In this document: piece by piece, positions 1 through 64,000 of the stretch
Numbering within the stretch: the stretch's first letter is position 1
How the letters are laid out: each line of letters opens with the position of its first letter
NCBI GenBank assembly: GCA_947453225.1
Contig: CANGFV010000002.1
Span: forward strand, 1 to 64,000
Length of the DNA stretch: 64,000 nt
Source: Pseudomonadota bacterium
Lineage (GTDB): Bacteria > Pseudomonadota > Gammaproteobacteria > Steroidobacterales > Steroidobacteraceae
Direction of reading: 5' to 3'
Made by a program: the position numbers and the translations under genes
The notes under the pieces: model-generated
Database searches by the model: none
What the model saw: only the letters and a program-made list of their open reading frames with translations
What the model was told of the DNA's origin: nothing

Positions 1-159
1 AGCAGTGCAGCGACGGTGTTCCCAAGCTCGGGCGCAGCCTATGTCATCAATAGCAGTCAGGTGTTGTACAACAGCTTGAGTGCTTCGGGATTAGGCAGTG
101 CGTTCACCGCGGTCAGCTCGGTGTACCCAGGTAACACGGCGATCGGTATGTTCCGATAA
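1..159 (+). CDS. C-terminal end of an unidentified protein (partial)
   Basis: The plus-strand frame is open from the first base to a TAA at 157-159 and gives the last 52 residues of a protein whose start lies outside the window. The fragment is rich in Ser, Ala, Val and Gly, has no cysteine and ends in IGMFR. It is followed by a convincing intrinsic terminator, which supports a real gene end. The composition would suit an exported or surface protein, but I do not recognise the family and propose no function. Confidence 0.6.
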   Translation, partial: SSAATVFPSSGAAYVINSSQVLYNSLSASGLGSAFTAVSSVYPGNTAIGMFR

Positions 160-181
160 CTGTCATTACCTCAACCTAACC

Positions 182-218
182 ACGGCGGCGACCTCACAAG
201 GGTCGCCGTTGTGCTTTT
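182..218 (+). terminator. Intrinsic terminator of the partial upstream gene
   Basis: An 8-bp perfect stem CGGCGACC/GGTCGCCG (186-193 with 201-208), extendable through G-U pairs, has a 7-base loop and is followed by a T-rich tail. It starts 22 bases after the stop codon at 157-159. Confidence 0.75.
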
Positions 219-381
219 AGGGGTAGATACATTTACTAAAAATCCGTGATGATTTTTTGTTCACGATGATTTGTGTTTATGTGTGTGAAGGTGCGGTGAA
301 TTATCTTGTCAGGCCGCTAACTGGCTATTAGGCTGTCCCTTTACTATTCACGACTAAATTGATCAGCTTTAAGGGGATTCA

Positions 382-1761
382 ATGAAAAAATATGTACTGC
401 CACTGTTGGGTTTGATGAGTGTGTGCGCAAGCGTGCATGCAGCCAGTTCCTCGCCGCCGAATTTCATTGTCATTTATGGCGAAGGCGCGGGTTGGGTCAG
501 TACTTCGGTACAAATGGATGAACGCAATCCAGAGTCCAAAGGTAAGCATGCACCGACGCCGAGTCTTGAGCGTTTAGCCAGTGCCGGTATGGTGTTCTCG
601 GATGGCTATGCGCCATCACCACGCTGTACGCCATCGCGTGCGGGTTTAATTACGGGACGCAGTCCGGCGGCACTGCACATGACCTTTGTGAATAACACGC
701 CGGGCAATCGCAAGTTATTACCGCCACAGATTGTGATGGAGTTGCCCACTACTGAAGTGACTATTGCTGAGCAACTGAAGACCGTGGGCTATGCCACCGC
801 GCACTTTGGTAAGTGGCATTTAGGCATGGGGTTGCCAACCACGCATGGCTTTGATGAAAGCGATGGCGCTAATTCGAACGGTGGTCCTGACAACGTCTCA
901 TCACCCAATCCAAAGCAAGCTTATGCCATTACTACATTAGGCATTGATTTTATGGAGCGGCAGTTAAAGGCAAAGAAGCCGTTCTATTTGCAGCTATCTC
1001 ACTATCCGAATCAAGGGCCACAGACTCAAGAAGAAGTGGATGCCGATACGGTGGAGGTAGATAAAGCCATCGGACAGGTGCTAGATGCCGTGAAGCGCTT
1101 GGGGTTGGCTGATAACACTTACATTCTTTACACCACTGATCACGGCACCATTGGTGAGAACTTGCCGCTGAATGGTTCGAAGGGCGTGGTGTGGGAGGGC
1201 GGCATTCGTGTGCCGTTCTTTGTGGCGGGCCCTGGCATTAAGCCGAAGTCTTATTCGCATGTGCGTGTCTCGCAGCTTGATGTGTTGCCGACGATTTCTG
1301 CACTGGCCAAAGTCAAAGAGAAAGTGCCTGCCGGTGTTGAGGGTGGTGATTTTTCATCGGTGTTGTTCAATGGCGGTGTAGGAACAGTGGCGCGTCCGCG
1401 TGAAGAGTTTGTGGTGCACGTGCCGCATTACGATCCGCAAAGTCCCGCCTCAGCGATTTTCTTGGGTAATTACAAGTTGATTCGTATTTATGAGACCGAA
1501 GAACGTCGGCTGTATGACTTGGCGAAAGATCCGTATGAGAAAACAGATTTGTCTGCGCAGTTGCCTGCAAAAACTGCAGAACTGGACGCTCGCTTGACGA
1601 AGTACTTGAAGGACGTCAATGCGCAGATGACGACGGTGAATCCAAATCCTCAGCCTGCAGGCGCTGAAGGTGCGGATGCTGCGGGGATGGGTGCTGCCGG
1701 TATGGCTGCAGGTGGCATGGCCGCCGGCATGGGTGCTGAAGGGATGGGTGCAGCGCAATAA
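382..1761 (+). CDS. Secreted sulfatase family protein (arylsulfatase-like)
   Basis: 459 residues. A signal peptide (about 1-20, ending VHA) implies export. The formylglycine signature CTPSR begins at C82 and is followed by GLITGR; HFGKWHLG (141-148) and a K-G...EGGIRVP segment (about 267-278) are further sulfatase landmarks. Sulfatases convert the signature Cys to formylglycine and hydrolyse sulfate esters. The first metal-ligand motif, normally Asp-Asp, reads Gly-Glu-Gly (33-35), and the usual Asp-Asn-Gly reads Asp-His-Gly (253-255), so the metal site is not standard. The last 30 or so residues are a Gly/Ala/Met-rich tail of low complexity. AAGGGG just upstream of the ATG gives a good ribosome site. 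It is monocistronic with a terminator on each side. The substrate cannot be told. Confidence 0.85.
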   Translation: MKKYVLPLLGLMSVCASVHAASSSPPNFIVIYGEGAGWVSTSVQMDERNPESKGKHAPTPSLERLASAGMVFSDGYAPSPRCTPSRAGLITGRSPAALHMTFVNNTPGNRKLLPPQIVMELPTTEVTIAEQLKTVGYATAHFGKWHLGMGLPTTHGFDESDGANSNGGPDNVSSPNPKQAYAITTLGIDFMERQLKAKKPFYLQLSHYPNQGPQTQEEVDADTVEVDKAIGQVLDAVKRLGLADNTYILYTTDHGTIGENLPLNGSKGVVWEGGIRVPFFVAGPGIKPKSYSHVRVSQLDVLPTISALAKVKEKVPAGVEGGDFSSVLFNGGVGTVARPREEFVVHVPHYDPQSPASAIFLGNYKLIRIYETEERRLYDLAKDPYEKTDLSAQLPAKTAELDARLTKYLKDVNAQMTTVNPNPQPAGAEGADAAGMGAAGMAAGGMAAGMGAEGMGAAQ

Positions 1762-1794
1762 GCGTCTTGCTGATCTTTAGCTGATGAACAATTT

Positions 1795-1827
1795 AGGGCG
1801 GTAGCGAAAGTTACCGCCTTATTTTTT
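1795..1827 (+). terminator. Intrinsic terminator after the sulfatase gene
   Basis: A 7-bp perfect stem GGCGGTA/TACCGCC (1797-1803 with 1812-1818) is followed by TTATTTTTT. Confidence 0.85.
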
Positions 1828-1934
1828 GGTTTGCTCTGAATCTAATGAGAGGCGAGTAAGCGACTGCGCTGGCTTCCACAGCAGTAGGCGATTATTCTTG
1901 CCTGATTGTTAATAGCCTTTCTGACGGATTGATC

Positions 1935-2747
1935 GTGACACAAAAAACTGCCATTGCTTTGCTCGGAATCAGCGGCCGCATGGGTCGTGCGTTGCTGACC
2001 GGCATTCATCAATCGACCGATCTGCGCTTAAGTGGCGGCTTGGATTCGCCTGACAGTCCGTGGGTGAATCAGGATGCAGGGCTGCTGGCCGGTTCGGCAA
2101 CGACTGGCGTTATCGTCAGTGCCGATGCGAGCAAAGCAATTCAGGGCGCTCAGGCGGCGATCGCGTTTGCATTGCCTCAAGCTACTCCTGCGGTTGTGGC
2201 GGCGTGCGTTGCCGCTAAGGTGCCGCTAGTGCTGGGGACTACGGGACACTCTGCAGAACAGCGCGCAGCCATTGATGCGGCTGCAAAGCAAATTCCGATG
2301 GTGATGGCTTCTAATTTCAGCTTGGGCGTCAACTTGCTGTTTAAGTTGTCTGAATTGGCGGCTAGAACCCTCAATACGGATTACGATGCTGAGATTTTTG
2401 AAGCGCATCATCGCCACAAGAAGGATGCACCTTCGGGCACGGCGCTGAGTATTGGCGAGGCGGTCGCTAAGGGTCGCAACACGACATTGGATAAGGATGC
2501 GGTGTGGGCACGACATGGTGAAACCGGTGCTCGCGAAACCGGCAAGATCGGTTTTTCAGTGCTGCGCGGTGGCGACATTGTCGGCGATCACACGCTGACC
2601 TTTGCCGGTGCTGGCGAACGCATTGAGTTGACGCATCGTGCGCACGACCGCATGGCCTTTGCCTCGGGAGCACTGCACGCCGCACGTTGGGTGATTGGTA
2701 AGCCGGCACGGTTGTATTCCATGCAGGATGTGCTGGGCCTATCTTAA
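1935..2747 (+). CDS. dapB: 4-hydroxy-tetrahydrodipicolinate reductase
   Basis: DapB reduces hydroxy-tetrahydrodipicolinate with NAD(P)H in lysine and diaminopimelate synthesis (cytoplasm). An N-terminal GRMG nucleotide-binding loop, LGTTG in the middle and the signature EAHHRHKKDAPSGTA with its catalytic His and Lys are all present, and the length is normal. Start: a TTG at 1929 opens the frame six bases earlier, but the only purine-rich site (ACGGA, 1924-1928) abuts it. The same site sits six bases before the GTG at 1935, so I prefer GTG, giving 270 residues. The gene lies upstream of carAB in the same orientation, a common proteobacterial order, separated by a structured 293-base gap. Confidence 0.95.
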   Translation: MTQKTAIALLGISGRMGRALLTGIHQSTDLRLSGGLDSPDSPWVNQDAGLLAGSATTGVIVSADASKAIQGAQAAIAFALPQATPAVVAACVAAKVPLVLGTTGHSAEQRAAIDAAAKQIPMVMASNFSLGVNLLFKLSELAARTLNTDYDAEIFEAHHRHKKDAPSGTALSIGEAVAKGRNTTLDKDAVWARHGETGARETGKIGFSVLRGGDIVGDHTLTFAGAGERIELTHRAHDRMAFASGALHAARWVIGKPARLYSMQDVLGLS

Positions 2748-2844
2748 ATTTACAAAACGAAGCCAATTGAGCTGCTAAACCAGCGAGCTAATTTCTCCAA
2801 TCGCATTGGTCGATTTCCATTGACTACAGACTGAGCTTGTCAAG

Positions 2845-2877
2845 TCAGAAAATTGCTGTTCAGTGTAAGTTTTCTGA
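2845..2877 (+). promoter_or_regulatory. Inverted repeat in the dapB-carA gap
   Basis: TCAGAAAA at 2845-2852 is matched by TTTTCTGA at 2870-2877, a perfect 8-bp dyad across a 17-base spacer. No T-run follows, so it does not look like a terminator. It could be an operator or leader hairpin for carAB. A loose -35-like TTGTCA lies just upstream at 2837. Confidence 0.35.
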
Positions 2878-2899
2878 TAGACCGAAGCCCTTCGCTCGC

Positions 2900-2955
2900 G
2901 TAGACTGCACCGCTTAGCACGCGGTTGATTTTTCTCAAGCGGGGTCGGTGTCTAC
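2900..2955 (+). promoter_or_regulatory. Structured leader candidate upstream of carA
   Basis: GTAGA (2900-2904) and CACCG (2908-2912) can pair with CGGTG (2946-2950) and TCTAC (2951-2955), leaving a 3-base bulge. A competing stem, CCGCTT (2910-2915) with AAGCGG (2937-2942), shares bases with the first. Mutually exclusive stems in front of a biosynthetic operon resemble a switchable leader. No known riboswitch consensus is recognised. Confidence 0.35.
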
Positions 2956-3040
2956 CAACCTCTTCTTCCGTATGCCTGCTTCCAGGGTTTGAGCTAACAA
3001 ACCCGACAATTTCAGCTTTGAAAGAAGGGGCTGCACCTAC

Positions 3041-4210
3041 ATGAGCTCTGCATCTGCGGTTCTTGCGCTTGAGGACGGCACGGTTTTTTACGGCCGTTCG
3101 ATTGGCGTGTCGGGCACGACAACCGGTGAGGTGGTGTTTAACACCGCCATGACCGGCTATCAGGAAGTGCTGACCGATCCATCCTATTCACGACAAATCG
3201 TGACCCTGACCTATCCGCACATTGGTAATACCGGTACCAATGCGGAGGATATGGAGTCGGCATCTATTTACGCCGCAGGGCTGATCATTCGCGACTTGCC
3301 AATGCTGCACTCCAGTTGGCGCGCCAGTGAGTCGCTCGACAGTTTTTTAACACGCGGCAACATCGTCGCCATTGCCGACATTGATACTCGTAAACTGACG
3401 CGTATCTTGCGTGAGAAGGGCGCGCAATCCGGTTGCATCATGACCGGTGATCAAGTGGACGCTGATGCAGCGGTTAAAGCCGCTAAGGCATTTCCTGGTC
3501 TGAAGGGCATGGATTTGGCCAAGGTGGTCAGCACCAAACAAAGTTATCAGTGGAATGATGGCACGCACTGGGGTAATGCACCGGCTGCGCCACTGTTTGT
3601 GGGCGAACGCAAACACGTGGTGGCCTATGACTTTGGCGTGAAGCGCAATATTTTGCGATTGCTGGCTGATGCCGGTTGTCGCTTAACGGTAGTACCGGCA
3701 CAAACGCCCGCTGCCGATGTGCTGGCGATGAATCCCGATGGCATTTTCTTATCTAATGGGCCGGGCGATCCGGAGCCGTGTACATATGCCATTGAAGCGA
3801 TTAAAGCTTTTTTGACCACCGACATTCCGGTGTTTGGCATTTGTTTGGGCCATCAGTTGTTGGGTCTGGCCTGTGGTGCCAAAACGATCAAGATGAAGTT
3901 TGGTCATCACGGTGCTAATCATCCGGTGCTAGATATTGCTAGTGGGCAGGTGGCTATCTCGAGTCAAAATCATGGCTTCGCGGTGGATGAGGCAACACTG
4001 CCCGTTCATTTGCGCGCTACGCATCGTTCGTTGTTTGATGGTTCATTGCAAGGCATTGAACACACGCAGCGACCTGCGTTTAGTTTTCAAGGTCACCCTG
4101 AGGCTGCGCCTGGGCCGCACGAGTTGCAAGGCCTGTTTAACAAGTTCATGCAGATGATTGAGCAGCGTGCCGCGGCGCGTGGTGACAGTCGTCGTGCCAC
4201 CGATCGATAA
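3041..4210 (+). CDS. carA: Carbamoyl-phosphate synthase small (glutaminase) subunit
   Basis: 389 residues, close to the 382 of E. coli. CarA hydrolyses glutamine and passes ammonia to CarB to make carbamoyl phosphate for arginine and pyrimidines. The N-terminal CPSase domain covers about 1-150. The class I glutamine amidotransferase domain covers about 190-375, with nucleophile C268 in GICLGHQ and the His/Glu pair H352 and E354 in GHPEAAP. The gene is followed after 24 bases by carB, so the two are co-transcribed. The upstream gap holds candidate leader structures. Confidence 0.97.
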
Positions 4211-4234
4211 CCTGCTAACACGTAAGAGCAAGCG

Positions 4235-7200
4235 ATGCCAAAACGTACTGACATCAAAAGCATTCTGATTATCGGCGCCGGACCTATTGTGATTGGTCAG
4301 GCGTGTGAGTTCGATTACTCAGGCGCGCAGGCGTGTAAGGCGTTGCGTGAAGAAGGGTATCGCGTGATTTTGGTGAACTCTAATCCAGCCACTATCATGA
4401 CCGATCCGGATATGGCGGATGCCATTTATATTGAGCCAGTGCACTGGCGCGTGGTGGAGCGCATCATCGCCAAAGAAAAACCCGACGCCTTGTTGCCTAC
4501 CATGGGCGGACAAACGGCACTGAATTGTGCGCTGGATTTGGTGCGTGAGGGCGTGCTGGAAAAATACGGTGTGGAATTGATTGCTGCGTCGCGTGAAGCC
4601 ATTGATATGGCTGAAGATCGTGAGAAGTTTCGCAATGCCATGCGTGAGATTGGCTTAGAAAGTCCTCGCTCGCGTATTGCGCACACCATGGAAGAAGCGC
4701 TCGCCGTGCAAGCAGAGATTGGTTATCCCACGGTGATTCGTCCGTCGTTCACGATGGGTGGTTCGGGTGGTGGTATTGCCTATAACCGCGAAGAGTTTGT
4801 TGAGATTGTGGAGCGTGGCTTAGATGCTTCACCAACCAGCGAAGTGTTGCTGGAAGAATCGGTCATTGGTTGGAAAGAGTTCGAGATGGAAGTGGTGCGC
4901 GATCGCAAAGACAACTGCATCATTGTCTGCTCCATCGAAAATTTTGATCCTATGGGCGTGCACACCGGTGATTCAATTACCGTAGCGCCAGCGCAAACAC
5001 TCACTGATCGTGAGTATCAACGCTTGCGTGATGCCTCGATTGCGGTGCTGCGTAAGATTGGTGTTGAATGCGGCGGCTCAAATGTGCAGTTTGCCGTCAG
5101 TCCACATGATGGTCGCGTGCTGGTGATTGAAATGAATCCGCGCGTGTCGCGTTCTTCAGCGTTAGCCTCAAAAGCAACTGGATTTCCAATTGCAAAAATC
5201 GCTGCGAAACTCGCTGTGGGTTACACGCTCGATGAACTGAAAAACGATATTACTGGTGGCGCTACGCCCGCATCGTTTGAGCCGAGTATTGATTACGTGG
5301 TTACTAAAATTCCACGGTTCACTTTTGAAAAATTCCCTGGCTCAAATATTCGTTTAACCACGCAGATGAAGTCTGTCGGTGAAGTGATGGCCATGGGACG
5401 CACCTTCCAAGAGTCGCTACAAAAAGCGTTGCGTGGCTTGGAAGTGGGTATTGATGGGTTGGCGCCATTGTTGATCATGCCGCTGTCGAATGGCGATGCT
5501 CATTTGTTGCGTGAAGAGTTGCGCATGCCAAGCGGTGATCGCATTCGATATGTGGGCGATGCGTTCAGAGCCGGTTGGTCGGTTGAAGAAGTGGGTAAGC
5601 TGACCGGTATTGATCCTTGGTTTTTGGTGCAGCTTGAAGATTTAGTGAAAGATGAACAGCGTGTTGCTGCTGAAGGCTTGCAAGCATTAAAAGTGGATCG
5701 TCTGCGTCAACTCAAGCGCAAAGGTTTTGCCGATCGACGATTGGCGAAGTTACTCGGTACCGATGAAGCGACAGTGCGTCAGCATCGCTTAAGTTTAGGT
5801 GTGCGTCCGGTGTACAAGCGCGTGGACACCTGTGCTGCCGAGTTCGCCACTTCAACGGCGTATATGTATTCGACCTATGAAGAAGAATGTGAGTCACGCC
5901 CCACCGATCGTAAAAAGGTGATGATTCTGGGCGGCGGTCCGAATCGCATTGGCCAAGGCATTGAGTTTGATTATTGCTGCGTGCATGCCGCATTTGCACT
6001 ACGTGATGCCGGCTATGAAACCATCATGGTCAACTGCAACCCTGAAACCGTTTCAACGGATTACGATACTTCTGATCGTTTGTACTTCGAACCACTGACT
6101 CATGAAGACGTCATGGAAATTATCGACAAGGAAAAGCCTGTCGGCGTGATTGTGCAATACGGCGGTCAAACTCCATTAAAGCTTTGTCGTGCGCTTGAAG
6201 CGGCCGGTGCGCCGATTATTGGTACCACTCCAGATGCGATTGATGTGGCTGAAGATCGCGAACGCTTCCAGCAGTTGGTTGAGCAGCTTGCTTTGCGTCA
6301 GCCCCCAAATCGTACTGCACGCACTGAAGATGCGGCAGTGACGGCGGCGCGTGAAATTGGTTATCCCTTAGTCGTGCGTCCGTCTTATGTGTTGGGTGGC
6401 CGCGCGATGGAAGTGGTGTTCAATGAAGATGATTTACGCACTTATATGACTGAAGCGGTTACGGTGTCGAATGACAGTCCGGTGTTGTTAGATCGCTTTT
6501 TGGATGTGGCCATTGAAGTGGACGTGGATGCCATTTGTGATGGTAAAGATGTTTACATCGGCGGCATCATGGAACACATCGAGCAAGCCGGTGTGCACTC
6601 GGGCGATTCGAGTTGCTCATTGCCGCCAAATAGTTTGAGCGCTGAATTACAGGCCGAATTGAAAGAGCAAACCCGTAAGCTGGCTTTAGGTTTGAAGGTC
6701 AAGGGACTGATGAATATTCAGTTCGCTATTCAAAACGGTGTGATCTATGTGCTGGAAGTGAACCCACGTGCCTCACGCACAGTGCCTTTCGTTTCAAAAG
6801 CTACCGGCGTGCCGTTAGCAAAATTGGCCGCGCGCGTCATGGCTGGTGAAAAACTCAAAGATTTAGATTTGCTGCGCGAGCGCAAACAAAAGTTCTTTGC
6901 AGTGAAGGAAGCGGTGTTCCCGTTTGCTAAGTTCCCCGATGCTGATCCGATCTTAGGCCCTGAGATGAAATCAACTGGCGAAGTGATGGGCACGGGACGC
7001 AGCTTCGGTGAGGCTTATGCAAAAGCACAATTAGGCTCGAGCATTGTCTTGCCGACGCGTGGCGTGTGTTTGATTAGCGTGCGTGAACGCGATAAACCAT
7101 TGGCTGTGACCTTGGCTAAAAACCTGATTGCGCGCGGCTTTGACATTGTGGCGACCGCCGGTACCGCTGCAGTGATTGCAGCTGCGGGATTAACGGTGCG

Positions 7201-7459
7201 TACGGTGAATAAAGTTCGCGAAGGGCGTCCGCATATTGTCGACATGATCAAGAACGATGAAATCACATTGATTGTGAATACCACTGAAGGTAAGCAAGCG
7301 ACCTTAGAGTCACGCTCTATTCGTCGTGAAGCCGTGCATCGTAAAGTGACTTACTACACAACGATCAATGCTGCGTTAGCCACTTGTGAAGCGATGGATC
7401 ATTTAGATTCATCTGAAGTGAATTTGTTGCAGGATTTGCATAGAGAGATTGGCACATGA
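4235..7459 (+). CDS. carB: Carbamoyl-phosphate synthase large subunit
   Basis: 1074 residues, full length. CarB has two homologous ATP-grasp synthetase halves. The first begins with a GAGPIVIGQ nucleotide loop and the second with [10 protein letters not shown] near residue 570. The C-terminal MGS-like regulatory domain (about 940-1074) normally binds allosteric effectors such as UMP or ornithine. Together with CarA it forms the heterodimer that makes carbamoyl phosphate from bicarbonate, ammonia and two ATP. The stop overlaps the greA start by four bases (ATGA), implying translational coupling with greA. Confidence 0.98.
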
Positions 7460-7932
7460 AGCGCGCGCCGATGACCTTAAAAGGAGCTGAACGATTACGG
7501 CTCGAATTAAAGCGGCTCAAGCTCGAGGAGCGGCCGCGCATTATTGCGGCCATTGCAGAAGCACGCAGTCACGGTGATTTAAGCGAAAACGCCGAGTATG
7601 CCGCTGCCCGTGAAGCGCAAAGTTTCACTGAAGGTCGTATTAAAGACTTGGAAGCGCATTTGTCCAACTCTGAGATCATTGATGTCGCTGCCCTTGCGGG
7701 TAGTGAGCGGGTCGTGTTTGGTGCCACGGTAGAATTAGAGCCAGAAGATGGCGGCAAGACTGTGGTCTATCAAATCGTGGGCGATGCTGAAGCCGATATC
7801 AAAGCGGGACTGATCTCAGTGTCATCGCCTATTGCGCGCGCCATTGTCGGCAAGAGCGTCGGCGATGAGGTTGAAGTGAGTGCACCTAATGGTGTGCGCT
7901 GCTACGAGATCGTTGCCGTTAGCTATGCCTAA
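7456..7932 (+). CDS. greA: Transcription elongation factor GreA
   Basis: 158 residues, the normal length. GreA enters the RNA polymerase secondary channel and stimulates cleavage of backtracked transcripts. An N-terminal coiled coil (about 10-75) carries the tip segment [15 protein letters not shown] with the conserved acidic residues, and a C-terminal FKBP-like globular domain follows (about 80-158). The start overlaps the carB stop by four bases, and the 3' end overlaps the start of the following DUF4149 gene by eight bases, so carAB-greA-DUF4149 behaves as one unit. The carB-greA order is common in proteobacteria. Confidence 0.97.
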
Positions 7933-8347
7933 CAAAGATCGCTTCGCGCGACTGCTGTTAGCCGCTTGGGCAGGTGGCATGTGGACGGTGTGTGTGCTGG
8001 TCGTGCCAGCCTTGTTTCACTTGATTACGAATAAGACGCATGCAGGCAATGTCGCCGCGCCATTGTTTGATGCGCAATCCGTCTTAGGTGCAGTATTTGG
8101 GGTGCTATATGGCTGGTTGCAATGGCATCGGCTTGATGCTTGGTCTCGGCGCTGTCTGCTGATTGCCGTGTGCGCGCCGTTGGTATTTTTTGCGGCGCTC
8201 CGTCCTTGGATGAATGCGTTGCGCACCGCAGGCGAGATGACGCGTTTTGCTCAATTGCACAGCGTTGCTGGAATGTTGTTTTTGATGACCTGCGTGGCGT
8301 TAGTGGTCTTGGTCTGGCGCGCTGAATCTACGCATCCGGTAGCATGA
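7925..8347 (+). CDS. DUF4149-type (TMEM205-like) inner-membrane protein
   Basis: 140 residues from the ATG at 7925, which lies inside the greA 3' end. The frame stays open further upstream, but those extra residues are unlike the family. Four hydrophobic segments (roughly 10-30, 48-66, 77-95 and 113-132) predict a small four-helix membrane protein. The helix-1 pattern AAWAGGMW and the Arg/Pro-rich loop after helix 3 are typical of DUF4149. The family has no established biochemical role. A DUF4149 gene between greA and yhbY is a recurring gammaproteobacterial arrangement. Its 3' end overlaps the convergent yhbY gene by 20 bases. Confidence 0.75.
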
Positions 8348-8639
8348 TTCTAGGTTTATCGGGGTTGGCTCGATAAAACACGCCGACGTTGCCAATGCGT
8401 TGTACGATCTCGCTGTGAGTGGCGCTGGCCAGTGTGGCGAGTAACTCGTTACGTGCGATGCGATCTTCTAAACGTGCGCGTACTTTCACCAGTTCGTGGG
8501 TGTTCAGTGCGCTGTCCAGTTCCTTGGTGATGGCCTCGAGTTTGCCCGGTTCATCGCTGGCGTGGCCGACCATCACGATGGGATGTTTGGGGTGCGCTAA
8601 GCGACGTAAATGTTTTTTCTGCTGCTCGGTCAGTGGCAT
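8328..8639 (-). CDS. yhbY: YhbY/CRS1 RNA-binding protein (50S assembly)
   Basis: 103 residues forming a single CRM (CRS1-YhbY) domain. YhbY binds pre-50S particles. The hallmark VMVG loop (normally GxxG-like), the ITKELDSAL helix and the HELVKVR strand are all present. The protein is basic at its N-terminus (MPLTEQQKKHLRRL). It is divergent from rlmE, 72 bases away on the other strand, a classic gammaproteobacterial pairing that puts two 50S maturation genes under one intergenic region. Confidence 0.92.
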   Translation of the reverse strand: MPLTEQQKKHLRRLAHPKHPIVMVGHASDEPGKLEAITKELDSALNTHELVKVRARLEDRIARNELLATLASATHSEIVQRIGNVGVFYRANPDKPRIMLPDA

Positions 8640-8711
8640 GATCTGAAAATAGGACTCGTAAACGGGTGAGCAGTTTACCGGCTATTGAAGTGTTTTCTTG
8701 AAAAATATCTG

Positions 8712-9338
8712 ATGCCTAAGCGAACTAAATCCAGTGCTCGGTGGCTGGAAGAACATGAAAGTGATCCTTATGTGAAAGCTGCGCGTGCGGCAGGCTATCG
8801 TTCGCGTGCAGTTTACAAGCTCGAAGAAGTGCAGCGAACCGACCGTCTACTCAAACCTGGGATGAGTGTGGTGGATTTGGGTGCGGCACCGGGCGGGTGG
8901 AGTCAGTACTGCGCGCGATTACTTAATGGCAAGGGGCGGATTGTTGCGCTGGATATTCTGCCCATGGATGCCATTAAGGGCGTGGAATTTATTCAGGGCG
9001 ACTTCGGCAGCGACGAAGTGTTTGAGTCGTTGATGGCCGTGCTCGGTACCGACAAAGTAGACCTTGTCTTATCCGATATCGCCCCCAACATGTCGGGAAT
9101 GGCCGATGTGGATCATTTACGGGCAATGCATTTGGTGGAGCTGACTTTGGATTTTGCTGAGCGTAGCCTGAAACCAGGCGGTGATTACTTGGTGAAGGTG
9201 TTCCAGGGCCGAGATTTCCAGCCCTTCATGCAGCGCCTGAGAGCTTTGTTTGAAACTGTGAAGACGCGCAAGCCAAAGGCGTCTCGGGCACGCAGTCCTG
9301 AGTTGTATGTATTGGCGCGCGGCTTCCGGATGGTGTAG
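8712..9338 (+). CDS. rlmE: 23S rRNA 2'-O-ribose U2552 methyltransferase
   Basis: 208 residues from ATG 8712. An in-frame TTG at 8685 would add nine residues not seen in the family, so it is not used. RlmE (RrmJ/FtsJ) methylates U2552 in the A loop of 23S rRNA using SAM, late in 50S assembly. The SAM motif VVDLGAAPGGWSQ and the catalytic Lys-Asp-Lys-Glu framework are recognisable, including DIAPNMSG and the Lys of YLVKVFQG. The gene is followed by ftsH, as in E. coli and most gammaproteobacteria. Confidence 0.96.
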   Translation: MPKRTKSSARWLEEHESDPYVKAARAAGYRSRAVYKLEEVQRTDRLLKPGMSVVDLGAAPGGWSQYCARLLNGKGRIVALDILPMDAIKGVEFIQGDFGSDEVFESLMAVLGTDKVDLVLSDIAPNMSGMADVDHLRAMHLVELTLDFAERSLKPGGDYLVKVFQGRDFQPFMQRLRALFETVKTRKPKASRARSPELYVLARGFRMV

Positions 9339-9414
9339 TGTCGGCTGTGCTTTTTTATGCGAAATCACCCCTTTTTAGCGGTCCGAGTGGGCCGGGTGTG
9401 ATCAGGAGATGTCC

Positions 9415-11331
9415 TTGAACGATTTAGCTAAGAACGTGATGCTGTGGGTGGTGATTGCCGTCATTCTCGCGGCAGTATTTAGTAATTTCAGTGGTCGCGC
9501 CGGCGCGCCGCAGCAAATTGCCTATTCTACATTTCTTGAGCAGGTCAAAAGTGGTGGCGTAAGCGAGGTGACCTTCGAAGAGGGCAACATGATTGCCGGC
9601 AAGCGTAAGAACGGCGAGGCCTTTTTAAGCTATAGCCCGGAAACTGATAATTCCGCCCTGATTGGTACGTTGCAGGACAACAAGGTGACTTTCAGCGCCT
9701 CTGCGCCAGAGCGTCAGGGGTTCCTGATGCAGTTGTTCCTTTCCTCCTTCCCGATTTTGTTGCTCATTGGTGTGTGGGTGTACTTCATGCGTCAGATGCA
9801 GGGCGGTGCCGGTGGTCGTGGCGCGATGTCCTTTGGTAAATCACGGGCGCGCATGCTTAATGAAGATCAGGTGCAGGTGACTTTCGCCGATGTGGCGGGT
9901 GTGGAAGAAGCTAAAGAGGAAGTGGTTGAAATCGTCGAGTTCTTGAAAGATCCCGGCAAGTTCCAGCGTCTTGGCGGCAAGATTCCACGCGGTGTGCTCA
10001 TGGTGGGCTCGCCCGGTACCGGTAAAACCTTGTTGGCGCGTGCCATTGCTGGTGAGGCCAAGGTGCCGTTCTTCACCATTTCAGGTTCAGATTTCGTAGA
10101 GATGTTCGTGGGTGTAGGTGCCTCTCGTGTGCGTGACATGTTCGAGCAGGCTAAAAAGCACGCGCCGTGCATTATTTTTATCGATGAAATTGATGCGGTC
10201 GGTCGTCATCGTGGTGCCGGTTTGGGTGGCGGTCACGATGAGCGTGAGCAGACTTTGAATCAGTTGCTGGTAGAAATGGATGGCTTTGAAGGCACTGAGG
10301 GTGTGATTGTTATCGCGGCTACCAATCGTCCCGATGTGCTCGATCCTGCGCTACTGCGTCCCGGTCGCTTTGATCGTCAAGTCACCGTGCCATTGCCTGA
10401 TGTGCGTGGTCGTGAGCAGATTCTTAAAGTGCATATGCGAAAGTTGCCGCTGGCTGATGACGTCAAGCCACAACTGATTGCGCGGGGTACGCCAGGATTT
10501 TCTGGCGCGGATTTGGCCAACTTGGTGAATGAAGCGGCGCTATTTGCTGCGCGCGTAAATAAGCGCACCGTGACCATGGAAGAGTTTGAGAAGGCCAAAG
10601 ACAAACTCATCATGGGCACCGAACGGCGTTCAATGGTGATGGATGATCAAGAGAAAAAACTCACCGCCTATCACGAAGCGGGACATGCGATTGTGGGCCT
10701 GTCGGTGGCTGAGCATGATCCGGTATACAAGGTGTCGATTATTCCTCGAGGCCGTGCGCTGGGTGTGACGATGTTCTTGCCAGAAGCAGATCGTTACAGC
10801 ACCAGCAAACGCCGTCTAGAAAGCAGAATTGCCACATTGTTTGGTGGTCGCATTGCTGAAGAAATGATTTTCGGTGTAGAAGCCGTGACGACCGGCGCTT
10901 CTAATGACATTGAACGCGCCACTGAAATTGCTCGCAACATGGTGACCAAGTGGGGCTTGTCCGACAAGATGGGGCCGCTGTCTTATGCTGAGGAAGAAGG
11001 CGAAGTGTTTTTGGGTCGTCAGGTGACTCAGCACAAACAAATTTCAGATGACACAGCCAATGCCATTGATGCTGAAGTGCGTAAATTGATTGATACCAAT
11101 TACACGCACGCTAAGCGCATTCTTGAAGAGAAGATTGAATGTCTGCACAAGATGGCGCAGGCCTTGATCAAGTACGAAACGATTGATGAAGCGCAAATGA
11201 TGGACATCATGGCAGGTCGTGAACCGCGTCCACCGCAGGATTGGGATGACACACCTTCTGCGCCTTCATCGACGCCGACTGACAAAGAGTCGTCTGAAGC
11301 TTCAATCGGTAAGCCAGCCAGTCAGCATTAA
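9415..11331 (+). CDS. ftsH: ATP-dependent zinc metalloprotease FtsH
   Basis: FtsH is a membrane-anchored AAA+ protease that degrades membrane proteins, LpxC and sigma-32. Two transmembrane segments (about 8-26 and 104-126) flank a periplasmic domain. Walker A is GSPGTGKT (198-205, with Ser where many species have Pro) and Walker B is FIDEID. The second region of homology contains NRPD and RPGRFDR, and the zinc site is HEAGH (420-424). Start: ATG 9409 is preceded directly by AGGAG (9404-9408) with no spacer, whereas TTG 9415 has the ideal six-base spacing and yields MNDLAKN, the common FtsH N-terminus. I therefore use TTG. A polar tail of about 35 residues ends the protein. Confidence 0.96.
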
Positions 11332-11352
11332 TTGAATATTGCCTTCAATGAG

Positions 11353-11397
11353 AAGCTGCAGCTAAAAATACCTTTAATGCTGCAGCTTTTTTATTTT
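11353..11397 (+). terminator. Intrinsic terminator after ftsH
   Basis: A perfect 9-bp stem AAGCTGCAG/CTGCAGCTT (11353-11361 with 11380-11388) is followed by TTTTATTTT. Confidence 0.85.
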
Positions 11398-11421
11398 CAT
11401 GGCTTCATGTTTTGAATTCAT

Positions 11422-12282
11422 ATGATGTTGCAGTGTCGATCACAGCAGCTTGATCTTACGGTACCGCGCGTGATGGCGGTGCTCAATGTCACGCCAGATT
11501 CCTTCTCGGATGGCGGTTGTTTTCAAGATATAAATGCAGCGCTCGGTCGAGTGACGGAAATGATTTCTCAGGGTGCCGACATTATTGATGTGGGCGGTGA
11601 GTCGACGCGTCCGGGTGCAGTACAAATCAGCGTTGTAGAAGAGTTGCAGCGCGTTATTCCGGTCATTGAAGCTATTCATCATCGGTATCCGCAGATAATT
11701 ATTTCGGTCGATACCAGTAAGCCTGAAGTGATGCAGGCGGCGGTCGCAGCAGGCGCGGATTTAATTAATGATGTGCGTGCACTCACCTTGCCTGGCGCAT
11801 TAGAAGCGGTTGCAGATACACAAGCAGCTGTATGTTTGATGCACATGCAAGGTCAGCCTGTATCGATGCAAGCCTCGCCAAGTTATGTTGATGTTCTTGC
11901 TGAGGTGAATGATTTTTTAACGGGCAGGGTAAACGCATGTATTGCCGCTGGTATTACGCGTGAGCGTATAGTGATCGACCCGGGTATCGGCTTTGGTAAG
12001 GCCTTAGAACACAATCTGGCGTTATTGGCGCATCTACCTGCTCTAATGCAGTTGGATTTGCCGCTGTTAGTGGGCGTGTCACGCAAGTCGATGATTGGCG
12101 CGTTATTGAACCGAACTGTTGAGCAGCGTTTACCTGGGAGTGTAGCGTTGGCTACTGCCAGTGTATTGGCGGGTGCGAGTATTATTCGTGCCCACGACGT
12201 GGCTGAGACTTATGATGCAGTTCGCATTGCTCATGCGTTGCTGGCAGCAGGCTATGACATAGAACATTCCAAGAAGAATTAA
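11422..12282 (+). CDS. folP: Dihydropteroate synthase
   Basis: 286 residues forming a TIM barrel. FolP condenses p-aminobenzoate with dihydropterin pyrophosphate in folate synthesis and is the sulfonamide target. Recognisable motifs are MAVLNVTPDSFSDGG (pterin-diphosphate loop), DVGGESTRPGA, DPGIGFGK and a C-terminal RAHDV. Two adjacent ATGs (11422 and 11425) open the gene, and the Shine-Dalgarno is weak. It follows ftsH after a terminator and precedes glmM by 11 bases, the same ftsH-folP-glmM order as E. coli. Confidence 0.96.
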   Translation: MMLQCRSQQLDLTVPRVMAVLNVTPDSFSDGGCFQDINAALGRVTEMISQGADIIDVGGESTRPGAVQISVVEELQRVIPVIEAIHHRYPQIIISVDTSKPEVMQAAVAAGADLINDVRALTLPGALEAVADTQAAVCLMHMQGQPVSMQASPSYVDVLAEVNDFLTGRVNACIAAGITRERIVIDPGIGFGKALEHNLALLAHLPALMQLDLPLLVGVSRKSMIGALLNRTVEQRLPGSVALATASVLAGASIIRAHDVAETYDAVRIAHALLAAGYDIEHSKKN

Positions 12283-12293
12283 CCGAGGAAGAG

Positions 12294-13625
12294 ATGGCAA
12301 GAAAATATTTTGGTACAGATGGTGTGCGTGGCCGTGTAGGTCAGGCGCCAATGACCGTAGATTTTGCATTGCGATTAGCCAGTGCCGCAGCGCGCGTGCT
12401 CGCGCCAGAGGGTGGGACAGTATTAATCGGCAAGGACACGCGGGTGTCTGGTTATTTGTTTGAAGCTGCGCTTGAAGCTGGTTTTGTCGCTGCCGGCGTA
12501 GATGTCATGTTGATTGGCCCATTGCCGACACCGGGCATTGCGTACATGACGCAAAAATTTTCTTGTAAGTTTGGTGTAGTGATTAGTGCTTCTCATAATC
12601 CTTATGAAGATAACGGCATTAAGTTCTTTGACAGTAAAGGCGGTAAGCTTAATGATGAGATCGAGGCGCAAATTGAAGCGTTGATTGATTCAGTGCCTAT
12701 CACTCGTGAGTCGCATCAGCTCGGCTTTGCTAAGCGCGTCGATAAATCGCGAACTCACTATCAAGATTTTTGCACAGCCAGTATTCCTAAGGGCGTGAAT
12801 CTTTCGGGTCTGAAAATTGTTCTCGATTGTGCGCACGGTGCCGGCTACAAAGTGGCGCCGCGTATTTTGGCTGATTTGGGCGCAGAAATTATTTCGCTCG
12901 GCTGTTCTCCCAATGGCCGTAATATCAATTTGAACTGCGGCTCGACTGCGCCTGAGTTGTTGCAGCATACGGTTCCTGGTGTGCGTGCACAGGTGGGTGT
13001 GGCGCTAGATGGTGATGCGGATCGTTTGGTGATGGTCGATCACTTGGGTCGTGTCGTCGATGGCGATCAACTGTTATATGTGCTAGCCACCGCTCGTCAT
13101 GCGGCGGGTGAATTGAAAGGTCCAGTGGTGGGTACGGTGATGAGTAATTTGGGTCTTGAGCATGCGTTAGCAGCTCAAGGCATTGCGTTCAAACGCGCCA
13201 AGGTCGGTGATCGCTATGTACTGGAATTGCTGCGTGAGACCGGTGGTGTGCTTGGCGGTGAAACCTCTGGGCATTTGCTTTGTCTTGATCGCACGACTAC
13301 AGGAGATGCCATCATCAGCGCCTTGCAGGTGCTGGCGGTGATGCAACAGACAGGTAAGTCGCTAGCAGAGCTGGCTGCGCCGATGCTGAAGTATCCTCAG
13401 GTGATGCAGAACGTGCGGGTGGCGCAAAAGATCAACACCGACCAGAGCGAGCCGATTCAGGCGGCGGTACGTAGTGCCGAAGCCCGCCTTGCGGGCAATG
13501 GTCGGGTGGTGCTGCGAGCCTCGGGTACCGAGCCGGTGATTCGGGTCATGGTTGAGGGGCGCGATGAGAAGTTGGTTCGGCAGTTGGTTGCGGAACTGTC
13601 CGAGGTTGTCGCTCAGTCGGTGTGA
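12294..13625 (+). CDS. glmM: Phosphoglucosamine mutase
   Basis: 443 residues, the typical length. GlmM interconverts glucosamine-6-phosphate and glucosamine-1-phosphate on the way to UDP-GlcNAc for peptidoglycan and lipopolysaccharide. The phosphoserine loop is ISASHNP with S100 as the phosphorylated residue. The Mg-binding loop is DGDADR, the sugar-binding loop is GGETSGH, and the C-terminal phosphate-binding segment is RASGTEPVIRVM. GAGGAAGAG just before the ATG is a strong ribosome site. The gene is cotranscribed with folP. Confidence 0.97.
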   Translation: MARKYFGTDGVRGRVGQAPMTVDFALRLASAAARVLAPEGGTVLIGKDTRVSGYLFEAALEAGFVAAGVDVMLIGPLPTPGIAYMTQKFSCKFGVVISASHNPYEDNGIKFFDSKGGKLNDEIEAQIEALIDSVPITRESHQLGFAKRVDKSRTHYQDFCTASIPKGVNLSGLKIVLDCAHGAGYKVAPRILADLGAEIISLGCSPNGRNINLNCGSTAPELLQHTVPGVRAQVGVALDGDADRLVMVDHLGRVVDGDQLLYVLATARHAAGELKGPVVGTVMSNLGLEHALAAQGIAFKRAKVGDRYVLELLRETGGVLGGETSGHLLCLDRTTTGDAIISALQVLAVMQQTGKSLAELAAPMLKYPQVMQNVRVAQKINTDQSEPIQAAVRSAEARLAGNGRVVLRASGTEPVIRVMVEGRDEKLVRQLVAELSEVVAQSV

Positions 13626-13724
13626 CCTTGGGCGGATTGGGTTTGATTTTGAGGGGCTACGCCAGTAAGCTTCCGCGCCTTTCGCGGGTAGGCTTTTGGG
13701 TAGTTAACAAGGTTACAGGTAGGC

Positions 13725-14486
13725 ATGGGTAACGGGCGTCGGCCATTGGTGGCGGGTAATTGGAAAATGCATGGCTCGCGTGCAGAGAACACTGCATTGC
13801 TAGAAGCCCTGCTGGCCCGACTGAATCGCGTGTCAGCCGAAGTGCTGGTGTGTGCGCCTTTTGTCTATGTCTCCGAGATTGCCACTCGTCTGGCGGGTAC
13901 CCAGATGGCCGTCGGCGCACAGTCGCTGTGTGCGGAGCCTGTGGGTGCATTTACCGGCGAAGTGTCTGCAGCCATGCTGCAAGACATTGGCTGTAAATAC
14001 GTGTTGGTGGGGCATTCTGAACGCCGCAGCCTGTTTCATGAAGATAATGGCTTGGTGGCACGTAAGTTTGTTGCAGCACAGTCGAAGGGTTTAGTGCCAG
14101 TCTTGTGTGTCGGCGAATCGCTGGCCGAACGTCAAAGTGAACAGACGTTTGCGGTAATTCGCGAGCAGTTGGATGCCGTGTTGGCGGCGGCGGGAATTGC
14201 TCCGTTTGCTCAAGCGGTGGTGGCTTATGAACCGGTGTGGGCCATTGGTACGGGACTGACTGCCACGCCTGAACAGGCGCAAGAAGTGCATGCGTTTATT
14301 CGTGGTCACTTGGCGAAACAAGATGCCACGGTAGCGGCTGGGGTCAGAATTTTGTACGGCGGTAGCGTTAAGGGCAGTAATGCCGGTGAATTGTTTGCTA
14401 TGGCTGATGTGGATGGTGGTTTGGTCGGTGGGGCGTCCCTTAAGGCCGATGAGTTTTTGCAGATTTGTGCCGTGGCGCACTCATAA
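13725..14486 (+). CDS. tpiA: Triosephosphate isomerase
   Basis: 253 residues. TpiA interconverts dihydroxyacetone phosphate and glyceraldehyde-3-phosphate in glycolysis and gluconeogenesis. The three catalytic residues are in place: K14 in GNWKMH, H97 in VGHSERR and E169 in AYEPVWAIGTG, the last followed by loop 6. The phosphate-binding YGGSVKG is near the C-terminus. The preceding 99-base gap includes a small GC hairpin (CCGCG/CGCGG) that may end the folP-glmM transcript. secG follows after 31 bases, a conserved tpiA-secG pair. Confidence 0.97.
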   Translation: MGNGRRPLVAGNWKMHGSRAENTALLEALLARLNRVSAEVLVCAPFVYVSEIATRLAGTQMAVGAQSLCAEPVGAFTGEVSAAMLQDIGCKYVLVGHSERRSLFHEDNGLVARKFVAAQSKGLVPVLCVGESLAERQSEQTFAVIREQLDAVLAAAGIAPFAQAVVAYEPVWAIGTGLTATPEQAQEVHAFIRGHLAKQDATVAAGVRILYGGSVKGSNAGELFAMADVDGGLVGGASLKADEFLQICAVAHS

Positions 14487-14517
14487 ATTGACTGAATTAA
14501 ATGTGAGATGAATTGAA

Positions 14518-14907
14518 ATGAACTGGTTACAAACAGGCACGATGATTGTTCACCTCTTTCTCTGTGTAGGGATTGTGGGTTTGGTGTTACTGCAGCGCGG
14601 TAAGGGTGCTGATGCGGGTGCCGGTTTCGGTGCCGGTGCTTCGGGTACGGTGTTTGGTGCGCGCGGTTCAGCCTCGTTTTTGTCGCGAACCACAGCGGTG
14701 CTCGCTGCGTTGTTTTTTATCACCTGCCTAACGCTGGCCTATTTGGGTAATACCCAGGTCAAGAGCAGCAGCGTGTTGGATCAAGTGGCTGATCCTACTG
14801 CAGTCCCTGCTGCTCAAGGTGTTCAAATCCCTGCGTCAGTAGCGCCTGCAGCGGCTCCAGCCGTAGCTCCGGCAGTACCGGCCGACACAGGTTCAGCCGG
14901 CAAGTAA
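14518..14907 (+). CDS. secG: Preprotein translocase subunit SecG
   Basis: 129 residues. SecG is the small accessory subunit of the SecYEG channel. Two transmembrane helices (about 5-24 and 56-76) are joined by the typical LLQRGKGADAGAGFGAG loop with a Gly-rich stretch and a SASFLSR motif. The C-terminal 45 residues are an Ala/Pro/Val-rich extension. Upstream is tpiA and downstream a tRNA-Leu, the usual secG context in gammaproteobacteria. Confidence 0.95.
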   Translation: MNWLQTGTMIVHLFLCVGIVGLVLLQRGKGADAGAGFGAGASGTVFGARGSASFLSRTTAVLAALFFITCLTLAYLGNTQVKSSSVLDQVADPTAVPAAQGVQIPASVAPAAAPAVAPAVPADTGSAGK

Positions 14908-14929
14908 TTGACGGTTGGGGATGAGTCAT

Positions 14930-15014
14930 GCGGATGTGGTGGAACTGGTAGACACGCTACCTTGAGGTGGTAGTGGCGCAAGTCGTGGAGGTTCGAGTCC
15001 TCTCATCCGCACCA
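14930..15014 (+). tRNA. leuU: tRNA-Leu (anticodon GAG)
   Basis: 85 bases including an encoded CCA. The acceptor stem GCGGATG/CATCCGC is perfect with A73. The anticodon stem CTACC/GGTAG encloses TTGAGGT, giving GAG for the CUY codons. The long class II variable arm and a GGTTCGAGTCC T-arm are present. It lies between secG and nuoA as in many gammaproteobacteria. Confidence 0.97.
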
Positions 15015-15017
15015 TAA

Positions 15018-15080
15018 GGCTTCAGTAACCAGTTCAACTGAAGCCAGATAAAAAGCCGGGCATCTACCCGGCTTTTTTCT
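15018..15080 (+). terminator. Double hairpin terminator after secG/tRNA-Leu
   Basis: The first stem is GGCTTCAGT/ACTGAAGCC (15018-15026 with 15037-15045). The second stem, AAAAGCCGGG paired with CCCGGCTTTT (15051-15060 with 15067-15076), runs into TTTTTTCTTT, a strong intrinsic terminator. The first hairpin may help 3' processing of the tRNA. Confidence 0.88.
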
Positions 15081-15178
15081 TTGGTGGTTTTTGTCCTAAG
15101 TTGTTGAGTGGTTGTACGGGTATCTACGACCTGCCGCTGTAACGGTTTTTAACGAGTGTCTTGTCGTGTTTTAGGTGT

Positions 15179-15206
15179 ATGACTTAGGTGCGGTGTCCTG
15201 TACAAT
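15179..15206 (+). promoter_or_regulatory. Candidate promoter of the nuo operon
   Basis: A -10 box TACAAT (15201-15206) lies 16 bases after ATGACT (15179-15184, four of six matches to the -35 consensus) and is followed by a GC-rich start region. It lies between the upstream terminator and nuoA (ATG 15239). Confidence 0.4.
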
Positions 15207-15238
15207 TCGCGCCGCTTTTGTCGTCTGATTCTCAGTTC

Positions 15239-15607
15239 ATGCTGCAAAACTATTTACCAATCCTTATTTTTCTTGGTGTGGCTACCGGCCTGTCCCTCGT
15301 GCTGTTGGGGCTAGGCTTTGGTCTGGGCGCGTTGTTTCGCATTCGCAAGCCGTATGCCGAAAAGCAATCCACCTATGAATGCGGCTTCGAACCCTTTGAG
15401 GACTCGCGCATCAAGTTTGACGTTCGTTACTACTTGGTCGCCATTCTGTTTATCGTATTTGATCTAGAAATCGCCTTCCTATTTCCTTGGGCGGTATCGC
15501 TTGGAAAAATTGGTATCGCGGGCATTGCTGCCGTGGGTATTTTTCTGTTGATTCTAGTGGTTGGCTTTATTTACGAGTGGAAGAAAGGGGCGCTGGAATG
15601 GGATTAA
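15239..15607 (+). CDS. nuoA: NADH-quinone oxidoreductase subunit A
   Basis: 122 residues from ATG 15239. The frame can be extended upstream to a GTG at 15188, but the family begins at the MLQNYLPIL-type sequence. NuoA is a three-helix membrane subunit at the hinge between the arms of complex I. The conserved loop [12 protein letters not shown], with its Cys and acidic residues, lies between helices 1 and 2. It is the first gene of the 14-gene operon, and its end overlaps nuoB by 10 bases. Confidence 0.96.
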
Positions 15608-16155
15608 CTTCCGCTTTGGTACCTGATGCGTCTATAGAACAGCCTGTAGGACCAACCAATCCGCTCACTATTGATGAAATCAATGCCACGTTAGAGCAGC
15701 GTGGTTTCTTGACGACTACGGTTGATAATCTGGTCAATTGGGCGCGTACCGGTTCGATGTGGCCAATGACCTTTGGTCTGGCGTGTTGTGCTGTTGAGAT
15801 GATGCATGCGGGTGCGTCGCGTTATGACTTAGATCGTTTCGGTATTGTGTTCCGTCCTAGCCCAAGACAGTCCGACGTGATGGTTGTGGCGGGTACGCTG
15901 GTCAACAAGATGGCACCGGCACTACGTAAGGTATATGACCAGATGCCTGAGCCGCGTTGGGTGATCTCCATGGGTTCATGTGCTAATGGCGGCGGTTACT
16001 ACCATTATTCTTATTCTGTGGTGCGTGGCTGTGATCGCATTGTGCCGGTAGATGTCTATGTACCAGGCTGTCCGCCCACTGCTGAAGCCTTGTTGTATGG
16101 CATTTTGCAGCTGCAAAATAAGATTCGCCGCACGCATACCATTGCCAGGAAATAA
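15598..16155 (+). CDS. nuoB: NADH-quinone oxidoreductase subunit B
   Basis: 185 residues from ATG 15598, which has GAAAGGGG a few bases upstream inside nuoA. A longer reading from 15487 adds residues foreign to the family. NuoB carries the terminal [4Fe-4S] cluster N2 that reduces quinone. The four ligands C63, C64 (LACCAVEMM), C128 (GSCANGGG) and C158 (PGCPP) are all present. It sits at the junction of the peripheral and membrane arms. Confidence 0.97.
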
Positions 16156-16160
16156 TCATC

Positions 16161-16856
16161 ATGGCAACGCGTATTGAATTACTAGCCGAACGTATCGAAT
16201 CGCACTTTGCTGGCCGTCTGTCGCGCGTTGAATCGACCTGTGGCGAACTGACATATGAAGTATCTGCTGATCACTTGCTGCAAGTGACTGCTGAGCTACG
16301 TGATGGGTCGCAGTTTCAATTTGAACAATTGATTGATCTAACGGGTGTGGATTATTTGAGTTATGGCCAGGTGGAATGGTCAACGCAACAATCTACGGGT
16401 ACAGGATTTAGTCGCGGCGTAACGCGTACCAATCAACAAGCAGCCGACTCAACATCAGGCCGCTTTGCGGTGATCTATCATCTGCTATCGGTAGCCAATA
16501 ACCTGCGTTTACGTTTGCGTGTACGGATTGCTGATAACGACGCACCGATTGTTGATTCTGTTGTTGATGTGTGGGCGTCAGCCAATTGGTTTGAGCGCGA
16601 AGCCTTCGACATGTTTGGTATTTTCTTCAAAAATCATCCCGATCTACGTCGCATCCTTACCGACTACGGATTCATTGGGCACCCCTTCCGTAAAGACTTT
16701 CCTTTGATTGGTAATGTGGAAGTGCGTTACGACGAAGCGAAAGGACGTGTGGTGTATCAGCCGGTATCCATTGAGCCACGTGTGCTCGTGCCACGTGTGA
16801 TTCGTGATGACAATCGTTATGACGCGTCGTTAACACAACGTCCAGCGAATTCTTAA
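16161..16856 (+). CDS. nuoC: NADH-quinone oxidoreductase subunit C
   Basis: 231 residues, the stand-alone NuoC form rather than the NuoCD fusion of E. coli. The C-terminal signature [10 protein letters not shown], followed by HPDLRRIL and [10 protein letters not shown], identifies the 30-kDa subunit family. It has no cofactor and packs against NuoD near the quinone site. It is spaced 5 bases from nuoB and 16 from nuoD. Confidence 0.97.
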
Positions 16857-16872
16857 GGTAAGCGCAGCAAGC

Positions 16873-18126
16873 ATGGCTGAGATTCATAATTTCACGTTGA
16901 ACTTCGGACCGCAGCATCCTGCGGCTCACGGTGTTCTTCGTTTGGTATTAGAAATGGATGGCGAAGTCATCCAGAAGGCCGATCCGCATATCGGTTTATT
17001 GCATCGCGGCACAGAAAAACTTGCTGAATCTAAGCCTTTTAATCAATCCATCGGTTACATGGATCGTCTCGATTATGTGTCGATGATGTGTAACGAACAT
17101 GCCTATGTGAATGCGATTGAAAATTTATTAGGTATCAAAGCGCCGATTCGTGCGCAATACATTCGCGTGATGTTTGATGAAATCACTCGCATTCTCAATC
17201 ACTTGATGTGGCTCGGTGCGCATGGCTTGGATATTGGCGCCATGACTATGTTCTTGTATTGCTTCCGTGAGCGCGAAGATTTAATGGATTGTTATGAAGC
17301 GGTTTCCGGCGCACGCATGCATGCCACGTACTATCGTCCGGGTGGTGTGTATCGTGATTTGCCTGATTCAATGCCTAAGTATCAGGCCTCTAAATGGCGC
17401 ACACAAAAACAAGTCGACAAACTTAATGAGTGTCGTACTGGCAGCATGCTCGACTTTATTGATGATTTCGTTGCGCGCTTTCCTGCCTGCGTCGATGAAT
17501 ATGAAACCTTGCTAACTGATAACCGTATCTGGAAGCAACGCACAGTAAATATTGGAGTGGTAACGCCTGAGCGTGCGTTACAGCTTGGCTTTACTGGGCC
17601 GATGTTGCGTGGTTCTGGTATTGCTTGGGATTTGCGTAAACAGCAACCCTATGAAGTATATGGTCAGATGGATTTTGATATTCCCGTCGGTGTGAATGGC
17701 GATTGTTACGATCGTTATTTGGTGCGCGTGGAAGAAATGCGTCAGTCCAATCGCATTATCAAGCAATGCGTTGATTGGTTGCGTAAACATCCTGGGCCGG
17801 TGATGCTTGAAGATCACAAGATTTCACCACCATCACGCGAACAAATGAAGGGCGACATGGAGTCGTTGATTCATCACTTCAAGTTATTTACTGAAGGCTA
17901 TTGTGTGCCTGCAGGTGAAACCTACGCCGCGGTTGAAGCGCCAAAGGGTGAGTTTGGTATTTATCTTGTATCCGATGGTGCGAATAAGCCATTTCGACTC
18001 AAGTGTCGTGCGCCGGGCTTTGTGCATTTGGCCGCACTAGAGGAAATGGTGAAAGGGCATATGCTCGCCGACGTGGTTGCTGTGATCGGTACCCAGGACA
18101 TCGTATTCGGAGAGGTTGACCGGTGA
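16873..18126 (+). CDS. nuoD: NADH-quinone oxidoreductase subunit D
   Basis: 417 residues, the 49-kDa subunit that helps to form the quinone-binding cavity. The N-terminal [15 protein letters not shown] with the quinone-site His and the [10 protein letters not shown] segment are intact. The C-terminus matches the [NiFe]-hydrogenase-derived fold without its metal ligands. Its TGA overlaps the nuoE GTG start by four bases. Confidence 0.98.
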
Positions 18127-18629
18127 GCACTGAGCACAACACTGAGCAGGTGGGTCTGTCGGCTCATCTGAAAGAAGAGATTGATCATTGGCTGACGAAG
18201 TTTCCGCCAGAGCGTAAGCGTTCAGCAGTGTTGGCGGCATTGCGTGCAGCGCAGCATGAAAATCATGGTTTTCTTACCACGCAGCAAATGGATGCCATTG
18301 CTGAGTATCTGCAATTGCCAGCCATTCAAGTGTATGAAGTGGCTAGTTTCTATTCGATGTTTGAAACCAAGCCTGTCGGCCGTAATCACGTTTCGGTGTG
18401 CACCAATATTTCTTGCATGTTGTGTGGTGGTGAAGAATTACTTGAGCATGTAGAAAAACATCTGGGCATTAAGGCCGGTGAAAGTACGGCTGATGGCCGT
18501 ATTTTCTTAAAGCGCGAAGAAGAGTGTTTAGCCGCTTGTACTGGCGCGCCGATGATGATGGTTGAGCATGTGTTCTATGAAAATCTCACGCCCGCCAAAG
18601 CTGATGAGATTCTTGATGGTCTGAAGTAG
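18123..18629 (+). CDS. nuoE: NADH-quinone oxidoreductase subunit E
   Basis: 168 residues with a GTG start overlapping the nuoD stop. NuoE is the 24-kDa thioredoxin-like subunit with a [2Fe-2S] cluster (N1a). The ligands C93 and C98 (CTNISC) and C135 and C139 (ECLAAC) show the expected C-x4-C and C-x3-C spacing. It works with NuoF and NuoG in the NADH dehydrogenase module. Confidence 0.97.
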
Positions 18630-18637
18630 CAGCAAGC

Positions 18638-19945
18638 ATGAATAAGCTCGAACAAAAAAATCTGGTGTGCTTTGAACCGCTGCAATACGAGCGGCCATGG
18701 ACACTTGAGACTTACCGCAAGATTGGTGGTTATCAGGCGTGGGAAAAAATCCTGTGCGGTGAAATGACCAAAGAGCAGGTCATTGAGGAAGTGAAAGCTT
18801 CTGGGCTGCGTGGTCGCGGTGGCGCGGGCTTCCCCACCGGTGTGAAGTGGGGCTTTATGCCACGCAATGCGCCAGGTCAAAAGTACGTGGTGTGTAACTC
18901 TGATGAAAGTGAACCAGGCACATGTCATGACCGTGACATCTTACGTTACAACCCGCATGCCTTGATTGAAGGTATGGCGATTGGTGGATTTGCGATGGGC
19001 GCGACTGTGGGTTACAACTACATTCGTGGTGAATTTTTAGGTGAGCCGATTCCGCGTTTTGAAGCGGCGTTGAAAGAAGCCTATGAAGCGGGCTTGTTGG
19101 GTAAAAACATCAACGGATCGGGTGTTGATTTTGATTTGCACACGTACATTGGTGCCGGTGCGTATATTTGTGGTGAAGAAACAGCGCTGCTTGAATCGCT
19201 AGAAGGCAAGCAAGGTCGTCCACGGTTCAAGCCACCATTCCCTGCCAACTTTGGGTTGTATGGCAAGCCCACGACTATTAATAACACGCAAAGTTATGCC
19301 TCAGTGCCTACCATTTTGCGCAAAGGTGCCAAGTGGTTTGCTGATTTAGGTGTGCCTACTGCCGGTGGCACCATGGTGTTTTCTGTCTCTGGCCATGTTG
19401 CAAAACCATTAAACATTGAATTGCCATTAGGCATTACGTTTAACGAGTTGCTGAACGAGGCCGGTGGCGTATGGAAAGGGCGGAAGTTAAAAGCTGTGAT
19501 TCCTGGTGGCATTTCAACGCCAGTGATTCCTGCTGCCTTGCTGGCTGATGTCACTATGGACTATGACGGTCTGCGTAAGGTGGGTTCATCGTTGGGTACC
19601 GGCTCCATGATTGTCATGGATGATCACACCTGTATGGTGAAAACCTTGGAGCGTATTTCCCGCTTCTTCTATGCTGAGTCGTGTGGTCAGTGCACGCCAT
19701 GTCGTGAAGGTACGGGTTGGGTGAATCGTGTGCTTAAGCGCATCGTTGCGGGTCAAGGGACTCGGCAAGATCTCGATCTGTTACTTGAAGTCGTTGGCAA
19801 GATTGAAGGTCATACGATTTGTGCTTTTGGTGATGCGGCTGCATGGCCCGTGCAGAGCTTTATTAAACATTTCCGTCACGAGTTTGAGTACTACGTCGAA
19901 CACGGACATAGCATGGTGCAAGCTGGGCAGCGAGATGCTGCTTGA
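18638..19945 (+). CDS. nuoF: NADH-quinone oxidoreductase subunit F (NADH-binding)
   Basis: 435 residues. NuoF binds NADH and FMN and holds cluster N3. The [10 protein letters not shown] nucleotide/FMN loop lies near residue 65. The [4Fe-4S] motif [11 protein letters not shown] starts at C349, and a fourth Cys lies in [10 protein letters not shown]. It is eight bases downstream of nuoE. Confidence 0.98.
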
Positions 19946-19983
19946 TGTGTTCTGACCTATAGCCTGGAATTGAATCTGAAAAC

Positions 19984-22155
19984 ATGAGCGACGATCTCGT
20001 CAATATTGAAATCAATGGCCGGCCGGTACAGGCTCGCAAAGGTCAGATGCTGATTCAGGCCACTGACGCCAGCGGCGATTATGTGCCGCGTTTTTGCTAT
20101 CACGATAAGTTACCGATTGCGGCTAATTGCCGTATGTGTCTGGTTGAAGTTGAAAAAGTACCTAAGCCTTTGCCTGCGTGTGCAACGCCTGTGGCTGAAG
20201 GTATGAAAATTTTCACTAAGTCGCCAAAGGCCATTGCGGCACAAAAAGCAGTCATGGAATTTCTGCTGATCAACCATCCGCTAGATTGTCCGATTTGCGA
20301 TCAGGGTGGCGAGTGTGAGTTACAAGATCTAGCTGTCGGTTTTGGTCGTGACGTGTCGCGTTACAGTGAACGTAAGCGCGTGGTGAAAGATAAGGATTTA
20401 GGCCCGCTAGTGTCGACCGACATGACGCGCTGTATTCATTGCACTCGCTGTGTTCGCTTCACCTCAGAAATCCAAGGCTTTCAAGAGTTGGGTACCTGCG
20501 GACGCGGTGAGCACGTAGAGATTGGCACGTTTATTGAGAAGAGTGTTGAGCACGAATTGTCCGGCAACATCATTGACCTGTGTCCGGTTGGTGCCTTGAA
20601 TAACAAACCCTATCGATACAGTGCGCGCGCCTGGGAAATGACTCAGCAGCCATTGGTGTCGCCACACGATAGCGTAGGCACTAACTTGTTTGCCCACGTG
20701 TTGCGTGGTCGAGTGATGCGTGTAGTGCCGCGCGTCAATGAAGACATCAATGAAAATTGGATTGCTGATCGCGATCGTTATAGCTACGAAGGTTTGTATA
20801 GCGAAGATCGTCTCACTAAACCACTGATGCGTGATGGCAATCGTTGGTTAGAAGTGGATTGGTCGACGGCGTTGAACACTGTCGCAGAAAAACTAAATTT
20901 AGTTAAACAGCAGAACCCACAACAGATTGGTGTGCTGAGTTCACCAATGGCTACTGTTGAAGAAGCTTATCTGACGCAGCGTATTGCGCGCGGTTTGGGC
21001 ACGAATAATCTTGATCATCGTTTGTATCGCGCAGATTTTACTGATCAGGAGTTTGATCCTGTGTTCCCTTGGCTGGGTTGTTCGATTGCTGAACTGGAGC
21101 AGATGAGTGGCGTACTGCTTATTGGTTCTAACTTGCGTAAAGAAGCGCCATTGCTTGCGCATCGTATTCGTAAAGCCGCAGTCAAGAAGGGCGCGCAGAT
21201 TTCGTTTATCAATGCGCATAGCTATAAATATTTATTCCCTGTGGCTCATTATCTGGCCAGTAATGGCCTAGGTATGGTGGATCATTTAGCAGCTGTAGTA
21301 GCTGCTGCAGCGCAAGCTAAGTCAGTCGCTGTGCCTGCTGGTGTGCAGACCTTGGTCCAGCACGCCCAAATCAATGATACTCACCGTTCAATTGCTGCGC
21401 AGCTAAGCAGTGGTGAACGTCAGCACATTCTTTTAGGTATATCTGCTCAACGTGATGGTGCGTTTGCTCAGCTACGTGCTTTAGCGGCAGCGTTATCACA
21501 AATCACTGGAGCTAAGTTGGGTTATATCGCTGATGGCGGCAATACAGTCGGAGCGCATCTTGCTGGCGTGTTACCGCATCGTGGTGTGGCTGGCGAGGCT
21601 TTATCAGTCAGTGGTCTAGATGTGGTTTCAATGCTTGAAGCCAAACTTAAAGCGTATGTCGTAGTCGGCTCGATTGAAGCGCAAGATTTACCTGCAGCTG
21701 CTATCGCTAATATGCGTGCGAATGGGTTTGTGGTGGCGCTGTCTTCATATGCCAGCGCAAAAGAGTATGCGGACATTGTCTTGCCAATCGGTACCTTCGC
21801 TGAAACTTCGGGCACTTATGTCAATGTCGAAGGTCGCTGGCAGAGTGTGCCAGGTGCAGCAAAGCCGTTGGGTGAAGCTCGTCCTGCATGGAAGGTGCTG
21901 CGAGTCCTTGGCAATTTGTTGAACTTGCCAAACTTTGATTATGAAACTTCTGAACAAGTGCGTGATGAGTTGCAGTCTTTTACATCGCATGTGATTGCGA
22001 ATAATCAATATCAAAACACTACTGCTGTCGTGCGCCACTCATCCATATCAGCCGCTGAAGTGCAATTATATGCTGTCGATGCAGTGGTGCGTCGCGCCAC
22101 GGCGTTGCAGCTGACGCGTGAAGCGTTGCAGGCTAAAGCAGGAGATCGAGCATGA
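19984..22155 (+). CDS. nuoG: NADH-quinone oxidoreductase subunit G
   Basis: 723 residues. The N-terminal [2Fe-2S] ferredoxin domain ([20 protein letters not shown]) is followed by the His-Cys3 N5 site ([19 protein letters not shown]) and by two further Cys groups for N4 (CIHCTRC and LCPVGAL). After about residue 215 comes a molybdopterin-oxidoreductase-like domain without the extra N7 cysteines found in E. coli: the corresponding segment [11 protein letters not shown] has no Cys. The stop overlaps the nuoH ATG by four bases. Confidence 0.96.
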
Positions 22156-23252
22156 ATGCGATCCCTGCCTTTGTTCAGCCGTTATTTAATTTCTTAAATC
22201 TGCCCGAATGGTTGCAGTTTGTGCTGTGGACTGCCGCTACGGCAGTAGCGATGTTTCTGGCCATTATTATTTTTATGGCCTTTCTGACGCTGGCCGAGCG
22301 GCGCGTGATTGGCTCAATGCAGGCGCGTATCGGACCAAATCGTATTAAGGTCTTTGGGCTTCCGTTCTTCCGTGGTCTGGCTCAGCCATTTGCAGATGTG
22401 ATCAAGCTGATGTTTAAGGAAATTATTCTGCCCACTGGGGCGAATAAGTTTCTTTTTATTCTTGCACCGTTGCTAACGGCCATTCCTGCGTTAGCGACCT
22501 GGGCGGTGATGCCTTTCTGGCCTGGCTTTACAGTCGCCGATGTAGATGCGGGCTTGCTCTATATTTTGGCGCTAACGTCTACGGGTGTTTACGGCGTCAT
22601 TCTTGCCGGTTGGTCATCAAATTCTAAATATGCATTCTTAGGGGCAATGCGTGCCGCCGCTCAAGTGGTTGCCTATGAAATTGCCATGGGCTTTGCGTTG
22701 GTGGGTGTAGTGATGGCCACCGGTTCGTTGAACTTAGGTGACATTATTGAAGCTCAACGTGGGGGCATTCATCACTGGTTGTTTGTGTGGTTGTTTCCAT
22801 TGTTCATCATTTATTTCATTTCCGGCATCGCTGAAACCAATCGTGCGCCATTCGATGTGGTGGAAGGCGAATCGGAAATTGTGGCCGGTTTCCATGTGGA
22901 TTATTCCGGTATGGCCTTCGCGCTGTTCTTCGTGGCCGAATACATCAACATGATTTTAATTTCGGCATTAACGTCAATCTTCTTCTTGGGCGGTTGGTTG
23001 TCACCCTTTGCTGAGATGCAGTCCTTGCCCGCCATTCTGACCACATCTGGTTTGCATTGGTTGGTGTTCAAGATCTGCTTCTTCCTATTCTGCTTTTTAT
23101 GGTTCCGCGCCACGTTTCCGCGTTATCGCTATGACCAAATCATGCGTTTAGGTTGGAAGGTCTTTATTCCGTTGACCTTGGTGTGGATCACTGTGGAAGC
23201 TGTGTTAGCGATTTTCCGGATTGGCCCATTTGCTCGGTTGATGGTGGGCTGA
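22152..23252 (+). CDS. nuoH: NADH-quinone oxidoreductase subunit H
   Basis: 366 residues with about eight or nine transmembrane helices. NuoH anchors the peripheral arm and forms the entrance of the quinone channel. Family landmarks include [16 protein letters not shown] near the N-terminus, [11 protein letters not shown], and the acidic loop [22 protein letters not shown] that contributes to the E-channel. It overlaps nuoG by four bases. Confidence 0.98.
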
Positions 23253-23259
23253 GTTAGAT

Positions 23260-23742
23260 ATGAAAAGTATTTTCAAAACCTTATTTCTTTCAGAGTTGTG
23301 CCAGGGCCTGTATGTCACGGCTAGGCAATTTTTTGCGCGCCCGCATGTTGTGGTTCAATACCCTGAAGAAAAGACGCCACAATCACCACGCTTCCGTGGG
23401 CTCCATGCGCAGCGCCGTTACGCCAATGGTCAGGAGCGTTGTATTGCCTGCAAGCTCTGCGAGGCTGTTTGTCCAGCGCTGGCAATTACGATTGAGTCAG
23501 GCGTGAGTGATGATGGCACGCGCCGCACCACGCGTTATGACATTGATCTGTTCAAATGTATTTTCTGTGGCTTCTGCGAAGAGGCTTGTCCGGTAGATGC
23601 GATCGTAGAAACGCGTATTCATGAATATCACATGGAAAATCGCGGTGAGAACATCATGACTAAGGATAAGTTGTTGGCAGTGGGTGATAAGTTTGAAGCC
23701 ATGATTGCTGCTGACAAGGCTGCAGATGCGCGGTACCGATAA
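23260..23742 (+). CDS. nuoI: NADH-quinone oxidoreductase subunit I
   Basis: 160 residues, a TYKY-type 8Fe ferredoxin. Two complete C-x2-C-x2-C-x3-CP motifs, at C61-C71 and C100-C110, bind clusters N6a and N6b that pass electrons toward N2. The gene ends immediately before the nuoJ ATG with no spacer. Confidence 0.98.
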
Positions 23743-24390
23743 ATGAGCTTCACTCAAATCCTTTTTTATTTCTTCTCGATCGTGTTGGTGATTTCAGCCA
23801 CTGGCGTGATCACGGCACGCAATCCAGTGTATTCAGCGTTGTGGTTAGTATTGTCATTTTTTAATAGCGCCATCATCTGGATGCTGATGGAGGCTGAATT
23901 CTTGGCCATCGTGCTTGTGCTGGTGTATGTCGGTGCGGTAATGGTTCTGTTCCTGTTTGTCGTCATGATGCTCGACATCAAGGTAGAAGAATTGCGCGCG
24001 GGCATTACCAAGTATGCGTGGCTAGGCCTGCCTGTGGCGTTAGTAGTTATTGGCGAAATTGGTAGCGTGGTGTGGGTTAAATCCTCGGGCAGTGCTCCGT
24101 TAGGCTTAAGTAGTGTGGCATCGCCTGCAGCCTATGCCTTGGATTACAGCAATACCAAAGCACTGGGGCAGTTACTCTACACCGAATATTTATATCCATT
24201 GCAGTTAGCAGCCTCAATTCTATTGATTGCTATTGTGGTTGCCATTGTGCTCACCATGCGTAAACGTCCTGGTCAAAAGTTACAGGACATTAGTGCGCAG
24301 GTTGCTGTGAAGGCCAGTGATCGCGTGCGTATTGTTAAAGTCGCTGCGGTGCAGCCTGATGCTGATCAACAAGTGGAGGGACAGTCATGA
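23743..24390 (+). CDS. nuoJ: NADH-quinone oxidoreductase subunit J
   Basis: 215 residues with five predicted helices. The third helix region [18 protein letters not shown] is the signature segment, containing the pi-bulge and the conserved Tyr of the ND6 family. The C-terminal 45 residues are a polar cytoplasmic extension. The stop overlaps the nuoK ATG by four bases. Confidence 0.96.
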
Positions 24391-24692
24391 TTACACTACA
24401 AGATGTACTGCTGCTGTCTGGCGTGTTGTTCAGTTTGTCCGTGGCAGGCATTTTTTTGAATCGTAAGAATGTCATTCTGCTACTGATGTGCATTGAGCTG
24501 ATGTTGCTTGCGGTCAACTTTAACTTTGTGGCGTTCTCGCGCCAGCTCGGTGACCTGCATGGTCAGATTTTTGTGTTTTTCATCCTGACCGTAGCTGCAG
24601 CTGAGTCGGCCATCGGTCTGGCAATTTTGGTGGTGCTGTTCCGTCAACGTAAGAGCATCAACGTTGAACAGCTCGATACGATGAAGGGTTAA
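24387..24692 (+). CDS. nuoK: NADH-quinone oxidoreductase subunit K
   Basis: 101 residues with three transmembrane helices (ND4L family). The conserved membrane glutamates are in the [10 protein letters not shown] helix and the [11 protein letters not shown] helix, both part of the proton pathway. The nuoL GTG follows after two bases. Confidence 0.97.
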
Positions 24693-24694
24693 TC

Positions 24695-26773
24695 GTGGAG
24701 AACACTCTTTTAGTCATTGTATTGGCTCCGCTGATTGCAGCGATTCTGGCGGGTATCTTTGGACGCTGGATTGGTCGGGTAGGTGCGCATACCGTCACGA
24801 TTCTTGGTGTGGCTATTGCCTGCGGTCTTTCTATTCTCACGCTAAAACAGTTGGTGACAGGTGAGGTGCAGAATTACTACGGTAATGTGTATACCTGGTT
24901 AGTCAGCGATGGCGTACAAATGAATGTTGGGTTCATGGTAGACCGTCTGACCGCCATGATGATGGTCGTAGTTACGTTTGTATCCTTATGCGTGCACGTA
25001 TATACCATCGGCTACATGGCCGAAGACCCTGGCTATCAGCGTTTCTTTTCTTATATCTCGCTGTTTACTTTCTCCATGTTGATGTTGGTGATGTCCAATA
25101 ACTTCATGCAGCTATTCTTTGGCTGGGAAGCGGTGGGTGTCGTGTCTTATTTGTTGATTGGTTTCTGGTATACCCGTCCCACAGCTATTTTTGCCAATCT
25201 CAAAGCCTTTCTAGTTAATCGCGTGGGTGACTTTGGTTTTGTACTAGGCATTGCTGCGGTGCTGTATTACACCGGTTCGCTGGATTACAAAGAAGTGTTT
25301 GCCACCGCGCATCATGCGTTTGCGGCTAAGTCGCTTGAGATTGTTCCTGGATATGCATGGGATGCTATTACGGTGACCTGTCTGTTGTTGTTTGTGGGTG
25401 CGATGGGTAAGTCAGCACAAATGCCATTGCATGTGTGGTTACCCGATTCAATGGAAGGCCCAACGCCAATTTCGGCACTGATCCACGCGGCAACCATGGT
25501 GACCGCCGGTATTTTTATGGTGGCACGTATGTCGCCGTTGTTTGAAATGTCTGAGACGGCACTAAACACGGTATTGATCATTGGTTCGTGTACAGCATTT
25601 TTTATGGGACTGTTGGGATTGGTGAACAACGACATTAAACGAGTGGTGGCTTATTCCACGCTGTCGCAACTGGGTTATATGACGGTAGCGTTGGGCGTGT
25701 CTGCATATGCGGGTGCCGTATTTCATTTAATGACCCATGCCTTCTTTAAGGCACTACTATTCCTAGCTGCCGGTTCGGTGATTATGGGCATGCATCACGA
25801 GCAAGATATGCGCAAGATGGGCAATCTTAAAAAATACATGCCCGTGACTTATCTCACCTGTTTGATTGGCTCGCTGGCGTTGATTGGTTTTCCTGGCACG
25901 TCTGGCTTCTTCTCTAAAGACGCGTTGATCGAAGCTGTGCACGAATCGCATTTGCCTGCGGCAGGCTTTGCATATTTCTGTGTGTTGACTGGCGTATTTA
26001 TTACAGCATTTTATAGCTTCCGACTGGTGTTCATGACGTTCCATGGCAAGGAGCGCTTTGATACTAGCGAAGCTGGGCATGCGCATGGTGCTCGCGCGGT
26101 TGCAGCTAAACATGACGACCATTCACATGGTCATGATGATCGTTCTCACGACCACGCACATGATCATGCACACGATAGTCACGGGCATCACGGTGGTGTG
26201 CCGCACGAAAGCCCTTGGGTGGTGACTTTGCCTTTGGTGTTGTTGGCGATTCCTTCCGTGTTTATCGGTTGGTTCACCATTGGCCCGATGTTGTTTGGCG
26301 ATTATTTTGGCTCAGCCATTTATGTAGAAGAAGCGCACAACGTGCTCGGCGAATTAGCTCATGAGTTTCATGGCTCCGCTGCATTTGTTGAACATGGGGT
26401 GACGCAGGTGCCGTTCTTCCTGGCCATGAGTGGCGTGTTCTTTGCTTGGCTGTTCTACGTCAAGATGACCGATGTACCGGGCAAGATCGCGAACATTTGC
26501 TCACCGCTATACAAACTATTTGAAAATAAATACTTTTTTGATGATGCGTACTTTGCTGTGTTTGCCAAGGGCAGTCGTAATCTCGGACAGGCCCTGTGGA
26601 AAGTGGGCGACAGCGTATTTATCGATGGCTTGTTAGTGAATGGTTCGGCGCGTGCAGTGGGTTGGTTCGCGGGTGTGATTCGCGGTATTCAGACTGGCCG
26701 TCTGTATAGCTATGCATTCACCATGATTATCGGCTTAGCGGCAATGTTGTATTTCTTTGTGCTTAAACATTGA
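24695..26773 (+). CDS. nuoL: NADH-quinone oxidoreductase subunit L
   Basis: 692 residues with a GTG start, about 80 longer than E. coli NuoL. NuoL is the distal antiporter-like proton pump with a long lateral helix. The core HVWLPDSMEGPTPISALIHAATMV with the pump Lys/His residues and the LFFGWEAVGVVSYLLIG glutamate helix are conserved. Residues about 461-505 form a His/Asp-rich hydrophilic insertion (many HGHD and HDHA runs) between two late helices, ending at VPHESPW. It sits between nuoK and nuoM. Confidence 0.97.
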   Translation: MENTLLVIVLAPLIAAILAGIFGRWIGRVGAHTVTILGVAIACGLSILTLKQLVTGEVQNYYGNVYTWLVSDGVQMNVGFMVDRLTAMMMVVVTFVSLCVHVYTIGYMAEDPGYQRFFSYISLFTFSMLMLVMSNNFMQLFFGWEAVGVVSYLLIGFWYTRPTAIFANLKAFLVNRVGDFGFVLGIAAVLYYTGSLDYKEVFATAHHAFAAKSLEIVPGYAWDAITVTCLLLFVGAMGKSAQMPLHVWLPDSMEGPTPISALIHAATMVTAGIFMVARMSPLFEMSETALNTVLIIGSCTAFFMGLLGLVNNDIKRVVAYSTLSQLGYMTVALGVSAYAGAVFHLMTHAFFKALLFLAAGSVIMGMHHEQDMRKMGNLKKYMPVTYLTCLIGSLALIGFPGTSGFFSKDALIEAVHESHLPAAGFAYFCVLTGVFITAFYSFRLVFMTFHGKERFDTSEAGHAHGARAVAAKHDDHSHGHDDRSHDHAHDHAHDSHGHHGGVPHESPWVVTLPLVLLAIPSVFIGWFTIGPMLFGDYFGSAIYVEEAHNVLGELAHEFHGSAAFVEHGVTQVPFFLAMSGVFFAWLFYVKMTDVPGKIANICSPLYKLFENKYFFDDAYFAVFAKGSRNLGQALWKVGDSVFIDGLLVNGSARAVGWFAGVIRGIQTGRLYSYAFTMIIGLAAMLYFFVLKH

Positions 26774-26821
26774 TAGTGAATGCAACTGAGTTTTACTTGA
26801 GTCTATTTTTGAGCAAACAGA

Positions 26822-28345
26822 ATGACTGATTGGCCAATTTTAAGTGTACTCATCTGGTTGCCCATTGCCGTGGGTGCAGTGTTGTTGGCGCTGGGTGAAC
26901 GTGCTGTAGCCGCAGGTCGTTGGATTGCGTTGCTCGGTTCTTTGGCGACATTTGCATTATCGCTACCCCTTTGGACCGGGTTTGATCTCACCACTGCGAC
27001 TATGCAGTTTGTTGAGCATCGTGAATGGATCAATGCGTTCAATGCTTCTTATCACTTGGGTGTAGATGGATTTGCCATGCCATTGGTGGTGCTAACGACA
27101 TTCATCACGCCGTTTGTTGTGCTTGCTGGTTGGACGGCGATTGAAAATAAACAGACTCAGTACTACGCGGCCTTTCTAATCCTAGAAGGCTTAATGGTTG
27201 GTGTGTTTGCTGCATTGGATGCCTTGCTGTTCTATGTGTTCTGGGAAGCCATGCTAATCCCGATGTTCATCATCATCGGTATTTGGGGTGGTCCGCGTCG
27301 CGTTTACGCCACGATTAAATTCTTCCTCTATACCTTCTTAGGTTCGGTGTTCATGCTGGTGGCATTGATTTATATGTACTTGAAGTCTGGCAGTTTTGAA
27401 ATTGCTGCCTTCCAAGGCATGACGCTGACCTTGGATGAACAGATTCTCATCTTTATCGCTTTCTTATTAGCCTTTGCGGTCAAAGTGCCAATGTGGCCAG
27501 TGCATACGTGGTTGCCCGATGCTCACGTTGAAGCGCCTACCGGAGGTTCAGTGATTCTAGCGGCCATCATGTTGAAAATGGGTGGTTATGGTTTCTTGCG
27601 CTTCTCGCTACCCATTGCGCCCGATGCTAGTCGCGAGCTGGATTGGTTGATGATTTCCTTATCCTTGATTGCGGTGGTCTACATTGGATTTGTAGCGCTG
27701 GTGCAGCAGGACATGAAGAAGCTGATTGCTTATTCGTCGATCGCGCACATGGGTTTTGTCACTCTAGGGTCGTTTTTGATGTGGGACATTGTGCGGGCCA
27801 CAGGCAGTACGCAGGGTGCAGCGATGGGCTTAGATGGCGCGATGGTACAAATGATTTCGCACGGATTGATTTCAGGGGCGATGTTCCTTGGGGTTGGTGT
27901 CATGTATGACCGAGTGCATAGTCGCGAAATCAGCGCCTATGGTGGCGTTGTGAATAAGATGCCTATTTTTGCTGCCTTCTTCGTGTTGTTCTCGATGGCC
28001 AATTCAGGTCTGCCGGCCACCTCTGGTTTCGTGGGTGAGTTCTTGGTGATCTTGGCCGCTTTCCGTGCCGACTTCTGGTATGCCTTCCTAGCGGCCATGA
28101 CGTTGATTCTCGGTGCGGCGTATACCCTATGGTTAGTGAAGCGCGTGATCTTTGGCAATGTTACTAATGATCATGTTGCGCATGTAGAAGATGTGAATAG
28201 TCGTGAATTCATCATGATGGCGATATTGGCGGTGGCTGTGCTTGCATTGGGATTATGGCCTGCGCCCTTATTGGAAGTGATGAAGCCAAGTGTTGAGCAT
28301 TTAGTTCAACATGTGATGACTTCTAAATTGCCTCTGCCGTTGTGA
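26822..28345 (+). CDS. nuoM: NADH-quinone oxidoreductase subunit M
   Basis: 507 residues with about 14 helices. NuoM is an antiporter-like proton-pumping subunit (ND4). The glutamate helix FYVFWEAMLIPMFIIIG and the lysine/histidine segment PVHTWLPDAHVEAPTGGSVILA are intact. It is 48 bases after nuoL and 59 before nuoN. Confidence 0.98.
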   Translation: MTDWPILSVLIWLPIAVGAVLLALGERAVAAGRWIALLGSLATFALSLPLWTGFDLTTATMQFVEHREWINAFNASYHLGVDGFAMPLVVLTTFITPFVVLAGWTAIENKQTQYYAAFLILEGLMVGVFAALDALLFYVFWEAMLIPMFIIIGIWGGPRRVYATIKFFLYTFLGSVFMLVALIYMYLKSGSFEIAAFQGMTLTLDEQILIFIAFLLAFAVKVPMWPVHTWLPDAHVEAPTGGSVILAAIMLKMGGYGFLRFSLPIAPDASRELDWLMISLSLIAVVYIGFVALVQQDMKKLIAYSSIAHMGFVTLGSFLMWDIVRATGSTQGAAMGLDGAMVQMISHGLISGAMFLGVGVMYDRVHSREISAYGGVVNKMPIFAAFFVLFSMANSGLPATSGFVGEFLVILAAFRADFWYAFLAAMTLILGAAYTLWLVKRVIFGNVTNDHVAHVEDVNSREFIMMAILAVAVLALGLWPAPLLEVMKPSVEHLVQHVMTSKLPLPL

Positions 28346-28404
28346 TGCAGGGGTTGATTGGTAGGCCGCAGCGTTTGTAACAGCACCGAATTAGTAGCAG
28401 AACC

Positions 28405-29838
28405 ATGTCAGCGAACTTTAATTTCGTAGTCGCCTATCCAGAAATCTTCGTGCTGTCAGCAGCCTGTGTGATTTTGCTGGTCGATTTATTCGTCAGCGAT
28501 AAGCAGCGCGTGGTGACTTTCCTTTTGTCGCTGTTGTCTTTAGTGATCGCGGCGTTAATCACTGTCCGTTACGGTGTAACTGAACGTGTGCTGGCGTTCA
28601 ATGGCACCTTTGTGGCTGACCCGATGGGTAATGTACTCAAACTGTCTACGTATGGCGCGACGGCGCTGAGTTTGTTGTATGCGCGTGAGTATCTGGCACG
28701 CCGTGGCTTGTTGAAGGGTGAATATTTTGTGTTGGTATTGTTCGCCATGCTCGGTGTGATGGTGATGATTTCTGCGGCAAGTTTGTTAACCATTTATCTT
28801 GGTGTCGAACTGCTATCGCTGTCCTTGTATGGCCTAGTGGCTTTCGATCGTGATAATGGCGTGGCTGCTGAATCGGCCATGAAGTACTTTGTATTGGGCG
28901 CGATTGCATCGGGCATGTTGTTGTATGGCATGTCGGTGATTTATGGCGTGACCGGTACGCTTGAGTTGTCACAAATTGCCAATCGTATTCCAAGCATTGG
29001 TGTGCACAGCTTGGGTCTCGCCTTTGGCTTGGCATTCTTGGTGGTGGGCGTGGCATTTAAATTTGGCGCCGTTCCTTTTCATATGTGGGTACCCGATGTC
29101 TATCACGGTTCACCTACTGCCATTACTTTGTTTGTCGGTTCCGCGCCTAAGATCGCTTCTTTTGCGTTGGCCATGCGCCTGTTGGTTGATGGTATGGGCG
29201 GCATGGTAGAGCAGTGGCGTCCCATGCTAATTGTGCTTGCGGTGTTATCGATGGCCATTGGTAATGTGGTGGCGATCGCACAGTCCAACATCAAGCGTAT
29301 GCTGGCTTATTCCACCATTTCTCATGTGGGGTTCATTCTGCTGGGCGTGTTAGCGGGTACAGTGCAGGGTTATCAAGCCGCGATGTTCTACACGCTGACC
29401 TACGTGTTGACGGCGGTCGGTTCCTTCGGCGTGATTTTGTTGCTATCTCGTCAGGGCTTTGAATCTGATGCGATTGACGACTTTAAGGGCTTGGCGAAAA
29501 AATCACCCTGGTTTGCCGCGGTAATGGCGATGTTAATTTTTAGTACTGCCGGTGTGCCTCCTTTTGTAGGCTTCACCGCCAAACTGGCCGTCATTCAATC
29601 CGTCATTGGCATTGGCTATACCTGGTTAGCGGGTGTTGCAGTGTTCTTCTCAGTGATCGGTGCCTACTACTACATTCGAGTGGTCAAGGTGATGTACTTT
29701 GATGCTCCAATAGACAACGGTCAGATTGAAGCGGGCAGTGCATTGCGTATCGTACTCAGTCTCAATGGCTTGGCGGTATTGGTGCTTGGGCTGTTGCCTG
29801 GCGCCTTGCTTGATTTGTGTATTCGCTCAATTAGTTGA
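28405..29838 (+). CDS. nuoN: NADH-quinone oxidoreductase subunit N
   Basis: 477 residues with about 14 helices. NuoN is the antiporter-like subunit (ND2) nearest the quinone module and the last gene of the operon. The glutamate helix LTIYLGVELLSLSLYGLVAF, the KFGAVPFHMWVPDVYHGSPTAIT segment and the NIKRMLAYSTISHVG motif are present. Two small hairpins follow at 29945-29990, but no T-run terminator is obvious. Confidence 0.98.
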   Translation: MSANFNFVVAYPEIFVLSAACVILLVDLFVSDKQRVVTFLLSLLSLVIAALITVRYGVTERVLAFNGTFVADPMGNVLKLSTYGATALSLLYAREYLARRGLLKGEYFVLVLFAMLGVMVMISAASLLTIYLGVELLSLSLYGLVAFDRDNGVAAESAMKYFVLGAIASGMLLYGMSVIYGVTGTLELSQIANRIPSIGVHSLGLAFGLAFLVVGVAFKFGAVPFHMWVPDVYHGSPTAITLFVGSAPKIASFALAMRLLVDGMGGMVEQWRPMLIVLAVLSMAIGNVVAIAQSNIKRMLAYSTISHVGFILLGVLAGTVQGYQAAMFYTLTYVLTAVGSFGVILLLSRQGFESDAIDDFKGLAKKSPWFAAVMAMLIFSTAGVPPFVGFTAKLAVIQSVIGIGYTWLAGVAVFFSVIGAYYYIRVVKVMYFDAPIDNGQIEAGSALRIVLSLNGLAVLVLGLLPGALLDLCIRSIS

Positions 29839-30083
29839 AGCAGGGTGGGTTTAATTGAGCGTTATGCAATTGCTAAAGGTGTGAAATTTCTTAAGAGAGT
29901 TCTGCGCTATCAAATTAGTCAGGTATTTTGAAATCAAATAAATAAGTAAACTTTTCTGTTTACTGTAAGCATTAAAGCTTTCTTAATGCTCCGCCAAGGA
30001 AGACGTTCTGCCCTTCTGTTTGTTAAATCAAGCCTTTTCTTGCTATCGGGTCATGGCGTTTGTTGCGTGGCGCTTTTTGAATA

Positions 30084-30127
30084 TTACATAACGTATGTAT
30101 TCAATCAATGAGTAGGTAGTTATGTAA
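30084..30127 (+). promoter_or_regulatory. Dyad operator candidate upstream of the PEP-CTERM gene
   Basis: TTACATAAC (30084-30092) is perfectly matched by GTTATGTAA (30119-30127), with half-sites about 35 bases apart centre to centre. The nearer half ends about 50 bases upstream of the TATAAT box at 30176. The geometry suits a dimeric regulator, which cannot be identified. Confidence 0.4.
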
Positions 30128-30175
30128 GATAAAGATAAATTTTTACCCATATGGAGGGGGTATTTTTTTAATTGA

Positions 30176-30181
30176 TATAAT
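30176..30181 (+). promoter_or_regulatory. -10 box for the PEP-CTERM gene
   Basis: A consensus TATAAT, with no good -35 at the proper distance (GGAGGGGG occupies that zone), suggests an activator-dependent promoter. It lies 57 bases before the ATG. Confidence 0.4.
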
Positions 30182-30238
30182 ATACTGGACTTAAGTGAAC
30201 TGATTGCTGATTATCTTTTAAAATAATGGAGATTGTTT

Positions 30239-30511
30239 ATGAATGCTAAATTTTATATTTCTGGATTGTCAGTACTGACCTTGTTGTTTTCTGCTGTTCA
30301 GGTTCATGCTGACGAGCATTATAGCAACTCCTCTAGCTCACATTCTTATCAAGATAACAATTACAATAACAACTATAACGACGATAACGAGGAGCATAAT
30401 AACTATTCCAATAACCCTACTCCGGTGCCAGAGCCATCTGCTCTAATGTTATTGGCTCTGGGTGCTGGCGGAGTTGGTATCTCCAGACTACTAAAGAGAA
30501 AAGCTAAGTAG
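30239..30511 (+). CDS. Small Asn/Ser-rich PEP-CTERM sorting-domain protein
   Basis: 90 residues from ATG 30239, which has GGAG seven bases upstream. The TTG at 30233 is too close to that site. An N-terminal signal peptide (1-24, ending VHA) precedes a short mature region of Asn, Tyr, Asp, Ser and His (about 25-60, highly repetitive). The C-terminus is a textbook PEP-CTERM signal: VPEPSALMLL, a hydrophobic helix, then a basic RLLKRKAK end. Such proteins are processed by an exosortase (EpsH/Xrt) and associated with exopolysaccharide or biofilm matrix; no exosortase gene is in this window. Its own terminator follows, so it is probably monocistronic. The function of the Asn-rich body is unknown. 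Confidence 0.88.
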   Translation: MNAKFYISGLSVLTLLFSAVQVHADEHYSNSSSSHSYQDNNYNNNYNDDNEEHNNYSNNPTPVPEPSALMLLALGAGGVGISRLLKRKAK

Positions 30512-30539
30512 TTCTTTGAATAAATAACGCTTTATTATC

Positions 30540-30567
30540 AAGGCAATCCTCGATGGGTTGCCTTTTT
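30540..30567 (+). terminator. Intrinsic terminator after the PEP-CTERM gene
   Basis: A 10-bp stem AAGGCAATCC/GGGTTGCCTT (one G-U pair, loop TCGAT) ends in TTTTT. Confidence 0.85.
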
Positions 30568-30624
30568 AATTTCTGGTGCTTCATGGATCGTTATCTTTAA
30601 TTCTCTGATCGACTGATGAATTTC

Positions 30625-30653
30625 TTGTAAAGCCGCGTCTGCCCCATTAGAAT
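30625..30653 (+). promoter_or_regulatory. Promoter of the initiator tRNA / rimP-nusA operon
   Basis: TTGTAA (30625-30630), a 17-base spacer and TAGAAT (30648-30653) form a good sigma-70 promoter. It is followed by the GC-rich discriminator GCGCGGC, typical of stringently controlled stable-RNA promoters. The start point would fall a few bases before the tRNA. Confidence 0.7.
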
Positions 30654-30666
30654 GCGCGGCTTCTGT

Positions 30667-30743
<77 letters not shown>

Positions 30744-30782
30744 ACCTTGGCTTCGGCTAAGGACTGAACAGTTAAGTTCTGG

Positions 30783-30802
30783 GCCCCTTCAAGGGGCTTT
30801 TT
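30783..30802 (+). terminator. Terminator after tRNA-fMet
   Basis: GCCCC/GGGGC with loop TTCAA is followed by TTTTT (30798-30802). Some read-through is likely needed if rimP-nusA shares the tRNA promoter. Confidence 0.75.
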
Positions 30803-30809
30803 GATTTAT

Positions 30810-30848
30810 GGTTCAATGAGTTACAGAGTTCTGTAAATTCATTGAACC
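30810..30848 (+). promoter_or_regulatory. Long hairpin between metY and rimP
   Basis: GGTTCAATGA/TCATTGAACC (10 bp) encloses TTACAG/CTGTAA (6 bp) with an AGTT loop and a small G versus AT internal loop. No T-run follows. It may be an RNase III-type processing site that separates the tRNA from the mRNA. Confidence 0.5.
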
Positions 30849-30925
30849 CTGCAAGGTTCTATGGCCTGTCGGTAAGGACGCGATCGTTGAGCTGCAATCG
30901 CAGGCAGGGAATTGAGCGTAATTTA

Positions 30926-30947
30926 ATGGGCCATGGGCCCATTTTTT
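30926..30947 (+). terminator. Terminator/attenuator just before rimP
   Basis: ATGGGCC/GGCCCAT (30926-30932 with 30936-30942) plus a TTTTT tail ends nine bases before the rimP Shine-Dalgarno AGGAG (30956-30960). A terminator this close to the first cistron suggests attenuation of the rimP-nusA-infB transcript. Confidence 0.6.
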
Positions 30948-30965
30948 ATTTGTGCAGGAGTCGGA

Positions 30966-31415
30966 ATGCGCGAGCGATTGACCGAACTGCTGGAGCCGGT
31001 GGTAAATCGGCTGGGGTTTGAGCTCTGGGAGCTGGAATATGCGGCGCGTCGGGGCGGCGGTTTTTTGCGCCTGTACATCGATGCCGAGCAGGGCGTGGGT
31101 CTGGATGATTGTGCGGAGGTCAGCCGTGCGGTGAGTGCGGTTTTGGATGAGCAGGATCCCATTCCAGTGGAATACACACTAGAGGTGTCTTCGCCGGGCA
31201 TGGATCGAGTGCTACGCACATCGGCACATTTCGCCCGTTTTGTGGGTGAGCGGGCGCAGATTGAGATGGTCTTGCCAGTCAATGGTCGCAGAAAGTTTCT
31301 GGGGCGTTTGTTGGCAGTAAATGATCGAGAATTGACCTTAGATCAGGACGGCACGGCGGTGTCGTTGTCGCTTGACGGTATTAATAAGGCGCGTTTGGCG
31401 CCCGAATATGCTTGA
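30966..31415 (+). CDS. rimP: Ribosome maturation factor RimP
   Basis: 149 residues from ATG 30966, with AGGAG five bases upstream. A longer reading from 30933 runs through the attenuator hairpin and is not credible. RimP assists 30S maturation. An N-terminal alpha/beta domain (LGFELWELEY, LRLYID) leads to the EVSSPGMDRVL signature and a C-terminal SH3-like barrel. It is the first protein gene of the rimP-nusA-infB-rbfA-truB-rpsO-pnp block. Confidence 0.95.
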   Translation: MRERLTELLEPVVNRLGFELWELEYAARRGGGFLRLYIDAEQGVGLDDCAEVSRAVSAVLDEQDPIPVEYTLEVSSPGMDRVLRTSAHFARFVGERAQIEMVLPVNGRRKFLGRLLAVNDRELTLDQDGTAVSLSLDGINKARLAPEYA

Positions 31416-31470
31416 TGATTGATTTGTCGTTGTCTGTTTGGAACTTTAACTCTCGAGTAGGAGAGGCGTG

Positions 31471-32973
31471 ATGTCGATGAACAAAGAAATTTTGATGGTT
31501 GTGGATGCAGTCTCTAACGAGAAAGGCGTCGACAAAGGAATTATTTTTGAGGCACTTGAAGCGGCTTTGGCTTCTGCCACTCGCAAGCGTTATGGAGAAG
31601 GTATAGATGTGCGCATTGCCATCAACACTAAAACCGGTGACTACGATACGTTCCGTCGCTGGAAGGTATTCGCCGATGATTCCAATGAGCTGGAATTTCC
31701 GGATAAAGAACTGCGCCTAGAAGATGCGCTGGATCTCGACAAAAAGGCTGTACCTGGTGGCTATGTCGAACAACCGCTGGAGTCTGTCGCTTTTGGACGC
31801 ATTGCTGCGCAAACTGCCAAGCAGGTCATTGTGCAAAAAGTACGTGAAGCAGAACGTGCACATGTGGTGGATCAGTTCCGTGATCGCATGGGCACCATGG
31901 TCTCTGGCTTAGTGAAGCGAGTGGATCGCACAGGCATTACTGTTGATCTAGGCAACAACGCTGAGGGCTTTATTCCTCGCGAACACATGATTCCACGTGA
32001 ACCTGTGCGCGCCCAAGATCGTATCAAGGCCTTCTTAAAAGAAGTACGTACCGAACAACGGGGTCCACAGTTAATGTTGACGCGTACAGCGCCAGAGTTC
32101 TTGATTGAATTGTTCAAACTCGAAGTGCCTGAAGTTGGTCATGGACTGATTGAAATTCTTGCCGCGGCTCGTGATCCGGGCGTGCGTGCAAAAATTGCAG
32201 TGAAGAGCAAAGATCAACGCATTGATCCCGTGGGTGCGTGCGTGGGTATGCGCGGTGCTCGCGTGCAGGCGGTGTCCAATGAAATTAGCGGCGAACGCGT
32301 AGACATCATTCCCTTTGATGATAATCCTGCACAGTTTGTCATTAATGCCATGGCACCTGCGGAAGTCGTGTCTATCGTTGTCGATGAAGATGCTCACTCA
32401 ATGGATGTGGCCGTGACTGAAGAAAAGCTGTCACAAGCCATTGGTCGTGGTGGCCAAAATATTCGTTTGGCCAGCGAGCTGACAGGTTGGAATTTAAACA
32501 TCATGACCACTGAAGCGGCGGAAAAGAAGAGCGAATCCGAAGCGCGTGTCGTGATTGAAACCTTTATGAAGGATTTGGATGTAGATGAGGAAGTCGCCGC
32601 CATTCTGGTGCAGGAAGGCTTCTCTACCGTTGAAGAAGTGGCTTATGTGCCGGCCTCTGAATTGGCTTCTATTGAAGACTTTGATGAAGAGATCATTAAA
32701 GAACTTCGTGATCGTGCCCGCGATGTGTTGTTAACGCGCGCCATTGCCACTGAAGAAGATGTAGAGGCCGGAGATGATCTGTTCCTCGTGGAAGGCATGA
32801 CTCAGGAATTGGCTGATCAGTTGGCTGCGCGTGGCATTAATTCACGTGATGATCTGGCAGAACAAGCCGTTGATGATCTATTGGATTTAGCGGGTATGGA
32901 TCAAAAGCGTGCCGGCGAATTAATTTTGGCAGCACGTAAGCATTGGTTTGAAGCAGCCGAGCAGCAAGGTTGA
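31471..32973 (+). CDS. nusA: Transcription termination/antitermination factor NusA
   Basis: 500 residues from ATG 31471, which has AGGAG seven bases upstream. A GTG at 31468 and ATG at 31477 are alternatives, and the family normally begins at MNKEIL (31477). NusA binds RNA polymerase and nascent RNA. It has an N-terminal RNAP-binding domain (1-125), an S1 domain with [17 protein letters not shown] (about 135-200), two KH domains ([16 protein letters not shown] and the [12 protein letters not shown] region) and two C-terminal acidic repeats (about 365-490) as in E. coli. Confidence 0.97.
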
Positions 32974-33032
32974 GTTCAGGAACTGAATTCAAGTTTGGTG
33001 CATAAGTTGGTGACAAGCGGCGCGGAGAATGT

Positions 33033-35594
33033 ATGGCTGATGTAACAGTAACCCAGTTAGCAAAAGGCTTAAATGTGCCTGTTGATCGACTGTTGAAGCA
33101 GCTTGAGGAAGCCGGCATTAAGGTCTCTGGTGCAGATGACCTGATTAACGACGATGCCAAAATGGAGCTGCTGAACTTTCTACGTCGCGCCCACGGCAGC
33201 GATGATAGCGCGGCTGCGCCACGTAAAATCACACTCAAGCGTAAGTCACAGGGTGAAATTAAAGTTGCCACTGCTCAAGGACGTGCCCGCACAGTTAACG
33301 TTGAAGTACGTACCAAGAAAACTTATTTAAACCGTAGCCTGCTTGAAGATAAAGCACCACCTGTAGAAGAGCCTACTAAGCAAGTTGTAGCTCCTGTAGA
33401 AGAGCCAGCGGTTGTAGAAGTACCGGCGGTTGTAGAAGCGCCAGTTCCTGAGCTCACTCAAGAAGAGAAGGAGGCAGCGCGTCTAGAAGCAGAGCGTCTT
33501 GAACGTGAGCGTAGGGAAGCGGAATTACGCCTAATGATTCTGGCTGAGACCAGTCAGTTAGCTGAAGTTGAAAGTCAGCGCATTGCAGAAGAGCGCGCTC
33601 GTCAGGAAGCGGCAAAACGTCAATTAGAGCTTGCGGAAATCGCAGCACGCGAAGCCAAGGCTGCCAAGTCGAACAAAGAACGTGGCTCCGGACGTGCTGA
33701 GTTACACATGTCTTCTGATGCGAGTGCTCGCTTCAAGAAGAAGAAACAACAGCAACAGCAGTTGCAGAGCAGCCGCTCGCGTAAAACGGTGCAGGCCCCT
33801 GTGGCTACCCAGCATGGCTTCGAGAAGCCTGTGGCGCCGGTTAAGCACGACGTACAAATTCCAGAAACCATCACGGTGGGCGAATTGGCTCAACGTATGG
33901 CAATTAAGGCCACAGAAGTCATTAAGGTGATGATGAACATGGGCGTGCTGGCCACGATCAATCAGCCGATTGATCAGGACACAGCCGTGTTAGTGGTTGA
34001 AGAGTTGGGTCATAACGCTATCGTGCAAAAAGAAAGCGCGATGGATGATGAGTTGCATAGTGGCGAAGCGCATCACGAGTTGCTGCCACGTCCACCTGTG
34101 GTTACGGTGATGGGCCACGTCGATCACGGTAAGACCTCATTGCTGGATTACATTCGTCGCACCAAGGTGGCTGCCGGTGAAGCGGGTGGCATTACTCAAC
34201 ACATCGGTGCTTATCATGTCGATACACCGAAGGGCATGATTACTTTCCTTGATACCCCGGGCCATGCTGCGTTTAGTGCCATGCGTGCTCGTGGTGCTCA
34301 GGTGACCGACGTTGTGATTCTAGTGGTTGCTGCCGACGATGGTGTCATGCCACAAACAATCGAAGCCATTGAGCATGCGCGTGCGGCAGAAGTACCGGTT
34401 GTGGTGGCGATCACTAAGGTGGATAAACCTGAAGCTGATCCAGATCGCATTAAAAACGAATTAGTTAAGCATGGTGTTATCCCTGAAGAATGGGGTGGCG
34501 ATACTATGTTTGTGAATGTCTCTGCGCGTGCGGGCACAGGCATTGATCAACTACTTGAAACGATTCTGCTGCAAGCAGAAGTGCTGGAGCTCAAAGCCGC
34601 TAAAGAAGGTATGGCTGCTGGCGTGGTCATCGAATCTTGGATTGAAAAGGGTCGCGGTGCAGTGGCAACGGTCTTGATTAAGCGCGGCACAATGAAGCCT
34701 GGCGATCCGATCATTGCAGGCCAAGAGTTTGGTCGTGTGCGCGCCATGTTTGATGAAGCTGGCAAGCAAGTGAATGCTGCAGGGCCATCGCTACCTGTGG
34801 TGGTGTTGGGCTTGTCCGGCGCACCGCATGCTGGTGACGATTTATTAGTGTTGGAAAGCGAGCGCAAAGTGCGTGAAGTGGCGCTGTATCGTCAGGGCAA
34901 GTTCCGTGATACCAAGTTGGCTAAGGCCGCCAGTGCAAATAAGTTGGAAGATATCTTCTCGCAAACTGCTCAAGGCAAATCAGCGGCAGTATCAGTCATT
35001 ATCAAGGCTGACGTGCAGGGTAGTGCTGAAGCCTTGCGTGATGCCTTGCTACAAGTTTCTACTGAAGAAGTTACAGTCAAGGTCTTGTCGAGCAGCGTCG
35101 GTGGTATTACCGGTTCTGACGTCGCATTGGCTGCAGCTTCTAATGCATTAATTATCGGCTTTAATGTGCGTGCAGACAGTACGGCACGTACTGCTATTAA
35201 AGACTCCAATGTAGATGTGCGTTACTACAGCATCATTTACGAAGCCATTGATTACGTGAAGCAACTGGCCTCTGGCTTGTTGTCGCCAGAAATCAAAGAA
35301 ACTATTGTGGGTCTGGCCGAAGTGCGCGATGTATTCCGTTCTAGCAAGCTGGGTACCATTGCTGGCTGTATCGTGAGCGAAGGTTACGTGAAGCGAAACA
35401 ATCCAATTCGCGTATTGCGTAACAACGTGGTTATTTTTGAAGGCGGCCTAGAGTCATTGCGTCGCTTCAAGGATGACGTCAACGAAGTACGTTCGGGTAC
35501 CGAGTGCGGTATTGGCGTTAAGGCTTACGATGATGTGCAGGTGGGCGATCAAATCGAATGCTACACTCGTACTGAAGTCGCTCGTACGGTGTAA
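33033..35594 (+). CDS. infB: Translation initiation factor IF-2
   Basis: 853 residues. An IF2N domain (1-50, [13 protein letters not shown]) is followed by a charged Glu/Arg/Ala-rich linker predicted as a long helix (about 145-220). A second IF2N-like domain (about 275-330), the GTPase domain with G1 GHVDHGKT (361-368), DTPGH and TKVDK, and the C-terminal fMet-tRNA-binding domains complete it. It delivers the initiator tRNA encoded upstream at 30667-30743. Confidence 0.98.
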
Positions 35595-35610
35595 CGTTTA
35601 ATACAACGCC

Positions 35611-36015
35611 ATGGCCAATGCTTTTCCCCGTAGTCGCCGTGTTGCTGAACAAATTCAGCGCGTATTAAGCGAACTGATTCGTCGCGAAGTACGTGATCCG
35701 CGTTTGGGTTCGGTGACAGTTGTCGATGTGCAGGTCAGTAAAGACCTGTCGCATGCCAAAGTGTTTTATTCAATTTTGGGCGGCAATAAAGATCCGCAGC
35801 TCACTGAAGAAATCATGCACGATGCGGCAAAGTTGTTGCGTGGTCCGTTGGGACGTGCGCTTAACTTACGACATGCGCCGCAACTTACTTTTGTTGCCGA
35901 TGAGTTAATTGATTACGGCACGCAATTAAGTACTGCCATCAGCGCGGCAGTGAAACGAGATCGTGAGCTACATATTGATGATGCTGGTCACTCGCCTGAG
36001 TCAGACGAAAAATAA
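35611..36015 (+). CDS. rbfA: Ribosome-binding factor A
   Basis: 134 residues, a KH-like domain protein needed for 16S 5'-end processing and cold growth. The conserved start RSRRVAEQIQRVLSELI, the DPRLGSVTVVDVQVSKDLSHAKVF segment and RHAPQLTFVAD identify it. It is 16 bases after infB and 55 before truB. Confidence 0.96.
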   Translation: MANAFPRSRRVAEQIQRVLSELIRREVRDPRLGSVTVVDVQVSKDLSHAKVFYSILGGNKDPQLTEEIMHDAAKLLRGPLGRALNLRHAPQLTFVADELIDYGTQLSTAISAAVKRDRELHIDDAGHSPESDEK

Positions 36016-36070
36016 CTTCCTTGATGGGTTTGGTGCCTAAACCCGATGCGCTGTAGCACTCTAGCTTTTT

Positions 36071-37006
36071 ATGAACGAACCCCGCCCTAAGCGTTTTGAT
36101 CGAGCTGTGGATGGAATTTTGTTGCTCGATAAACCGCAGGGCATGTCTAGTAATGCTGCACTGCAGAGTGCGCGTGCATTATTTCGTGCGTTAAAAGCTG
36201 GACATGCCGGCAGCTTAGACCCGCTGGCGACTGGTATGTTGCCAATCTGTTTGGGTCAGGCCACCAAAGTCTGTGGTTATCTTCTCAATTCATCGAAAAC
36301 CTATCGTGTCATTGCATGCTTGGGTAGTAAAACTGATTCGGGTGATGCCGATGGCGTGGTGATTGAGCAGCAGCCTGTGCCAGCGTTAACGCAGTTACAC
36401 ATCGAGCAGGTGCTAAATTCATTTCTCGGGGCGCAACTGCAAGTGCCCCCTATGTATTCTGCGCTCAAGCACGAGGGGCGACGCTTATATGAGTTAGCAC
36501 GTAGCGGTGAAACGATAGAGCGCGAGCCGCGACACATCGTGATTGAGTCTCTGCAATTGATCGCGCACAGCGACATGCAACTGGAGTTCGAGGTTAGGTG
36601 TTCCAAAGGCACCTATGTGCGATCGTTGGTGGAGGATATTGCGGTACGCTTAGGTACCGTGGCCCACGTGACCCTGCTCAGGCGCTTGCAGGTCGACCCG
36701 TTCGAGGCGGCGCGGATGATCACTCTCGAGGCGCTGGCAGCACTGTCCTTAGAACAGCGCGATGCCCTACTGCAACCGGCGGATGCGGCCTTGCTGCAGA
36801 TGCCCCAAGTGCATTTGGACGCCGATCAGGAAACGGCGCTGTTCCATGGCAAGGTCTTGACCGGATTTTCCACCCTGAGCGAGGGGTTTTGGCGGGCTTA
36901 TAGCGCCAAGCAGCAGTTTTTGGGGGTGGTGCGGTCGGATGGGCAGGGACAGGTTCGGGCAGAGCGCCTGTTTGTGACCGACCCACAGGCTGCAAATCGG
37001 ACTTAA
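36071..37006 (+). CDS. truB: tRNA pseudouridine-55 synthase
   Basis: 311 residues. TruB makes pseudouridine 55 in the T-loop of tRNAs. The catalytic Asp is D50 in GHAGSLDPLATGMLP, and VPPMYSALKHEGRRLYELAR and CSKGTYVRSL are also conserved. The C-terminus holds a small PUA-like domain (about 250-305). The 3' third is noticeably richer in GC than its neighbours. Confidence 0.96.
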   Translation: MNEPRPKRFDRAVDGILLLDKPQGMSSNAALQSARALFRALKAGHAGSLDPLATGMLPICLGQATKVCGYLLNSSKTYRVIACLGSKTDSGDADGVVIEQQPVPALTQLHIEQVLNSFLGAQLQVPPMYSALKHEGRRLYELARSGETIEREPRHIVIESLQLIAHSDMQLEFEVRCSKGTYVRSLVEDIAVRLGTVAHVTLLRRLQVDPFEAARMITLEALAALSLEQRDALLQPADAALLQMPQVHLDADQETALFHGKVLTGFSTLSEGFWRAYSAKQQFLGVVRSDGQGQVRAERLFVTDPQAANRT

Positions 37007-37020
37007 GTGGCGGATTTTGC

Positions 37021-37049
37021 TTGAGCTTGGGGTAAGCGCGACATAGAAT
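37021..37049 (+). promoter_or_regulatory. Promoter of rpsO
   Basis: TTGAGC (37021-37026), a 17-base spacer and TAGAAT (37044-37049) are followed by the GC-rich CGCGCCC discriminator, 73 bases before the rpsO ATG. Confidence 0.6.
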
Positions 37050-37121
37050 GCGCGCCCAGTTTAAAGACATGGTTAGGGCTGCCGGCGTGCAGCTGAATTG
37101 AAGTTTAACGAGGTTGAGCAG

Positions 37122-37388
37122 ATGTTGACGAGTGAGCAGAAGAGCAGTGTTGTGAAAGAGTTCAGTCGCGGTGCGGCTGATACTGGTTCACCTGAAGTAC
37201 AGGTGGCCTTGCTGTCGGCTCGTATCAATGGTTTGAGTGAGCACTTCGCTGCTCATAAATCAGATCATGCTTCTCGTCGTGGTCTGCTGAAGATGGTTAA
37301 TCAGCGCCGTAAGTTGCTGGACTATCTCAAAGCCAATACTCCTGAGCGATATCAGGACATCATCAGTCGTCTCGGTCTGAGACGCTAA
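37122..37388 (+). CDS. rpsO: 30S ribosomal protein S15
   Basis: 88 residues from ATG 37122, preceded by ACGAGGT. An earlier TTG at 37098 adds eight residues not found in S15. S15 binds 16S rRNA helices 20-22 and nucleates the platform. The hallmarks are [35 protein letters not shown] and the terminal LGLRR. A terminator separates it from pnp. Confidence 0.97.
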
Positions 37389-37404
37389 CCGAATCGGTTT
37401 CTAC

Positions 37405-37440
37405 GGGCTGCCTCTCCACAAGTGGCAGCCCTTTTTCATT
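37405..37440 (+). terminator. Intrinsic terminator between rpsO and pnp
   Basis: GGGCTGCC/GGCAGCCC (37405-37412 with 37424-37431) is followed by TTTTTCATTT. Confidence 0.9.
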
Positions 37441-37462
37441 TACGTAGAAATTCTTCTGCGTA
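37441..37462 (+). promoter_or_regulatory. Hairpin in the pnp leader
   Basis: A 9-bp stem (TACGTAGAA/TTCTGCGTA with one G-U pair, loop ATTC) lies 31 bases before the pnp GTG. In E. coli the pnp leader forms a stem cleaved by RNase III for autoregulation by PNPase. This one is shorter but in the same place; the equivalence is inference. Confidence 0.4.
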
Positions 37463-37493
37463 ATTCTCAAGTTAAAAGCGGCAGGAAATAATC

Positions 37494-39578
37494 GTGAGTT
37501 TAGTTAAAAAGAGTTTTCAATATGGTGCCCATCAGGTCACGTTAGAAACGGGCGAAATGGCTCGTCAAGCTGATGCAGCGGTATTAGTGACGATGGGTGA
37601 GACGGTGGTGTTGGTTACCGCTGTGGCCAAGAAGCAAGTTGATCCAAGCAAAGACTTCTTTCCCTTGACCATCAACTATGTTGAAAAAACTTATGCTGCA
37701 GGTCGTATCCCTGGTGGCTTCTTCAAGCGCGAAGGCCGTCCTACTGAAAAAGAAACGCTGACTGCACGTTTGATTGATCGTCCATTACGCCCACTGTTCC
37801 CTGAGCATTTCTTCAATGAAATTCAAGTCGTGGCCACCGTGGTGTCGGTGAACAAAGATATCGATCCAGATATTCCTTCCATGCTCGGTGCCTCTGCCGC
37901 ATTGGCGCTTTCTGGCGTGCCATTTAATGGTCCGATTGGTGCAGCTAAGGTCGGTTACAAAGATGGTCAGTACATTCTCAATCCAATTGAACCACAGCTC
38001 AAAGATTCGCAACTGGATTTAGTGGTTGCCGGTACATCACAGGCCGTATTGATGGTGGAATCAGAAGCGCACTGCTTGTCTGAAGAAGTGATGCTGGGTG
38101 CGGTGGTGTTTGGTCACGAGCAAATGCAAGTGGCGATCAAGGCTATCAACGAACTGAAGGCCGAAGCTGGTAAGCCTGCTTGGGACTGGCAGCCACCTGC
38201 AGCAAACACCACACTTGAATCTGCGGTAGCCGCTCAAGCACAAGCTGCATTGACTGAGGCTTATCAGATCACTGAAAAGCAATCACGTTATGCGCGTGTT
38301 GGCGAAATCAAAAAGGCCACAGTTGAAGCGCTGGCTGCGGGTGATGCGCCACAATTTGCTGCCACTGAAGTCAGCAAGGAATTGGGTAATCTTGAATACC
38401 GTATCGTGCGTGAACGTATTCTGTCGGGTGCGCCACGTATTGATGGGCGTGATACCAAGACTGTACGTCCAATCAATATTCGTACAGGCGTGCTACCTCG
38501 CACGCACGGCTCTGCCTTGTTCACTCGCGGTGAAACACAGGCCTTGGTAGTTGCCACCTTGGGTACAGGTAAGGATGCACAGTTGATTGATGCAATTACC
38601 GGCGAACGCAAAGAGCCGTTCATGTTGCACTACAACTTCCCTCCGTTCAGCGTTGGCGAAACCGGCATGATCGGTTCACCAAAGCGTCGTGAAATCGGCC
38701 ACGGTAACTTGGCGCGTCGCGGTATTTATGCCGTGTTGCCAGATATGGAAAAGTTCCCTTACGTCATTCGTCTGGTTTCGGAAATTCTCGAATCCAATGG
38801 TTCAAGCTCAATGGCTTCAGTCTGTGGTAGCAGCTTGGCACTGATGGATGCCGGCGTGCCGTTGAAGGCGCCTGTCGCCGGTGTAGCCATGGGCTTAGTT
38901 AAAGAAGGCGATCGTTTCTCCGTATTGACCGACATCCTCGGTGACGAAGATCATCTTGGTGACATGGATTTCAAGGTGGCTGGTACTGCCGATGGCGTGA
39001 CCGCTCTGCAAATGGACATCAAGATCAATGGCATCACCAAAGAAATTATGGAAGTGGCCTTGTCACAAGCTAAGGCCGGTCGCTTGCATATCTTGGGTGA
39101 AATGAACAAGGTGCTGTCTGCATCACGCGACAACATGTCTGAATGGGCGCCAAGCATCATTACCATCAAGATTGATCCAGAAAAGATCCGCGAAGTGATT
39201 GGTAAGGGTGGTGCAGTAATTCGCGCTATCACTGAAGAAACTGGGACTAGCATTGATATCGACAACGACGGCACTGTGAAGATTGCCTCTGTCGACGGTA
39301 AGGCCGGTAAAGAAGCTCAGCGTCGTATTGAGTTGATCACCGCAGAAGTAGAAGTGGGTCGTGTGTACGAAGGCAAGGTCGTGCGCTTGATGGACTTTGG
39401 TGCGTTTGTCACCATTCTGCCGGGTAAGGATGGCTTGGTACACATTTCACAAATCAGCAATGAGCGCGTCGAGAAAGTCAGCGATAAACTCAATGAAGGT
39501 GATGTGGTGCGTGTGAAGGTGCTGGAAGTAGACCGTCAAGGTCGCGTGCGCCTGTCTATGCGTGATGTAGATGCTTAA
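37494..39578 (+). CDS. pnp: Polyribonucleotide nucleotidyltransferase (PNPase)
   Basis: 694 residues with a GTG start and CAGGAAA upstream. PNPase is a phosphorolytic 3'-5' exoribonuclease and degradosome partner. Two RNase PH domains flank a helical domain. The first has [15 protein letters not shown]. The second has [12 protein letters not shown]-type sequence, [13 protein letters not shown]-like residues and [16 protein letters not shown] with the catalytic Asp cluster. A KH domain (about 555-615) and an S1 domain (about 622-690) complete the protein. Confidence 0.97.
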
Positions 39579-39634
39579 CTAAAGCCCGAAGCTGCGGTAC
39601 TTTAATGTGCCGCAGAGTCAGTGCTTAGTCTTAA

Positions 39635-39669
39635 ACGCCGTGCAGTGAAAATTGCGCGGCGTTTTTTAT
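39635..39669. terminator. Terminator between pnp and the convergent repeat-protein gene
   Basis: An 11-bp stem starting ACGCCGTGCAG (39635-39645) pairs with TTGCGCGGCGT (39652-39662) and is followed by TTTTTATT on the plus strand. A second hairpin, CTGCGG/CCGCAG, lies just upstream (39592-39614). The stop codon of the minus-strand gene (39666-39668) lies in the T-run. Confidence 0.8.
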
Positions 39670-40793
39670 TGGCACTGCACGGTGACGTTGGTGATGTCAG
39701 CAATACTGATGACGCCAGAGCCATTGCTGGTGACTGAGCAGGTCTTACCTGCGGGTTGAGCACCAATAGTCACTTCATAGCTGCTGCTGCCTTGTAGGCC
39801 GCTAGCGAACTTAAAGCTGGTTGCGCCTGCAGGAATCAGTAGAGAAGATGTATCGTTGAGTTTTAATACCAAGCCTGATGTGGTGACGCCAGAGAGCGTA
39901 CCGCCTACGGTGTACGTCTTATTACAGTTAATCACTACATTGGTGACATTGGCATTGTTAACCACCCCTGCGCCCGTGCCGGTGCTACCACCAGTGATCG
40001 TGCACTTCAATCCAGTAGGTTGAACACCAATGGTGACCGCATACGCAGTGCCGGTCGTTAGGGCGCTGGAGAAGCTAAAGCTTGTTGCACCACTGGCTAG
40101 TATCTTAGTTGAGCCATTCATGCGAATAATCAGGCCAGGGACATTCAGTCCTAGCACCGTACCACTGACCGTATACGTGCCATCGCAATTCACATTTACA
40201 GATGACACATTGCTCGTGACATTGGTGCCGCTGCCGTTTGACAGAACGCACTTCTGACCTGCGGGCTGGATACCAATAGAGGCCGCATAGCTTTCACCTT
40301 CAATGATGGGGTTTTTGAACACGAATGCACCATTGGCAGCAATGGTCAGTGCATCGGTTTTGTTGTTAGTCAGAATAAATTTCTTACCCAGCGTCAGTCC
40401 CGTGACCGTACCGCCAATCGTATAAGTATTGACGCAGTTCACCGTCAGGCTGGTCAAATCGCTATTCATCGTGCCGCTACCGTCTACTATTTTGCACAGT
40501 TGTCCGGTGGGTTGCAGGCTCACTGTGACTGCATAGTTGGTGCCTTTTAAATACTGTGAGGCAAAGGTCGAGCCGCCATTCGCGGTTATAGATAAATGAT
40601 CTGCACTATTGTTTTGTAGGCTCAGTGTTTTGTTGGCACCTAAGCCAGTCACCCACACACCCAACGTGCCCATTCGTTTGGGAACAACCTGAACTGAAAG
40701 CGAGAGTTGCGATTGGCTGGTCTCCGCGTGCGCGTGAGGTGTGAGTAGTATTAGCGCGAGAGCTATTGCTGCAATGTACTTAATGAAAGTCAT
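39666..40793 (-). CDS. Secreted protein of four tandem Cys-paired repeats
   Basis: 375 residues from ATG 40793. A further in-frame ATG at 40832 would give a 13-residue longer, less typical signal peptide; neither has a clear Shine-Dalgarno. A signal peptide (about 1-23, ending HAHA) is followed by four repeats of about 80 residues (roughly 42-120, 124-203, 207-290 and 294-374). Each has a YTVxGTVxGL-type opening (weak in the first), a GxxYAVTIGVQPxG centre and two cysteines (100/120, 182/203, 264/290, 352/374). One disulfide per repeat is likely. The pattern resembles beta-rich repeats of bacterial surface proteins. It is in the same orientation as the pilus cluster and may be a surface partner; its function is unknown. 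Confidence 0.75.
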   Translation of the reverse strand: MTFIKYIAAIALALILLTPHAHAETSQSQLSLSVQVVPKRMGTLGVWVTGLGANKTLSLQNNSADHLSITANGGSTFASQYLKGTNYAVTVSLQPTGQLCKIVDGSGTMNSDLTSLTVNCVNTYTIGGTVTGLTLGKKFILTNNKTDALTIAANGAFVFKNPIIEGESYAASIGIQPAGQKCVLSNGSGTNVTSNVSSVNVNCDGTYTVSGTVLGLNVPGLIIRMNGSTKILASGATSFSFSSALTTGTAYAVTIGVQPTGLKCTITGGSTGTGAGVVNNANVTNVVINCNKTYTVGGTLSGVTTSGLVLKLNDTSSLLIPAGATSFKFASGLQGSSSYEVTIGAQPAGKTCSVTSNGSGVISIADITNVTVQCQ

Positions 40794-40980
40794 CAGTGGC
40801 GTGTCAACTTGTTGATAGGCGGTTACAGGCATGACTATTAAATAATTGAGGGTGCTTGTATCGCTAGATGACTTTTACGATTGTTAGCTAAATATGCGTG
40901 TTTTGTTGACCTAGTGATATACCTGTTTGGGTGAGTGACATAATATATTTCAGACTGAGTGAACATAACCTAGTCTTTAT

Positions 40981-41523
40981 TTAAGTGTTGGTCATCGCAT
41001 GAATACGGGTCAGCAGCGAAAGCAGTTTCTTCTGACTAGAAATGCCGGTTTTCATAAAAATATTCTTCACATGCATGCGAATGGTTTCAACCGACACTTT
41101 GCGTGCCTCCGCCACATCAGAAAGCTTCTCGTGTTCAAGCAAGGCAAAGGCCACAGCGCATTCAGTGGGGGTGAGGCCAAACAGTTGCTCAAGAATAGAG
41201 GCTTCTATTTCTGAAGGATCAATGTCTAAATCACTCACAGAAACTAATGCCCAGCCTTTCTCACGCGCAGGTCGAATTTTTATGAGCTTGGGTGACTCGC
41301 CATCATGTTCTTCAAGACTCAGTAGCGTGGTTTTTCCTGATACTGCATCCCCTACGGCGCTGAGTAATGCATCTATCTTTTCGTTATTAATAATGCCTGT
41401 TTCTTCTTTGAAGTTGCCATCGCGCTTATGTTTAAGAATGCCGCCTTCAGGAAGCTTATAGGAGCCCGTTGCCGAAATGAGCATCGGGTTATTCATCAGG
41501 CCGACCTTTCGAAATGGGGGCAT
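40981..41523 (-). CDS. LuxR-family transcriptional regulator
   Basis: 180 residues from ATG 41523, with GAGGA eight bases upstream. A TTG at 41559 opens the frame earlier but is less likely. The C-terminal 60 residues form a LuxR/NarL helix-turn-helix: LTPTECAVAFALLEHEKLSDVAEARKVS is helix 1-2, and VETIRMHVKNIFMKTGISSQ is the recognition region. The N-terminal 110 residues are not a receiver domain (no phospho-acceptor Asp framework) and might be a small PAS-like sensor. It is the gene next downstream of the pilus operon on the same strand, so it may regulate the pilus; no partner kinase is in the window. Confidence 0.8.
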   Translation of the reverse strand: MPPFRKVGLMNNPMLISATGSYKLPEGGILKHKRDGNFKEETGIINNEKIDALLSAVGDAVSGKTTLLSLEEHDGESPKLIKIRPAREKGWALVSVSDLDIDPSEIEASILEQLFGLTPTECAVAFALLEHEKLSDVAEARKVSVETIRMHVKNIFMKTGISSQKKLLSLLTRIHAMTNT

Positions 41524-41724
41524 GGTCACTATCCTCAGTGCCGTCCTAGTAGGGATCAATTAAATTCAGGGTATCAACAGCTAAAGTAAGAGGCATCAGT
41601 ATGCATTACCTCGATGGACGAGATTATGACGCTTATTGCTATAAATTCTGTGAACTGGTTATCGTTCAAGATGCGATCTTAAACTGAGGTTCCATAATTA
41701 TTTCAGTTCACTAGGGTATTGAGT

Positions 41725-42246
41725 TTAGTAGGTTACCGTCCAAGTAATGCTATCGCTATAACTGCCTGGCACTACGTTGTACTGATTCTTTGGAATTTTA
41801 CCATACACATTGGTTTGCCATGATTTAGTGCCTGAGGAGGTCCAGCTGGTGCTAGTCGTATATGTGCTGCTAGAACCATTGCCAAGAATCTGAGTCCGAC
41901 TAGTGTCTCTGTAAATATTGTATGTGAGTTCGTTGGTGCCACTTTTAAGCACTCTAGTCGAATAGCTTGTGCCACTGCCTATAGAAGCAGAAAGGGTTGC
42001 ACTCACGCTACCACCGCTACCATTGACGGTGCAGGAAATTGTGAACTGACCGCTTGTAGTATTATCACTACTACTTAATGGATCATATGTGCCAAAGTTT
42101 AAGCTTGGCGGGGTTGTGATTGAGCAGGAAGAAATGCTCACCGCTGCCTGGACTCCATTCACATACATTAGGCCACCGGCAAGTAAAAGTATCGCAGCAA
42201 AGCGGGGCGACTTTTTTAGTAAGGTGAACCAACATCGAATGTTCAT
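41725..42246 (-). CDS. SCPU-domain pilus subunit, distal gene (tip candidate)
   Basis: 173 residues with a signal peptide (about 1-34, ending VQA) and one spore-coat-U domain. Typical features are an early Cys pair (SSCSI... and TISCTV), the LNFGTYDPLS motif, and the C-terminal donor/groove motif PGSYSDSITWTVTY. Its start overlaps the usher stop by four bases (translational coupling). In csu-type operons the gene after the usher encodes the tip adhesin, usually a two-domain protein of over 300 residues. Here only one domain is present, so the tip role is inferred from position. Confidence 0.8.
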   Translation of the reverse strand: MNIRCWFTLLKKSPRFAAILLLAGGLMYVNGVQAAVSISSCSITTPPSLNFGTYDPLSSSDNTTSGQFTISCTVNGSGGSVSATLSASIGSGTSYSTRVLKSGTNELTYNIYRDTSRTQILGNGSSSTYTTSTSWTSSGTKSWQTNVYGKIPKNQYNVVPGSYSDSITWTVTY

Positions 42247-44579
42247 GGGTTAACTCCTTTGCAGATCAGCGTGCCAAGATCTTGTAGGGGATCGGCACTG
42301 GGCTTGAATGAAAATTCTAACAGGCATCGACGTTCATCGGCTTGAATGAAAACTCGGTTATGTTCAGTGATGCCGCTTAAGTACAAGCGACCGTTATCTG
42401 CCACCACAAACTCCTCAGCGCTTCCTTCTATGCGTGCGGTTGCCCCTGCAAGTATGGGCTGGCCTTGATCATCGATGACATGCATTTCGGTACTGAGGTG
42501 TCGGGTGACAGGAAATTGAATTTTGACGCCGCTGCGATACCAAGGCACGGCCACTTGTTCTAGTTGTGCGACCTGAGCATCTAGGGGTAGGTCTTGTTCT
42601 TCGATGCGGAGTTTGTTGGGCTGATAGGCCATCAATCGCGGCACGATGGCATAACCCTTGGCGTCAGTCATACCCGCAAGTTGATTGCTATTATAAACAC
42701 GAACTTTTGCAAAGCCGGGTACATGCACTAATGCAAAGCTATCGTTATTAGTGCGGCTGGCAAAGAAGCCTCCGCCAGTCGTCAAAATACTGCCTTGCGC
42801 GGAGAGCTGGCTTGCCACTTCGCCTTGTTGTGCGTTTAACTGCGCTGTGTAGGTACCAATATTATTTTGATATGTGCCACTGGCTTGTAAGTTGCCATCT
42901 TGTTGCACTTGTACTTGATAGCCCAAGCCTTGCCCAATGGGTAGTGAGCGTTGCATTGAGGCTGTACCCGTGACCGTTGATCCATACGCTGTTTGGGTGC
43001 GCTGTGCAGAGATGGATGTATTACCTTGAGGGCCCATGGGAATACTAATAAACAAACCGGCTGATAGATCTTTATCGCCCGATAGAGATTGAGTTGCATT
43101 CAACCCAGCAAAGATTGAGCGCGGTAGTTGAAAAGTTAGTCCCGCAGTGGCTAATCGAATGGCAGGTTGGTTGACTTCGCGATAGTCCTGCCGGAAATAA
43201 CCTAATCCGAGTGACGCGCTGTAGGGCAAGCTAATGCCTAATGAGGCGTTAGCCACTAATTTTGGCGCTGATTGTGTGGCCGTCTGTCCTAGTCGCCAAA
43301 AAGCTGCATTGGTACCTTGTACGTTGACCGAGATGCCTGTCGATCCGGCTTGTTGGACAAAGCCTATGCCAACCAAGGCACCTCGACCACGTTCGCTGGA
43401 ACTGGTAGCTGCAGTGATGTTCATTACGCCATATTTTGCGATAGGTAATGCAGCGCCAACGCCAATAGCATGATTCCCACCTTGGGCAAATTCGCCATGA
43501 ACCTCGCCAGTAAACCAAGGCGTAAAGCCACGACGCCATGTGCCTGATGCAAAATGATCGCCATAGTCATTGCTTTGCGTGCCAAAGTTATTGCGCATCG
43601 CGCCTGCTTCAAAAGAGTAGTCGTTGAGACCTGTACGAATTAGGTAAGAGCTACCGAAGAAGCTGGTGGTCATGATTTGTTCCCGTCCAAGTGGATCACG
43701 CACGATCACCTGCATTTGCCCAGGACCTGCCATGATGGGAATGTCCTTGATGGAGAAGGGACCCGCCGGTACCGGTTGGCGGCTGACCAGTGAATTGTTA
43801 ATAAATACATCGACGGTGGAGGGCACAACCGCTGAACCAGAGATGCTTTGTTGAGGCAGTAACACCATACCCGGTTGAGTGGCAAAGTTAGTGGCGTACT
43901 GAATGCCGCCAAATCGAACCGATTGTCCCCAGCCTGAACCTGAGCGACTGATGCTATCTCCGAGCGTGAGCGTGGCAATGTGCGCAGGCCGGTCATAAGT
44001 CCATGTGGACTCTAAGCGTAAGGTGCTATTGCCTTCTTGGCTGCGGCGCATCAGTACCCCTGTATTGCCGACACCTAACGGACCAGACACCCCTAGTTCA
44101 AAGCTGCCGGCTTCTTGCGTTTGACCACCACTATGTTGACCGAGCAGGTCGTAATTTAGTAAGCCACTCCATGTCGGTATAGTGGCAGTATTTTTTTGTA
44201 CTTCCTGACTGCTATAGGCTGAGGCGTCAAAGGCCTCGGCAGGAATATTAAGCGCCAACGCCAGCGTCGCCTCATCAAGTGTCCATGTGAAGCCTTGAAC
44301 GCTAGTCAGGCGATAGTAATCAACGCCGTCGAGTACCAAGTCTGGCTTTGAGGGCAGGCGCACTCTTATGCTACGCAATCCCTCTGCGGAGAACAGCAGC
44401 GTATTATTTTTTTCCCGCAGAATCACTTGTGCGTCGTCACGTTGTTGAATGCCATTAACGCTGATCTGTACGATCAGTTCTTCTGGAGGGTCATTCGAAA
44501 CTTCAGGCTGCGCTGTTTGCGCCAAGAGGGGCGCAAACAGGAGCATCAACCAAGCGCAGCGCAGAAAGAGGAACTGCAA
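42243..44579 (-). CDS. Outer-membrane usher of an archaic chaperone-usher pilus
   Basis: 778 residues from a TTG start with AGGAG seven bases upstream. The usher is a 24-strand barrel that secretes and assembles pilus subunits. There is a signal peptide (about 1-22), an N-terminal chaperone-binding domain, a long beta-barrel with a plug (PVPAGPFSIKDIP, QMQVIVRDPLGREQ), and a C-terminal domain with a Cys pair. Its length and the SCPU neighbours place it with CsuD-like ushers. It is flanked by the chaperone gene upstream and an overlapping SCPU gene downstream. Confidence 0.92.
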   Translation of the reverse strand: MQFLFLRCAWLMLLFAPLLAQTAQPEVSNDPPEELIVQISVNGIQQRDDAQVILREKNNTLLFSAEGLRSIRVRLPSKPDLVLDGVDYYRLTSVQGFTWTLDEATLALALNIPAEAFDASAYSSQEVQKNTATIPTWSGLLNYDLLGQHSGGQTQEAGSFELGVSGPLGVGNTGVLMRRSQEGNSTLRLESTWTYDRPAHIATLTLGDSISRSGSGWGQSVRFGGIQYATNFATQPGMVLLPQQSISGSAVVPSTVDVFINNSLVSRQPVPAGPFSIKDIPIMAGPGQMQVIVRDPLGREQIMTTSFFGSSYLIRTGLNDYSFEAGAMRNNFGTQSNDYGDHFASGTWRRGFTPWFTGEVHGEFAQGGNHAIGVGAALPIAKYGVMNITAATSSSERGRGALVGIGFVQQAGSTGISVNVQGTNAAFWRLGQTATQSAPKLVANASLGISLPYSASLGLGYFRQDYREVNQPAIRLATAGLTFQLPRSIFAGLNATQSLSGDKDLSAGLFISIPMGPQGNTSISAQRTQTAYGSTVTGTASMQRSLPIGQGLGYQVQVQQDGNLQASGTYQNNIGTYTAQLNAQQGEVASQLSAQGSILTTGGGFFASRTNNDSFALVHVPGFAKVRVYNSNQLAGMTDAKGYAIVPRLMAYQPNKLRIEEQDLPLDAQVAQLEQVAVPWYRSGVKIQFPVTRHLSTEMHVIDDQGQPILAGATARIEGSAEEFVVADNGRLYLSGITEHNRVFIQADERRCLLEFSFKPSADPLQDLGTLICKGVNP

Positions 44580-44603
44580 AGAAAAACTCCTGCGCTATCC
44601 TCT

Positions 44604-45320
44604 TTACTGCACGGTCAGATTAACTTTCAAATCACCTGAGTCACAAAAGCCGCTTAGGCTTAGTGCAGAAGCATTAAAAGTTTTACCGGCTTCAGGTTTA
44701 AGCGTCCATTCATGCGACTGGCCGGGCAGCAGATAAGTGGCAGAAGGTTCTTTGCCGACTATATCGGTACCTACATTGAGTTGCAGATTGGCCACTTGCA
44801 TGTGAATGTTACCGGTGTTTTCGGCACGCAGCAGCAGGTTACCGCCTTCGATCTTCTTTGCCGTCCACTGTAATTGCGGATTTACCGCCGCCGTAGGCTT
44901 CACAAAGATGGGTACAGACAAGCGTAGGTTCATCGTCACGCCAGTGCCTTCGGTTTTAACTTGTGGTCTGATTTCAGTAATGAACAGACGGTAGGACAAT
45001 TCATTTTTAGGATCAGCGCCACGACGCAGACCTAAACGAATAATTTGCGAAGCCTTGGCGGCTAGGGTGATGACTGGAGGGGTCACAATCAGTTCGCGGG
45101 TGTCCTGATAGTCATCATTGCCGTCCTTTTGAGTCCAAAGTTTTCCCTCAACTTCTAACTTGACCGCTTCGTCGCCATCATTGGTGATGGTGACCGAACT
45201 TAAGGGTTTTGCGGGTGATAATTCGACGCGTACAGGAGATACGGTGAAGCTGCCTGCATTCGCGATCAGGGGCAATAAAGCGCCGAAAAAAGTCAGAATC
45301 ATCAACGAGAGAAGCTGCAT
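44604..45320 (-). CDS. PapD-type periplasmic pilus chaperone
   Basis: 238 residues with a signal peptide (about 1-22, ending ANA). Two Ig-like domains are recognisable. The N-terminal one has the subunit-contact strand and the conserved VTPPVITLAAKASQIIRLGLRR segment, with the Arg/Lys that anchor subunit C-termini. The C-terminal domain is shorter. Chaperones of this family donate a strand to each subunit. It is placed 24 bases before the usher start and 19 bases after the preceding SCPU gene, as in CsuC position. Confidence 0.92.
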   Translation of the reverse strand: MQLLSLMILTFFGALLPLIANAGSFTVSPVRVELSPAKPLSSVTITNDGDEAVKLEVEGKLWTQKDGNDDYQDTRELIVTPPVITLAAKASQIIRLGLRRGADPKNELSYRLFITEIRPQVKTEGTGVTMNLRLSVPIFVKPTAAVNPQLQWTAKKIEGGNLLLRAENTGNIHMQVANLQLNVGTDIVGKEPSATYLLPGQSHEWTLKPEAGKTFNASALSLSGFCDSGDLKVNLTVQ

Positions 45321-45339
45321 GAATTCAGTCTCCGGGTTA

Positions 45340-45855
45340 TTAGTAGGTGAAGGTCACCGTGATAGTATCAGAGTAACTGCCCGGTTTGGCTGTTTGCTGA
45401 CCTGCTAAGATTGTGCCGTAGACTGTTAGGGTGACATTAGTGTTCAGGCCAGCCCCTGTTAAGCCAGTGTATAGATTGCTACCCGAAGTGCCCCATACTT
45501 GGGTGCGGGCAGAGTCCATGTATAGTTGATAATTCAGTTTGTTAGAAGTTGCGCCCGTCATTTGCATTTGTCGTGCTGAAACATTACCGCTACTGCCACT
45601 GCTGAGTGCGACTGAGGTAATTGATGTAGTGTTTGTGCATTTAATGTTGATGGTAGTAGTGCTATCTGCAGTAGTGTTTGCTAAGGGGCTATAGTTGCCA
45701 AAGGAGAGCGTAGCTGTCGTCGGCGTTTGGCAGGCCGCATTCACTGTGGCGGTATTGTTGGCTGAGTTTGTGGCAGTAGCAGCCTCCGCGATATTGAGCC
45801 CGCAAATTACCAAGGCGTGAGCGACACAGAACATGAGTAGGGGTTTGGTTCTCAT
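45340..45855 (-). CDS. SCPU-domain pilin-like subunit (fourth gene)
   Basis: 171 residues with a signal peptide (about 1-26). A single spore-coat-U domain: an early Cys (VNAACQTP) and INIKCTN, LSFGNYSPLAN, and a C-terminal KPGSYSDTITVTFTY. It is markedly similar to the preceding gene, sharing KLNYQLYxDSxRTxVWG and LTVYGTI, so the two look like a tandem duplication. It is probably a minor pilus subunit. It lies 19 bases before the chaperone gene. Confidence 0.85.
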   Translation of the reverse strand: MRTKPLLMFCVAHALVICGLNIAEAATATNSANNTATVNAACQTPTTATLSFGNYSPLANTTADSTTTINIKCTNTTSITSVALSSGSSGNVSARQMQMTGATSNKLNYQLYMDSARTQVWGTSGSNLYTGLTGAGLNTNVTLTVYGTILAGQQTAKPGSYSDTITVTFTY

Positions 45856-45895
45856 GGCTGTTAGTCTAACTAATTCCGGTTGTTAAACAACCGTA

Positions 45896-46414
45896 TTAAT
45901 AGTTAATGGTGACTGTAATGGTGTCTGTATAAGAACCAGGAACTACGCTGGTCTGGCTAGCGGCAATGGTGCCATACACTGTGAGTGTTTGTGCGGAACC
46001 GGTGCCTGCGTTGCCCGTGACATTGTTAGTTGCACCATTGGTGCCATCGCCCCATACCGTTGTACGGCCAGAATCTTTGTAGAGCTGGTAATTAAGCTTC
46101 TTGGTAGCATCGCCAGTCTTGCTCATCTGACGACTGTTAATGCTGCCCGAACCGCCCGCACTAAGAGTCACCGAAGTAATAGTAGTAGTGCTGGTGCAGG
46201 TGATCGTAATGGTTGCAGTGGCGGTGGCGTTTGAACCGCTTAGAGGATTGTAAGTACCAAAATCAAGGTTACCTGCAGAGGGTGTGCTGCACGCGTCGCT
46301 GATGGTTGAGCTAACAGTAAAAGTATTCGTTATTGTCGCAGCCATTGCAGCATTGGACCCACACAGGCAGAGCGCTGCAATCATCCATTTGTTTGTGAAG
46401 TGGCGTTTAGTCAT
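45896..46414 (-). CDS. SCPU-domain pilin-like subunit (third gene)
   Basis: 172 residues with a signal peptide (about 1-25, ending AMA), a conserved Cys pair, LDFGTYNPLSG and a C-terminal VPGSYTDTITVTINY. Ser, Thr and Gly dominate the mature sequence. It is the likely duplicate of the gene at 45340-45855. The gap to the following gene is 40 bases, with no promoter or terminator seen. Confidence 0.85.
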   Translation of the reverse strand: MTKRHFTNKWMIAALCLCGSNAAMAATITNTFTVSSTISDACSTPSAGNLDFGTYNPLSGSNATATATITITCTSTTTITSVTLSAGGSGSINSRQMSKTGDATKKLNYQLYKDSGRTTVWGDGTNGATNNVTGNAGTGSAQTLTVYGTIAASQTSVVPGSYTDTITVTINY

Positions 46415-46451
46415 GGGGTATTGTTGTTTTAGTGCAATATCCGTCTTGTGA

Positions 46452-46967
46452 TTAGTAAGTTACAGTGACAGTGATAGAGTCAGAGTAACTGCCAGTCACT
46501 ACATCCAACTGGTTCTTTGGAATCTTGCCATAGGCCGTGGCGCTGACCGAGCTACCCAAGCCAGTGCCCGTGACAGAGAGCTTGTGTGTACTATCTAACA
46601 CTTGCGTATAAGCGTTGCTGGTGTAGATGTTGTAATTCATGGTGTTGCTGCCATTAGCGAGCAATCGTTGTTCAGTACTAGCGCCAGTGGTGGTGCCGGC
46701 ACTGAAAGCAATGGATGGAACTGTACCTGTCGTACAAGCCACGCTGATCGTACTGGTGGCGGTGTTATCGCTGGCAGAAGTTGGATCGTAAGTGCCAAAG
46801 GCCAAATTCGTCGCGCTCAGTGATTGACAGCTTGCATTGACGTTGGCCGTAGAGTTGAAGCTAGCATTGGTGCTGCCGGCATGAGCGTTCAAAGAAGCGC
46901 CAGCAAGTAACACTAAGGCCGTGATGGCTAGGGCGTGATTCTGTTTGCGACTGTGTGAGTAATTCAT
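46452..46967 (-). CDS. SCPU-domain pilin-like subunit (second gene)
   Basis: 171 residues with a signal peptide (about 1-30, ending AHA). The SCPU landmarks VNASCQSL, LAFGTYDPTS, a second Cys in VACTTG and the C-terminal VTGSYSDSITVTVTY are present. The KIPKNQ segment is shared with the distal gene at 41725-42246. It lies directly downstream of the 18-bp hairpin that separates it from the first pilin gene. Confidence 0.85.
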   Translation of the reverse strand: MNYSHSRKQNHALAITALVLLAGASLNAHAGSTNASFNSTANVNASCQSLSATNLAFGTYDPTSASDNTATSTISVACTTGTVPSIAFSAGTTTGASTEQRLLANGSNTMNYNIYTSNAYTQVLDSTHKLSVTGTGLGSSVSATAYGKIPKNQLDVVTGSYSDSITVTVTY

Positions 46968-47011
46968 GGCTATTTATGCGTATGTACAAACTTGATGAAC
47001 TGCCGGTAGAT

Positions 47012-47050
47012 ACTGTCTGGCGCTATTTAGCTTAAATAGCGCCAGACAGT
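47012..47050 (-). promoter_or_regulatory. 18-bp perfect hairpin between the first and second pilin genes
   Basis: The 18 bases 47012-47029 (starting ACTGTCTGG) are the exact reverse complement of 47033-47050, with loop GCT. No T-run follows on the minus (coding) strand, so it is not a standard terminator. It is placed 13 bases after the first gene's stop. An mRNA 3'-stabilising or processing element that raises the major subunit's share of message is the best explanation, as known for other pilus operons. Confidence 0.8.
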
Positions 47051-47062
47051 TATCAGTTTTTA

Positions 47063-47551
47063 TTAGTAGTTAACGGTTACGGTTACGGTATCGCTATAAG
47101 TGCCGGCTGGCTTGTCCTGGCCTGCGGCAATTTTTCCTTTGACCGTTAGTTCATTTTTAGTCAAAAGACCGTTAGCTGTGAATGATTGTGCCTCACTTCC
47201 TTCGCCCCAGTTGCCGCCACCTAGTTTGGAGAGCGTGTATTTCAGGGCATTGCCATTCGAGTCTTCAAGGTTTCTTGAGTCTTCAGCATAGTTATCTCCA
47301 CTGCCTAGAGATACATTGAAAGTTGAACCCTTAGTGCAATAAAGCTCTAACTTAGCGTCTGCTGTAGTTTCTTTGGTCGCGTCATATTCGACGAAGGAGA
47401 TAGTGGCTGGGGCTACCGTTAAGCACTTGTCCTTAACTTCTGCACTGCTACTAACGCTACTGGACGCAAAAGGGGCGGCAGCAAACGCAGTGCTCATTCC
47501 CATCGCAGCAATTACTGCTGCGGTAATCATCGAAAGTTTTAACGTTTTCAT
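47063..47551 (-). CDS. SCPU-domain major pilin candidate (first gene)
   Basis: 162 residues from the ATG at 47551. A longer frame reaches back to 47608, but the MKTLKL start gives a classic signal peptide (1-24, ending AFA). The SCPU domain has KDKCLTV, a second Cys (LYCTKGS) and the C-terminal PAGTYSDTVTVTVNY. It is less Thr-rich and more charged than the other four subunits. First position in the operon, separation by a strong hairpin and its own promoter region with a (G)9 tract suggest the major (CsuA/B-like) pilin. Confidence 0.83.
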   Translation of the reverse strand: MKTLKLSMITAAVIAAMGMSTAFAAAPFASSSVSSSAEVKDKCLTVAPATISFVEYDATKETTADAKLELYCTKGSTFNVSLGSGDNYAEDSRNLEDSNGNALKYTLSKLGGGNWGEGSEAQSFTANGLLTKNELTVKGKIAAGQDKPAGTYSDTVTVTVNY

Positions 47552-47659
47552 TTTCAAATACCCTAAGAGTTGAATTGATAAAAATACATCTAACAAATCA
47601 GCCCTCATGGCAAATGCAGTTGGGCGTAGGGCAAGTGTGCTGTTAGGGGGAGCTACTTA

Positions 47660-47687
47660 GTAATACCCAATTGGGGGGGGGCTATAA
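47660..47687 (-). promoter_or_regulatory. Promoter candidate with a (G)9/(C)9 tract upstream of the pilus operon
   Basis: On the minus strand a homopolymer of nine C (47681-47673) followed by AATTGGG precedes TATTAC (47665-47660), a weak -10. At the -35 distance (16-base spacer) lies TTATAG (47687-47682). A homopolymer inside the spacer means a slipped base changes promoter geometry. A TGACTTATGTCA palindrome (47697-47708) sits just upstream. The promoter call itself is an inference. Confidence 0.4.
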
Positions 47688-47816
47688 ATATTTTTTGACT
47701 TATGTCATATCTATTTTTATTAAGTTAAATCGATACGTTTTTATCAATGTTTTTTTGATGTACGCGTGTATTCACTGATCAACTATAGGTGTAGCGTTGA
47801 CTTGAGTGCTCATAGA

Positions 47817-48731
47817 TTAATAGTTCAATGCGTTGTTTAACATGATGTGTTGAATGTGATTGAGCCTGTTGTGATTCCAGTGTTCTATTGCCCATTGCCA
47901 TAGCGCATGAATGTGCTCTTGTTGTAATGCTGTCGGTGGATCTTGATGAAGTAATTGCAAGACTTGCCACAGCGTTGCTGTGGGTTGATCTAATGTCAGT
48001 GCTGCTGCATGTGTTGACTTGCTTAATTTATTACCGTGACGATCGACTGCCAGTGGCAAGTGTGCGTAATCAGGTGTGGGTAACTGCAGCGCACGCTGTA
48101 ATGCAATTTGACGCGGCGTATTGCTGAGTAAGTCTACGCCACGTACCACCTCGCTGATGTGTTGTGCGGCATCATCCACCACTACAGCAAGTTGATAAGC
48201 AAATAAACCATCGCGGCGTTTGATAACAAAATCGCCAATACTCTCATTCAGATTCATGCGCTGCTCGCCCTGAATGCCATCAATGAAATGAATAGATTCA
48301 TTCGGCACACGAAAGCGCCAGGCGTAGGATTCACTTTCTCTGATCGGTTTATGACGACACGTGCCTGGATAATGCAATTCTTCGCTCAAGCCATCTTGAT
48401 TGGCGGGCAGTGCCTGCAATTCACTGCGCGTACAGGCACACGGATACACCAGTCCTTGATCTTTTAAGTATTGGAAGGCCTGCTCATACGCGTCAGTGCG
48501 CTGGCTTTGATATATCACCGGTTCATCCCAGTGAAAGCCAAATGCTTCTAAGGTGTGAAGAATATCTTCTGCCGCGCCGGGCACGGTGCGTGGGGGATCA
48601 AGGTCTTCAATGCGCACCAGCCATTGTCCACCAGCATGTCGTGCGTGCAGGTAACTGCCCACCGCAGCAACCAGCGAGCCCAAGTGCAACGGCCCCGTGG
48701 GCGAGGGTGCAAAGCGACCACGAGTGGTCAT
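47817..48731 (-). CDS. gluQ: Glutamyl-Q tRNA(Asp) synthetase
   Basis: 304 residues. GluQ attaches glutamate to the queuosine base at the wobble position of tRNA-Asp. It is a truncated GluRS catalytic core: the HIGH-like PLHLGS (14-19), the KMSKS-like KLSKS and the zinc site around CACTRS and the later YPGTC are present, while the anticodon-binding domain is absent, as expected. It follows dksA on the same strand, the usual dksA-gluQ pair. Confidence 0.95.
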   Translation of the reverse strand: MTTRGRFAPSPTGPLHLGSLVAAVGSYLHARHAGGQWLVRIEDLDPPRTVPGAAEDILHTLEAFGFHWDEPVIYQSQRTDAYEQAFQYLKDQGLVYPCACTRSELQALPANQDGLSEELHYPGTCRHKPIRESESYAWRFRVPNESIHFIDGIQGEQRMNLNESIGDFVIKRRDGLFAYQLAVVVDDAAQHISEVVRGVDLLSNTPRQIALQRALQLPTPDYAHLPLAVDRHGNKLSKSTHAAALTLDQPTATLWQVLQLLHQDPPTALQQEHIHALWQWAIEHWNHNRLNHIQHIMLNNALNY

Positions 48732-48809
48732 GGTGCAGCTGAGAACAGACCGGCAGAAAGATCAAACGCTGGTTCGGGCAAGCGGACGGCCTGCCCGAGT
48801 AACCGCCAA

Positions 48810-49826
48810 TTAACGGTATCGATCATCCCTGTCGCCATATTGGCGTTCGCGACGCTCACGGCGTTCTTGGGCTTCAACGCATAGCGTGGCTACCGGACGG
48901 GCTTCTAGGCGCTTCACGCCAATTTCTTCGCCGGTTTCAACGCAATAGCCGTAGCTGCCGTCTTCGATGCGATTCAGGGCTTCTTCGATTTTACGAATGA
49001 GCTTGCGTTCGCGGTCGCGGGTGCGCAGTTCAAGGCTGAACTCGGATTCCTGCGTGGCGCGATCGTTTGGATCGGGGAAGTTGGAGGCTTCATCCTGCAT
49101 GTGCAGCACGGTGCGATCTACTTCCTGCATCAGATCTTTCTTCCACGTTTGCAAAATGTCGCGGAAGTGATCCAGTTGCTTGGGGTTCATGTAATCCTCG
49201 TCACGCTTCAGCTGATAAGGCTGAACGTTGCGAGGGCCGGCGAGCAGGCTAAAGCCGCTGATTTCGCCGTCTTCATCTTGAGAAACAGTATCTTTCATGG
49301 ATTTTGAGGTCGAAGACTTCACTGCAACCGCCGTCCGTATAGGAGTCGACGGGGTAGCAGCGGACTTCTTGGGGGCTGCTACAGGTGTGGGTTTGGCAGC
49401 GGCTTCGGCCGTGGTTTTGGCTGACTTACCGCTGGCTTTGGTCGGTTCAGGCTTGACCGCTGGGGTCTTGGTGGCCGCAGGTTTAGCTTCGCTCGTGGCT
49501 TTCTTGCCAGAGGTGCTGACCGGAGCGGCTGCCTTTACCGGCTTAGATTCGGGTTTGGCTGCAGCCTTAGCAGGTGCTTTGGCGGCAACTTTGGTCTCGG
49601 TTTTAGCGGCTGGTTTGGCCGCTGTTTTCGCTGGAGCCTTAGCTACAGGTTTGGCTGCAGCTTTGGCGGGCGCTTTTGCCGGAGCTTTCGCTGGAGCTTT
49701 AGCCACAGGTTTTGCTACGGGGTTGGCTGATTTTGCAGCCGGAGCGGGTTTTTTAGCCGCAGCGCTTTTATCAGCAACTGGCTTACTGGCTGGTTTTTTG
49801 GTTTTTTCAGGTTTCTTCGCCGGCAT
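48810..49826 (-). CDS. dksA: RNA polymerase-binding factor DksA with a long Lys/Pro/Ala-rich N-terminal tail
   Basis: 338 residues against 151 in E. coli. The C-terminal 140 residues are a canonical DksA: MNPKQLDHFRDIL, the coiled-coil tip NFPDPNDRATQ with both key Asp residues, and FSLELRTRDRERKL. DksA acts with ppGpp at the polymerase secondary channel. The zinc-finger region has only two of four Cys (YCVETG and LCVEAQ), the CxxT/CxxA form seen in Pseudomonas DksA2. The first 190 or so residues are repeats such as KAPAKAPAK, resembling histone H1-like tails. Transcription is divergent from smc, and a -10 (ATTATA on plus, 49883-49888) is a candidate promoter. Confidence 0.93.
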   Translation of the reverse strand: MPAKKPEKTKKPASKPVADKSAAAKKPAPAAKSANPVAKPVAKAPAKAPAKAPAKAAAKPVAKAPAKTAAKPAAKTETKVAAKAPAKAAAKPESKPVKAAAPVSTSGKKATSEAKPAATKTPAVKPEPTKASGKSAKTTAEAAAKPTPVAAPKKSAATPSTPIRTAVAVKSSTSKSMKDTVSQDEDGEISGFSLLAGPRNVQPYQLKRDEDYMNPKQLDHFRDILQTWKKDLMQEVDRTVLHMQDEASNFPDPNDRATQESEFSLELRTRDRERKLIRKIEEALNRIEDGSYGYCVETGEEIGVKRLEARPVATLCVEAQERRERRERQYGDRDDRYR

Positions 49827-50036
49827 TGTGTTGTAACTCCATCATGCTTGCGTGACCTTAAGGCCACGCGATCAAGCACCCGATTATACATACCCGTCGC
49901 CAATCGTATAGTTGGTATTTCATGACAGTTTTGCGTCTGGCGTGGCTGTGATAGGGCAACATTTTTTTGGAGTCTGGGCGCTGCTTTCCCGTACACTACC
50001 GGGCTAATCAATTACACCTAGCTGACCTTATCTGTA

Positions 50037-53000
50037 ATGCGCCTAAATAAAATAAAACTCGCTGGTTTTAAGTCCTTTGTTGACCCCACCACCGTCACTT
50101 TTCCCAGCAACCTCATTGGGGTCGTAGGTCCGAATGGTTGCGGTAAATCCAACATCATTGACGCCGTGCGTTGGGTGATGGGTGAGATTTCCGCCAAGAA
50201 CTTACGCGGCGAATCCATGGCTGATGTAGTGTTCAATGGTTCGGCCTCGCGTAAACCCGTGGGTACGGCCTCGGTCGAGCTGGTATTTGATAACAGCGAC
50301 GGCAAATTGTCGGGCCAGTTCGCCAGTTTTAGTGAAGTGTCGCTCAAGCGCGTGGTTTCGCGTGATGGTCAGTCAGCCTATTTTCTAAACGGCACGCGTT
50401 GCCGCCGTAAGGACATTACTCAATTGTTCTTAGGCACAGGTTTGGGTGCTCGCAGCTACGCCATTATTGAACAGGGCATGATCTCGCGCGTGATTGAGGC
50501 GCGCCCTGAAGAACTGCGTGGCTTTATTGAAGAAGCGGCCGGTATTTCTAAATATAAAGAGTTACGTCGCGATACTGAAAATCGTATTTCGCACACCAAA
50601 GAAAATCTTGAACGTCTGAATGATTTGCGTGATGAAGTTGAGAAACAACTCAATCGCTTGCAACGTCAAGCCGCCACTGCGCGTCGCTATCAACATTTGA
50701 AGACCGAAGAGCGCACGCATCAGGCACAACTGCTGGCCATGAAGTTGCGACAGATTGGTGAAGACCTGCAAGTGCGTGAACAGACCTTGCTGCAACGCGA
50801 CACAGCCATGCAGGCCGTGATCGCTGAGTTACGTAATCATGAAGCGCAAATTGAAACCGGCCGTGAAGAGCAGCGCCAAAAATCAGATGAATTGTCTGTG
50901 GTGCAAGGTCGTCACTATGGACTGAGTGCCGATATTGGCCGTGTCGAACAATCTATTCAACATGCGCGCGAGTTGCGTCAGCGCCAGAATGCCGAGTTGC
51001 AACAGGCCGAGCGCAATTACAACGAATTATCCGAGCATTCCAAGCGCGATACGCAGCAGATTAAACAGTTGCAAGATGAAGTGGCTGAGCTAGAGCCTTT
51101 ATTAGAAACAGCGCGATTGAGTGAAGCCGCTGCTGCTGAAGCGCTCGAGCTCGCTGATGTGACCATGCAAGATTGGCAGGAAGGGTGGAATGCGTTCAAT
51201 GTGAATGCGCGTGATGCCAGCGAAAAAGCACAGGTGGAGCGTGCACGTATTGAGCAGTTGGAAAATCAATTGCGTCGCATGGCTGCGCAGCGCGAGCGCA
51301 CACTGACTGAAATCGATAATTTATCTATTGATGAATTTGCTCAGCGTATCGAGTCCATGCTGCAAGATGAAATGTCGGGCGGCGAGCGATTGGAGCATCT
51401 AGAACATCAGGTTCAAGAGTTGATTGGTAATGTAGATCAACTAAGAAATCGCCAACGCGAATTGGTGGCCGCCAGTGATGTCAGTCAGCGTGAATTACAG
51501 CAGGCACAAGGTCGCCAAGTTTCGTTAGAAGCCTTGCAAAAAGCTGCCTTAGGTCAGGCGCAGGGTAAAGTCGCTGATTGGTTGTCAGCTAATTCATTAG
51601 GTAATCGCCCCCGTTTGGCGCAGCAATTACAAGTGAGTCATGGCTGGGATCGTGCGGTTGAAACCGTGTTGGGTGCGTACCTTGAAGCGGTGTGTGTGGA
51701 TCAATTAGATGATGTGGCCAATGTGTTGGGTACCTTATCTGCAGGCACGGTTAGTTTCTTGTCTAAGTCGCAAGCCAATCAAAGCAACGCCAGTGCGGAA
51801 TTGTTGTTGGCGCACGTTAAAGGTCCTGAAGGTTTGACCTCGTTACTGCATGGGGTGCATGTGGTGGCAGAGTTATCTGAGGCTTTGGCAATGCGTGGCC
51901 GCTTGCAGGGCGGTGAGTCAGTCATTACTCGTGATGGCGTGTGGATTGGTCGAGATTGGCTGCGCGTCAGTCGCGATCAAGATGCTCATGCGGGTGTGTT
52001 GGCGCGCGAAAAAGAATTGCGCGGTTTGCATGATATGGTCAGTCAACTGGAGCAATCTCATGCAGCATTGCAAGAAGAAACATTGGCAGTGCGTAATCAG
52101 TTGACTGATTTAGAAGCCCAACGTGATCGTGTGATGCAGGAACGTAACCAACTACATCGTACTCACAGTGAATTAAAAGCGCAGTTGAGTGGATTGCAAT
52201 TGCGGGTTGAGCAGTCCCGTGAGCGTCATGTAAAGCTGAAATCAGAAGCCGAAGAGTTGTCATTAGAGTTGGCACGCACAGATGAAGATATCAGTGCTTC
52301 GCGTGGTCGCCTGCAGTCAGCCGTTGATGAAATGGAAGTGCGTGAGCAAGAGCGTCAACAACTTGAACAGCGTCGTGATGTCTTGCGTAATGAGTTGTCT
52401 CTAGCAAGAAATCGCGCCCAAGATGAGCGCACGCAGGCACAGCAGCATGCGATTTCTTTGGAGTCCAAGCGCTCGGCATTAGGCTCAATTATTGCTGGCT
52501 TAGATCGTATTGAAGCGCAGTTGCTGCAATTACAAGATCGCCGCGAACAGTTAAAGGCACAGTTGATTGAAGGTGAATTACCGCTGGCGCAGTTTGATGA
52601 GCAACTGACGGGATTGCTTGAACAACGTATTACCTTGGACGCCGAATTGGCTCAAGCACGCGCGACTGTAGATGCCGTCGAGCAGCGCATTCGTCAAATG
52701 GATGAGGCGCGTATGAGTACAGAACGCCGTGTTGAAGAAGCGCGTCAGCAACTTGATGAAGTGCGTATGGCGCTGCAAGAAAATCGAGTGCGTCATGAAA
52801 CATTGACGGAACAATTTGCAGCCACGCAGTTCATTCTTGAAGAAGTGATGGCACAGCTTGCACCTGAAGCTACCATTGCGGCATGGGAAACAGAGCTTGC
52901 GGAAATATCAGGCAAGATTGAACGCTTGGGTCAGGTGAATTTGGCGGCGATTGATGAGTTTAAAGAACAATCTGAGCGTAAAGAGTATTTAGATCGTCAA

Positions 53001-53540
53001 TATAAAGATCTTACCGATGCGCTTGATACGCTAGAAACGGCAATGCGTAAGATTGAAAAAGAAACGCGCACACGATTCCAAGACACTTTCGATCGAGTCA
53101 ATGCTGGCTTGAAAGAACGCTTCCCGCGCTTGTTTGGTGGTGGACATGCGTATCTGGAATTGGCCGGAGAAGATGTGCTCAATGCCGGCGTGTCGATCAT
53201 GGCGCGTCCTCCTGGTAAGCGAAACAGCACCATTAATCAATTGTCTGGCGGTGAGAAAGCGCTCACGGCAGTGGCATTGGTGTTCTCCATTTTTGAATTG
53301 AATCCTGCACCATTCTGTCTGCTGGACGAAGTCGATGCGCCACTGGATGACAATAACAATATTCGCTTCTGCGATACTGTGCGCGAAATGTCGAAGAACG
53401 TGCAGTTCATTATCATTACGCACAACAAGGTCACCATGGAATTGGCAGATCAGTTGATGGGTGTAACGATGCATGAGGCGGGTGTATCGCGTCTGGTGGC
53501 GGTCGATACCGATGAAGCGGTGCGTTTGGCGGCAATGTAA
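50037..53540 (+). CDS. smc: Chromosome segregation protein SMC
   Basis: 1167 residues. SMC is the ATPase of bacterial condensin and works with ScpA and ScpB, both encoded at 60984-62774. The N-terminal head has Walker A GPNGCGKS (31-38). Long coiled coils lead to a hinge (about 500-640), and the return coil ends in the signature LSGGEKALTAVAL and Walker B CLLDEVDAPLDD. Presence of SMC rather than MukB separates this organism from the enterobacterial type. zipA follows after 25 bases. Confidence 0.97.
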   Translation: MRLNKIKLAGFKSFVDPTTVTFPSNLIGVVGPNGCGKSNIIDAVRWVMGEISAKNLRGESMADVVFNGSASRKPVGTASVELVFDNSDGKLSGQFASFSEVSLKRVVSRDGQSAYFLNGTRCRRKDITQLFLGTGLGARSYAIIEQGMISRVIEARPEELRGFIEEAAGISKYKELRRDTENRISHTKENLERLNDLRDEVEKQLNRLQRQAATARRYQHLKTEERTHQAQLLAMKLRQIGEDLQVREQTLLQRDTAMQAVIAELRNHEAQIETGREEQRQKSDELSVVQGRHYGLSADIGRVEQSIQHARELRQRQNAELQQAERNYNELSEHSKRDTQQIKQLQDEVAELEPLLETARLSEAAAAEALELADVTMQDWQEGWNAFNVNARDASEKAQVERARIEQLENQLRRMAAQRERTLTEIDNLSIDEFAQRIESMLQDEMSGGERLEHLEHQVQELIGNVDQLRNRQRELVAASDVSQRELQQAQGRQVSLEALQKAALGQAQGKVADWLSANSLGNRPRLAQQLQVSHGWDRAVETVLGAYLEAVCVDQLDDVANVLGTLSAGTVSFLSKSQANQSNASAELLLAHVKGPEGLTSLLHGVHVVAELSEALAMRGRLQGGESVITRDGVWIGRDWLRVSRDQDAHAGVLAREKELRGLHDMVSQLEQSHAALQEETLAVRNQLTDLEAQRDRVMQERNQLHRTHSELKAQLSGLQLRVEQSRERHVKLKSEAEELSLELARTDEDISASRGRLQSAVDEMEVREQERQQLEQRRDVLRNELSLARNRAQDERTQAQQHAISLESKRSALGSIIAGLDRIEAQLLQLQDRREQLKAQLIEGELPLAQFDEQLTGLLEQRITLDAELAQARATVDAVEQRIRQMDEARMSTERRVEEARQQLDEVRMALQENRVRHETLTEQFAATQFILEEVMAQLAPEATIAAWETELAEISGKIERLGQVNLAAIDEFKEQSERKEYLDRQYKDLTDALDTLETAMRKIEKETRTRFQDTFDRVNAGLKERFPRLFGGGHAYLELAGEDVLNAGVSIMARPPGKRNSTINQLSGGEKALTAVALVFSIFELNPAPFCLLDEVDAPLDDNNNIRFCDTVREMSKNVQFIIITHNKVTMELADQLMGVTMHEAGVSRLVAVDTDEAVRLAAM

Positions 53541-53565
53541 GGTGATGGTTGTTCTGGAGTGAGTG

Positions 53566-54810
53566 ATGGACATCAGTAACCAACTGCGACTGATTTTGTT
53601 ACTGACTGGTGTAGTCATTTTTATTATTGTGTATGTCTTCGGCAGACGGCGAGGTGCTGATGCTGAAGTAACGCACGACGAATGGACGACAACAGTTCAG
53701 CCCGCTCGTGAGCCAGAATTTTCCATCGATGACTCGCCGCTGATAGATGAAGAAACCCTGGAAGTTCCCGCCTATATTCGCAAGCAACAGCAAGAAGGGC
53801 GTTACGACGCTGAGGATTCATTTACCTCGAGTATTCTCGATGATGATCATGTGGTTGACGAGATTGTGGCCACGCAAGCATTTATTGATAGTGTAGAGCG
53901 CGAACAAAAATTTAATGATCCGGCAGTTACTCCTGCGCGAGCGAATCGTTTTCATGTGGAAGAAGTACAGCTGGATTTGGCGCAGGATGGGCCGTTTATT
54001 GATTCAGGCTTAAGTGCGGACATAGAACTGTCTACTTCGCTACAAGAAGATCATCATTCGGGATCAGTTGATTTTAATGTGAATGAGTCCAATGCTTTTG
54101 TCATCGAAGAGTTAGATGACCCTGCGGATGAAGATACCGCTGAAGCGCTTGGCGAAGCATTCAGTGAAGAGGTTTATGTGGATAACTCACCTGAGTTCTC
54201 GACAGCCGAGTCGCTGGAAGTGGTGTCAGAAACATCAGAGGTGCCTACGCTGTCAGAGCCAGTGGCTACGCCTTCGGCACCAACAGTGCCAACTACAACG
54301 ATTGAACCTGTAGTACCGCCAGTTGAAAAAACCGTAGAAAAACCGGTAGATAAGCCAGTAGATAAGCCAGCACAGAAGCCTTCGGGGCAGTCAGTACCTA
54401 GAAAGATTTTCGCGGTGCGTTTGGCCGTCGCTGAGCGACTAGATGGGTTGAGGTTGCTTGAGTTGCTAGAAGTCGAGCGCCTCACGCATGGCAAATTGGG
54501 TATTTTTCATCGCTTGCACGAAGGATTGAGTGTGTTCAGTCTGGCGAGCATGGTGGAGCCAGGCAGCTTTGATTTGCAACAGATGCCAGAACAATACTTC
54601 CCTGGTGTTACTTTGTTTATGTTATTACCCGGTCCGTTGGATGGCTTGATTGCCTTTGATCAAATGATGACATGTGCGCAGCGTATTGCGCATGCTACTC
54701 AAGGTGTGATTCAAGATGAGCGTGGCAATAAACTGAATGTAGACCTTATGAATCGTCTGCGTGATGACGTGTTGGACTTTCAGCATCTAATCGGTGGCAT
54801 TGCCCATTAA
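53566..54810 (+). CDS. zipA: Cell division protein ZipA
   Basis: 414 residues from ATG 53566, with GGAG six bases upstream (the adjacent GTG 53563 is not used). ZipA tethers FtsZ to the membrane. An N-terminal transmembrane helix (about 6-26) is followed by a basic RRR, a long acidic and Pro/Val/Glu-rich linker (about 40-270, including an EKPVDKPVDKP repeat), and the C-terminal FtsZ-binding domain (about 275-412). It lies between smc and ligA, the same zipA-ligA pair as E. coli. Confidence 0.94.
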   Translation: MDISNQLRLILLLTGVVIFIIVYVFGRRRGADAEVTHDEWTTTVQPAREPEFSIDDSPLIDEETLEVPAYIRKQQQEGRYDAEDSFTSSILDDDHVVDEIVATQAFIDSVEREQKFNDPAVTPARANRFHVEEVQLDLAQDGPFIDSGLSADIELSTSLQEDHHSGSVDFNVNESNAFVIEELDDPADEDTAEALGEAFSEEVYVDNSPEFSTAESLEVVSETSEVPTLSEPVATPSAPTVPTTTIEPVVPPVEKTVEKPVDKPVDKPAQKPSGQSVPRKIFAVRLAVAERLDGLRLLELLEVERLTHGKLGIFHRLHEGLSVFSLASMVEPGSFDLQQMPEQYFPGVTLFMLLPGPLDGLIAFDQMMTCAQRIAHATQGVIQDERGNKLNVDLMNRLRDDVLDFQHLIGGIAH

Positions 54811-54817
54811 AGGGTAA

Positions 54818-56896
<2,079 letters not shown>

Positions 56897-56940
56897 TCTA
56901 ATCTCAGCTAAATACAATAGATAATTTTTCACATCCGATA

Positions 56941-56973
56941 AAAAAGGCACTGATCTTTCGATCAGTGCCTTTT
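56941..56973. terminator. Bidirectional terminator between ligA and the PPIase gene
   Basis: A 14-bp perfect stem AAAAGGCACTGATC/GATCAGTGCCTTTT with a TTTC loop gives a T-run on both strands, between two convergent genes. Confidence 0.92.
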
Positions 56974-56997
56974 GCTTTAGTTGCTTGAGTAACTAAA

Positions 56998-57927
56998 TTA
57001 TTTCTTTGCGGCTTCGGCTGGTGCAGCAGGGGCGGCAGCTTCAGCAGCAGGTGCAGCAGGAGCAGCGGCATCAGCGGCTGCGGATGAAGAAGCTTCGCTC
57101 TTTGGTGTGGCAGCAGGAGCCAATGTGATCTTGGCATTCTTGCGCAGACCGGCTAGATAGTCCTCAACCTTCTTGTTGCGAACCAATGATTCCACTTGGG
57201 TCTTTACATCTTCCAACGCAGGAGGTGTTGGAGCACGGCTTTCTACTAGCTTGATGATGTGGAAACCGAATTGAGTCTTCACAGGGGCTTCGCTGATCTT
57301 GCCGTTTTCCATGGCTTTAACGGCATTACCAAATTCAGGCACCATGCTAGATGGGTTGAACCAACCTAGATCACCGCCATTCTTCGCTGAGCCTGGATCT
57401 TGTGAGTTCTTTTTTGCAAGGGCTGCAAAGTCACCGCCTGCTTTCAACTGAGCAAGTAGCTTGTCAGCTTCTTCCTGAGTCTTAACCAAGATATGGCTGG
57501 CACGATATTCGCGAGGCATGGTAGCGACTTGAGAATCATATTCAGCTTTGATATCGGCATCAGTAACCTTGTTCTTTTCAAGATACTGCTTGGTCATGGC
57601 TTCGCTAAGGATGTTGCTGCGCCATAGGCTGAGTTGAGCAGCAGTTTCGCCTTCTTTTTCAAGACCGGCCTTTGAACCTTCAGTGGCAGCAATGTGCATA
57701 CCCACTAAACGATCAACCAATTGCTTGCGTTGTTCGGCAGTCAGTTTGTCTGCGGTGGTGCTGCCGTTGCTGACGGCGGCGACAAAGGCTTCGAATTCTT
57801 TAGTGGAGATTTTTTCGCCATTCACGGTGGCGAGCAATTCCGAATCCTTAACATCAACGCCACCCTTGGAGCAGCCAGTAGTGGCGGCAGCAAGAACAGC
57901 CAAAGCAATTGCATAACGATATTTCAT
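56998..57927 (-). CDS. Parvulin-type peptidyl-prolyl isomerase lipoprotein
   Basis: 309 residues from the ATG at 57927, which has AAGG seven bases upstream. The frame continues to 57969, but the start chosen gives a lipoprotein signal (1-19) ending TTGC, so C19 would be lipidated. A SurA-N-like helical region precedes the rotamase domain with YRASHILVKTQ, GGDLGWF and FGFHIIKL (about 140-250), the PpiC/PrsA-type core. The last 40 or so residues are an Ala/Pro-rich tail. It is the last gene of a yciB-bolA-PPIase minus-strand set and is a likely periplasmic folding factor. Confidence 0.88.
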   Translation of the reverse strand: MKYRYAIALAVLAAATTGCSKGGVDVKDSELLATVNGEKISTKEFEAFVAAVSNGSTTADKLTAEQRKQLVDRLVGMHIAATEGSKAGLEKEGETAAQLSLWRSNILSEAMTKQYLEKNKVTDADIKAEYDSQVATMPREYRASHILVKTQEEADKLLAQLKAGGDFAALAKKNSQDPGSAKNGGDLGWFNPSSMVPEFGNAVKAMENGKISEAPVKTQFGFHIIKLVESRAPTPPALEDVKTQVESLVRNKKVEDYLAGLRKNAKITLAPAATPKSEASSSAAADAAAPAAPAAEAAAPAAPAEAAKK

Positions 57928-58012
57928 GTTAGACCTTTTGTATTTAAATGAGACAGTGTGAGCAATCAATCAAAAACTTAAAATGGCGAAAACTTAAAAT
58001 GGGTGGCGAATT

Positions 58013-58300
58013 CTATACGGAAATGCCTTGCGTCTCGACCGGTGTTAGCGCGGTGATGCTCAGGGCATGAATGTCAGTTTGCATCAATTCTCCAAGGCTA
58101 CGATACACCAACTGGTGGCGGGCGATGGGCCGCAGTCCCTGAAAAGCATGGCTGACGATGTGCAGTCGGTAATGTCCTCGACCCCCCTCGGCGCCGGCGT
58201 GACCCGCGTGCAGGTGGCTTTCATCGGTTAATTCCATGCGCTCCGGGCTTAAATCAGCCTCTAAACGCGCGCGGATCATGTCATATCGGGAGGCATTCAT
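58013..58300 (-). CDS. bolA: BolA-family protein
   Basis: 95 residues. BolA proteins partner monothiol glutaredoxins in iron-sulfur handling and influence morphology. Family motifs: MIRARLEADL, LTDESHLHAGH, VSHAFQGL, RHQLVYRSLGELM and IHALSI. It is 13 bases downstream of yciB and 85 bases before the parvulin lipoprotein on the same strand. Confidence 0.9.
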   Translation of the reverse strand: MNASRYDMIRARLEADLSPERMELTDESHLHAGHAGAEGGRGHYRLHIVSHAFQGLRPIARHQLVYRSLGELMQTDIHALSITALTPVETQGISV

Positions 58301-58313
58301 GGGTTAAAAGACG

Positions 58314-58880
58314 TTAACTTTGGCCGTCGCCGGAGTTGGGTTGGGAGTTGTCATCTTTTGGCATTTTGCCGGAGAGCCAGATGCCCTGGATTACCACAAA
58401 GGCTAGGGTCAGGCCGAGCGTACCGAACATCTTAAAGTTCACCCAAGTGGCTTCATCAAAGTGATACATCACATAGATGTTCAGTCCGCCCATGACTAAA
58501 AAGTACCCGACCCACATCCGGTTTAGGGTATTCCAGTGTTGTGACGGTAGTGTGACTTGTTCGCCCATTAGGCGCTGTACGAGCGTTTGACCACCAAAAT
58601 ACGGCGCGACCACAAAGGCGAGGGCGAACAGCCAATCAAGGACGGTCATCTTCCACTGGATAAATACTTTGTCGTGCACCAGCAGCGTAAAAGCGCCAAA
58701 TACCAGTACCAGTGCCGTTGAGATCAGTAGCATAGTGTTGATTTTGCGTTTGAGTATCCACACCAGTACGCACTGAATGGGCATGGCCACCATCAAGATT
58801 GCGGTGGCCACGTATATACCGCGTAATTTATAAGCGATAAAAAAGGCGAGGATAGGGAGGAAGTCGAGTAGCAGTTGCAT
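58314..58880 (-). CDS. yciB: Inner-membrane intracellular septation protein A
   Basis: 188 residues with about five or six transmembrane helices. YciB is a conserved inner-membrane protein linked to envelope synthesis and division. The opening FLPILAFFIAY, VFIQWKMTVLDWLFALAF and VGYFLVMGGLNIYV segments match the family. It is first in the yciB-bolA-PPIase group and divergent from yciO. Confidence 0.92.
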   Translation of the reverse strand: MQLLLDFLPILAFFIAYKLRGIYVATAILMVAMPIQCVLVWILKRKINTMLLISTALVLVFGAFTLLVHDKVFIQWKMTVLDWLFALAFVVAPYFGGQTLVQRLMGEQVTLPSQHWNTLNRMWVGYFLVMGGLNIYVMYHFDEATWVNFKMFGTLGLTLAFVVIQGIWLSGKMPKDDNSQPNSGDGQS

Positions 58881-59017
58881 GGGGTTGGGTCAGAAATGGC
58901 GGTAAATGCCGCGTATGATACGTGAAGTTTCGCCCTGCGGTACCGCATGGATTGGCTGTAACGAATTCAATTTAAAATGACACCCAGTTGGCCGTAATTT
59001 TCGTATTCAATGAACAA

Positions 59018-59641
59018 ATGCCCAGTATTTTTTTAGAAATTCACCCACAAAACCCGCAGCCGCGTTTAATCGCACAGGCAGCGCGGATTGTCCGTGAGGG
59101 TGGGGTCATCGTTTATCCCACTGATTCTTGTTATGCGTTGGGCTGCCATATTGGGGACAAGGATGCGCTGGAGCGTATGACGCGCATTCGAGCGACCGAC
59201 AAACACCATCAATTCACATTGGTCTGCCGCGACCTGTCTGAAATTGCCACCTACGCCAAGGTGACCAATCAGTACTACCGGTTGCTGAAAGCCCATACTC
59301 CAGGGGCGTACACCTTCATTTTGCCGGCGACGCGTGAGACCCCTAAGCGCTTGCAGCATGAGCGGCGGCGCACCATTGGTATTCGTGTACCTGATCATCC
59401 CGTGTCGTTGGCGTTGTTGGCAGAGTTAAACGAACCCTTGCTGAGCACGACTTTGCTGCTGCCAGATGATGACCTGCCGATGACCGATGCCCGTGACATA
59501 CAGGCGCGACTTAAGAATTTGGTGGATGCCGTACTGGACGGGGGAAATTGCGGCTTTGAACCCACTACCGTTATCGATTTAGAGGGACCCGCCCCAGTGG
59601 TTTTGCGCCGTGGCCGCGGCGACCCAAGTCCCTTCGAATAA
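59018..59641 (+). CDS. yciO: YciO/YrdC/TsaC-family protein
   Basis: 207 residues from ATG 59018. An earlier TTG (58988) adds ten non-conserved residues. The N-terminus MPSIFLEIHPQNPQPRLI closely follows E. coli YciO. The KxR/SxN-type site is represented by IVYPTDSCYALGC, LVCRDLSEIA and IGIRVPDHP. The domain is that of threonylcarbamoyl-AMP synthases, but YciO itself is a paralogue whose role in t6A synthesis is minor or uncertain. It is followed by trpS after 134 bases. Confidence 0.87.
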   Translation: MPSIFLEIHPQNPQPRLIAQAARIVREGGVIVYPTDSCYALGCHIGDKDALERMTRIRATDKHHQFTLVCRDLSEIATYAKVTNQYYRLLKAHTPGAYTFILPATRETPKRLQHERRRTIGIRVPDHPVSLALLAELNEPLLSTTLLLPDDDLPMTDARDIQARLKNLVDAVLDGGNCGFEPTTVIDLEGPAPVVLRRGRGDPSPFE

Positions 59642-59692
59642 TGTCCGTTCGAATCAGCCGCATTTCGTGCCGCGCCAAGCGGTGGGCTCCAC

Positions 59693-59698
59693 TATAAT
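59693..59698 (+). promoter_or_regulatory. -10 box for trpS
   Basis: A consensus TATAAT lies 78 bases upstream of the trpS TTG. No good -35 is visible at 17 bases. Confidence 0.35.
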
Positions 59699-59775
59699 CA
59701 CCGCTTTAATTTTCCACTAATGGGTCAGGATGCAGGGGTGGGCAGACATGTGCCGGTCGCTGCAAAGGTCAAGTT

Positions 59776-60987
59776 TTGAGTTCACCAAACGCCAATAACC
59801 GTATTCTGTCAGGCATGCGCCCCTCGGGTGAGTTGCACCTCGGCAATTATCACGGCGCTTTAAAGAATTGGGTCGAGCTGCAGTACCAGTACGAATCCTA
59901 TTTCTTCATAGCAGACATTCACGCCTTGACTACCGGCTATGAAGACACCACGCAGCTCGAATCACGTGTTTGGCAAATGGTGGTGGATTGGTTGGCAGCG
60001 GGCTTAAACCCAGCGGCATGTACCATTTTCATTCAGTCGCGTGTGCCTGAGCATTCTGAACTACAAGTGCTGTTATCAATGATCACTCCGCTTAGTTGGT
60101 TGGAGCGTGTGCCGACTTATAAAGATCAACAAGAACAATTGAAGGATAGAGATTTAGCTACCTATGGATTTCTAGGCTATCCGCTGCTGCAAAGCGCCGA
60201 TATTTTGCTCTACAAGCCGGAGTTTGTGCCGGTGGGTGAAGATCAGGTGGCGCACATTGAAATCACGCGTGAAGTGGCGCGCCGTTTTAACTTTGTGTTT
60301 GGCCGTGAAAATGATTTTGAATCGAAAGTTGAAAAAGCACTGAAGAATTTGGGCAATCGTGCCAAGTCCTATTTAGAGCTACGCAAGCAATACCAAGAGC
60401 AGGGTAATGCTGAAGCGCTGACTAAGGCGCAGGCACTATTAGAAGACAACACGCGTTTGACGCTGGCTGACCAAGAGCGATTACTGGGTTATTTAGAAGG
60501 CACAGGTCGTAGCATTCTGATTGAGCCGCAAGCCTTATTGACTGCGACGCCTAAAGTACCTGGATTGGATGGTCGTAAAATGTCGAAGTCTTACGGCAAC
60601 ACCATTGGCTTGCGAGAAGACCCAGACAGCGTGGCTAAAAAACTACGCACCATGCAGACTGATCCAGCGCGCGTGCGTAAGACTGATCCTGGTAATCCTG
60701 AGGCATGTCCAGTGTGGGATTTACACAAAGTGTATTCCGACAACGACACCCTGCAGTGGGCTCAGCAAGGCTGTCGTTCAGCGGGCATCGGTTGCATTGA
60801 ATGTAAGAAACCACTAATTGATAAGGTGGTGGCTGAAATCAGTACGATTCGTAAAGCTGCTCAAGAATATGAAGAAAATGCCGATCTAGTGCGCGGTATC
60901 ATCGCCGAAGGCTGTGAGAAGGCAAGAGAAGTGGCGCGACAAACCCTAGATGAAGTGCGTCAAGCCATTGGCATGAATTATCGATGA
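59776..60987 (+). CDS. trpS: Tryptophanyl-tRNA synthetase with a C-x21-C-x6-C-x2-C motif
   Basis: 403 residues from a TTG start, with AAAGG seven bases upstream. Class Ic synthetase: HIGH-like GELHLGNYHG (19-27) and KMSKS (268-272) are intact. Compared with the 334-residue E. coli enzyme, there is an insertion of about 75 residues (181-257) before KMSKS. A C-terminal cysteine set C311, C333, C340 and C343 nearly repeats the C-x22-C-x6-C-x2-C motif that binds a [4Fe-4S] cluster in Thermotoga maritima TrpRS. It is coupled to scpA by a four-base overlap. Confidence 0.95.
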   Translation: MSSPNANNRILSGMRPSGELHLGNYHGALKNWVELQYQYESYFFIADIHALTTGYEDTTQLESRVWQMVVDWLAAGLNPAACTIFIQSRVPEHSELQVLLSMITPLSWLERVPTYKDQQEQLKDRDLATYGFLGYPLLQSADILLYKPEFVPVGEDQVAHIEITREVARRFNFVFGRENDFESKVEKALKNLGNRAKSYLELRKQYQEQGNAEALTKAQALLEDNTRLTLADQERLLGYLEGTGRSILIEPQALLTATPKVPGLDGRKMSKSYGNTIGLREDPDSVAKKLRTMQTDPARVRKTDPGNPEACPVWDLHKVYSDNDTLQWAQQGCRSAGIGCIECKKPLIDKVVAEISTIRKAAQEYEENADLVRGIIAEGCEKAREVARQTLDEVRQAIGMNYR

Positions 60988-62045
60988 ATAACGAGTTAAC
61001 ACCTGTGGTTGAAGCCTTGAATTCCCCTGAAGCTGATCTGACTGCCGAACAAGCAGTTGATGCTGCAACTGTTCAGCCTCAGCAGGAAGAGATGCCGTTT
61101 GCCATCGTTGATGGTGAGCCGTACACCGAAGTACCGCGTGATTTATACATTCCGCCTGATGCATTGCAGGTGTTTTTAGAGGCCTTTGAGGGGCCGCTAG
61201 ATTTGCTGCTGTATCTCATTCGTAAGCAAAACCTCGATATTTTAGATATTCCCATTGCTGAAATTACTCGGCAATACATGGGTTATATCGATCTGATGGA
61301 AAATCTGCAGCTTGAGCTGGCCGGTGAATATTTGTTGATGGCAGCCATGCTGGCTGAAATTAAGTCGCGTATGTTGTTGCCGCGTGTCAAGACCGAGGAT
61401 GGCAGCGAAGAAGAAGATCCGCGTGCTGAGTTGGTGCGTCGCTTGCAAGAGTATGAGCGCTTTAAGAAGGCAGCGGATGATATTGATCAACTTAAGCGAC
61501 TTGAGCGCGATGTGATGGTTGCTAGTGTTGAAGTGCTTGAACGACGCGTAGTGCGACAACTGCCGGAAACCAGTCTCAGTGAAATGCTTAAGGCATTTCG
61601 CGAGGTGGTGCAGCGCTCTGAACATTTTAGTCATCATGCGGTGCAGCGCGAACGCTTATCACAGCGTCAGCGCATGACGGAAATTCTTGATGTGCTTGAG
61701 CGCAATGAATTTGTCGAGTTTATTCATCTGTTCAAAGCTGAAGAAGGCCGTATGGGCGTGACCGTGACCTTCATCTCTATTTTAGAACTGATGAAAGAAG
61801 GTTTGATTGATATTGTGCAGAACGAGCCTTATGCGCCTTTACATGTACGTAAGGCGACTGCACGACGCGCTGATGTGGATTTAAGTAATGATGCGTCTGA
61901 TCTGGAAAACGAGGCGGCGTTGGCGCAGCCAGAATTACCTGATGAGCATGATATCGAGCCTGCTCCAGAGTTAAGTGATTTGCCGTCTGATCAATCTCAA
62001 ACAGAAGAAACGGTGGCTTCCGCTGATGATGTGTCGGCCAATTAA
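60984..62045 (+). CDS. scpA: Segregation and condensation protein A (kleisin)
   Basis: 353 residues. ScpA bridges the SMC heads and recruits ScpB. After a variable N-terminal 60 residues come VFLEAFEGPLDLLLYLI, DILDIPIAEITRQYM and LAGEYLLMAAMLAEIKSRMLLPR, the kleisin N-domain. A middle region and a winged-helix-like segment (about 230-290) precede a disordered acidic tail. The start overlaps the trpS stop (ATGA). Confidence 0.94.
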   Translation: MNNELTPVVEALNSPEADLTAEQAVDAATVQPQQEEMPFAIVDGEPYTEVPRDLYIPPDALQVFLEAFEGPLDLLLYLIRKQNLDILDIPIAEITRQYMGYIDLMENLQLELAGEYLLMAAMLAEIKSRMLLPRVKTEDGSEEEDPRAELVRRLQEYERFKKAADDIDQLKRLERDVMVASVEVLERRVVRQLPETSLSEMLKAFREVVQRSEHFSHHAVQRERLSQRQRMTEILDVLERNEFVEFIHLFKAEEGRMGVTVTFISILELMKEGLIDIVQNEPYAPLHVRKATARRADVDLSNDASDLENEAALAQPELPDEHDIEPAPELSDLPSDQSQTEETVASADDVSAN

Positions 62046-62075
62046 AATAAGCCGTCAACTTAGGAATTACTGCAG

Positions 62076-62774
62076 ATGAACGAATTAGAAATGAAATATC
62101 AATTTGAAGCAGCATTGCTGGCTGCAGGACGTCCTTTAACGACGCAGTATCTGGCTGAGTTATTCGATGAGCGCGAGCGGCCTAGTCTTGAGCAGGTACT
62201 AAATGCACTGCATGCGTTACAGCAAGACTATCAAGAGCGTGGCATTGAATTGGTTGAAGTGTCGAGTGGCTGGCGTATTCAAATTCGTAACCACTGTATC
62301 GATTTTGTGTCGCGCCTTTGGCAAGAGCGTCCATCACGATATTCACGTGCCTTGCTTGAGACGCTGGCGCTCATTGCTTATCGCCAGCCAATTACTCGCG
62401 GTGAAATTGAAGAGATTCGTGGTGTGGCCGTCAGCAGTACCATTATGCGTACACTGCATGATCGTAATTGGATACGTGTGGTGGGTCATCGTGAAGTGCC
62501 CGGTCGGCCTGAGTTGTTGGCCACCACTAAAGATTTCCTCGATTATTTTGGTCTGAAAAGCTTGGATGAACTGCCAACGTTGGCTGAATTAAAAGATGTA
62601 GAAACCATTGGTGTACAGCTTGAATTTAGTACCGGTGAAGTGTCGCCTGAATTGCAGGCTGAAGCCGGTGAGTCTACTGAAGCTGCTGATGTTGAATCTT
62701 CAGATGCAGTTGTCGCTGATGCGGCGGCAGAGAATGCAAGCGAAGCGGATGCTGAAACAGTTGCGGTGCACTAA
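62076..62774 (+). CDS. scpB: Segregation and condensation protein B
   Basis: 232 residues with two winged-helix domains. The motif ETLALIAYRQPITRGEIEEIRGVAVSS and the following GHREVPGRPELLATTKDFLDYFGLKSL are family hallmarks. ScpB dimers bind ScpA in the SMC complex. The C-terminal 40 residues are Ala/Glu-rich and low in complexity. rluB follows after three bases. Confidence 0.94.
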   Translation: MNELEMKYQFEAALLAAGRPLTTQYLAELFDERERPSLEQVLNALHALQQDYQERGIELVEVSSGWRIQIRNHCIDFVSRLWQERPSRYSRALLETLALIAYRQPITRGEIEEIRGVAVSSTIMRTLHDRNWIRVVGHREVPGRPELLATTKDFLDYFGLKSLDELPTLAELKDVETIGVQLEFSTGEVSPELQAEAGESTEAADVESSDAVVADAAAENASEADAETVAVH

Positions 62775-62777
62775 GGC

Positions 62778-63839
62778 ATGTCAGAACGGTTGCACAAGGT
62801 TCTGGCCCAACACGGTATTGGTTCTCGTCGTGAAGTAGAGCGCTGGATTAGCGAAGGGCGCATTCAAATCAATGGGATCATCGCTAAGACCGGTGATCGT
62901 TACGAAGTTGGTGATCGTGTTCAGTTGGATGGCAGAGAAGTAGGTAAGCGACTTGAGCGAGTCACCAATGCTCAAGTGATTGTTTATCACAAACCACAAG
63001 GCCAACCGATTGAACGCCGTTCTCCAGAGCGTCAGTCTGAAGAACATGCGCCAGAAGTTGTTGAGGAGTCCGTTGAGGAGCGTCTTCCCGTGCAACGAGG
63101 ATCGCGTTGGGTGGCGATTAATCCCATGCATCCTGGTGATAGTGGCCTGTTGTTATTTACTAACGATGGTCGCTTGGCTTATGCGCTCACGCGGCAAAAG
63201 AAGAAAATTGCTACCACTTATATGGTGCGAGTACATGTACGCGGTGGCGCTGCTGCCGCACCTGTGCTGCCTACATCATTACGACTAGATAATCAGACTA
63301 TCGATTTCACTGAAGTGACCGTGAGTAGTAATGCTCTTGAGGGCGAGAGTGAATCGGGTAATGTGTGGTACAAGGTAGTGATGCCCCGTGCCGATAAACG
63401 CGCGGCAGTACGTGCATTATTTGTCAGTCATGGGTTAACGGTCAGTCGCATGATGCAAGTCGCTTTTGGTGAAGTGATGCTGACCAAAGAAATGCCACGC
63501 GCTCGTTCAGTGGCTCTTAAGCCGTCACAGATTGAGTCTTTATACACATTGGCGCAATTGACGGCCCCAGTGCCTGCTGGGCGCGAGACGGCACCACTAA
63601 AACGGAGTCGTGCTCAGGGCGCGAAAGGGAGTCCGGAGGATCAGTTGGACGCACCTACGCTGACCATGCAAGAACTGAACAATGCCGCGCGTGCGCGTCG
63701 TTCGGTAGCTTCACCTTCGGCTCAATCTGTTCAGTCGACTGGTAGGTATCAGCCTCAGCAACGAGCGGCATTACGTCGGCCAAAAACCGGCGGCTCGAAT
63801 CGTCCCTCGCGTCCTGTGGCGGGTCGACCTAAGAAATAA
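62778..63839 (+). CDS. rluB: RluB-like pseudouridine synthase with a substituted catalytic residue
   Basis: 353 residues. An N-terminal S4 domain (1-60) with SERLHKVLAQHGIGSRREVERWI is followed by an RsuA/RluB-type domain. Members have GRLDxxTSGLLLFTNDG, whose Asp is catalytic. Here the line reads NPMHPGDSGLLLFTNDG, so H118 takes the Asp position. The downstream GRNREVRRLF-type motif is also degraded (ADKRAAVRALF). The C-terminal 90 residues are a basic, Arg/Pro-rich tail. Either activity is lost or the chemistry differs. It follows scpB, the usual scpAB-rluB order. Confidence 0.85.
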   Translation: MSERLHKVLAQHGIGSRREVERWISEGRIQINGIIAKTGDRYEVGDRVQLDGREVGKRLERVTNAQVIVYHKPQGQPIERRSPERQSEEHAPEVVEESVEERLPVQRGSRWVAINPMHPGDSGLLLFTNDGRLAYALTRQKKKIATTYMVRVHVRGGAAAAPVLPTSLRLDNQTIDFTEVTVSSNALEGESESGNVWYKVVMPRADKRAAVRALFVSHGLTVSRMMQVAFGEVMLTKEMPRARSVALKPSQIESLYTLAQLTAPVPAGRETAPLKRSRAQGAKGSPEDQLDAPTLTMQELNNAARARRSVASPSAQSVQSTGRYQPQQRAALRRPKTGGSNRPSRPVAGRPKK

Positions 63840-63865
63840 TGGCATCAAGGAATAAGGCGTTAATT

Positions 63866-64000
63866 ATGCAGCGTTTTGTTTTGACATTATCCTGCCCTGA
63901 CCGTACCGGCATTGTTGCGGCAGTGGCTAACTTTTTATTAGAACGTAAGTTTAATATTGTCGACAGCGCCCAGTTTGGCGATGACGCGAATAAGTTTTTT
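63866..64000 (+). CDS. purU: Formyltetrahydrofolate deformylase, N-terminal part (runs off the window)
   Basis: The first 45 residues, from ATG 63866, read MQRFVLTLSCPDRTGIVAAV and continue with FLLERKFNIVDSAQFGDD. This is the N-terminal ACT domain of PurU, which releases formate from 10-formyl-tetrahydrofolate for purine synthesis. Other ACT-domain proteins begin similarly, but the SCPDRxGIVAAV...QFGDD pattern is most like PurU. Confidence 0.75.
   Translation, partial: MQRFVLTLSCPDRTGIVAAVANFLLERKFNIVDSAQFGDDANKFF

Follow-up and report, generated by a model that had tools for sequence, protein, structure and literature searches.

The gene directly downstream of scpB in the window, by which we mean the whole stretch of 64,000 nucleotides that was analyzed, is likely to encode an RluB orthologue that became a pseudoenzyme a single time, in the common ancestor of the family Steroidobacteraceae, and that has been kept as a non-catalytic RNA-binding factor, most probably for large-subunit (50S) assembly. 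In that ancestor, the catalytic aspartate, the base-flipping arginine, most of the loop that binds the A2602 bulge and motif III would have been lost. The protein would no longer make pseudouridine and would still bind structured RNA through its S4 domain and a basic cleft. Pseudouridine 2605 would then either be absent or be made by another enzyme of the RsuA family.

Coordinates of the putative RluB-type pseudoenzyme gene, its neighbors and its informative residues within the window
Feature	Position	Strand	Basis or remark
Putative RluB-type pseudoenzyme gene, 353 aa	62778..63839	+	ORF; RluB entries are the best PDB matches; third gene of the scpA-scpB-rluB cluster
scpB, upstream neighbor	62076..62774	+	
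scpA, upstream neighbor	60984..62045	+	
S4 RNA-binding domain, residues 3-48	62784..62921	+	PF01479; many invariant positions in common with canonical RluB
Arg17, equivalent of RluB Arg17	62826..62828	+	49/49 degenerate and 38/38 canonical proteins
Motif II, eroded: NPMHPGDSGLLLFT where GRLDxxTSGLLLFT is expected	63120..63161	+	
Pro116 at the position of base-flipping Arg108	63123..63125	+	Alignment
His118 (CAT, codon 118) at the position of catalytic Asp110	63129..63131	+	Codon read and alignment
Asp121 at the position of Thr113	63138..63140	+	Asp in 47/49 and Glu in 2/49 degenerate proteins; Thr/Ser in 38/38 canonical proteins
Equivalent of the A2602 bulge-binding loop (RluB 131-138); His131, Pro132, Ser133 and Arg138 replaced	63192..63215	+	
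Tyr148, equivalent of active-site Tyr140, kept	63219..63221	+	Tyr/Phe in 48/49 homologues
Motif III, eroded: PRADKRAAVRALF where EGRNREVRRLW is expected	63384..63422	+	
C-terminal basic tail, residues 263-353	63564..63836	+	pI 11.9; 18 K/R vs 5 D/E

RluB is the synthase for pseudouridine 2605 of 23S rRNA, a position close to the catalytic center of the ribosome. In enzymes of the RsuA/RluB type, the aspartate of the motif GRLDxxTSGLLLFT is the nucleophile. The initial annotation had read a histidine in its place, and had described the downstream Arg/Asn-rich motif as eroded, the S4 domain and the fold as remaining and the place after scpB as kept. All four statements hold, that on the fold by prediction. 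Codon 118 was read directly as CAT, and phmmer alignments against E. coli RluB (9cl9 and 4lab; E ~1e-35) place His118 opposite Asp110, Pro116 opposite Arg108, Asp121 opposite Thr113 and Tyr148 opposite Tyr140; the RluB numbering was cross-checked against the residues named in PMC3919597. In the same alignments, motif III carries one inserted residue relative to RluB. The reading frame is intact and opens with ATG three bases past the scpB stop. Asp121 had been considered as a possible occupant of the catalytic site, but it falls on Thr113 in every alignment made and is ruled out as the aligned catalytic aspartate. For E. coli RluB it was demonstrated that Asp110 is catalytic, that Arg108 occupies the site vacated by the flipped base (with R108A, 0.6% activity remains), that Y140F retains ~3% activity, that residues 131-138 hold the A2602 bulge and that Arg17 anchors the rRNA stem-loop (PMC3919597).

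Profile searches give a similar picture. The S4 domain scores well above the gathering threshold of PF01479 (46.8 vs 22.8 bits), while PF00849 (PseudoU_synth_2) is matched at 29.5 bits against a threshold of 26.8, with only profile positions 1-84 of 152 covered. Among three degenerate relatives that were scanned, L061 and L067 gave no match to PF00849 and L013 stayed below the cut-off. The RluB equivalog NF007976 is still the best NCBIfam match of the window protein; however, the score of 135.9 bits lies far below the cut-off of 290, and the protein departs from RluB in the aspartate of GRLD, in Arg108 and in the bulge-binding loop as well. By descent it belongs with RluB, away from RluE, RluF and RsuA, and judged by position and tree the window gene is an RluB orthologue. 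With its essential catalytic residues gone and the protein conserved under selection, it qualifies as a pseudoenzyme, the inactivity itself being predicted from sequence.

The loss is not confined to the window. None of the 49 scpB-linked homologues read in the Steroidobacteraceae (23 of 25 genera), here called degenerate proteins, has the catalytic aspartate, while it is present in 38 of 38 canonical RluBs of the aligned comparison set. At the Asp110 position the degenerate loci carry P (19), Q (13), A (10), H (4), N (2) or G (1), and at the Arg108 position P (33), T (11), A (4) or S (1). Of the sister families in the order, 15 were sampled (f2-f16), and the 42 homologues read from them all kept GRLD; most of these homologues were seen directly after scpB. 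An RluB-type match to the degenerate profile was obtained in 210 of the 217 family genomes, and seven gave none; since this profile also matches canonical RluB, the residue counts come from loci actually read. Outside the family, the score of profile A2 likewise does not separate degenerate from canonical proteins, and residues were read from fetched loci. The genus of the window is almost certainly a genus of the Steroidobacteraceae other than Steroidobacter (g4). A sequencing error or a private mutation is ruled out, as His118 occurs in all four genomes of the window's genus, which represent four species, and the loss is family-wide.

In a maximum likelihood tree (quick search), the 49 degenerate proteins form one clade with an SH-aLRT of 98, and RluB plus the degenerate clade are supported at 96, apart from RluE, RluF and RsuA. 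Because the degenerate proteins form one clade, a single ancestral loss fits the data. Both this fit and the family-wide extent are beyond the reach of a single-gene reading.

The degenerate proteins are under purifying selection. In pairs within the genus Steroidobacter the degenerate core gave dN/dS values of 0.006-0.10, at dS up to 0.84, which is similar to or lower than the 0.06-0.16 of scpB in the same closest pairs. Motif II shows a dN of 0 among three species of the window's genus, at a dS near saturation. Retention under strong selection suggests that the protein still serves a function, as an RNA binder rather than an enzyme. Sequence thus supports the pseudoenzyme reading offered by the initial annotation: across the family the aspartate, the arginine and motif III have gone, whereas the S4 core and the predicted fold persist under purifying selection.

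The AlphaFold model of the window protein (mean pLDDT 86.9) has the RluB-RNA complex 4lgt as its best PDB match, with a TM-score of 0.70-0.76, and the overall RluB fold is thus predicted to be retained. The model of a canonical relative is of lower confidence near motif II, with pLDDT <50 at residues 109-111. The two domains evolved differently: mean identity within the S4 domain is 0.56 among degenerate vs 0.53 among canonical proteins, while within the catalytic domain it is 0.40 vs 0.56. Given this fast divergence of the catalytic domain and the loss of bulge-binding residues, helix 93 may have ceased to be the RNA target. One might go further and envision a non-catalytic factor that acts outside ribosome assembly on a new partner, be it RNA or protein, e.g., an S4-type regulator or a stress factor. 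The low catalytic-domain identity together with the new conserved residues fits such a scenario, as does the loss of the residues that recognize helix 93. However, the predicted fold is closest to RluB-RNA complexes, the locus is unchanged and no positive evidence for another partner was found; we consider this scenario unlikely, if worth keeping in mind.

In all 49 degenerate proteins two new residues are fixed: the Thr113 site carries Asp/Glu and the His131 site Arg/Lys. The acid gained at +3, which is invariant, could have a chemical function. It is in our view quite unlikely that the clade was rebuilt around a new active or binding site in which both residues act together on an RNA, so that the synthase fold gained an activity or specificity instead of only losing one. 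A related proposal holds that Asp121 took over catalysis, leaving a working synthase whose geometry is altered or whose target is new. The +3 site is indeed Asp/Glu in every degenerate protein vs Thr/Ser in every canonical one, and the equivalents of Tyr140 (as Tyr/Phe) and of Arg197 (as Arg) are each kept in 48 of 49 degenerate proteins. Nevertheless, Arg108, whose replacement alone nearly abolishes activity in E. coli (PMC3919597), is gone too, and both motif III and the loop for the A2602 bulge have eroded. In the model, Asp121 lies three residues from the catalytic position, at the foot of strand 122-128, where it could plausibly serve as a turn or strand cap. We therefore judge a shifted nucleophile to be very unlikely. 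The Tyr140 equivalent is Phe in 16 of the 49 homologues (e.g., L047 and L055), and, given this change in a third of the homologues, the active site seems to keep eroding in some genera.

If the scpB-linked protein is a non-catalytic assembly factor, pseudouridine 2605 might, as the initial annotation also proposed, be made by another enzyme. The genome of the window contains eight PF00849 matches, among them the scpB-linked gene itself, RluF-, RsuA- and RluE-like enzymes (L072, L073, L074) and three unclassified ones. The initial annotation had proposed to look for a second rluB or rsuA, and a further RsuA-family enzyme was found (L075, on G000:C15), whose motif GRLDADSTGLLLLT is intact and which is the candidate in this genome. 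Across the 217 family genomes, enzymes of the L075 type (called at E <1e-70) occur only in four genera (g1, the window's, g4, g9 and g24). A canonical RluB unlinked to scpB (called by profile A3, with complete copies scoring >350 bits) is confined to ten others (g2, g5, g8, g10, g11, g13, g15, g18, g21 and g22) and was not found in the window's genus. No genome contains both, and 11 genera are without either. Some of these carry another intact RsuA-family type, NKPRGL...GRLDKASEGLLLFSND (L167, L173 and L174, of genera g7, g23 and g20), and in others only RluF-, RsuA- or RluE-like enzymes were seen.

Among 117 genomes sampled across the order, the L075 type turned up in none from outside the family, which suggests a gain by transfer. 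The canonical unlinked RluBs form one clade (98) near family f9 (89), and either a gain or an old duplication would fit the tree. In three genera they lie 0.2-1.3 kb upstream of tRNA-Tyr, tRNA-Gly and tRNA-Thr (L126:7244-8607, L127:205-1491, L128:4283-6638), and in many drafts a contig end is close by, suggesting repeated sequence beside them. In the vicinity of L075-type synthases we observed a group I intron (RF00028, 56.8 bits; L130:9341-9593, ~2 kb away in G011) and a c-di-GMP-I riboswitch (L129:1454-1539, ~5 kb away in a Steroidobacter genome). The target site itself, U2604/U2605, is unchanged in the 23S rRNA of seven family genomes, two of them from the window's genus, while the target-site pattern found no match in the window's own genome. 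The mutually exclusive substitutes fit a replacement of the lost activity without proving it, and the kinship of the genera reduces the independent replacement events to a few.

A decaying gene, relaxed once its work had passed to a second RluB or to an RluB-like enzyme, and now being lost, would agree with the catalytically complete copies elsewhere in 14 genera, with a catalytic domain that evolves faster than in canonical RluB and with the seven genomes lacking a match, but it is hardly credible, since the frame is open in all 23 genera read, the gene is kept in the 11 genera with neither substitute, the new residues are fixed family-wide and dN/dS far below 1 largely rules out a pseudogene.

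It has long been asked whether cells retain rRNA-modifying enzymes because of the modification or because the protein itself helps ribosome assembly, and the answers so far have come from catalytic mutants in E. coli. Here, evolution apparently ran the experiment: the catalytic site of RluB was removed once and the protein was kept in the 23 genera read, both in those with a separate intact enzyme and in those without. As the cultured type strain Steroidobacter denitrificans carries a degenerate RluB, the claim is open to testing. Furthermore, an RluB annotation based on position or fold is no evidence for pseudouridine 2605.

Work on other organisms bears on a non-catalytic role in assembly. 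In E. coli, catalytically dead RlmB still aids 50S assembly, while in a strain devoid of 10 modification enzymes the re-expression of RluB improved neither growth nor subunit assembly (PMC11194073). Going by its title, 'WT 12C IM fraction, B-b3 with RluB bound', PDB entry 9cl9 shows RluB on a particle from low-temperature cells. The human proteins RPUSD3 and TRUB2 are, like the window protein would be, inactive synthase homologues tied to large-subunit biogenesis. RPUSD3, in which glycine replaces the catalytic aspartate, shows no activity (PMC12716993), and the mitochondrial large subunit is depleted when RPUSD3 is silenced (PMC6414753); TRUB2, without detected activity, is needed for the same subunit (PMC12716993, PMC6414753). 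However, they belong to other synthase families (RluA and TruB, respectively) of vertebrate mitochondria and represent separate losses. A search of the open-licence literature found no description of a bacterial pseudouridine synthase pseudoenzyme or of a family-wide RluB pseudoenzyme.

Compared to E. coli RluB (4lab, 4lgt, 9cl9), the window protein shares the S4 and RsuA-type catalytic domains, the predicted fold, Arg17 and the active-site tyrosine, and with the canonical RluBs of sister families it shares the place after scpA-scpB. In contrast, it lacks Asp110, Arg108, His131/Pro132/Ser133/Arg138 and the motif III residues of the E. coli enzyme, and carries new residues at 113 (Asp/Glu) and 131 (Arg/Lys). 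The unlinked canonical RluBs of the Steroidobacteraceae (e.g., L054 and L126) belong to the same enzyme family, as a paralogue or later gain, but have full GRLD and GRNREVRR motifs and a short tail. The L075-type enzyme combines S4 and catalytic domains as well and resides in the window's own genome, yet its catalytic motif is intact and it forms a separate clade. Taken together, the RluB fold and its family were known before, as were vertebrate pseudouridine synthases lacking the aspartate, while the apparently new part is an ancient, family-wide and putatively inactive RluB in bacteria.
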